Source: Methanobacteriota archaeon
GTDB lineage: Archaea; Thermoplasmatota; Poseidoniia; Poseidoniales; Poseidoniaceae
Reading direction: 5' to 3'
Assembly: GCA_002715725.1 (NCBI GenBank)
Contig: PAZU01000038.1
Location: 1 to 32,936 of the forward strand
DNA length: 32,936 bases
The number at the start of each line of letters is the position of its first letter. Position 1 is the stretch's first letter. Below, one piece after another: positions 1 to 32,936 of the stretch. Position numbers and translations under genes: made by a program. The notes beneath the pieces were generated by a model. That model saw nothing but the letters and a program-made list of their open reading frames with translations. It did not search any database and was not told the origin of the DNA.

Positions 1-517
1 CTGGGAATCTCCAAGCATTGTTACTGTCACCATTTCTCCTACCCCAAGTCATCATTAGGACGGTTTCTCCACCATTATCCTCGATCACTTCAGCGAGTTC
101 AACAGCACCGTCCTTGCTTGCTATCCATTCATTTTGGCTTCTAGGGAATCCTGGAATCTGGCTTTGGTCCTGCAAAATGACATAGTCCCAGTTGCCGTTG
201 TTGAGCGTAGTATTCCATTGATGGCCCGCAGATGCGACATTGGTTGCGTGTTGAGAAAGGCGCATACCGCCGCTTGTCAGGGCAGATACATTGGCTGGCT
301 GTGAAGCAGCACTCATCACTCCATCAACCAGATTGTGAAGTGAATTAGAGGCGACATAACTGTTTCCCATCAGAAGAATATCTGCTGGGCCTTGACCTTG
401 ACCAGGGCCTTCCTTGGATTCAACTTCCTCATCTAGGTAGCTCAAATCCATTGATTGATATGGCATTAAGCACATCATTGCCATGACGGCTACTACGACC
501 CAAGGCTTTGCAGACAC
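1..517 (-). CDS. SGNH/GDSL-like hydrolase, C-terminus beyond window
   Basis: This is the N-terminal 172 residues of a secreted or membrane-anchored SGNH-family hydrolase; the 3' end lies beyond the left edge. The reading frame is open from a GTG at 517, directly after an in-frame TGA. It begins with a short basic N-terminus and a hydrophobic stretch (about residues 6-19) that looks like a signal peptide, then an acidic, Gly/Gln-rich linker. Block I appears as LLMGNSY (catalytic Ser at about 53, GNS in place of GDS), and DYVILQDQSQIP resembles block III of SGNH enzymes of the DUF4886 kind. The substrate is unknown; the family includes esterases and acyl hydrolases. It lies 44 bases downstream of the phosphatase-superfamily gene on the same strand, so the two are probably cotranscribed. 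Confidence 0.7.
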   Translation of the reverse strand, partial: MSAKPWVVVAVMAMMCLMPYQSMDLSYLDEEVESKEGPGQGQGPADILLMGNSYVASNSLHNLVDGVMSAASQPANVSALTSGGMRLSQHATNVASAGHQWNTTLNNGNWDYVILQDQSQIPGFPRSQNEWIASKDGAVELAEVIEDNGGETVLMMTWGRRNGDSNNAWRFP

Positions 518-561
518 ATGTCAACTAGACGGCTACCCATCATAACGCTTCGCGTTAATCT

Positions 562-3105
562 TCATGCAGAGATAGTTTCGTCTTGTTTAGGCCAATATTT
601 GTCGTAAAGCATGAATGCAGTAGAGGCCCCAATCAGCATCATACAGAACAACATGTCCCATCCGATTTTGAATACTAAACGAGGAAGATTCGGAGAAATG
701 GATAACTGAATTGCTAATCCTGCTAACCTAACCGAGAGAATTAGCACAGTCATCTGCAAAGGCCAAGAATTCCTTCTGAACAAATTCCACCACAATGTAC
801 CCATCAAAATTACAGGGCAAGCTCCCATCAAGAAAACCCAGTTGTTGCTTGGAGATAGGCGGTCTCCAATGTACCCGCCTTTGAGGAATAAGTTTCCTGG
901 GTCGATATCTCTAGGGTGAATTATTCCATCGGTTTGACCCAATGTTGCCCACCACGCAAACCATATGCCGATCGGTACTATTCCTAGCATGATATGTCTG
1001 CCGAATTCAGAGAACTTGCTATCAGTTTCTTCTTTCAGGTAGCTCCATTCTCTATTCATCAAGGATTCTATGCAGCCAAAGAAAATCATTGAGATTCCAC
1101 CGCCCCATGCACCCCAACTCATTGTTAGCCAAGCGAATGCGCAGTATTGGAAAACAGCATATGAATACGGTTTTTTCATTACTTGCAGGACGATTGAAGC
1201 AACCACTCCAGCAATTAGAGTCCAGATTAGGAACCAATCCACTGTGTTCGAATTTTGTGCAATTAGAACCGGTATAGTGGCCATTGCACCTGCTATGGCA
1301 AACGAGGTAGGCCATTTCCCATTTCTGAATCTCGAGGCGTAAATCAAAGTTAATGTGAATGCAATAACAACCGACCAAATTACAGCGTCTAATTCATCAG
1401 ATTGCGTAAACATGACCATGAAACGTGTTGCTGAGACGCCATATACTCTGTAATCGGAGAAAAAGATTGTAGCGATTAGAATCAAGATCAATGGAATGAG
1501 CAAGCGCTTAGGTGTCTTGTCGTCATTGTTCACGAACATGCGATTTTCAATCATCAAAACCAATCCAATCCATATTGGTAAAGCGATTATTGTGAATCTT
1601 GTTTCTGGGAAAATAATTGTGAATAATAGTACTGCAGATAAAATCGTTACATTTCGCTTAGTTGCTGTTTTTCGTCCGGTAAGTGACTGTTTAGATAACC
1701 AATAAAGTACGATTACACCAAAGAAACCTAGCGGATAATATAACCATGTCAACCAACCACGGCTGTAAGATACAAATGCTGAGATCGAAAACAGAACAAA
1801 GAATCCAATGGCTGCTTCATTAGCATATTCTGCTGTACTTTCATTCGATTTAAAAAATCTATATAAAAAACCACTGAAGACTAATATTGCCAATCCTGAT
1901 ATGATTAAATCAATATTTCTCATACCGATTTCATCGCCCCTGATTTTATCCCATTCGATTTTATCTTTAGACAGTCCATCAACGTAAGAATGTCCATTCT
2001 CTTCAAGCCAATCATTTCTCTCAACAGCAGCATCCCAATTCCACTGTTCGTACGCCTGATATTCTTCATCTGTCAAGTCGAATGCATCTAGCGGAACCTT
2101 TCCATGTATTGCATGAGGCATCGGGAGCCCGAAAATCATCGATGGAATTGTTGCTAGGTCTCTTTGTGCCATTCCCTTTACAGTTACTCCTTCAGCAATA
2201 TTAGGACCCCACATGAACCCAGCAGTTTCTCTAATCACAGGTTCAGGTGAACCATGTTGTCCAGTATCTGAAAGTCCGTGATCTGAGGTTACTAGGACAG
2301 TCCAGTTGTCTGGAACGAGATTAAACATCATGTCGAGATTATCATCGAGCCAAAGCAACTTTTCTTCAAATTCTGGTGAATCCTTTACCATGTACCTGTG
2401 GCCTACACTATCCAATCCAGAGAGGTGAGCTACAATCACATTAGGAGTCCTGTCATATCCTTCAGGGATGCCACCCTCAAGCCAATTTCTCAAAGTTACG
2501 AATGCCTCTTCATCCCCTTGGTAATAATCAGCATGACCGTATCTATGCTGCGAAAATGGAATCAAATCTCTATCTGGATAAAGGTCCTTCCAAACATAGT
2601 CGCCTAAGATTCCAAGTTGATGGTCATAATTTCCGTCATTATCTCCATCATGTGTGCTAACAAGTTTCCAACCATCAGGTGTGCCAGGATGCTCCGGGCG
2701 GAAGTTGGATAGTGCTTCATTCGGTTTTGAAGGAACTCCTGTGGCGATTTCTTTGACGCAGATCGCAGTCATTGTCATCGGATTAGATTCAATTTCCATG
2801 TAAGCGCCATCTTGAACTCTGGCGTTCAGTTTGGGCATGAATTCAGGGTCTCCCATCATGTTCCTGCCGCCGCCATCAATGACTACGAACAAGAAGCCGT
2901 CACTGAGTTGTTCAGAAGGGTATGGATTTTCTTCCATTCCTTCTAGTGGTGCTGGTGAATCTGAGATTATGTAATTACCAGTTACTAATAAGGATGGTAA
3001 TGCAATTAAGATGAAAACAAAAATTACTTGTCTAAATCTCGAATTAGAAATCAAAACAGTCGCCTTATTATCGTGCTGAAACTTTGTGGTTTTATCCTTT
3101 ATCAC
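562..3105 (-). CDS. Membrane alkaline-phosphatase-superfamily enzyme, GPI ethanolamine-phosphate transferase-like
   Basis: An 847-residue polytopic membrane enzyme. An N-terminal membrane anchor (about 26-45) precedes an extracytoplasmic phosphatase-superfamily domain (about 70-350), and roughly a dozen hydrophobic segments fill residues 400-840. Metal-ligand and catalytic motifs are visible: D77 in VVIDGGG, the Thr-rich nucleophile region at 109-123 (TMTAICVKEIATG, comparable to the TTT...KALTTG of PIG-N/O/G enzymes), D232 and H236 in GLDSVGH, D275-H276 in TSDHG, and H284. In eukaryotes this architecture transfers phosphoethanolamine to GPI glycans. Here a phospho-head-group transferase or phosphodiesterase acting on lipids or surface glycans is inferred; the substrate cannot be read from sequence. 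The SGNH hydrolase gene follows on the same strand. Confidence 0.75.
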   Translation of the reverse strand: MIKDKTTKFQHDNKATVLISNSRFRQVIFVFILIALPSLLVTGNYIISDSPAPLEGMEENPYPSEQLSDGFLFVVIDGGGRNMMGDPEFMPKLNARVQDGAYMEIESNPMTMTAICVKEIATGVPSKPNEALSNFRPEHPGTPDGWKLVSTHDGDNDGNYDHQLGILGDYVWKDLYPDRDLIPFSQHRYGHADYYQGDEEAFVTLRNWLEGGIPEGYDRTPNVIVAHLSGLDSVGHRYMVKDSPEFEEKLLWLDDNLDMMFNLVPDNWTVLVTSDHGLSDTGQHGSPEPVIRETAGFMWGPNIAEGVTVKGMAQRDLATIPSMIFGLPMPHAIHGKVPLDAFDLTDEEYQAYEQWNWDAAVERNDWLEENGHSYVDGLSKDKIEWDKIRGDEIGMRNIDLIISGLAILVFSGFLYRFFKSNESTAEYANEAAIGFFVLFSISAFVSYSRGWLTWLYYPLGFFGVIVLYWLSKQSLTGRKTATKRNVTILSAVLLFTIIFPETRFTIIALPIWIGLVLMIENRMFVNNDDKTPKRLLIPLILILIATIFFSDYRVYGVSATRFMVMFTQSDELDAVIWSVVIAFTLTLIYASRFRNGKWPTSFAIAGAMATIPVLIAQNSNTVDWFLIWTLIAGVVASIVLQVMKKPYSYAVFQYCAFAWLTMSWGAWGGGISMIFFGCIESLMNREWSYLKEETDSKFSEFGRHIMLGIVPIGIWFAWWATLGQTDGIIHPRDIDPGNLFLKGGYIGDRLSPSNNWVFLMGACPVILMGTLWWNLFRRNSWPLQMTVLILSVRLAGLAIQLSISPNLPRLVFKIGWDMLFCMMLIGASTAFMLYDKYWPKQDETISA

Positions 3106-3235
3106 GTCAACTTAGGTTACAAGTACCATTGTTTGGATTAAAGTGTTGAAGCAAGCCTTTTTGAACCACATCGTCAAGCACTAACCAAACAGGAGAAGCG
3201 AGGATTTTTTTTCGTTTGACCTAAATGGTGATACT
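3106..3235. promoter_or_regulatory. Divergent intergenic region
   Basis: 130 bases separate two genes transcribed away from each other (the phosphatase-like gene on minus, the ferritin-like gene on plus), so both promoters should lie here. A T8 run precedes the right-hand gene, and GGTGAT a few bases before the ATG at 3236 can serve as its ribosome binding site. No clear TATA box is recognised. Confidence 0.4.
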
Positions 3236-3649
3236 ATGTCGAAACTGATAGAAAAAATGAATCAAGCATTGGGCTTGGAACTTCGGGCAATCAACCTTTA
3301 TGCACACTATGCTGCTTACGTCAAAGGTTTGAATAGAATTCAATTGGAGCCTATGTTTCAGCAAGAAGCGAATGAATCTATGGTACATGCAGCAACCATT
3401 CGCAATGCAATTGTGAAGCATGGCGGAGAATGTGTTACTATCAGAGACCAGATGGTAATCGCACATACAACTGACACACTAGAGATGCTACAAGCAGCAC
3501 TTGCTACTGAGACCAAGGCTTCTGAAGTATACGGTGAGTTATTACCTCTGCTTGAGGAAATTTCTGATAGAGAATTATACGATGCAGTAGAGCAAATCTA
3601 TCTTGCTGAGTTAAGATCTGTTGAAGAGATAAGATTACTTTTGGATTGA
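3236..3649 (+). CDS. Ferritin-like four-helix protein with incomplete diiron ligand set
   Basis: A 137-residue, mostly helical protein resembling bacterioferritin/ferritin-like proteins. Helix 1 has E15 in LGLELRAINLYAHY. Helix 2 has EANESMVHA with E47 and H51. Helix 3 has E92 in LATETKASEVY. Helix 4 has YLAELRSVEEI. By hand alignment to the bacterioferritin EEMRHA and EExxH motifs, the helix 2 bridging Glu falls on S48, and the helix 4 Glu and His positions fall on L126 and S128, so an intact diiron centre is doubtful. The length is near the lower end for the superfamily. An iron-storage, oxidative-stress or purely structural role is possible. It appears to be a single-gene unit, followed 79 bases later by a small membrane protein. 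Confidence 0.6.
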   Translation: MSKLIEKMNQALGLELRAINLYAHYAAYVKGLNRIQLEPMFQQEANESMVHAATIRNAIVKHGGECVTIRDQMVIAHTTDTLEMLQAALATETKASEVYGELLPLLEEISDRELYDAVEQIYLAELRSVEEIRLLLD

Positions 3650-3728
3650 AATAAGCCATTTTAATGTCCTCGGGAAAAAAACATCATATTATTATTGGAT
3701 TGATTAAATTCAATTCGAGGCGAATAGA

Positions 3729-3899
3729 ATGAGCGGACAACTAGGAAAAGTTGGATTAGTAGCAAGTATGTTATCAGTAGTAGGATCTTTGTATCTTTAT
3801 TTTGTAACCGGTGACGAGAATTTAGGAATTTTTGTGGGTCTTTGGGCTCCAACTTTAATTCTTGCATCTAAGGAAATTGAAGTTTGGATGGAAAATTGA
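3729..3899 (+). CDS. Small two-helix membrane protein (56 aa), unknown function
   Basis: A 56-residue frame starting at ATG 3729 with a GAGGCGA Shine-Dalgarno-like sequence about seven bases upstream. It encodes a short N-terminus, a hydrophobic segment at about 8-26 (VGLVASMLSVVGSLYLYFV), a GDEN turn, and a second hydrophobic segment at about 33-47, ending in a charged tail (SKEIEVWMEN). This suggests a helical hairpin in the membrane. I do not recognise the family. The ribosome binding site and the absence of any competing gene in 3650-4066 support it; conservation cannot be checked here. Confidence 0.55.
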   Translation: MSGQLGKVGLVASMLSVVGSLYLYFVTGDENLGIFVGLWAPTLILASKEIEVWMEN

Positions 3900-3990
3900 A
3901 TCCAAGAGTGAACATTAGGCGAAATCTTACTTGCGGACTTCGTTCCATCTGTAGGATTTGTCCACGGTGTTAACTGGAATTATAGACTTA

Positions 3991-4018
3991 CTTGCTAAAG
4001 CAAGATGAGACTTTTTTT
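3991..4018 (+). terminator. Hairpin followed by T7 run
   Basis: A perfect 5-bp inverted repeat, CTTGC-TAAA-GCAAG (3991-4004), is followed after seven bases by TTTTTTT (4012-4018). This fits transcription termination for the small membrane protein gene upstream. Archaeal termination relies mainly on the T-run, so the hairpin may be incidental. Confidence 0.4.
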
Positions 4019-4066
4019 CCCGGTTTACTCCATCTGATTTTTGGAAAAACCGTGGTACAGAGTAAG

Positions 4067-4139
4067 TGGACGCTGGGGGATTTGAACCCCCGGCCTCTTG
4101 AGTGCCACTCAAGCGATCTTCCAGCTGATCTAAGCGCCC
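4067..4139 (-). tRNA. tRNA-Ala (anticodon GGC)
   Basis: Folds as a complete 73-nt cloverleaf on the minus strand. The acceptor GGGCGCT pairs with AGCGTCC (one G-T pair), discriminator A. The D stem is GATC/GATC. The anticodon stem CTTGA/TCAAG closes the loop GTGGCAC, giving anticodon GGC for alanine. The T arm is GGGGG-TTCAAAT-CCCCC. No CCA is encoded. On the minus strand a T5 run (plus-strand A5 at about 4043-4048) lies downstream and may terminate it. The gene is divergent from the SprT-like gene. Confidence 0.93.
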
Positions 4140-4215
4140 AATGTTTTGCCTAAGGCATCCTGCCCACCTGCCTTTCAATCATAAGGCTTCTCAATTAGGT
4201 ACTGTTCGGCACTCC

Positions 4216-4704
4216 ATGGACGTGGATGAAATACTCGCAGAGTTACTTCCACAAGTTCCTGAAAATGTGTTTACCCGATGGTTGAGTCAGAGAGTTTCTC
4301 TAATCTGGTTAGAAGAAGATGACAGTCGCCTGGGTATGACTAGGTTCGAAGAAGGAAATGTGGAATTAGTTCGCAGGCGCAGGCTTTCCTTAGACCCTGG
4401 TCCAATTACTATCGGACTTCACCCTAGATTGTTAGATGAGCCTGCACTATTACGGCATACTCTCACTCACGAATTAATCCATGCTTCAGGAGTGTTAAAT
4501 CACTCGAAAGAGTTGCACGATGCTGTTGATGAAATTGCTCCAGGAGTTTCTATTTCAGATTCTCCAATGCTGCAAGAAAAACGGGAGGAATACCTCGATT
4601 CTGCAAAGGTAAAATCGTGGTCATGTAAGCACTGTGGCTATGAGTGGAAGCGTTCTACAGTTCGTAAACCGATACGCTGTCACAAATGTGCAAGACCACT
4701 GTAA
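4216..4704 (+). CDS. SprT-like zinc metalloprotease
   Basis: A 162-residue protein with the SprT-like architecture. The metalloprotease motif HELIH is at 85-89 (THELIHASG), with H96 or H101 as likely third zinc ligand, and a C-terminal zinc ribbon has C137-x2-C140 and C155-x2-C158. Eukaryotic SPRTN members cut DNA-protein crosslinks; the role of small archaeal versions is less clear, and a DNA-repair function is inferred from family only. I chose ATG 4216 because the family-like sequence starts there. The same frame is open back to an ATG at 4141, but those 25 codons sit next to the divergent tRNA-Ala and look like untranslated promoter sequence. tRNA-Arg begins 33 bases after the stop. Confidence 0.85.
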   Translation: MDVDEILAELLPQVPENVFTRWLSQRVSLIWLEEDDSRLGMTRFEEGNVELVRRRRLSLDPGPITIGLHPRLLDEPALLRHTLTHELIHASGVLNHSKELHDAVDEIAPGVSISDSPMLQEKREEYLDSAKVKSWSCKHCGYEWKRSTVRKPIRCHKCARPL

Positions 4705-4737
4705 TACTGATAGAGGAGATTCGCGCAGGGTGAGTTT

Positions 4738-4811
4738 GCCCGTATAATGTAGTCTGGATATCATCTCGGCCTTCTAAGCCGATAACCGGGGTTCGAATCC
4801 CCGTACGGGCG
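4738..4811 (+). tRNA. tRNA-Arg (anticodon TCT)
   Basis: A 74-nt cloverleaf. The acceptor GCCCGTA pairs with TACGGGC, discriminator G. The anticodon stem TCGGC/GCCGA closes the loop CTTCTAA with anticodon TCT, reading AGA/AGG. The T arm has CGGGG-TTCGAAT-CCCCG. No CCA is encoded. Short T-runs follow (GATTTT, AAAATTTT). It starts 33 bases after the SprT-like gene on the same strand. Confidence 0.92.
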
Positions 4812-4877
4812 CTCGATTTTGAGTAAAATTTTGGATAATAACTAACACAGGGCTGTCTTGTTGCTTTGGGAAGTCCT

Positions 4878-4884
4878 CATATAG
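4878..4884 (+). promoter_or_regulatory. Candidate TATA box for the eL41-like gene
   Basis: CATATAG lies about 30 bases upstream of the ATG at 4912. Standard archaeal spacing would place the transcription start a few bases before the ATG, giving a very short leader. The box is only a weak match to the consensus. Confidence 0.35.
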
Positions 4885-4911
4885 CAAAGGTTGGTCGGCG
4901 GATTGTTCACC

Positions 4912-5019
4912 ATGAAGCGAGGTTCCAGAGCGTGGAAGAAGACTGGTAATCAGCGATGGAAGTGGCGTAAGAAAAAGCTACGACGTCGTAAGCGTGCTCG
5001 CCGACAGGCTAAGCAGTGA
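4912..5019 (+). CDS. rpl41e: Ribosomal protein eL41-like (35 aa, highly basic)
   Basis: A 35-residue protein, more than half Lys and Arg, ending in KWRKKKLRRRKRARRQAKQ. That matches the tiny single-helix protein eL41 (about 25 residues, typically xxKWRKKRMRRLKRKRRK...) found in eukaryotic and many archaeal ribosomes, where it sits at the subunit interface. The extra N-terminal ten residues (MKRGSRAWKK) are also basic. A TATA-like element lies about 30 bases upstream, and tRNA-Trp begins 23 bases after the stop, so the context is translational. The call rests on composition and a short motif; another small basic nucleic-acid-binding protein is the alternative. Confidence 0.65.
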   Translation: MKRGSRAWKKTGNQRWKWRKKKLRRRKRARRQAKQ

Positions 5020-5041
5020 CGCTGAAAGGTAAACGATACGG

Positions 5042-5233
5042 GGGAGTATAGTATAACCTGGTAGTATAGCTGGCTCCAGTTGCACGGGAATGACGAATGG
5101 TAAAGGTCTGAAGATTGTGATGATCAACTGGAAGACCGACCTGTGATATCCCGCCACCAGCCGTACACACAAAACTTAGTGGCGGATCAGAAGATACCAG
5201 CCGGTCGGGGTTCAAATCCCTGTGCTCCCACCA
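5042..5233 (+). tRNA. tRNA-Trp (anticodon CCA) with 116-nt intron
   Basis: Exons are 5042-5079 and 5196-5230, with CCA at 5231-5233 apparently encoded. The acceptor GGGAGTA pairs with TGCTCCC (one T-G pair), discriminator A. The D stem is GTAT/GTAT with G-T pairs. The anticodon stem is GCTGG (5' exon) with CCAGC (5197-5201, 3' exon), and the anticodon CCA is at 5076-5078. The T arm is CGGGG-TTCAAAT-CCCTG. The intron lies at the canonical position 37/38. A bulge-helix-bulge can be drawn only with one mismatch in the central helix, so the exact splice sites are inferred from the exon fold. The gene starts 23 bases after the eL41-like stop codon. Confidence 0.92.
5080..5195 (+). ncRNA. tRNA-Trp intron carrying a C/D box guide RNA
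   Basis: The intron contains box-like elements in the order expected for an archaeal C/D sRNA: ATGACGA (5090-5096, C-like), CTGA (5108-5111, D'), GTGATGA (5117-5123, perfect C/C') and CCGA (5136-5139, D variant). The spacer CAACTGGA (5125-5132) is complementary over 8 bp to 5075-5082 of the same precursor. The fifth base upstream of CCGA (G5131) pairs with C34 of the anticodon, exactly as the N+5 rule requires for 2'-O-methylation. Euryarchaeal pre-tRNA-Trp introns are known to guide such modification. No convincing target was found for the D' spacer. A separate hairpin (5151-5185) follows the guide core. Confidence 0.75.
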
Positions 5234-5309
5234 TATTCGATTATTCTCAATAATCTATTAACCAACATCTTGATGTTAGGTGCCACTCTCAGTTAAGGTA
5301 GGGAACAAT

Positions 5310-7442
5310 ATGCGTCAGGGCTTTCCATTTCTTTGTCTAATTTTATTCATGGCTCCATTGACCGGTTCAATCGGCAATGAAATCAACCATGAAGATGGTT
5401 GGACTACTTCTATTCCTGAGATGACTCCTGTTGTACATCAAGAATTAGATTGGTGGGAAAGAACAACATTAGATTCCAATCGAAATGCCATCCATGATTC
5501 TTTAGAAACACTAGACGAGCCAGTAGGGATTGGTTTGTCATATGATCGGGAAGTTACCGATTCAGATGTAGCTTACTTGGAGTCATTGGGTTACCAGATA
5601 ACTGATGTTATTGAGGCAGTAGATGCGGTGCTATTAGGTGTAATCAATTCGACAGATGTGTGGGATTTATCTCAAATTGATGGAGTTGTTATGGTCGAGA
5701 GATATGGACAAATCATTCTTTGGGGTGATGTTCAAACACCTAACATTCTAGCGGAGCAATCTGAAGAATATCCTCACACTGCTTGGAATCATACCCCAAT
5801 GATGGGTGCGGGAATAAACATTGCAATGGTCGATACCGGTACTGACAATGAGCATCCAGGTTTGAAGGACAAGTTTGTCGCCGGGTATGATGCTGTTTGT
5901 TTTGTCCATACAGACCCTGCATGTATTCTAGCAGGTGGTCGAGAAACAGATGGTTCATTTGATCCAGATGATGGAAACCAACATGGCACAGCCTGCATGG
6001 GTATGGCTGCAGCAACAGGATTGGATGCATCAGGTGAACAAACAGGGTATGAAGGCTCTGCACCCAATGCAAGCCTCATCGATGTCAGAATAGGAACTGA
6101 TGTAGGAGCAGGACCATTCGAAAATTATCTACTTTCACAAGAATTCTATGAGTCTGCAATGAATGGCATACAATGGATTATTGACAACAAAGATACTGCA
6201 TGGCCTGGTGTAGATGAAAGCCTGTATGGAATCGACATTATCTCCCTGTCATGGGGAATTACAAGCCATGAGAATGGTGGTAGCGATGGAGAAGACATGC
6301 ACTCTCGAATCCTAGACGAAGCGACACTTGCAGGTGTGACTGTAAGCGTAGCAGCAGGAAATGATGGTCCAGATAATGATGGCTTTTCGGGTATGGGTTC
6401 ATCTTCTCTTTCCATTACAGTTGGTGCTACTGATGATTTGAACACCATCACCAGAGATGATGATGAAATCGCTTCCTACTCTAGTAGAGGTCCACGCAGG
6501 GACAATGGCAACAGCAACCCTATCGATGAAATGAAACCCGATGTTACCGCTCCGGGAACGGGCATAGTGCAAGCAGAAGCATGTGTTACATCTGGTGGAT
6601 GTAACAACTTCATTGGCGGAGATGCTTCACAGAATGGATACACTGGCAGAGGTTCCGGTACATCTTATGCAACACCGGCAGTAACTGGAATTATCGCACT
6701 GATGATGGAAGTAAATGATGAGATTGATCCTTTGGTAATAAGAGAGATCTTGCGTTCAACAGCAACTCGGATGGGTGAAGCATCTCAACCAGAACACGAT
6801 CCTCATTGGAACAAGGATTTCGGATGGGGATTAGTTCACGGTCACGATGCAGTTTGGACTGCTGAATATCTAAACATTACCGGCATGTCTACTTCTGATA
6901 TGAATTTAGATTTACAAGTTCACATTGAGAATATTTCTTCGGAAGGCACAGTAAATTCATACACAGGTTTAGCTTGGTCTCGAGGTGCTGTAATGGAGAA
7001 AATCGAGTATTCTACCGATGGCGGAGAAACATGGACTGAAGTTATGTATAAACCGGTTGAAGGGGCTCTAAGCACATATGAGTCATTTGAGTTCAAATTT
7101 ACTGTAGATACAGATAATTTACCAAGTGGATACAACATGATTATTGTAAGAGGTGTTGATGCAGATGGAGCATCTTCGATGATCTCTTGGGATTCAGTCG
7201 TAGGTGGTGGAAATGTCATTTCGATGGGTAGCGGAGATTCCTTTGGCCGTACTATGTTCATTGCAACCGTTGGACTTGCAATCATTTCATTCGGGGCTTG
7301 GGTTGCGATTCGCAAAAACATTGACGAACCACTTCAATTGGCAGTTATTTCTGAAAAAGCAGAAGCTATGCCTCCCCCTATTGATGGAGAACCATTAGAG
7401 GCGGTCATCATCGATGATGCTACGGATAATGGCTCATCTTGA
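5310..7442 (+). CDS. Secreted, membrane-anchored subtilisin-like serine protease (S8)
   Basis: A 710-residue S8 peptidase. An N-terminal signal peptide (about 1-22) is followed by a propeptide-like region, then the catalytic domain (about 160-520) with D175 in VDTGTD, H225 in NQHGTACMG, oxyanion N351 in AAGND and S452 in GTSYATPAVTG. A C-terminal beta-rich segment and one transmembrane helix near the end (ATVGLAIISFGAWVAI) put the protease outside the membrane with a short cytoplasmic tail. The expected role is extracellular protein degradation, consistent with a protein-degrading heterotroph. ATG 5310 is preferred over the in-frame GTG at 5280 because the signal peptide begins directly after it. 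The aminotransferase gene follows after 25 bases. Confidence 0.9.
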   Translation: MRQGFPFLCLILFMAPLTGSIGNEINHEDGWTTSIPEMTPVVHQELDWWERTTLDSNRNAIHDSLETLDEPVGIGLSYDREVTDSDVAYLESLGYQITDVIEAVDAVLLGVINSTDVWDLSQIDGVVMVERYGQIILWGDVQTPNILAEQSEEYPHTAWNHTPMMGAGINIAMVDTGTDNEHPGLKDKFVAGYDAVCFVHTDPACILAGGRETDGSFDPDDGNQHGTACMGMAAATGLDASGEQTGYEGSAPNASLIDVRIGTDVGAGPFENYLLSQEFYESAMNGIQWIIDNKDTAWPGVDESLYGIDIISLSWGITSHENGGSDGEDMHSRILDEATLAGVTVSVAAGNDGPDNDGFSGMGSSSLSITVGATDDLNTITRDDDEIASYSSRGPRRDNGNSNPIDEMKPDVTAPGTGIVQAEACVTSGGCNNFIGGDASQNGYTGRGSGTSYATPAVTGIIALMMEVNDEIDPLVIREILRSTATRMGEASQPEHDPHWNKDFGWGLVHGHDAVWTAEYLNITGMSTSDMNLDLQVHIENISSEGTVNSYTGLAWSRGAVMEKIEYSTDGGETWTEVMYKPVEGALSTYESFEFKFTVDTDNLPSGYNMIIVRGVDADGASSMISWDSVVGGGNVISMGSGDSFGRTMFIATVGLAIISFGAWVAIRKNIDEPLQLAVISEKAEAMPPPIDGEPLEAVIIDDATDNGSS

Positions 7443-7467
7443 AAAGTAGGTTCGTTATCGTCCTTAC

Positions 7468-8616
7468 ATGCGTGGCTTCTCAAAGCGTGCTTTAGACATC
7501 CAGCCTACTGGCGTTAGAAAGATGTTTGACATGGCCGGCGATGACGTAATTTCATTCGGTCTTGGAGAACCAGACTTCCAACCACCTCAGATTGCAATCG
7601 ATGCTATGTACAAAGCGATGAATGATGGTCATAACAAGTATACTACCACTGCAGGGCTTCCTGCTTTGCGCAAGAAAATCGCTGAATCATGGCACTATTT
7701 GTGTCCTGGTCTAGATGAAAGCAATGTATGTATGACAATGAGTGGAACAAATGCTCTTCTCAATATTTTTGCTTCACTAGTCGACCCTGGAAAGAACGTA
7801 TTACTTCCAGAACCTTATTTTCCATTATACGGCCCAGATGTAGGGCTTTGGGGAGGAGAACCGAGGTTCTATGAGTGTCAGTTTGAAAATGAATTTGTTC
7901 CTACAATCGAGCATCTTGAGAGTTTAGTTGACGATGATACAGTAGCTATCCTCTACAACTTTCCTTCCAATCCAACCGGTGCAACAATCACTCCTGAACA
8001 GCGAGATGAACTGTTAGCATTTGCTCAGCGCCATGATTTGTGGTTGGTAACTGATGAAGTGTATGATAGAATTGTGTTCGATAGCGAACACGTTTCTTTT
8101 GTTGGTAGTGATGATGATAGAGTCATTTTGATCAATTCATTCTCGAAAACATATGCGATGACTGGTTGGAGAATCGGTTACATTATGTCTGCAAATAAGG
8201 AAGCGATGAGTCAAATGATTAAGTTGCAATATTACATTACTGCATGTTCAAATGACGCCATGCAATATGCTGTTCTCGCTGCAATAAATGAAGCGGATGA
8301 TTACCCCGATGAAATGTGTGCTGAATTCAAGGCAAGAAGAGATATAATTTGTTCTCGATTGAATTCTATGCCCGGCGTACAATGCCATGTTCCTGAGGGT
8401 GCATTCTATGTTTTCCCAAAGGTGGAGGTACCGGGAATGAGTAGTGAAGAAGTTGCTATCGAATTGCTTAAAGGCGGTGTTTTGTGTTCTCCTGGTAGTG
8501 CTTTTGGGCCTTCAGGGGAAGGGCATCTTAGATTTGCATATACGATTTCTCGAGATGATATTTCATTGGGAATGGACAAGACCGAATCAGTCCTAAAGCG
8601 TCTGCGCGGCGATTGA
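7468..8616 (+). CDS. Class I/II pyridoxal-phosphate aminotransferase
   Basis: A 382-residue fold-type I aminotransferase of the aspartate aminotransferase family. Visible landmarks are GLGEPDF (31-37), NPTG with N168, D196 and Y199 in TDEVYD, the PLP Schiff-base lysine K227 in SFSKTYAMTGWRIGY with R235, and the C-terminal substrate-carboxylate arginine in GHLRFAYT. It transfers amino groups between an amino acid and a 2-oxoacid in the cytoplasm. The substrate (Asp, aromatic or Ala) cannot be decided from motifs alone. It sits 25 bases after the protease gene, and only one base separates it from the next gene, so it is probably in an operon with both. Confidence 0.9.
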   Translation: MRGFSKRALDIQPTGVRKMFDMAGDDVISFGLGEPDFQPPQIAIDAMYKAMNDGHNKYTTTAGLPALRKKIAESWHYLCPGLDESNVCMTMSGTNALLNIFASLVDPGKNVLLPEPYFPLYGPDVGLWGGEPRFYECQFENEFVPTIEHLESLVDDDTVAILYNFPSNPTGATITPEQRDELLAFAQRHDLWLVTDEVYDRIVFDSEHVSFVGSDDDRVILINSFSKTYAMTGWRIGYIMSANKEAMSQMIKLQYYITACSNDAMQYAVLAAINEADDYPDEMCAEFKARRDIICSRLNSMPGVQCHVPEGAFYVFPKVEVPGMSSEEVAIELLKGGVLCSPGSAFGPSGEGHLRFAYTISRDDISLGMDKTESVLKRLRGD

Positions 8617-8617
8617 A

Positions 8618-9199
8618 ATGTGGATTGATTTTTTCGAGTTTTTCAGTGGGGCTATAATGGCCTATCTAATCACTCGAATTCCATATCTTACCTTTCCAAG
8701 AGTAAAGTCTTGGAATGAACAATTCCCACCTCATCCAGGACCAATTTACGTGGATGCACACTTGGTTCAAAGAGTTCTGCATATGAGAATGTTCTACTGG
8801 TTGGCCATAGTATTTGCAATCATTCCACTAACCTTTGGGTGGATTAGCCTAGCCCATGGTTCTGCTCCTTTCGGATTTGGTTTGTGGACAGTAGCGGGCT
8901 GGTTAGTTCTATCCAGAATAACTGGTTTCTTTGCAGGCGAAGAAGCTCCATGTAACAAACAGATGGCTATGCGTTTGCAACAGGTAAGGAACATTTCAGA
9001 TTCTGAAGATGCGTGCTGTGCTTTTGCGCAGCCTATGTGGGAAGTAACTTCAGTAAAATGTAAATCGTGTGGAATAGTTCTACTAAATGAGCCAAGACCG
9101 GATTTGGGTAGGCCAAGAAGTGATGGTTGGATTATGGGATTCGTACGCCTAATACTTACAGATGGTAAGCCAATAATGGCGGTTGATGAAGAAGAGTAA
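8618..9199 (+). CDS. Membrane protein with C-terminal Cys-containing domain, unknown
   Basis: A 193-residue protein I do not recognise. It has an N-terminal hydrophobic segment (about 5-20), a Pro-rich connector, two further membrane helices (about 58-78 and 85-105), and a soluble C-terminal part with cysteines at 112, 133, 134, 148 and 151. KCKSCG (C148-x2-C151) looks like half of a zinc or thiol site. The start follows the aminotransferase stop by a single base, suggesting translational coupling. The stop directly abuts the stop codon of the convergent gene on the other strand. Confidence 0.7.
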   Translation: MWIDFFEFFSGAIMAYLITRIPYLTFPRVKSWNEQFPPHPGPIYVDAHLVQRVLHMRMFYWLAIVFAIIPLTFGWISLAHGSAPFGFGLWTVAGWLVLSRITGFFAGEEAPCNKQMAMRLQQVRNISDSEDACCAFAQPMWEVTSVKCKSCGIVLLNEPRPDLGRPRSDGWIMGFVRLILTDGKPIMAVDEEE

Positions 9200-10555
9200 T
9201 CAATCAAACATTGAACCGAATCCTTCGAATTCAGATTCCTCTTCTTGTGTGTTTTCAGTTTCTATATACTGAGGTGCTTCTGAAATAATTTCAGATTCAT
9301 CTACGAATGAAAAGGTATCATCAGTTGCCGAAACAACATCGATACCACTACTGATTCCTTGAGGCGATGCGTTAGCTGCTGCCACGGCTGAACTTCCTGC
9401 GCTTTGAGCTTTGGATGCGATTCCTGATGCAGCAGTTGCAGCAATACCTACTCCTATACCTACAGCAGCACCAGTGACAGTACCAACCGTTCTACCAATC
9501 GATACGATTGCTCCTCCATCGCCTTCTTCTTCGGGAGATTTAATTGCGACTTCATCTCCTAAACGCATCCATTCAGGAGGTGTTCCAGCACCTCCTCCAA
9601 GGCATGCAAGCGTGGTAAATGCTGCCAGAGGCATAACTGCGAGTGCAGTTAATAGATCTAAGAATGAGGCCTCAGGAACGCTACCAATTTGCAAGAAGTC
9701 CTCCATGAATGATTGTTCTAGGTGCAATGTGTTCGAAACATCTGCTCCAACCCATGAAAGAACGATTACACTGGCTAATCTTCCCATCAACCACAAAACG
9801 AGAACAGGTGCTAACCATGATAATTTGGTCATTGAAATCAACCATCTTCGTGTAAATGCAGCGATAGTGATGTGTTTTCTAGCGAATTTTGGAAAGACTC
9901 TCATCACCAGTACTAGTACAATTAGATAGCATGCTAATGCTACCTCTAATCGTCGGTTTGCTCTTATCCATTCATCTGGGATAAATATCACAAATCCTAA
10001 TGGTATAATCACCAACATCAATTGGAAAGGTATTGCAAGAAGAACAAGGCCTCCATGAGTCGATAACAGAGAGTGCCTCTTGTGAATCCTGTCACTCACC
10101 ATTACTGTCAATTTTGCATGGGGTGAATGCGCATGGCTTCTTCTAGAATTGCGTAAAGTTGCAGCGTCTCTCTTAGCCCTGGTCAATCCTAATGCTGCTT
10201 TCCATCCACCTTTTTCTACAACCCAGAGAGGTGTGAATCCTCCGAAAATTAGTGCCAGTAATAGAGCGATCATTCCGTATGCTAGAGATGCCGCAACAAT
10301 CCATGGAATCATTTCGGATTGAAACGACATGGTGAAATTCTCGGAGGCCATTTCAAACTCGATGAGGTATGTAATCGAGAAAGCGGCCATCGGAGTAAGG
10401 AAAATCTGACAGAAAACCAGACCTGTCAACCAGACCCGAGCCGCGAACGGCCCTTTGTCAGAATACTCACTCACGATATTATCCCGCCCCTTTGCTTTCT
10501 CAAAGGTTGCCCTAGATTTATGAGATAAAATAGCGATTAAATCGGTAAAATCCAA
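9200..10555 (-). CDS. Polytopic membrane protein with Gly/Ala-rich and acidic tail, unknown
   Basis: Up to 451 residues, with about six or seven transmembrane segments (about 41-65, 84-112, 168-194, 205-220, 245-268, 299-322). A Gly/Ala-rich low-complexity stretch (about 350-400) and an acidic C-terminus follow. No family is recognised. The frame opens with TTG at 10555, just after an in-frame TGA. A GTG at 10474 (residue 28), preceded by the purine-rich AAAGGGGCGG, is an equally plausible start and would leave more room for the divergent promoters. The C-terminal end touches the stop of the 8618-9199 gene with no intergenic bases. Confidence 0.65.
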   Translation of the reverse strand: MDFTDLIAILSHKSRATFEKAKGRDNIVSEYSDKGPFAARVWLTGLVFCQIFLTPMAAFSITYLIEFEMASENFTMSFQSEMIPWIVAASLAYGMIALLLALIFGGFTPLWVVEKGGWKAALGLTRAKRDAATLRNSRRSHAHSPHAKLTVMVSDRIHKRHSLLSTHGGLVLLAIPFQLMLVIIPLGFVIFIPDEWIRANRRLEVALACYLIVLVLVMRVFPKFARKHITIAAFTRRWLISMTKLSWLAPVLVLWLMGRLASVIVLSWVGADVSNTLHLEQSFMEDFLQIGSVPEASFLDLLTALAVMPLAAFTTLACLGGGAGTPPEWMRLGDEVAIKSPEEEGDGGAIVSIGRTVGTVTGAAVGIGVGIAATAASGIASKAQSAGSSAVAAANASPQGISSGIDVVSATDDTFSFVDESEIISEAPQYIETENTQEEESEFEGFGSMFD

Positions 10556-10628
10556 TTTTCACACCTGTCCCCTACGGGGACATGTGAAGGCGACATTCAT
10601 ATGCAGAGTGATAGTCGCATGTCCGTTG

Positions 10629-13600
10629 ATGAATATGCGCAAGTCGTTACCATTGTTCTTGGTGAGCCTCCTTTTGGTACAATCGATAATGTCAATTTCT
10701 GTTCAGAATGTTGAAGCCACAATGGGCCGCGGTGGCTCTACTGATGATTTCTCTGTCACAGATATTTCAATCAATTCAACTTCTGCAAGCCAATGGATTC
10801 AACCCGATGGTAGCGTAGTGATGTATGTTGCCAAGGGCGAACTCGTGGAAATTTCTGTTGAGGTGAAGAGAGGTGGTGCATCCCTCCAAGGCTCAAACGC
10901 AACAGTGACTGTGGAAATGGTTCATCCAATCGGTTTCGTAATGAATACTACTTCTTGGAATACTGTTCCTCTGTTGGGAAGTCAATCATTTACAGACTCT
11001 TTTGAATGGGAAGCATTCGTAGCTCATTCATATCTCAATGTATCCAATAATGAGTTGTCTGGTGGTATAATTATCAGGGCTCATGTATTCAATCCTTCAG
11101 ATGATCGAAATGAGAATGACATGATGGAGAAACCATTGCCTGTTGCTTTGGCACGTGACGACATGGATGCAGAAGGCGACCCAAGAGATTCAGCGCTTCC
11201 AGCAGCTGCAATTCCAACTTTCTACGGTGGAGAATATCCTCTTGACGGAAGCGATGCAAATGGACTTGGATACTGGCAAGAGGACAATTCAGCATCTGCA
11301 GTCGGTGAAGCTAATTGGAGACATGCTAACTCGGGTTCAGATTATGCTTCTAATTCTAGAAGCCGTCTAGTATTCGCTTTCAGAGGCACAAACAGTAACT
11401 GTGGCTATGGTGCGTCTTTGGACGGAGGATTATCTCAACAATACATCCAATGGATGTGTAAGATGCAACTCAATTCTGCAGGTCTAATGTCTGCACAAAT
11501 GCATGTCCAAACATGGGGCCAAATGGGTGCAGGTGATTTCGTTGCACTTGAACTATGGAGAGGCAACGGCGCACCTGAAAATACCATTTCTCACAATTTC
11601 GTAGAGGATGCGCCAAGCACTACACCCGGTCAATGGAGTAATATTTCATGGGATCCAACAGACCAACTAGGCGGGCATTCATGGTCATACGGTATCTTGT
11701 TCCAATCAGATAGTTCGGGTGCATCTAGTGGAATGCACGTCGATGATTTCGTTATGTTTGGAATTGAGAAGGTTAGCGAATACACTCTAGACATTACTTG
11801 TGACGACCCTACTGGAGGATACACAACACCTCCAAACACGATTATTCCAATGTACTGTGTTGTAAAGAACAATGGTTACCAATCTGCACAAGTAAGAATC
11901 CAATCCAATGTTTCCAATGTTTCTTGGATGAACCCAAGTCTGCCTGCGATTAGAATCGATAGTGAAAACCCTAACCAACATGGAACCACTGTTATGCTAC
12001 CCGCAATACCAGGAGGAAACACATCTGAAATGTGGATCAATCTATCAGTTCCTGCTGGTGCAGATGTCCAACAACAAGTTTGGCAAGTCTGGTGGGAAGA
12101 TGCAGGAGGTACTCAGTTAGGCGAAATGGGTCGGATAACTGCAGACCTAGCAATAACAGAACAGTATGGCGTTCACCTATCTTCAACCGCACCTCTGCTT
12201 GCTGATAGTTTGTATCCTGGTGAGACGACATCTATACCATTCAAATTACAAAACGCAGGGAACAGAGAAGCGGGGTACACAGTAACTTCCAATTTCCAAA
12301 GCGAAGGTTGGGTTTCGTATGTTACAGATTTGAATCACAGTATTGTTCAGATGCCTATGCCTCTAGTTAAGGGAGAGGAAGTACAGTTGTTGCTTAATGT
12401 AACAGCTCCTGCTGATGCCTCACCGGGAGATGTCCCTTTCTCATTACGCGCTGTATGTCCTTCATGCGGTGAATCACTATTCGGTACTGATGTTATTTCT
12501 AAGAAAATTGAAATTCCAGTTCTAAGAGAAGTGGAAATGTATGCTGAAGAAATGGAAATTTTGGCTCCTGCGAATGGAAATTCAAAGGTAGTATACATCG
12601 ATTTGCTGAATTTAGGAAATGACGACGAAGCATATGCTCTAAATCTTGTCCAATCTAATTGGAAATTACAAGCCTACCTTTCATCTGACGAGACTCCAGT
12701 TCTTGATGCATGGGACGGAGAAACAAGTATTGCACTGAATCTTCCTATGCCGGTGGGTCTTGCTCCGGGACTATACACTGCAAGAGTAACTGCAACTAGC
12801 CTAGATGACCCAACAGTTTCAGAACAGATAACAATCAATGTGGATGTTACTGATACCTCTGCGGTATGGGTTTCTGATGAAGAAGCCGACCAATCTTACA
12901 TTCCAGGTTCTGAGGCTCAATCAATGCGTTTCGAAGTTAGAAATGACGGCAATCAGGATGATAGATTTACTATGAGCATGGAACTCCCAGAAGGAATGAA
13001 TGCAGAATTCGTTCAACTTGTAGATGGCGACATGACTCCAATTTTGGAGCCAGGCGCTACCCACAATGTTACTGTCAGATTCACGTTTGATGAAGGAACA
13101 AATGGTCAATTGATTCTCAAGGTGGTAGCGACAAGTGTCAACGATCCAACAGTTTCTAGTAACGGCAAGTGTACATACAGAGTTGGTTCCCAGAACTGGC
13201 TTAGAATCATCTCTACCGAATCAACAATTATCGATGAAGCTGGTGAGTATGAGGTCATTGTTACTGTCAGAAACCAATACAATGACGGCCAATCCGTCAC
13301 TATGGACCTCGACCAAGGCGGCACAAACCGTTGGTACAGTGCTTCTGTTGCTGCTAACGACAGAGACTTCTGGTTGGAAGTTGAAGGAAATAGAGAGGTA
13401 ACCATCAAGTTTGTAGTTCAAAGTTCAAGTCTTGAAAACCTCGATGAAGAATTTATTGAAACATCTGTAACTGTTTGGGCTATTTCAAATTCAGTTGAAG
13501 ACGCAGCATCTCTAGAATTACCTGTAACTCTGAAGAGAACTTCAGCAGATGCTGATTCTGCTTCTTCCGGAGGAGATTCAATCGATTGGGTTGGAATCGG

Positions 13601-13916
13601 AATCTGGGTTGTTGGTGGTGCTACAATCATTGCTTTACTTGGAGTATTATTGATGGTTCTCAACAGCGAAGAGGAAGAAGAACAGCCAGACTGGGCTGGA
13701 GATGGCTACGAAGATAACCTGACTGCAACCTATGGCGCAGTTGCTGCGGCACCAAATGTTGGCTCAATGGAAAACAGTGTTCAAAACATGGCGCCTCCAT
13801 CGCCGGAACCGACTGTTCAATCAGGTCCTCCGGTTCCAGCAGAAGGCCTTCCAGAAGGCTGGACTATGGAACAATGGAGCCACTATGGGCAGCAATGGCT
13901 CGACAATAACCGTTGA
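10629..13916 (+). CDS. Large secreted surface protein with Ig-like repeats and C-terminal membrane anchor
   Basis: About 1095 residues. It has a signal peptide (about 1-28), an extracellular region whose first third resembles a jelly-roll or MAM/LamG-like domain, then four or five beta-sandwich repeats of the CARDB/NEW kind. These are recognisable by recurring phrases such as QNAGNREAGY, LNLGNDDEAY, RNDGNQDDRF and RNQYNDGQSV. A transmembrane helix lies at about 988-1012 and an acidic, Pro-rich cytoplasmic tail ends in GWTMEQWSHYGQQWL (1077-1091). Likely an adhesion or cell-envelope protein. ATG 10629 is preferred over the upstream GTG 10584 because the signal peptide begins there (ATG 10635 is also possible) and TTCATATG about 30 bases earlier could be a TATA element. 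Confidence 0.75.
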   Translation: MNMRKSLPLFLVSLLLVQSIMSISVQNVEATMGRGGSTDDFSVTDISINSTSASQWIQPDGSVVMYVAKGELVEISVEVKRGGASLQGSNATVTVEMVHPIGFVMNTTSWNTVPLLGSQSFTDSFEWEAFVAHSYLNVSNNELSGGIIIRAHVFNPSDDRNENDMMEKPLPVALARDDMDAEGDPRDSALPAAAIPTFYGGEYPLDGSDANGLGYWQEDNSASAVGEANWRHANSGSDYASNSRSRLVFAFRGTNSNCGYGASLDGGLSQQYIQWMCKMQLNSAGLMSAQMHVQTWGQMGAGDFVALELWRGNGAPENTISHNFVEDAPSTTPGQWSNISWDPTDQLGGHSWSYGILFQSDSSGASSGMHVDDFVMFGIEKVSEYTLDITCDDPTGGYTTPPNTIIPMYCVVKNNGYQSAQVRIQSNVSNVSWMNPSLPAIRIDSENPNQHGTTVMLPAIPGGNTSEMWINLSVPAGADVQQQVWQVWWEDAGGTQLGEMGRITADLAITEQYGVHLSSTAPLLADSLYPGETTSIPFKLQNAGNREAGYTVTSNFQSEGWVSYVTDLNHSIVQMPMPLVKGEEVQLLLNVTAPADASPGDVPFSLRAVCPSCGESLFGTDVISKKIEIPVLREVEMYAEEMEILAPANGNSKVVYIDLLNLGNDDEAYALNLVQSNWKLQAYLSSDETPVLDAWDGETSIALNLPMPVGLAPGLYTARVTATSLDDPTVSEQITINVDVTDTSAVWVSDEEADQSYIPGSEAQSMRFEVRNDGNQDDRFTMSMELPEGMNAEFVQLVDGDMTPILEPGATHNVTVRFTFDEGTNGQLILKVVATSVNDPTVSSNGKCTYRVGSQNWLRIISTESTIIDEAGEYEVIVTVRNQYNDGQSVTMDLDQGGTNRWYSASVAANDRDFWLEVEGNREVTIKFVVQSSSLENLDEEFIETSVTVWAISNSVEDAASLELPVTLKRTSADADSASSGGDSIDWVGIGIWVVGGATIIALLGVLLMVLNSEEEEEQPDWAGDGYEDNLTATYGAVAAAPNVGSMENSVQNMAPPSPEPTVQSGPPVPAEGLPEGWTMEQWSHYGQQWLDNNR

Positions 13917-13976
13917 TATTCAATTGCGATGGGTTGAAGATAGGCTTCCCGTGGGATAGGTTGCCGAGGTAGTTAC

Positions 13977-15599
13977 ATGTATGGAAATGGACAGGCACCG
14001 ATCTTCATTCTAAAGGAAGGAGTACAGAGAACAAGAGGCCGTAGTGCCCAATCCAACAATATTGCAGCAGCTAAAGCTGTAGCAGATGCTGTTCGCAGCA
14101 CTCTGGGTCCAAAAGGAATGGACAAGATGTTAGTAGATAGCATGGGCGATGTAGTAATCACAAACGATGGAGCAACCATCCTAAAAGAGATGGATATCGA
14201 ACATCCTGCTGCAAAGATGATTATTGAAGTAGCAAAGACTCAAGAGCAGCATTGCTATGATGGAACAACTACTGCTGTTGTGTTATCTGGAGAATTACTG
14301 AAGAGGTCGGAAGACCTAATCGAGCAAAATGTTCACCCTACCGTAATCTGTGAAGGATTTAGGCTCGCTGCGGAAAAGGCAGTGGGTTGCCTTGAGTCTC
14401 ATGGGATTTCAACAGAGAACGATGACTCCGTTCTAATGGAAGTAGCAAAGACTTCGCTAACAGGCAAGTCCGCAGGGGCAGTCAAGTCATTTTTAGCTGA
14501 CATCTGCGTTAGAGCAGTCAATTCAGTTGGAACCATTGAAGATGGTGAGAGAATGGTAGATTTGTCTGATATCAAAGTAGAGAAGCGCCAAGGTGGCTCA
14601 ATCAAAGACAGTTCATTAGTGGACGGAATCATACTAGACAAGGAAAGAGTACACGCTGGAATGCCTCGTTCTGTTTCCGATGCAAAGGTTGCATTGATCA
14701 ACAGTGCAATCGAAGTCAAGAAAACTGAAGTTGACGCAAAGATTCAGATCACAGATCCTTCGATGCTTGCTTCATTCCTTGAGGAAGAAGAGAATTACAT
14801 CAAGGGCCTAGTGGAGAAAATCCAGGCTAGTGGTGCAAATGTAATCATTTGTCAGAAGGGAATTGATGACCTTGCTCAACACTACATGTCCAAGGCAGGA
14901 ATCTTCGCAATTAGAAGAGCAAAGAAGAGCGACATGGAAGCACTTTCAAAGGCTACTGGTGGTCGAGTTGTGACAAATATTGACGACTTGAGCGATGCAG
15001 ATTTAGGTGTTGCAGCGAAGGTAGAAGAGCGCAAAATTGGCGAATCTGACATGACCTTCATCACTGGTTGTCCAGAGGCGAAATCAGTCTCAGTATTACT
15101 TCGTGGAGGGACTGAGCACGTCGTAGATGAGATTCGCCGTGCATTCGATGATGCAGTTGGTGTGGTTTCAGTTGCTTGGGAAGACGGGGCAGTCTTGACT
15201 GGCGGTGGCAGTGTACTTGCTGCACTTTCACGTGAACTAAGGTCATACGCTGAATCTGTTGGCGGTCGCGAACAAATGGCGATTGAAGCATTTGCAAGCG
15301 CTCTAGAAATCATTCCTAGAACCCTCGCTGAGAACGCAGGTTTGGACCCAGTAAACACAATTATAGAATTGAGAAAGGCTCATGCTGACGGCAAAGGTTA
15401 CTCTGGAATCAACGTAGAAGATGGTGGAGTAATGGACATGTGTGAAGCTAATGTCTTGGAACCTCAAAGAGTTGTTGAGCAAGCAATCCAATCCGCTACT
15501 GAAACAGCGATCATGATTCTAAGAATCGATGATGTCATTTCCTCAAAAGGCGTATCCGGGGATGACATGATGGGTGGAATGGAAGATTTCCATATGTGA
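13977..15599 (+). CDS. ths: Thermosome subunit (group II chaperonin)
   Basis: A 540-residue archaeal chaperonin subunit that forms double-ring, ATP-driven protein-folding complexes in the cytoplasm. The sequence has the equatorial signature [21 protein letters not shown], then [10 protein letters not shown], the nucleotide-binding [14 protein letters not shown], and the late equatorial VLTGGGS. The usual EVGDGTT context is EQHCYDGTT here, so the residues before the Asp differ from the consensus. The C-terminus has MMGGM but not the long GGM repeat common in archaeal thermosomes. It is monocistronic by spacing: 60 bases after the surface-protein gene and 100 bases before the next, with palindromes downstream. 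Confidence 0.96.
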
Positions 15600-15618
15600 T
15601 TTTATCACTTTAGTTATT

Positions 15619-15636
15619 CTCTCCCTTTAGGGAGAG
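15619..15636 (+). repeat. Perfect 7-bp hairpin after thermosome gene
   Basis: CTCTCCC-TTTA-GGGAGAG is a perfect inverted repeat 20 bases after the thermosome stop. A second small inverted repeat, GACTA-GTCCA-TAGTC, follows at about 15653-15667. No T-run follows either, so they may stabilise a 3' end or act in the leader of the downstream gene rather than terminate. Confidence 0.45.
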
Positions 15637-15699
15637 GTACGAACCTTCAAAGACTAGTCCATAGTCGAACAGACTGCTCTAAGGGGCACGGGTGTTCTA

Positions 15700-17868
15700 A
15701 TGTCGCAGGTCGCTGGCAATCCTGATATTGCAATCTTCTTTGGTTCTCAAACCGGTAATGCCGAGGAATTAGCAGCTAATACTGCTAAATTAGCAAAAAA
15801 AAGCGGCCTTAATCCAAAGATTTTCGATATGGATGGATTTGACCCATCCACCTTTTCTTCTCACAAAAGAGTCCTAATTATCACTTCAACTTGGGGTGAG
15901 GGCGATATGCCTGACAATGCAGAAGACCTTTGGATTGCAACTTGTGAATTAAATCCAAACCTAGCAGGTGTTAATTTCTCAGTCTGTGCAATTGGAGATA
16001 CTTCATATGACGAGTTCTGTAAAGCCGGGATTGATTGGGATGAAAAGTTTGTAGCATTAGGCGCATCTCGTGTTCACAATATACAATTGTGCGATGTAGA
16101 ATATGAGCCGGAATGGAAGAAATGGGCTGATGCTGTAATTCCATTGATGGCAGCAGTTGATGGTGGCGAGTCTACAGAATCAGCAGATATCGTCGAAGAG
16201 ACTGCAGTTGTTTCAAGCGAATCGGAAAATGTAGTAAGTGCAGATGCAGGTGAATTATCAGGACTATTATCTGGCGACCGCAGTATAGCAATCTTCTTCG
16301 GTTCTCAAACCGGAAACGCTGCAGGGCTAGCAGAGAAGACAGCAAAGATGGCTGCTAATTATGGCCTTGAGCCAACAGTTATTGACATGGATGGTTATGA
16401 CCCAGCAGCGTTCTCCTCTCACAAAAGAATTCTAATCATAACCTCTACATGGGGTGAAGGAGAGATGCCTGATAATGCGGATGCTCTTTGGAATGCAACT
16501 GTTGCAAGCAATCCTCCTTTGGCCAATGTCCACTTCTCAGTCTGTGCAATTGGGGACACTTCATACGACGAGTACTGTAAGGCAGGTCTTGATTGGGATG
16601 AGAAATTCAAGGCATTGGGCGCCACTTGCATAGAGGAAATAAAACTCTGCGATGTAGATTTCGAACCTCCATGGTTGGAGTGGGCGCCACTTGCACTTTC
16701 CAAGATCGCTTGTGTTGATTCTTCAGGAACTTTCCAAGAGGGATTACTAGAGGCTATGATTGCATACGGTTCTGGTGAGGAAGAAGAAGCAGATACTGGC
16801 GATTTCACTCCAGGTCAGATAGTACAGGCTGACCTTTCTATCACAATGCGTATTTTCCGCTACAACCCAACATTGGCACAATCTGGTTTCGATACAGTAG
16901 CAGTAGCACTCCCTGGGCACGCTTCAATTGAGGATGCACTGGTCGCAATCAAGAGAGAAGTAGATGGTTCACTAACCTTCAGGAGCGGTTCTATTGCAGG
17001 GCAGGACCCGCTTACAGGAATCAAAGCAAATGGTAGAATTTTGCCTGCAGACACCACTCGAATTTGTGACATTGTTTCTGATGGAGACACTCTAACAATC
17101 GAGCCAGTACCTGGGTACGACGTTCTAAAAGATCTGATGGTCTCTTATGACCGATATGACACTGTTCGAGCTGAATCAAAACCTTGGATGGACGCAGACC
17201 CACGCCAAGGTGAGAGGTTAGTTTCCGGAGCAGCAATGGGTACAATGACTTCTGCAGAAGCAACTCACTTGCATACATTAGCAGATGTTGGTTCACTTCA
17301 ACTGGTTAATGCAATGTCCGACACATATGATGTCGATGAAGAATATTCGGGACCAGGAATTGCATTACAAAGATGGGTTAGAAGCCAAGACCCTCGTTCA
17401 GGCGAAGGACATGTTAAGCAGATGTTTGAACTAATGCAGAGAAAGGGTGGTGTTTGGGATGAAGCAGATATTTCCTCAATCCAGAGGCATGGAATCGATG
17501 GCTCACAGGCAGCAGATTCTCTTTATGATGCAAGGGCTAGGCTGTTGGCTGAATACAAATTCACTGGTCGCAGCGGCAGGTTGGTCAAACATTATTCCCG
17601 TTCAGTAAAGATGTCAGGAAATGTCAATGAGACCACTCTATACCGCTCAGTGCTTGGCCCTCTAGGTCTTGGTTCTAACATCATGAATGGTGTCTCTTTG
17701 CGAATGATGCTTGGATTTACTAGAAATGGCGGTCCGATGATGCGTGGATTCCAAGGTATGCTTGTGCCTCCAGCAGGAATTGGTAAGATTCCAAATATGT
17801 TCAATGGCAAGGTTGCCAATCATCACGAAGTCGTTGCAATATTCAACGAGTTAGATAGCAGATTTTGA
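15700..17868 (+). CDS. Tandem flavodoxin domains fused to a cysteine-less SdhB/TfrB-like domain
   Basis: 722 residues in three parts. Two flavodoxin domains (about 7-150 and 193-336) of the sulfite/cytochrome P450 reductase type each keep the FMN phosphate loop SQTGNA, the STWGEG(D/E)MPDNA loop and AIGDTSYDE(F/Y)CKAG. Residues about 380-635 follow the scaffold of succinate dehydrogenase/fumarate reductase iron-sulfur subunits: the DGSLTFR...NGR..PADTT region, IEPVPGYDVLKDL..., KPWM, GPGIALQRWVRSQDPR, GGVW. All expected cluster cysteines are replaced: the [2Fe-2S] set within 427-453, the first cluster motif near 523-538 and the second near 587-606. Only C456 is nearby, at a non-ligand position. 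No flavoprotein SdhA is adjacent. The HdrB-like gene follows, coupled by a Shine-Dalgarno site on this gene's stop codon. The function is unknown. Confidence 0.8.
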   Translation: MSQVAGNPDIAIFFGSQTGNAEELAANTAKLAKKSGLNPKIFDMDGFDPSTFSSHKRVLIITSTWGEGDMPDNAEDLWIATCELNPNLAGVNFSVCAIGDTSYDEFCKAGIDWDEKFVALGASRVHNIQLCDVEYEPEWKKWADAVIPLMAAVDGGESTESADIVEETAVVSSESENVVSADAGELSGLLSGDRSIAIFFGSQTGNAAGLAEKTAKMAANYGLEPTVIDMDGYDPAAFSSHKRILIITSTWGEGEMPDNADALWNATVASNPPLANVHFSVCAIGDTSYDEYCKAGLDWDEKFKALGATCIEEIKLCDVDFEPPWLEWAPLALSKIACVDSSGTFQEGLLEAMIAYGSGEEEEADTGDFTPGQIVQADLSITMRIFRYNPTLAQSGFDTVAVALPGHASIEDALVAIKREVDGSLTFRSGSIAGQDPLTGIKANGRILPADTTRICDIVSDGDTLTIEPVPGYDVLKDLMVSYDRYDTVRAESKPWMDADPRQGERLVSGAAMGTMTSAEATHLHTLADVGSLQLVNAMSDTYDVDEEYSGPGIALQRWVRSQDPRSGEGHVKQMFELMQRKGGVWDEADISSIQRHGIDGSQAADSLYDARARLLAEYKFTGRSGRLVKHYSRSVKMSGNVNETTLYRSVLGPLGLGSNIMNGVSLRMMLGFTRNGGPMMRGFQGMLVPPAGIGKIPNMFNGKVANHHEVVAIFNELDSRF

Positions 17869-17874
17869 GGTGAT
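17867..17874 (+). promoter_or_regulatory. Shine-Dalgarno site setting the HdrB-like start
   Basis: GAGGTGAT begins inside the TGA stop of the flavodoxin fusion gene and ends four bases before ATG 17879. It favours that ATG over the in-frame GTG at 17870, which lies within the site itself. Confidence 0.75.
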
Positions 17875-17878
17875 TGTA

Positions 17879-18739
17879 ATGGTGAAGTATTCGTATTTTC
17901 CGGGAAATGTTGCACGCCAATCTTCTTCAGAGGTTGAAGATACAATTCAGCCACTATGTAAAACTCTAGGGATTGAGTTGATCGAGATTGTAGGCTATAA
18001 CAGCGACGGCGGCAATATCATCAAGCAAGGTAACAGAGACCTCCAACTTGCACTAAATGCCAGAAACATTGCATTAGCTGAGAAGAATGGTCATCCGATA
18101 ATTACTGCTTGTGCTTCAGCCCAAGGAATTCTACACGAGGCTCTAGAGACCTTCAGAAATGACCCAATCGCTCTTGCCAATGCAAACACTGTTCTGTCCA
18201 AGATATCTGGCATGTCTGCTAAAGCAGATGAAATTACGACCAATCATCTACTGCATGTGTTGGTTGATGAAATTGGATTGGAGAAAGTCGAAAAAGCGGT
18301 CATAAACCCACTAAACATGGATGTCGCTTGCTATTACGGGCCACACATGCAGCAAGCTGGTGCTTGTGGGGGAGATGATGCATGGAATCCAAATTACATG
18401 GAGAAGTTAATCACTGCTCTAGGTGGAAGACCAGTAGAATACAAGACCAAGACATCTAGCGTAGGGAATCCTTCCTTGCTCTCCTTGGGAGACTCGGTAA
18501 TGAAAATGACTGCAAGAGTGCTAAATGATGCAAAGAGAGCAGGAGCTCAAATTATTGTCAGCGCTTGTACTCAATCACATTCTAATCTTGATTCTTATCA
18601 AGGTAAAGCAGGCCGAGTTGCTAGCAAAGATACTAACATTCCAGCTGTTAATCTGACAGAAATTATCTCTTTTGCTTTGGGTCACTTCCCTGACAGATTT
18701 GCTCAGTTGAAAACCCGTGCAATATTGATTGGTTCTTGA
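17879..18739 (+). CDS. HdrB/SdhE-like protein with most CCG-motif cysteines lost
   Basis: 286 residues with the full-length outline of heterodisulfide reductase subunit B and of the CCG-domain subunits of type-E succinate dehydrogenases. Recognisable segments are YSYFPGN at the N-terminus, LGIELIEIVGYNSDGG, ITACASAQGIL, YYGPHMQ, ALGGRPVEYKTKTSSVGN and VSACTQSHSNLD. In HdrB these positions carry two CX(31-39)CCGX(33-39)CXXC motifs binding noncubane [4Fe-4S] clusters. Here the ten ligand positions read N10, S42, D43, C78, A81, P155, S193, S194, C230 and S233, so only C78 and C230 remain. Canonical cluster binding is therefore not expected. The partner is probably the flavodoxin-SdhB-like protein encoded just upstream. 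The stop abuts the convergent Hef gene. Confidence 0.8.
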   Translation: MVKYSYFPGNVARQSSSEVEDTIQPLCKTLGIELIEIVGYNSDGGNIIKQGNRDLQLALNARNIALAEKNGHPIITACASAQGILHEALETFRNDPIALANANTVLSKISGMSAKADEITTNHLLHVLVDEIGLEKVEKAVINPLNMDVACYYGPHMQQAGACGGDDAWNPNYMEKLITALGGRPVEYKTKTSSVGNPSLLSLGDSVMKMTARVLNDAKRAGAQIIVSACTQSHSNLDSYQGKAGRVASKDTNIPAVNLTEIISFALGHFPDRFAQLKTRAILIGS

Positions 18740-21310
18740 TTACCCGTGCAAGAATTTGAACAGATCCTTTGCTTGTATTGAAGAAACCCCTTCAATTTGA
18801 GTTAGTTGTTGCTCACTCAAAGCACAAAGACCCATAATGTCCTTGGCTACAGCCATTATTCGTTTCGCTGTAACATTACCAATACCTGGTAATTCTGCAA
18901 TAAGTTTGACACGCTTTTCCAACACTTCATCCTTCCACTTTTTTGACAAAACACCCTCTTCATTTTCACCGCCAATAATTGACATTATTTCTGCAGAAGC
19001 AGCTTGAATTGCTGATTTTTCAGCATCATTTGATTTCTTTCGTGAATGATTGATTAGCAAATCCAAAACTCTTGCTTCTCTTTTGGCTACAATAGATATG
19101 AATCTTGCAGTTTGTTCAGGCGAACCAGTCATCAAAACTGGTAACCCAAGGTCGAGTGTTACCCATGCCATTGCTCCATGTACTGCATTAGGATGTACTC
19201 TTTCTGTTTCCAATGATTCCACAATCAGCAAAGGCCTCGGTGCTGCAGCATGTAATCTACGTGCTTGATGAATCAATCTTCCATCTATCAAAGAATCTAC
19301 CAAATCTCTAGCAGTCTTCCTTTCGATTAATACTCTATCAGAGATTCTGATGTCACCAACTGTAAGATTCTCGAAACTAATTTCGTGACCGTGCAATTTG
19401 AGCATTGCAGGTAACGTCGAATTCGCTTCACGGTGATCTATTGTAATCATCGAATGAATTTCATTTTGAAGGCTATTTGCTAGTACTTCGGCCTGTGCGG
19501 CGGCTGATGCCTTAGATTCCTCATCTCTTGAATGGGGATTAGTGCCATCTAGAACAGGTTTCCACCATTTTTGTTCGTTTTGGTTTTTTTGCTCATTCGA
19601 GAATTCAGCGAGGGACTTTTGTGCCCTAGGTCTATTGGTTAAGGGTGCAGCGCTTTTCTTCTCTTCTTTTGTTTGAATTTGTTTAGGCTCTATAATCTCC
19701 TTTTCTCTGTACAACCTTTTCTCTTCCGATTCAATGAATGAATCAATATCCTTTCCATCTACGCTAAAATCTCCTAATACATCTGATATTGGAGCAGCTC
19801 TTTTTGGTAATCGAGATTGTTTTTGTAATGATTCAAGAGTTCTATACATCGCTTGCTCACGCTTTAGTGAAGCCTGCTGTACATACTCGTCACGAGTACC
19901 CTTAGCAATCAGAATATGAACATCTCCATCTCTTTGCCTAGCCGTTCTTCCTCTTCGCTGTATGGCTCTGATTGCACTAGGGACAGGCTCGTACAAAATC
20001 ACACTATCAGCTGCCGGGACATCGAGTCCTTCTTCGCCTACACTTGTAGCGACTAGAACATTGATTTCGCCTTCTTTGAATCTCTGTAATTGGGCGATTT
20101 GTTCCTTTTGTTTCATCCCTAGTTGACTTCCTTTGCTGGCTTGACCAACAAATCTTCCAGGTCTAATTTCTGATTCGTTTTCAAGTATCTCAAGCAGATT
20201 ATCTACAGTGTCTCTGTATTCGGTGAATACGATTACCTTTCCATTATTCTTCAGACCATCTCTAACCAATTTTACAACTAGTGAAGGTTTAGGATGAAAC
20301 TCTGTCTCTTCCACCCTTTCTCTTAGTAAACTTGCTACTGGTGGCAATGATAGGAATCTCTTAGTCTTACGGTCCTTATCCAATTTAGCCCTTTGAAGAT
20401 ACTTTTTTGCACACTTCAAACCTTGTGTGTCGAGCAAATCCAGAAGCCTATGCAATCTGCGGATGTCACCAATTCTCTTGGCCGCATCGTATCCTCTAGC
20501 ATCACCTCTGCCTATCGCAGCACTAGCCCTGCGTTGTGCTTCTTCAATTGCTGCTGTTGTTATTCGTCCTGAGCGAATCAAGAAACCAGACCTTATCAAA
20601 AACTCAGCCTCTTCAGCCTCTAAAATCCTTAACGGCCTGATAATTTCGTGAAGTTCTTCAGGAATATTCAACTCATGTTTTGTTATATCCATCGATGTAA
20701 TGTATGGCTGTACCAAGTCATCCTGCCTTTTGGTTACATGAAGTCTCTCGATTCCAAGCCTTTGAATAACTTCCAAAACCTTGCCAGCCTTAACTCCAGG
20801 CGATGCTGTTGCGGCTAATACTAGTGCATTCGATGATGCTTCAAGATACATGTCTCCTAGTTGCGCCATCGAATCCGAACCTGTTGCATGATGTGCTTCA
20901 TCTACGATCAATAGGTCAATGTTTGATAGTAATATTCTGCCGCTTCTAGCATCATTACGAATTACATGAGGCGTTGCCATCACGATTTTTGCATCACCCC
21001 ATATCTTCTCTCTTTTTGCAGGCCTGTCTTGCCCTGTTAGGGTAACAATCTTTTCAGAATCTATGTTTATGAAATCTTTAGCCATTCTAGCTTGTTGTGC
21101 TACTAGACCTGTAGTTGGGGCCACAAGTACAATTTTCCCATCACCGTCCAATGCATTGGCCATAGCCATCCATTGCACAGCAGTCTTCCCTAGCCCAGTA
21201 GGCATTACGAGTAATGTAGAACCAGAAATCGCTTGCTTTGCAGCAAGTAATTGGTATGCTCTCGCCTCTACTCCTTCGCTAAGGCGAGGGTGAGACAGCA
21301 TAGGCGTCAT
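18740..21310 (-). CDS. hef: Hef-type helicase/XPF-family structure-specific nuclease
   Basis: An 856-residue protein with both halves of archaeal Hef. The N-terminal superfamily 2 helicase has a Walker A motif PTGLGKT (37-43), DEAH (137-140), TAS (168-170) and a C-terminal motif VI region AIQRRGRTARQRDGD. After a charged linker comes the ERCC4 nuclease domain, with IDHRE at 624-628 and the catalytic ERKTARD at 663-669, then two helix-hairpin-helix motifs (LPGIGNVTAKRI near 807-818 and IEGVSSIQAKDL near 839-850). Family members unwind and cut stalled replication forks and branched DNA. All key motifs are present, so it should be active. Its 3' end touches the HdrB-like gene, and 338 bases of non-coding sequence separate its start from the ribosomal operon. 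Confidence 0.95.
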   Translation of the reverse strand: MTPMLSHPRLSEGVEARAYQLLAAKQAISGSTLLVMPTGLGKTAVQWMAMANALDGDGKIVLVAPTTGLVAQQARMAKDFINIDSEKIVTLTGQDRPAKREKIWGDAKIVMATPHVIRNDARSGRILLSNIDLLIVDEAHHATGSDSMAQLGDMYLEASSNALVLAATASPGVKAGKVLEVIQRLGIERLHVTKRQDDLVQPYITSMDITKHELNIPEELHEIIRPLRILEAEEAEFLIRSGFLIRSGRITTAAIEEAQRRASAAIGRGDARGYDAAKRIGDIRRLHRLLDLLDTQGLKCAKKYLQRAKLDKDRKTKRFLSLPPVASLLRERVEETEFHPKPSLVVKLVRDGLKNNGKVIVFTEYRDTVDNLLEILENESEIRPGRFVGQASKGSQLGMKQKEQIAQLQRFKEGEINVLVATSVGEEGLDVPAADSVILYEPVPSAIRAIQRRGRTARQRDGDVHILIAKGTRDEYVQQASLKREQAMYRTLESLQKQSRLPKRAAPISDVLGDFSVDGKDIDSFIESEEKRLYREKEIIEPKQIQTKEEKKSAAPLTNRPRAQKSLAEFSNEQKNQNEQKWWKPVLDGTNPHSRDEESKASAAAQAEVLANSLQNEIHSMITIDHREANSTLPAMLKLHGHEISFENLTVGDIRISDRVLIERKTARDLVDSLIDGRLIHQARRLHAAAPRPLLIVESLETERVHPNAVHGAMAWVTLDLGLPVLMTGSPEQTARFISIVAKREARVLDLLINHSRKKSNDAEKSAIQAASAEIMSIIGGENEEGVLSKKWKDEVLEKRVKLIAELPGIGNVTAKRIMAVAKDIMGLCALSEQQLTQIEGVSSIQAKDLFKFLHG

Positions 21311-21648
21311 ACCAAGAGTTTGAGAGGCGGGGGGTCAAGAGGATTTGCATTAGAGTTTGGTCTAGAATTAATCTAAAATGATAATGCTTGAATACTACCA
21401 ATTTACATCGAAGTCTAGCGTTCTCGTACATCGTTCTAAACCGAACCACTCAAATAGGGGAGGTAAGTCGGCAACCTGCTCGATAGGCGAGTGGCCAGAC
21501 ACTGTGGGCAATGCACAGCACCCCATTACTGCCGGTCCCAATTGTGGACTGGAAGCCGGTGTCACGGCAACTCCCTAGCCTTGACAGCCTCTGTATGCCC
21601 CTTATCGGGGGGCCAATGCGGAGTAACAAAACATAGGAGGCCGAACAT
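21311..21648 (+). promoter_or_regulatory. Intergenic region: promoters and leader of the ribosomal operon
   Basis: 338 bases between divergent Hef and uL3 with no convincing protein gene. The left third is AT-rich (TTAATCTAAAATGATAAT near 21368-21386 could hold the operon promoter). The middle is the GC-rich structured segment described separately. GCCCC (21597-21601) and GGGGC (21609-21613) can form a hairpin shortly before the AGGAGG Shine-Dalgarno site (about 21635-21640) of uL3. Confidence 0.6.
21455..21577 (+). ncRNA. Candidate structured RNA upstream of the ribosomal operon
   Basis: About 123 nt that fold by eye into a closed multi-hairpin. The outer stem TAGGGGAG/CTCCCTA (21455-21462 with 21571-21577, one bulged G) encloses CTCG/CGAG (21479-21491), CTGTG/CACAG (21502-21518), CCGGTCC/GGACTGG (21532-21552, 7 bp with one G-T pair, loop CAATTGT) and GCCG/CGGC (21555-21568). 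It is GC-rich against AT-rich flanks. It does not contain 5S rRNA or SRP RNA hallmarks. It may be an mRNA leader that binds a ribosomal protein or ligand, or an independent ncRNA. Confidence 0.5.
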
Positions 21649-22674
21649 ATGGCAAAGAGAAGTCACCCAAGACGTGGAAGTATGGCGTTTAGCCCGCGTA
21701 AGCGGTCCGCACGCCATTTTGGACATGTTAAGTCGTGGCCAGAAACCGATGCGAGCGAGGTCCGTGTACAAGGATTCGCCGGCTGGAAAGCCGGCATGAC
21801 CCACGTCATGGCTCGTGATCTAAACCCTAGATCGAACAGCGCAGGTCAGGAGGTTAGAATTCCTGTTACTGTTGTAGAAGTACCGAAGATGAGAGTACTT
21901 GGTGTTCGTGGATACAAAATGACACCTTACGGTAAACAAGCTGCTGGTGAGGCTTGGGTAGATTCAGAACAAATTTCTGAAGCATTCCCTCAACTATTCC
22001 GCAGAATGCACAACAATGCAATGAAAGTTCACGACTCAGACAAGCACTTAGAGGCTTTAGGAGAAGCAGATTTAGTTGAAGTAAGAATCATTGCTGCTAC
22101 TCAACCACATTCAATCACTGGAACTCCTTCCAAGACTCCTGAAGTAATGGAACTTGGACTAGTTGGTGGCGACTCCGCTGCTAAATTAGAGTGGGCAAAA
22201 GAAAACCTTGGCCAGGAAATTTCCATTGGTGACGTATTCGAAGAAGGCGTCTTTGTAGATGCAATCGGTGTTACCAAGGGATATGGTTGGCAAGGTGTAA
22301 TCAGGAGATTTGGCGGTAAGTTGCAATCTCACAAGAACTCAAAGAAGCGCCGACAACATGGAAACATGGGTGACTTCGGAACCGGATATGTTCGAAAGAC
22401 AATCCGTCAAGGTGGTCAGACTGGATATCACCAGCGCACAGAATACAACAAGAGAATTCTTTCAATCGCATCTGCAGAAGACAAGGCAATTACTCCATCA
22501 GGAGGATTCCTACACTATGGTGAGGTCAACTCAGATTACGTATTGGTTAAGGGTAGCCTTCCAGGTCCAGCAAAGCGTTTGGTTAGATTCCGTGACGCAA
22601 CACGTGGATCTGACAAAGCAACTCACCCATACGAGATAACTTACGTTAGTACATCTAGCAAGCAGGGGGTCTGA
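21649..22674 (+). CDS. rpl3: Ribosomal protein uL3
   Basis: 341 residues, the usual archaeal length. It starts with MAKRSHPRRGSMAFSPRKR and contains the characteristic FAGWKAGMTH and the GVTKGYGWQGVIRRFGGK / RRQHGNMGDFGTGYVRKT extension that reaches the peptidyl transferase centre. It is an early-assembly 23S rRNA-binding protein. It is the first gene of the ribosomal operon in this window, with a strong AGGAGG site nine bases before the ATG. uL4 starts two bases after its stop. Confidence 0.98.
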   Translation: MAKRSHPRRGSMAFSPRKRSARHFGHVKSWPETDASEVRVQGFAGWKAGMTHVMARDLNPRSNSAGQEVRIPVTVVEVPKMRVLGVRGYKMTPYGKQAAGEAWVDSEQISEAFPQLFRRMHNNAMKVHDSDKHLEALGEADLVEVRIIAATQPHSITGTPSKTPEVMELGLVGGDSAAKLEWAKENLGQEISIGDVFEEGVFVDAIGVTKGYGWQGVIRRFGGKLQSHKNSKKRRQHGNMGDFGTGYVRKTIRQGGQTGYHQRTEYNKRILSIASAEDKAITPSGGFLHYGEVNSDYVLVKGSLPGPAKRLVRFRDATRGSDKATHPYEITYVSTSSKQGV

Positions 22675-22676
22675 AG

Positions 22677-23546
22677 ATGAAGGTAGCAGTACACAACATC
22701 ATCAACAACATCGAGCAAGATGAACTCGATGCAGGTCGCCTTCAGGAAGTATACGATATCGATGTCGAATTAGGCAAGAAAGTTTCACTTCCAGAATCAT
22801 TCAATTCAGAAATCAGGTCTGATTTAGTTAAACTTGCAGTAGCAAGTGCTCGTGCAAACCGCCGACAAGCATACGGTTCCAACCCACATGTTGGAAAGCG
22901 CAAGCCAATGAGCGGTATGAAGCACTCCGTCGAATGGTGGGGTAAGGGTCGTGGTGTATCCAGAATCATGAGAAGAACTGGTCAGCGCCGTGGTGCTCAG
23001 AGTCCACACACACTTGGTGGTCGCCGTGCTCACGGACCTAAGGTCGAGAAGGACTGGTCTCGAAAACTAAACCGCAACGAGCGCAGACTAGCACGCAATT
23101 CCGCACTAGCTGCAACGACAAACGTCGATATGGTTTCCAACCGTGGACACCGATTCGCTGAAGAAATTTCATCCCTGCCTATCGTTCTAGGAGACTATTC
23201 TGAGAATGGCGAAAAGATTGACATTGAGGCTTTCAACCTAAACGGTGGAACTCGCAAGGTCAACGCAATATTCGAGGCACTTGGCCTAGGCGATGACCTA
23301 CGCCGTGCTCGTGAAGGCCGCAAGATTCGTGCAGGTAAGGCAACAATGCGTGGAAGAGTCCACAAGACACCTAAGAGTGTACTACTAGTTGTTGCTAGCA
23401 AGGATGGCCTAGCAAAGGCTGCAAGAAATCTTCCAGGTGTTGATGTTGTTGCCGCTAAGGACCTTTCCGCAGAGCATCTAGCTCCAGGTGGAGATCTAGG
23501 TCGTCTAACTGTCTTTACCAAGGCAGCAGTGGAGGCACTGAACTGA
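22677..23546 (+). CDS. rpl4: Ribosomal protein uL4
   Basis: 289 residues of the archaeal/eukaryotic uL4 type, longer than the bacterial form. It contains the long basic loop GKRKPMSGMKHSVEWWGKGRG...RRTGQRRGAQSPHTLGGRRAHGPK that lines the peptide exit tunnel, and the core RKLNRNERRLARNSALAATT. The start ATG overlaps the region just after the uL3 stop, so the two are translated as a coupled pair. uL23 begins 13 bases after the stop. Confidence 0.98.
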   Translation: MKVAVHNIINNIEQDELDAGRLQEVYDIDVELGKKVSLPESFNSEIRSDLVKLAVASARANRRQAYGSNPHVGKRKPMSGMKHSVEWWGKGRGVSRIMRRTGQRRGAQSPHTLGGRRAHGPKVEKDWSRKLNRNERRLARNSALAATTNVDMVSNRGHRFAEEISSLPIVLGDYSENGEKIDIEAFNLNGGTRKVNAIFEALGLGDDLRRAREGRKIRAGKATMRGRVHKTPKSVLLVVASKDGLAKAARNLPGVDVVAAKDLSAEHLAPGGDLGRLTVFTKAAVEALN

Positions 23547-23559
23547 GGAGGTGTGATGA

Positions 23560-23820
23560 ATGGTAAATCCGTATGATGTAATTATGTTACCTTGGATTAC
23601 AGAGAAGGCAATGGAAGCTAGAACTTCCGGCAACCGTCTGGAATTCATTGTACGCCGAAGTGCTACTAAGGCTGATATCGCTGCTGCGGTTGAAGCATTG
23701 TTCGATGCAGAGGTTGCGAAAGTCAATGTTCGCAACACTAAGAACGGAAAGCTAGCAAGTGTCAAACTTGCTGAAGGCTACTATGCAGATGAGGCTGCAA
23801 TGCGTCTTGGCGCATTCTGA
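23560..23820 (+). CDS. rpl23: Ribosomal protein uL23
   Basis: 86 residues, the normal archaeal length, with PWITEKAMEA at the N-terminus and the conserved KVNVRNTKNGKLASVKL region. It binds 23S rRNA at the exit-tunnel mouth, where signal recognition particle docks. The ATG is set by GAGGAGGTG about ten bases upstream. Confidence 0.97.
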   Translation: MVNPYDVIMLPWITEKAMEARTSGNRLEFIVRRSATKADIAAAVEALFDAEVAKVNVRNTKNGKLASVKLAEGYYADEAAMRLGAF

Positions 23821-23832
23821 TGAGGTGATAAT

Positions 23833-24552
23833 ATGGGTAAGAGAACACGTTCACAGCGAAAAGGAAGTTCACCACGTTACCGCGTGGCGAGCCACAGATT
23901 CCCAGGTTCAAACTCTATGCCACGTGCAAAGGATGTTGTTGGTGAAGTAACTGAGTTGATTCACAGCCCAGTACACACTGCTCCTCTAGCACGTGTTAAA
24001 CTACCAGATGGAAAAACCAACTTGGTTGTTGCAACTGAAGGAATCTCAATCGGTTCATCAGTAGCAATTGGCGACAATGTTGCACTAAGGCCAGGTAACA
24101 TTACCTCCATCTCAAACATTCCAGAAGGAACTGCAATCAACAATCTTGAACTTCGTCCAGGTGACGGTGGTAAGGTTGCAAGAACAGCAGGAAATTCTGC
24201 AAGCATCGAAGCACACCTAGACGGTGGCAAGGTGCGTGTCAGACTACCTTCCGGTGTTTCAAAAGACATGTCCGGAAACTGCAGAGCGACTATTGGAGTT
24301 CTTGCAGGGCACGGTCGTGGAGAAATGCCACTACGAACTGCTGGTGCAGCACACTACAAGGCAAAGGCTCGTGGAAAGTTGTACCCTCACGTCAGTGGTG
24401 TTGCAATGAATCCAGTTGATCACCCGCATGGTGGAGGTAACCACCAAGCTGTTCACGGACCGAACTCTGTTGCTCGTGGTACCCCTCCAGGTGCTAAGGT
24501 GGGCAACATTGCACCAAGCCGCACAGGAAGAGGTCGCGGTAAGAAAATTTGA
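23833..24552 (+). CDS. rpl2: Ribosomal protein uL2
   Basis: 239 residues, typical for archaea. It has GKRTRSQRKGSSPRYR at the start, VALRPGNITSISNIPEGT and the C-terminal peptidyl-transferase-proximal GVAMNPVDHPHGGGNHQ. The conserved HPHGGG histidine is present. TGAGGTGA right after the uL23 stop provides its ribosome binding site. The protein binds domain IV of 23S rRNA and is needed for subunit association. Confidence 0.98.
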   Translation: MGKRTRSQRKGSSPRYRVASHRFPGSNSMPRAKDVVGEVTELIHSPVHTAPLARVKLPDGKTNLVVATEGISIGSSVAIGDNVALRPGNITSISNIPEGTAINNLELRPGDGGKVARTAGNSASIEAHLDGGKVRVRLPSGVSKDMSGNCRATIGVLAGHGRGEMPLRTAGAAHYKAKARGKLYPHVSGVAMNPVDHPHGGGNHQAVHGPNSVARGTPPGAKVGNIAPSRTGRGRGKKI

Positions 24553-24563
24553 GGTGAGATAAT

Positions 24564-25058
24564 ATGGCAAAGAAGAAGAAGTCATTCATGACCCCAAAGG
24601 CGAGCAGAAGAAAGGCTCGTAAGAAGCGTACAACAGTAACTGGCCGTAAGAAGAAAGAATTTACCTACAGAGGATATGAAGTCGAGGAACTCAAGGCAAT
24701 GCCACTATGGCCGTCTGAAGAAGATCCTAGCTCTCCTTCCATAGTCACCCTACTAAGTAGCCGTGCTAGAAGGTCAATTTCTCGTGGTCTTTCTTCAGAA
24801 AACGAGCACTTCATCAGCCGTGTACGACGTTCAACAGGACGCACAATCCGTACACACCGCCGTGATGTTCCAATCCTTCCAGAATTTGTAGGCAAGCGTA
24901 TCGCTGTACACAACGGACAGAATTTCGTTGAAATCGATATCAAGCCAGAGATGATAGGCCACTATCTCGGAGAGTTCGCATTAACCCGCAAGAGTGTTAC
25001 TCACTCTGGCCCGGGTGTTGGTGCGACCCGCTCTTCATCACACGTGGCATTGAAGTGA
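24564..25058 (+). CDS. rps19: Ribosomal protein uS19
   Basis: 164 residues. The core is typical (RTIRTHRRDVPILPEFVGKRIAVHNGQNFVEIDIKPEMIGHYLGEFA, then a T-S-H-S-G-P-G-type tail). The N-terminus has a Lys/Arg-rich extension (KKKKSFMTPKASRRKARKK) that makes it longer than many archaeal versions. It is a small-subunit head protein. Its Shine-Dalgarno site GAGGTGA overlaps the uL2 stop codon. Confidence 0.97.
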   Translation: MAKKKKSFMTPKASRRKARKKRTTVTGRKKKEFTYRGYEVEELKAMPLWPSEEDPSSPSIVTLLSSRARRSISRGLSSENEHFISRVRRSTGRTIRTHRRDVPILPEFVGKRIAVHNGQNFVEIDIKPEMIGHYLGEFALTRKSVTHSGPGVGATRSSSHVALK

Positions 25059-25068
25059 GGTGATTATG

Positions 25069-25668
25069 ATGGGTTGGAAGAAATCAGAAATGGATCGTCG
25101 CTCAAAGCGCAAAGAACTCCCTCAGAAGGGTTACACTCAGTTACTTCAGGGAAGTCGTCTTGCTACTGCACGTACAGTTGAGGTCGACGTACACGTAAAG
25201 CACTGCTTCGAAATTGCTCGTGCTATCAAGCACCAAACAGCAGGGGAAGCAATCACTTTCTTGAACAATGTATTGAAGATTGACAGTGACAGGCCAGATA
25301 TCCGAAAGAAGGCAGCAGCCGTTCCTTTCAGACTAGGTTCCGGTAACAAGAAACGCAAGCGATCTGGACCATCTATGGTCGGACACCGCAAGGGTGGAAT
25401 TGGACCAGGACGTTACCCTGTCAAGGCTAGCAGAATCATGATCAAACTCCTAGAGAGTTGCATGGAAAACGCTCGCCATCAGTATGAAGACATAGATCCT
25501 GAAGAGATGGTAATTACTCACTGCGCAGCACATCGTGGTACAATCAAGAGAGGTTGGACTCCACGTGCTCGTGGAAGAGCATCTCCAAAGAACCACTACC
25601 GAGTTAATCTCGAACTATTCCTAGAAGACTTCAGCGGAGTCGAAGATGAATTGGAGGACGACTTCTGA
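25069..25668 (+). CDS. rpl22: Ribosomal protein uL22
   Basis: 199 residues from ATG 25069. It has the conserved VKHCFEIARAIKHQTAGEAITFLNNVL helix region, GHRKGGIGPGRYPVKAS, and THCAAHRGTIKRGWTPRARGRASPKNHYRVN at the exit tunnel. The start is chosen because GAGGTGA (25057-25063) lies five bases before this ATG, as for its neighbours; the ATG at 25066 and a GTG at 25060 are in frame but too close. It ends in a short acidic tail. Confidence 0.96.
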   Translation: MGWKKSEMDRRSKRKELPQKGYTQLLQGSRLATARTVEVDVHVKHCFEIARAIKHQTAGEAITFLNNVLKIDSDRPDIRKKAAAVPFRLGSGNKKRKRSGPSMVGHRKGGIGPGRYPVKASRIMIKLLESCMENARHQYEDIDPEEMVITHCAAHRGTIKRGWTPRARGRASPKNHYRVNLELFLEDFSGVEDELEDDF

Positions 25669-25678
25669 GGTGAATATC

Positions 25679-26350
25679 ATGAGCGACAATAAGAGTACAC
25701 TAAGACGCATTATCGACCGTAACGTCGAGCGCCATTTGGTCAAAGAGTTCTTGATGAACAACACCAAGAAAGCAGGTTTCGGTGGATTAGACATTCGCCG
25801 CACACCTGCAGGAACTGAAGTTATCGTTAAAGCAGAAAGGCCAGGAATGGTAATTGGTCGTAAAGGTAAGATCATCAATGAACTTCAGAAGCAATTGGAT
25901 GAAAGATTCGGAATTGAAAATCCAAAGTTGAAAGTCGAAGAAGTCGAAGACCCTGCATTGAATGCACAGGTAATGGCTGAAAAGATTGCAAGCGCTATGG
26001 AGCGTGGATGGTATTACCGCCGTGCTGGTCACTCTGCTGCACTGAACATTATGGAAGCTGGTGCACGTGGTGTCATTATCACACTTGCAGGTAAGTTAAC
26101 TGGAAGCAGAAACAGAACACAGAAGTTCATTCGTGGACACGTTAAGTACTGTGGAGAAACTGCACTAGAGCACATGGATGTAGGTTATTCAGTATGTATC
26201 AAGAAACTTGGAACAATCGGAGTAACTGTAGCAATCATGCGTAAGGGCACAAAACTACCTCACGAGATTTCAATTTACTCTGAAGAGCAACTTCGTATGA
26301 ATGCAGAAGAAGCTGGCGAAGAGCAAGAAACCGAGGAGGGTTCTGAATGA
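25679..26350 (+). CDS. rps3: Ribosomal protein uS3
   Basis: 223 residues from ATG 25679, set by GAGGTGA five bases upstream. The N-terminal KH domain has the GxxG loop in MVIGRKGKI, followed by the C-terminal domain with LNIMEAGARGVIITLAGKLTGSRNRTQKF. The tail is acidic (EEAGEEQETEEGSE). It sits at the mRNA entry channel of the small subunit. It overlaps uL29 by four bases (ATGA). Confidence 0.97.
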   Translation: MSDNKSTLRRIIDRNVERHLVKEFLMNNTKKAGFGGLDIRRTPAGTEVIVKAERPGMVIGRKGKIINELQKQLDERFGIENPKLKVEEVEDPALNAQVMAEKIASAMERGWYYRRAGHSAALNIMEAGARGVIITLAGKLTGSRNRTQKFIRGHVKYCGETALEHMDVGYSVCIKKLGTIGVTVAIMRKGTKLPHEISIYSEEQLRMNAEEAGEEQETEEGSE

Positions 26351-26541
26351 CCCATGTTTCTAACAGAGAAATCGCATCTATGAGCGCTGAGGCACTTGTG
26401 GACAGATTAGAAGAGTTGCAAGAAGAACTTCTGCAACTTCGTGCAGAGCAGTCACTTGGTGGAACCCCTTCAAACATGGGTGCTTTCAAGGCATGCCGAC
26501 GCTCTATTGCGCGAATAAAGACCAAAATGGCATCCCAGTGA
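26347..26541 (+). CDS. rpl29: Ribosomal protein uL29
   Basis: 64 residues, a two-helix protein near the exit tunnel. It has the conserved LVDRLEELQEELLQLRAEQSLGG and the C-terminal RRSIARIKTKM. Its ATG overlaps the uS3 stop. It is followed by 37 bases that carry the strong ribosome binding site for aIF1. Confidence 0.96.
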   Translation: MTHVSNREIASMSAEALVDRLEELQEELLQLRAEQSLGGTPSNMGAFKACRRSIARIKTKMASQ

Positions 26542-26578
26542 TACAATTTGATTAACAGAATAAAGGAGGTGAATGAGA

Positions 26579-26878
26579 ATGGCTGCAATCTGCAATGTAT
26601 GTGGGCTCCCAGATGAATTATGCATCTGCCAGGAGATTGCTAAGGAGCAGCAGAAGGCCACTATCAGCACCGACCGCCGCCGCTATGGCAAGATTGTAAC
26701 CAAGGTCGAAGGAATCGATGATTCTGCTATCGATATCAATCAACTTGCTAAGTTGCTCAAGAACAGATGTGCAGCAGGCGGAACTGTGAAAGGCCGTGTG
26801 ATTGAACTTCAAGGAGATCACAAAAAGAAAGCAGCGGCTGTTTTGCAAAACAACGGATTCAATGTGGAGGTGCGATAA
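26579..26878 (+). CDS. Translation initiation factor aIF1 (SUI1 family)
   Basis: 99 residues. An N-terminal zinc-ribbon-like CNVCGLPDELCIC precedes the SUI1 core (RYGKIVTKVEGID...LAKLLKNRCAAGGTVKG.VIELQGDHKKKAAAVLQNNGF). It promotes start-codon selection on the small subunit. GGAGGTGA (26565-26572) sits six bases before ATG 26579. The ATG at 26573 directly abuts the site and is unlikely to be used. The position between uL29 and Rpp29 is standard for archaea. Confidence 0.96.
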   Translation: MAAICNVCGLPDELCICQEIAKEQQKATISTDRRRYGKIVTKVEGIDDSAIDINQLAKLLKNRCAAGGTVKGRVIELQGDHKKKAAAVLQNNGFNVEVR

Positions 26879-26879
26879 G

Positions 26880-27140
26880 ATGGTTAGCGCTCCTCTGAAT
26901 CAATCTTGGATTGGACGTGACATGATTGTCACATCTTCTCCAGATGCGGCCTTGGTTGGTCGTAGCGGTCTAGTCGTAGATGAGACCAGAGAAACCATCA
27001 CAATGCTCGAGAATAACCGCGAGGTTATTCTTGGCAAGAATTCTATTGAATTCAAAATCGGTAACAGCGTTACCATCGACGGAAAGCTGGTACGGCAGCG
27101 TTCCGAAGATAGAATATACCGTAACAAAAGGAGTGAGTGA
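26880..27140 (+). CDS. rnp1: RNase P protein component 1 (Rpp29/Pop4)
   Basis: 86 residues from ATG 26880, with GGAGGTG seven bases upstream. A Sm-like beta-barrel protein that assists the RNase P RNA in tRNA 5' maturation. It has IGRDMIVTSSPDAALVGRSGLVVDETRETI, the expected RNase P subunit p29 pattern. The frame extends upstream inside aIF1 to 26802, but that part is an overlap artefact. The location in this operon agrees with other archaea. Confidence 0.94.
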   Translation: MVSAPLNQSWIGRDMIVTSSPDAALVGRSGLVVDETRETITMLENNREVILGKNSIEFKIGNSVTIDGKLVRQRSEDRIYRNKRSE

Positions 27141-27145
27141 TTACT

Positions 27146-27481
27146 ATGCGTGACATCGGAGTTGATGTAAAGCCCCCTACCGGTGAGTGGGATGGAGACC
27201 AGAACTGCCCGTTCTACGGGTCCCTGCGCCTACGCGGCCAGGTGCTTGAAGGAACAGTGGCAAATGTAGGAATGCTAGGGACGATTGTTGTTGAACGTGA
27301 CAATGTTCGTTACATGCAGAAATACGAGAGATACGAAAAGCGTACAAGTGCACTTTCAGCTCATCTGCCAAATTGTATCGGTGGAGTAGAAGTTGGCGAC
27401 CGTGTGAAGATAATGGAATGCCGTCCACTTTCCAAGACAGTTTCATTCTGTGTCATTGAGAACAATGGAGGTGAAGCCTGA
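27146..27481 (+). CDS. rps17: Ribosomal protein uS17
   Basis: 111 residues from ATG 27146. OB-fold protein with NCPFYGSLRLRGQVLEG, GTIVVERD, YEKRTSALSAHLPNCI and VGDRVKIMECRPLSKTVSF. GTG 27137 is in frame and overlaps the Rpp29 stop, but the ATG has the better spacing from GGAGTGA. It overlaps uL14 by one base. Confidence 0.96.
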   Translation: MRDIGVDVKPPTGEWDGDQNCPFYGSLRLRGQVLEGTVANVGMLGTIVVERDNVRYMQKYERYEKRTSALSAHLPNCIGGVEVGDRVKIMECRPLSKTVSFCVIENNGGEA

Positions 27482-27879
27482 TGCGTGGAATTGCAGGAAA
27501 GCAAACCCGTGGTCTGCCTACAATGGCTAGATTGCAAGTAGCGGATAATACCGGTGCAAAGATTGCACAAATAATCAATGTCCGTAAACTAGGTGGTACA
27601 ATGCGCCGTTACCCTGCAGCTGGTGTTGGTGACTTGATCAAAGTCTCCGTAAAGCGTGGTACTCCAGATACTCGCCGCCAAATGTTCAATGCAGTAGTCA
27701 TCCGCCAACGACGTCCATTCCGCAGAGTAGACGGAACTTGGGTACAATTCGAAGACAATGCCTGTGTTATCACTAACGAAAAGGGCGATGTCCAAGGTTC
27801 TGATATCAAAGGACCAGTTTCACGTGAGGCAGCAGAACGCTGGCCTCGTATTGCAGCAACTGCAAAGCAAATCGTATGA
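27481..27879 (+). CDS. rpl14: Ribosomal protein uL14
   Basis: 132 residues, normal length. It has LQVADNTGAKIAQIINV, GVGDLIKVSVKRGTPDTRRQMFNAVVIRQRRPFRR and a C-terminal RWPRIAATA. It is a large-subunit interface protein. The ATG overlaps the uS17 stop (TGATG). Confidence 0.98.
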   Translation: MRGIAGKQTRGLPTMARLQVADNTGAKIAQIINVRKLGGTMRRYPAAGVGDLIKVSVKRGTPDTRRQMFNAVVIRQRRPFRRVDGTWVQFEDNACVITNEKGDVQGSDIKGPVSREAAERWPRIAATAKQIV

Positions 27880-27889
27880 GGTGTAAAGA

Positions 27890-28297
27890 ATGGTAAAGAG
27901 TAGCAAACCTGGAAAGCAGCGTAAAGCTCAGTATAATGCACCAATTCACGTTAAGCGTAAGCGCATTCGTGCACGCTTACAATTAGACAAGCCAGACGAG
28001 CGTCTAGCAGGTCTTAGATCTGTAACAATCCGCGTTGGCGACACAGTACGTGTTGTTCGTGGAGACTATGCTCACGGTGGTAAGAGAGTTGGCGGTAAGA
28101 GAAATGCTGACCCGCTAACTGGAAAAGTACTCAATGTAGACTCAAACAAGGGACGTATCTTCATCGAAGGTGCAACCGCTACCAAGTCTGACAACAGAGA
28201 AGAGGCAGTACCGGTCCATGCCTCTAACGTCGTCGTCACTAAACTGGACGAGACTGACAAGTTGCGAATGCAACATTTGACCGCAGATAGGAGTTGA
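27890..28297 (+). CDS. rpl24: Ribosomal protein uL24
   Basis: 135 residues with RKAQYNAPIHVKRKRIRARLQ, a KOW motif (VRVVRGDYAHGGKRVGGK) and VLNVDSNKGRIFIEGAT. An assembly-initiating 23S rRNA binder near the exit tunnel. The Shine-Dalgarno GAGGTG overlaps the uL14 stop. Confidence 0.97.
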   Translation: MVKSSKPGKQRKAQYNAPIHVKRKRIRARLQLDKPDERLAGLRSVTIRVGDTVRVVRGDYAHGGKRVGGKRNADPLTGKVLNVDSNKGRIFIEGATATKSDNREEAVPVHASNVVVTKLDETDKLRMQHLTADRS

Positions 28298-28302
28298 ATA
28301 AA

Positions 28303-29004
28303 ATGGGAAGCAGCAGTCACTTGAAACGTTTGGCCATGCCTCGTACTTGGCCTCTTCCTCGAAAGACTACAATTTGGGTAACCCGTCCTCGCGCAGGTGC
28401 TCACAGTCTTGAGAGATGCATGCCACTAAATATCGTAATCAGAGACGTAATCGGTCTAGCAAGATCCACTCGTGAAGTTCGTACGATTCTACACAATGGA
28501 CTGGCTAAGGTCGACGGACGCATCGTAAAGGACACCCGCCGTGGTGTTGGTATAATGGATGTACTAACTCTTGGTGAGGACAACTATCGCTGTGTTCTAG
28601 ACACAAACGGTCGCCTACGCTACCGCCCAATTTCTCCTGAGGAAGCAACTTGGAAGGTTTGTCGTATTGAAGGCAAGTCCACCATCAGAGGCGGTAAGAC
28701 TCAAGTCCATCTTCACGATGGTCGTAACATCCTAGTCGATGATGCATCAGAGCACAAGACTGGTGATTCCCTAAAGATTTCACTACCTGACCAGCAAGTG
28801 TTGGAGCACATTAAGTTCGCAGAAGGAACACGCTGTATGCTTGTTGGAGGTGCTCACATTGGAAAATTAGCTGATGTAACCAATTACATCGTCAAGCGTT
28901 CTAGTATGCCTAACGAAGTTGAATTCGAAGGATTCGGTACAGTCACTGACAATGTATTCACAGTCGGAGATTGCACTCTACCAGGTGTGGAGGTGAGCCA
29001 GTGA
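28303..29004 (+). CDS. rps4e: Ribosomal protein eS4
   Basis: 233 residues from ATG 28303, with AGGAG upstream. It has GSSSHLKRLAMPRTWPLPRK, an S4-like RNA-binding segment (MPLNIVIRDVIGLARSTREVRTILHNGLAKVDGRIVKDTRRGVGIMDV) and a C-terminal KOW-like part. A TTG at 28294 is in frame but overlaps the uL24 stop. Its last bases contain the ribosome binding site of uL5. Confidence 0.97.
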   Translation: MGSSSHLKRLAMPRTWPLPRKTTIWVTRPRAGAHSLERCMPLNIVIRDVIGLARSTREVRTILHNGLAKVDGRIVKDTRRGVGIMDVLTLGEDNYRCVLDTNGRLRYRPISPEEATWKVCRIEGKSTIRGGKTQVHLHDGRNILVDDASEHKTGDSLKISLPDQQVLEHIKFAEGTRCMLVGGAHIGKLADVTNYIVKRSSMPNEVEFEGFGTVTDNVFTVGDCTLPGVEVSQ

Positions 29005-29528
29005 GCGAGACAGCAAACCCAATGGCAATACCACAAATTTCCAAAGTTGTAGTAAACATCGGTGTTGGAGAAGGTGGAGACCGCCTTTCAAATGCTGAGA
29101 AAGTATTGGAATTAGTTACTGGAGTAACTCCAATCAGAACTCTAGGTAAGCAGCAAAACCGTGACCTAAAGGTACGTGTTGGATTCCCTATTGGGTGCAA
29201 GGCAACTATCAGAAACTCTGAATCTATCAAGAAATTCCTTACCGATGCTTTCTGGGTCAGAGAGAATACTATTCCATCTTGGAACTTTGACAAGTCCGGA
29301 AACCTATCATTTGGAATTCCTGATTATACAGACTTCCCAGACCAGAAGTACGACCCAGACATCGGAATCTTTGGCATGGATATCAATATCGTGTTGGAGA
29401 GGCCTGGCCACCGTGTCAGTCGTCGCCGACGTCGTAGTGCAAAGGTCGCACAGAGCCACCGAACCAATGCTGATGATGCCAGAGCATGGTTTGTTGAGAA
29501 TTATGGTATCAAAATCTTGGAGGAGTGA
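29001..29528 (+). CDS. rpl5: Ribosomal protein uL5
   Basis: 175 residues from GTG 29001, which overlaps the eS4 stop (GTGA) and lies four bases after GGAGGTGA (28989-28996). ATG 29022 is the alternative. Motifs are [46 protein letters not shown] and [18 protein letters not shown]. It binds 5S rRNA and contacts the P-site tRNA. Confidence 0.96.
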
Positions 29529-29530
29529 AA

Positions 29531-29683
29531 ATGGCTCGAGACCATGGAGAACATATTGGAAGAACAATCGGATGCCGCAGATGTGGCCGCCGCCGAGGAT
29601 TGATCCGACGACACGGACTTCGCCTGTGCAGACAGTGCTTCCGCGACGTAGCTCCCGAAATAGGATTTAAGAAAATGAATTGA
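29531..29683 (+). CDS. rps14: Ribosomal protein uS14 (zinc-binding, 50 aa)
   Basis: 50 residues, small but complete: [13 protein letters not shown], then C15-x2-C18, [14 protein letters not shown]33-x2-C36 and a C-terminal EIGFKKMN. The four cysteines form the zinc site of C+ type uS14. GGAG at the end of uL5 provides its ribosome binding site, and its stop is part of TGAGGTGA ahead of uS8. The position between uL5 and uS8 is standard. Confidence 0.95.
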
Positions 29684-29694
29684 GGTGATTATGT

Positions 29695-30084
29695 ATGCAA
29701 TTTGACCCCCTTAATGACGCACTAGCAAAACTATTCAATGCAGAGCAAGCTGGAAAATTCAATGTTGATTTGGCTCCAGCATCCAAATTACTTGGATCTG
29801 TTCTAGAAATTATGCAAACCTCCGGCTATGTCGGAGAGATTGAGAAGAACGACGACGGACGAGGAGGCAAATTCATCGTTCAACTACGTGGCGCAATTAA
29901 CCAGTGTGGCGTAGTTAAGCCACGCCACTCAGTTCGTCGCCAGGAGTTCGATAAGTGGGAAGGAAGATATCTTCCTGCTCAAGATTTCGGATTACTGATT
30001 TTGACCACCAACAGTGGTGTTATGCACCACAAGGAAGCTAAGGAGAACCGAATTGGTGGTAAACTCCTAGCGTATGTTTTCTGA
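29695..30084 (+). CDS. rps8: Ribosomal protein uS8
   Basis: 129 residues, normal archaeal length. It has DPLNDALAKLFNAEQAGK, a central domain with GGKFIVQLRGAINQCGVVKPRHSV, and LPAQDFGLLILTTNSGVMHHKEAKENRIGGKLLAYVF. It binds the central domain of 16S rRNA. The start follows GAGGTGA by six bases; an earlier overlapping ATG (29691) is out of frame. Confidence 0.97.
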   Translation: MQFDPLNDALAKLFNAEQAGKFNVDLAPASKLLGSVLEIMQTSGYVGEIEKNDDGRGGKFIVQLRGAINQCGVVKPRHSVRRQEFDKWEGRYLPAQDFGLLILTTNSGVMHHKEAKENRIGGKLLAYVF

Positions 30085-30093
30085 GGTGATTAC

Positions 30094-30633
30094 ATGGTAA
30101 AATTAGATCGAGTTGAACACACTGTAGAACTTCCTGAAGGAGTTACTGCGTCGATTGATGGTGACATGGTCACTATCACAGGCCCAAAGGGCAGCGTTTC
30201 TCGTGATTTCGTGAGCGCAAGACACGATATCTTCCAAGAGGGCGGTGCACTGATCGTTCGCGTAGATATTCCACGTCGCAAGGAAAGAGCCCTAGCAGGT
30301 ACTTGGAATGCACATCTAAACAATATGGTGAAAGGAGTAACAGATGGTTTCACTTACACACTGAAGGCACTGTATTCTCACTTCCCAATGACACTAGCTG
30401 TAAAAGGAAACCAACTAATTGTGAACAATTACTTTGGTGAGCGAGTACCAAGATCCGCTACAATTCTAAACGGAGTTGAAGTAAAAGTACAGAACAAGAC
30501 TGAAGTCGTTGTCTCTGGAATTGATAAAGAAGCAGTCGGTCAGACCGCTGCAAACATCGAGCGTTCAACAACCGTCAAGAAGCGAGACCGCCGTGTATTC
30601 CAGGATGGAATATATCTGATTGAGAAGGCATGA
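30094..30633 (+). CDS. rpl6: Ribosomal protein uL6
   Basis: 179 residues with the duplicated uL6 fold: VTASIDGDMVTITGPKGSVSRDF, then RKERALAGTWNAHLNNMVKGVTDGFTYTLKALYSHFPMTLAVKGNQLIVNNYFGER. It binds 23S rRNA near the factor-binding site. The Shine-Dalgarno GAGGTGA overlaps the uS8 stop. Confidence 0.97.
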   Translation: MVKLDRVEHTVELPEGVTASIDGDMVTITGPKGSVSRDFVSARHDIFQEGGALIVRVDIPRRKERALAGTWNAHLNNMVKGVTDGFTYTLKALYSHFPMTLAVKGNQLIVNNYFGERVPRSATILNGVEVKVQNKTEVVVSGIDKEAVGQTAANIERSTTVKKRDRRVFQDGIYLIEKA

Positions 30634-30646
30634 AGGAGGAATTGAG

Positions 30647-31297
30647 ATGAGTGATTATGAAGGTATGACAGTTGCACAACTCAAGGAATTGCTAAAGGAA
30701 GCAGGTTTGCCAGTTTCTGGTAAGAAAGCTGACTTAATTGCACGCCTACAGGAAGGAGCAGAAGAACCAGCACCAGTCGAAGAGGAATCTGTTGAAGAAG
30801 AATCTGATGAAGAAGATGATTTCGAAGCAGATTACGATGACGATGAAGATTGGGATGACGATGAAGATTACAACGAGGAACACGTTGCTCGCCAAAAGCC
30901 AGTACTCTCTGAAGAGTTGAAGGCTGCACTTGCACTTCGTGCTGCTCAGAAGAAGGGAACCCCTTCTTTCCGCAGAACAGAATGGTTCCGCTACAAGCGT
31001 CTATCTCGTTCCGGATGGAGAAAGCCACACGGTATGGATAACAAGCAACGCCGCAATTACAAGTATCGTGGTTCTCTAGTAAGAATCGGACATGGTAAAG
31101 TGAACGCAGCAAGCGGACTACACCCATCTGGCTTCGAAGAAGTGATGGTTCACAATACTAGAGACCTTGACCAAATCGACGCTGAAACTCAGGCTGCACG
31201 TGTAGGTGCGACTGTGGGCGGACGCAAGCGTGAGAACATTCATTCTCGTGCAGATGAATTGGGAATCAGGGTACTAAACCGCAGGAGGGAACGCTGA
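30647..31297 (+). CDS. rpl32e: Ribosomal protein eL32 with N-terminal SAP-like domain
   Basis: 216 residues in three parts. Residues about 5-37 (EGMTVAQLKELLKEAGLP, then SGKKADLIARLQ) match a SAP helix-extension-helix motif. Residues about 38-80 are a very acidic linker of Glu and Asp runs. The eL32 core starts near 81 (KPVLSEELKAALALRAAQKKGTPSFRRTEWFRYKRLSRSGWRKPHG) and ends in NRRRER. ATG 30647 is set by GGAGGA. SAP motifs usually bind nucleic acid; here an additional rRNA contact or assembly role is inferred. Haloarchaeal eL32 also has an N-terminal extension, of a different kind. Confidence 0.93.
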   Translation: MSDYEGMTVAQLKELLKEAGLPVSGKKADLIARLQEGAEEPAPVEEESVEEESDEEDDFEADYDDDEDWDDDEDYNEEHVARQKPVLSEELKAALALRAAQKKGTPSFRRTEWFRYKRLSRSGWRKPHGMDNKQRRNYKYRGSLVRIGHGKVNAASGLHPSGFEEVMVHNTRDLDQIDAETQAARVGATVGGRKRENIHSRADELGIRVLNRRRER

Positions 31298-31755
31298 TGC
31301 AGATTACTAACCAAAAGAAGATGGCAGCTCAACTATTGAAATGTGGTGTTCATAGAATTTGGATTAACCCGTCCTACCTAGATCAGGTAGCACAATCCGT
31401 TCAGAAGGAAGATATCCGCGAGGCTATCGACAACGGATGGATCAAAGCAAAGGCTGTTCAAGGAACTTCCAGAGTTCGTGCTCTAAAGCGCCAGAACCAG
31501 AAGAAGAAGGGCCGCAGAAAAGGACACGGAAAGAGGTCCGGTTCTGCAAATGCTCGCAATCCTCGTAAGCAACAATGGATGGCTACTATTCGTGCACAGC
31601 GCCGAACTTTGAAGGACATGCGTGAAGATGGTACTCTTGACCGCTCTAAATATCGCCACTATTACCTGAAGGCAAAAGGTGGCTCTTACCGTTCAATCGC
31701 TCACATGAAAGCACAGATGGGCGTTGAAGGAATTTCTATCGGAGGTGACCAATGA
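31297..31755 (+). CDS. rpl19e: Ribosomal protein eL19
   Basis: 152 residues, the usual archaeal length, with QKKMAAQLLKCGVHRIWI, EDIREAIDNGWIKAK, KKKGRRKGHGKRSGSANAR and YRHYYLKAKGG. It is a long helical protein that reaches across to the small subunit. It overlaps eL32 by one base (TGATG). Confidence 0.98.
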   Translation: MQITNQKKMAAQLLKCGVHRIWINPSYLDQVAQSVQKEDIREAIDNGWIKAKAVQGTSRVRALKRQNQKKKGRRKGHGKRSGSANARNPRKQQWMATIRAQRRTLKDMREDGTLDRSKYRHYYLKAKGGSYRSIAHMKAQMGVEGISIGGDQ

Positions 31756-32267
31756 TGGCAAGTGGACCTAGACAACGCAACCAATACCGCCGACGTCGTA
31801 GTGGTGAAACTGACTACAGGCGTCGTCTGAAACTATTGAAGAGTGGCAATTCACGAGCTGTAGTTCGTGTATCCAACACCCGTGTTGTTTGCCAAGTAGT
31901 TTCTTGGAAAGCAGATGGAGACAAAGTTGAACTTTCCGTAACTGGGGATGATTTAGTCGCTCGCTACGGATGGCCAGAGTCTAACTCTCGCAAGAATATT
32001 CCAGCATCCTACCTAACCGGATTCGCACTTGGAAAGGCTGCAATTGCTGCAGGCCATGATGAAGCTGTCCTGGATATCGGTTTGGCTGCTAGTTCAAACG
32101 GAAACCGTGTGTTTGCTGCCCTAAAGGGTATGGTTGACGCAGGATTAGAGATTCCTCACGGGGAATCTGTTCTCCCTAGTGAAGATCGCCTAAATGGTGC
32201 ACACATTGATGATTCCTATGCTTCTGCTGTAGAAGCGACAAAGACAAAGATTGAGGAGGCGTTCTGA
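31755..32267 (+). CDS. rpl18: Ribosomal protein uL18
   Basis: 170 residues from ATG 31755, six bases after GGAGGTGA (31741-31748); ATG 31752, three bases after the site, is possible. It has RQRNQYRRRRSGETDYRRRLKLLKSG, RVSNTRVVCQVV and AALKGMVDAGLEIPHGE. It binds 5S rRNA in the central protuberance together with uL5. Confidence 0.97.
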   Translation: MASGPRQRNQYRRRRSGETDYRRRLKLLKSGNSRAVVRVSNTRVVCQVVSWKADGDKVELSVTGDDLVARYGWPESNSRKNIPASYLTGFALGKAAIAAGHDEAVLDIGLAASSNGNRVFAALKGMVDAGLEIPHGESVLPSEDRLNGAHIDDSYASAVEATKTKIEEAF

Positions 32268-32268
32268 A

Positions 32269-32936
32269 ATGAGTGATGAAGAGATAACTCAAATGGCACC
32301 GGGTCTAATTCAGGCCTTTGCTGCAAAAGAGGAAACTGAAGAAACCGGAGGCCGTCGCCGCCGTCATTCTTCTGCAGACGAAGCAATTGCTGCTCTACGT
32401 ACTTGGACACCTAAGACAAGACTCGGCCGTGAAGTTATGGCTGGTAGAATCCTAACCTACGAGCAAGCAATGGCATCTGGTCTACCAATTCGTGAAGTAG
32501 AAATCGTCGATGCATTGATTCCAAACTTAGAGGATGAAGTCATCAAAGTCAACATGGTTCAGAGAATGACAGACTCCGGACGACGTGTTCGATTCAACGT
32601 CATGGCATGTGTAGGAAACAAAGATGGCTATGTCGGTCTGGCAATGGCAAAGGGTAAGGAAGTCGCTCAGACTATCCGCAAAGCTCTAACCGCTGCCAAA
32701 TTAAACCTGATTCAAATCCAGCGTGGTAACGGTTCTTGGGAATCCAGTACAGGTCCTGGAACATCAGTTCCATTCAAGGTACAAGGACAGGCTGGTTCAA
32801 CTCGTGTAACCCTAATGCCGGCACCTGCGGGTAAGGGATTAGTTATCGGAGAAACCGGAAAGCGTGTACTAACTCTTGCTGGAGTTAGTGACGTTTTGTC
32901 TAGAACTAAGGGACAAACCCGTACTACAATCAATTA
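32269..32936 (+). CDS. rps5: Ribosomal protein uS5, C-terminus beyond window
   Basis: 222 residues visible; the frame runs off the right edge. An acidic N-terminus and GGRRRRHSS precede the double-stranded-RNA-binding-like domain (VNMVQRMTDSGRRVRFNVMACVGNKDGYVGLAMAKGKEVAQTIRKA) and the start of the second domain (GTSVPFKVQGQAGSTRVTLMPAPAGKGLVIG). It ensures decoding accuracy and lines the mRNA entry. The start ATG 32269 follows the uL18 stop by one base; a GAGG lies within the end of uL18. Confidence 0.96.
   Translation, partial: MSDEEITQMAPGLIQAFAAKEETEETGGRRRRHSSADEAIAALRTWTPKTRLGREVMAGRILTYEQAMASGLPIREVEIVDALIPNLEDEVIKVNMVQRMTDSGRRVRFNVMACVGNKDGYVGLAMAKGKEVAQTIRKALTAAKLNLIQIQRGNGSWESSTGPGTSVPFKVQGQAGSTRVTLMPAPAGKGLVIGETGKRVLTLAGVSDVLSRTKGQTRTTIN

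Follow-up and report, generated by a model that had tools for sequence, protein, structure and literature searches.

Introduction

The closest described relatives of the gene pair reported here are SdhB and SdhE of the E-type succinate:quinone oxidoreductases and 8-methylmenaquinol:fumarate reductases (SdhABE, MfrABE); excerpts of PMC2680327 describe a ten-cysteine motif in SdhE and a second [4Fe-4S] cluster in E-type SdhB. Three other systems are comparable in part, namely HdrB of heterodisulfide reductase (HdrABC), with its two CCG sites, CysJ and the NADPH diflavin reductases, and the ferredoxin/flavodoxin substitution, in which one-electron carriers of Fe-S and FMN type are exchanged, as established under low iron (PMC9687028, in excerpts).

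The pair lies on contig PAZU01000038.1, the whole 32,936 nt of which form the window analyzed here, in a genome of the Poseidoniales (Marine Group II, MGII), which are very common ocean archaea. As in the E-type complexes, its SdhB- and SdhE-like parts are adjacent, with the same folds and in the same order, and its nearest relatives outside the order sit in sdhA-sdhB-sdhE operons of other Thermoplasmatota. It differs from these complexes in that sdhA does not adjoin, in the loss of all 12 SdhB cysteines and all but two of the ten SdhE motif cysteines, and in the addition of carrier domains. The likeness to HdrB extends over the whole fold and, in some relatives, to one of the two CCG sites, whereas both sites are incomplete in the window protein. 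The carrier domains resemble CysJ flavodoxins and evolve in correlation with a CysJ-type FAD/NADPH reductase (FNR) that can bear a related flavodoxin; unlike in the diflavin reductases, a separate SdhB-HdrB scaffold bears the FMN carriers and the FAD/NADPH module has a gene of its own. A transfer from NADPH through FAD to FMN is suggested here by correlated evolution. Finally, ferredoxin/flavodoxin substitution elsewhere is a switch between two free proteins, whereas the present case is the exchange of a fused domain at a single locus of the chromosome. A search of titles and abstracts found no description of the module. In excerpts of PMC6741140 the locus carries the misleading labels succinate dehydrogenase cytochrome b subunit and sulfite reductase flavoprotein alpha component, which, judging from the neighbors named there, probably refer to the gene pair.

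Results

Gene pair and locus

Gene 1 is open up to a stop codon ending at 17868 and gene 2 is open from a GTG start at 17870 (Table 1). Values of dN/dS ranged from 0 to 0.17 in the 14 pairs where they were computable. These observations bear out an earlier note on the window, which had taken both proteins to be continuous, full-length products and not pseudogenes. The two genes were adjacent and in the same direction in all 40 MGII loci examined by position; in one of these (L048) a single 997-aa frame joins them, although this argues little for contact, as a single wrong base close to the junction could produce such a fusion. Within the fetched stretches of 103 rows, a thermosome gene was present in 99 and a Hef-like helicase in 100. 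Of 124 Poseidoniales genomes searched, 119 contained gene 2. Gene 1 was present in 60 of the 61 relatives, the exception being a genome that is 59% complete (G012), and the pair was absent from the sister family f3 (0/21 genomes). The pair is Poseidoniales-wide, syntenic and under purifying selection.

No sdhA adjoins the pair at the locus examined, and a canonical SdhB is encoded separately in all seven MGII genomes checked, a co-occurrence that the earlier note had proposed to look for. An orphan SdhA partner was sought with PF00890 in eight genomes and rejected, as the second strong match in G000 and G035 reads as NadB by eye; the two strongest of the seven FAD_binding_2 matches in G000 were the canonical complex's own SdhA and this NadB-like protein. 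A viral carrier was likewise rejected: no relative of the HdrB-like protein was encoded in any of the 24 stretches of viral contigs that fitted a pattern. One phage record had a 28.6% match to the SdhB-like domain.

Table 1. Coordinates of the gene pair and its parts in the window
Feature	Position	Strand	Evidence
Gene 1, flavodoxin-flavodoxin-SdhB-like fusion, 722 aa	15700..17868	+	Profile searches, AlphaFold model, structure match
N-terminal flavodoxin (FldA)	15721..16149	+	Pfam Flavodoxin_1, FMN-loop patterns
Flexible linker between carrier domains	16150..16278	+	pLDDT <50 at residues 156-183
Second flavodoxin (FldB)	16279..16749	+	Profile match, FMN-loop patterns
SdhB-like domain, SdhB fold, 0/12 cluster cysteines	16831..17559	+	Profiles, alignment, structure match
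C-terminal tail of gene 1	17560..17865	+	Entropy comparison, alignment
Gene 2, HdrB-like protein (SdhE/HdrB fold), 289 aa	17870..18739	+	Profile searches, PDB match, AlphaFold model
Former N-terminal CCG site: N13, S45, D46, C81, A84	17906..18121	+	Cysteine-column alignment
Former C-terminal CCG site: P158, S197, V198, C233, S236	18341..18577	+	Cysteine-column alignment

Orthologue sample

The counts below refer to 104 distinct orthologues, a sample that leans towards the window's relatives, since 80 named loci were the best 80 of 562 confirmed and 40 others were chosen by hand. From 121 loci, five were dropped as broken or short (L130, L133, L145, L158, L162) and 12 as duplicates; L132 and L136 were kept despite broken frames, as was L164, in which the ferredoxin and the remainder lie in two frames. 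Cysteine columns were set by alignment to canonical sequences from other Thermoplasmatota, five of SdhB and two of SdhE.

Descent and loss of cluster ligands

Gene 1 was matched by Pfam Fer2_3 (E 1.7e-8, above the curated cut-off) and, below their cut-offs, by the NCBIfam SdhB models PRK12576 (E 1.3e-12) and TIGR00384 (E 2.9e-9). The best structure matches of its AlphaFold model (pLDDT 74.1, pTM 0.39) were SdhB chains (6lum_K, E 6.6e-12, target TM 0.77). Gene 2 was matched by the NCBIfam models for MFR SdhE (E 1.9e-36) and HdrB (TIGR03288, E 1e-33), both below the equivalog cut-offs, and by a PDB HdrB chain at E 6.5e-28, and its model (pLDDT 90.6) best matched HdrB 5odc_B with a TM of 0.87. 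The folds and the ancestry that the earlier note had proposed from the letters alone were thus recovered by profile and structure searches. Outside the class, a profile of the SdhB-like domain matched canonical SdhB in 51 genomes; the cluster cysteine motifs were kept in all 47 of these that were examined (L188 with a variant 2Fe-2S motif), and an sdhA-sdhB-sdhE order was read by eye in four of the five nearest relatives inspected (L182-L186). Sequence comparison indicates that the pair derives from the sdhB and sdhE genes of an ancestral E-type succinate:quinone oxidoreductase.

Measured against E-type SdhB, the window protein keeps none of 12 cluster cysteine positions (the earlier note had counted roughly eleven, likewise all lost). 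Nine of the 12 columns were without any cysteine in the 104 orthologues, and the other three had cysteine in two, one and one rows, respectively; a complete SdhB ligand set occurred in none of the 104, ferredoxin-bearing or not. Two former ligand positions are held by the invariant residues S540 and E588 (104/104). The former cluster loops were not more conserved than the remainder of the domain, the most conserved part of which was the C-terminal tail (mean entropy 1.03 vs. 1.72). This tail, which aligns in part with the tails of canonical SdhB from family f6, is possibly the contact to the HdrB-like protein.

The HdrB-like protein of the window retains C81 and C233 only of the ten SdhE/HdrB motif cysteines, the two survivors that the earlier note had counted. 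All five N-terminal CCG cysteines were kept in ten of the 104 orthologues, which would represent an intermediate. No orthologue had a complete C-terminal site, the replacements at which are conserved; L043 has a serine at position 81. Two separate losses of the N-terminal site, which the tree needs, are not claimed, as a single loss was not rejected (AU p 0.237, 46 rows). The former cluster loops exceeded random blocks in conservation (p 0.0012, 93 rows) and contain near-invariant polar and thiol residues. The earlier note had named orthologues with full cysteine sets as grounds against its claim of erased cluster sites; none of the 104 was of this kind for the SdhB-like domain, and of the two sites in the HdrB-like protein one was complete in ten.

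Carrier domains and their exchange

Pfam Flavodoxin_1 matched gene 1 twice (E 2.4e-57), and its best NCBIfam match was CysJ, through the flavodoxins. Both domains are predicted to adopt the flavodoxin fold with intact FMN-binding loops, as the earlier note had also read them. Among the orthologues, all three predicted loop patterns were present in 29 of 29 FldA domains and complete in 99 of 103 FldB domains, the four others being cut or masked (L136, L139) or without the third pattern (L041, L160); FldB was missing from L059 only.

In 65 of the 104 orthologues the place of FldA holds a [4Fe-4S] ferredoxin (Fd); 29 have a second flavodoxin (Fld) there and ten have neither, although four of these ten are doubtful: the loci of L102 and L139 are cut by the start of their contigs, that of L136 is broken and masked in part, and that of L164 is split, its ferredoxin lying in a separate frame. 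This leaves six that are free of such doubt. The architectures were accordingly Fd-Fld (64), Fld-Fld (29), Fld (10) and Fd (1). Linkers were rich in A, E, S, G, D and V, with medians of 42 aa (Fd-Fld), 47 aa (Fld-Fld) and 27 aa (Fld to the SdhB-like domain). On a tree of the two scaffold proteins (a quick build without bootstrap, L068 left out), Fd/Fld-Fld changes numbered 18 at the fewest. FMN-for-Fe-S exchange does occur, at the N-terminal carrier on its tether. A recent horizontal transfer of FldA within family f1 was rejected because FldA and FldB identities were alike between distant rows; we therefore claim the exchange and leave its date aside. By record title, Fd and Fld-Fld forms occur in the same collections (the SI, FRAM and AG-422 series, which we take to be Saanich Inlet, Fram Strait and one single-cell plate, respectively).

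Correlation with a CysJ-type reductase

A CysJ-type FNR was found in 140 of 145 genomes of the class, encoded elsewhere in the genome as a gene separate from the pair; gene 1 itself had no FAD_binding_1 or NAD_binding_1 match. FNRs were typed by frame length, a flavodoxin being present in 7/7 frames of at least 600 aa and in none of 13 shorter ones (20 loci opened). A flavodoxin-fused FNR (Fld-FNR) occurred in 25 of 42 genomes without Fd in gene 1 but in none of the 79 with Fd (Fisher 5e-15). When 79 of the 121 genomes were placed on a tree, there were 13 independent contrasts, of which seven to nine went the same way and none the opposite way (sign test p 0.004-0.016). Because 17 of the 42 Fd-less genomes have FNR alone, the link between lack of Fd and Fld-FNR is one-directional. 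Single-flavodoxin gene 1 coincided with Fld-FNR in nine of ten genomes, though not significantly (four contrasts, p 0.25-0.5). For this table, G038, with its FNR at a contig start and no flavodoxin seen, was left out (its inclusion gives 9/11), G001, whose frame is cut by the contig end, was assigned to Fld-FNR manually, and the counts omit seven genomes that have FNR but in which gene 1 had not been typed.

In family f1, eight FNR flavodoxins formed one clade with eight of ten FldA domains (bootstrap/SH-aLRT 99/96); in family f2, six fell inside a clade with five of 13 FldA domains (100/98), which two stand-alone flavodoxins also joined on long branches. At 78 aa, the FNR flavodoxin of G134 did not have the length needed for this tree. 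Judged by these phylogenies, the FNR flavodoxin is kin to that of gene 1. FNR was also found in 19 of 21 genomes of family f3, where the pair is absent, and therefore has or had other partners. The siroheme reductase that is the usual CysJ acceptor (PF01077) had no match in nine of nine genomes, while the control search matched in 11 of 14; conventional CysJ-CysI sulfite reduction was rejected on this basis.

Discussion

We lean towards the view that the pair is a Poseidoniales electron-delivery module, a scaffold with carrier arms that is fed by a reductase. The sequences show that the ancestral SdhB and SdhE/HdrB subunits now stand without an adjoining sdhA and without the SdhB ligand sets, that they have kept their folds and adjacency, and that the scaffold has gained one or two carrier domains, of FMN-type flavodoxin or [4Fe-4S]-type ferredoxin, on long linkers. 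Correlated evolution supports the view that these carriers work with the separately encoded CysJ-type reductase. The carriers may swing on their flexible arms, accept electrons from the FAD reductase and hand them to an acceptor at the scaffold, giving a putative route from NADPH through the FAD reductase and the tethered Fld/Fd arms to the SdhB-HdrB scaffold, in which the SdhB-like domain would be a docking and holding part and not a wire. More speculatively, the acceptor site may be the old cluster cleft of the HdrB-like protein, the loops of which are unusually conserved around C81, C233, N13, S45, S197 and S236.

A bolder and rather doubtful extension makes the HdrB-like protein a metal-free enzyme. 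Its redox chemistry would have passed to the pseudo-symmetric cysteine pair C81 and C233, or else to a new cofactor bound where the double cluster used to be, and the electrons would come from NADPH via the CysJ-type FAD reductase and the exchangeable carrier arms. Lineages with one complete CCG site would then be living intermediates on the way from an Fe-S to a cluster-free active site. The converse, that the pair is a non-catalytic docking scaffold which brings carriers to another oxidoreductase, with no chemistry in the HdrB cleft, we also consider a fairly improbable account. SdhB cluster loops that evolve like the rest of their domain, a C-terminal tail conserved as an interface should be, and a scaffold kept while its carrier type is exchanged would all fit it; the conserved HdrB loops, with their near-invariant polar and thiol residues, and the one complete CCG site surviving in ten orthologues do not.

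Against the electron-delivery module itself it can be said that a common pressure, such as iron or oxygen, could drive both the Fd/Fld exchange and the FNR fusion as separate answers without contact. The Fd-less genomes with an unfused FNR and the FNR of family f3 speak for such independence, which we nevertheless find unlikely, since the FNR and gene 1 flavodoxins are closely related in both families, no Fd-bearing genome has the fused FNR, and fusing a flavodoxin to FNR in itself saves no iron.

As one of its readings, the earlier note had offered FMN domains as replacements for the lost clusters of the SdhB/HdrB complex, an iron saving in an iron-poor ocean. Predicted intact FMN loops, the repeated exchange of ferredoxin for flavodoxin and the low-iron precedent (PMC9687028, in excerpts) agree with this idea. 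However, SdhB ligand sets are missing from all 104 orthologues, including the 65 that bear a ferredoxin, and therefore the two traits were not traded; canonical SdhB is kept in all seven MGII genomes checked. Both carrier forms occur in the same collections by record title, so that iron scarcity is not kept as the leading reading. We consider the replacement account quite improbable. Decay, an assembly chimera or a pseudogene, to which the broken or cut loci listed above (L130, L133, L145, L158, L162, L132, L136, L164) might point, is refuted almost beyond doubt by purifying selection, fixed synteny, near-universal presence in relatives and the occurrence of both carrier types in single-cell genomes by record title.

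If the electron-delivery module is the right reading, it documents the stepwise conversion of a respiratory Fe-S complex into a scaffold free of clusters, intermediates of which survive today. The locus would also offer a natural series of ferredoxin/flavodoxin swaps at one site, and such matched natural pairs would make it possible to test under which conditions flavin can stand in for iron-sulfur in a cell.

Loss of cluster ligands in the gene pair

The window, contig C38 of a genome belonging to the Poseidoniales (Marine Group II), carries genes 1 and 2 as open frames that lie side by side and co-directionally. The SdhB-like and HdrB-like folds claimed for the pair in the earlier note were borne out by profile matches and by AlphaFold models computed with relatives. 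The gene 2 model (pLDDT 90.6) found HdrB as its best PDB match (TM 0.87). The best matches of the gene 1 model, whose pLDDT was a modest 74.1, were SdhB chains, and the SdhB fold is therefore retained without its cluster ligands.

Features of the gene pair, its neighbour and the reductase
Feature	Position	Strand	Basis
Gene 1, flavodoxin-flavodoxin-SdhB-like	15700-17868	+	open frame, family matches
Gene 2, HdrB-like	17870-18739	+	open frame, family matches
Hef-like protein	18740-21310	-	by eye
CysJ-type FAD/NADPH reductase, 603 aa	L189:1621-3429 (G000 contig C29)	-	matched in gene 1 search

Orthologues were gathered from 121 loci (the window itself, 40 picked by place, and the best 80 among 562 loci confirmed from a named genome collection). 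Removal of 5 broken or short loci and 12 duplicates left 104, a sample skewed toward relatives of the window. With cysteine columns set by alignment to canonical SdhB and SdhE of other Thermoplasmatota, the window was found to have no cysteine at any of the 12 SdhB ligand positions and two of the ten SdhE cluster cysteines, as had been claimed from its sequence with roughly eleven SdhB cysteines expected. The same loss was proposed as a check on relatives, and for the SdhB-like domain it holds: nine of the 12 ligand columns are cysteine-free across all 104 rows, and the other three carry cysteine in 2, 1 and 1 rows. For the HdrB-like protein it holds at the C-terminal CCG site, which is incomplete in 104/104 and has conserved replacements (S197 in 104, V198 in 101 and S236 in 102 of 104), but not throughout at the N-terminal site, which is complete in 10/104 and retains 4/5 cysteines in one further row. 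Ferredoxin is present in all 11 of these rows, which fall in the earliest-branching clades of each family under midpoint rooting; a single loss of the N-terminal site was not rejected by the data (AU p 0.237). C81 is retained in 103/104 rows and C233 in 104/104. The view that the genes are not pseudogenes was upheld by dN/dS values of 0 to 0.17 in every domain (14 pairs, where computable; two values were saturated).

Origin and genomic setting

A search of 292 genomes of the phylum with the SdhB-like profile gave 133 matches: 80 in Marine Group II (MGII), two weak ones in f3, the sister family, and 51 outside the class. Of these 51, 47 were opened and every one had cluster motifs with cysteines, the 2Fe-2S motif of one being a variant. 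Of the five nearest that were read, four have the order sdhA-sdhB-sdhE as judged by eye. Judged from these motifs and this gene order, the MGII pair descends from the sdhB-sdhE half of an E-type enzyme. The suggested check for a co-occurring canonical SdhAB was positive: a separate canonical SdhB of another type was found in 7/7 MGII genomes checked, and in a complete chromosome (G036) and the window's genome it adjoins SdhA with its cysteines intact. Gene 1 is present in 60/61 relatives, the sole miss being a genome (G012) that is 59% complete. Gene 2 is present in 119/145 genomes of the class; the misses comprise 5 MGII and 21 f3 genomes, the family of six unlisted ones being inferred from the reductase survey.

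A 28.6% match to the SdhB-like domain, perhaps an ordinary SdhB, was also seen at MT836661.1:9408-10007; this 11.6-kb record derives from human faeces, carries no annotation and is classed as phage. Poseidoniales genes 1 and 2 also occur on a contig titled Rhodobiaceae bacterium (CALDQY010000296.1), which is probably wrongly binned in a public genome.

A thermosome gene was detected in the fetched stretch of 99/103 loci and a Hef-like helicase in 100/103. By eye, the Hef-like translation reads as a DEAH helicase first and then an ERCC4-type nuclease and helix-hairpin-helix region; its gene adjoins ribosomal protein genes. Window 10584-13916, upstream of the thermosome gene, encodes a protein of 1110 aa that matches CARDB weakly and has a relative at 90/103 loci. 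PMC6741140 mentions a pair of genes flanked by the helicase and the thermosome gene and annotates them misleadingly. No description of the gene pair or module was found in the literature searched. The folds and carriers of the module are already known; their combination, in the cluster-free state, departs in a defining feature from every known family tested.

Exchangeable carrier domains of gene 1

Most of the collected relatives have a single-cluster [4Fe-4S] ferredoxin (Fd; CxxCxxC...CP, Pfam Fer4_13) as their first domain instead of a flavodoxin (Fld). The 104 orthologues comprised 64 Fd-Fld, 29 Fld-Fld, 10 single Fld (four from cut, broken or split loci) and one Fd form. A quick-search scaffold tree of 103 rows required a minimum of 18 changes between Fd and Fld-Fld; on it the window and L072, both Fld-Fld, are sister to two Fd-Fld loci, L093 and L094. 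Since both forms occur in genomes titled as single-cell (Fld-Fld in L092, L113 and L142; Fd-Fld in L140), binning does not explain these forms. The carriers are joined by long linkers and look like mobile arms; the linker is unordered in the AlphaFold model.

Three individual loci differ in architecture. In L059 (G046), the only such case among the 104, ferredoxin is fused directly to the SdhB-like domain and both flavodoxins are absent. At L164:3033-5004, ferredoxin and Fld-SdhB-like segments occupy two frames with one stop codon between them; either the gene is split or a base is in error. The 846-residue gene 1 product of L147 has an insert of ~128 residues at about 673-802, inside the SdhB-like C-terminal tail, that is absent from its close relative L057.

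A CysJ-type reductase as probable partner

The gene 1 search also matched a 603-aa CysJ-type reductase in the window's own genome (G000). The FAD/NADPH half of this reductase (FNR) is present in 140/145 genomes of the class, alone or fused to a flavodoxin, the fusion varying between species. Among 121 genomes, FNR was alone in 79 and fused in none of those with Fd-bearing gene 1, compared with 16 and 16 for Fld-Fld and 1 and 9 for single Fld (Fisher p 5e-15, relatedness ignored). A relatedness-aware test of the 79/121 genomes on the tree gave 13 independent contrasts, 7-9 concordant and none opposite (sign p 0.004-0.016); single-flavodoxin gene 1 tested alone gave four contrasts and was not significant. 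Within the window's genus, where 20/27 genomes were typable for both genes (G001 by hand), fused FNR occurred in 0/14 Fd-bearing and 6/6 Fld-Fld genomes. In the flavodoxin tree, eight FNR flavodoxins of f1 form one clade with 8/10 first flavodoxins of gene 1 from that family, and six of f2 form one with 5/13; thus related flavodoxins are shared between both genes in each of these pair-bearing families. Together, these sequence comparisons are good evidence that FNR and gene 1 are partners. The correlation could also be explained by an outside pressure common to both genes. Counted against the model were that the relation is one-directional and that FNR occurs in 19/21 f3 genomes, where the pair is absent. 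No match to the siroheme partner of CysJ was found in any of the nine genomes searched.

In the proposed mechanism, NADPH electrons would pass to the FAD of FNR, where the gene 1 carriers (Fld or Fd) would pick them up before swinging over to an acceptor at the scaffold formed by the SdhB-like and HdrB-like parts. The SdhB-like domain is probably a holder, because its former cluster loops have lost special constraint. The HdrB-like cleft is the favoured candidate for the working site, since conservation in its former cluster loops still exceeds that of random blocks (p 0.0012) and C81 and C233 occupy equivalent positions in the two CCG motifs.
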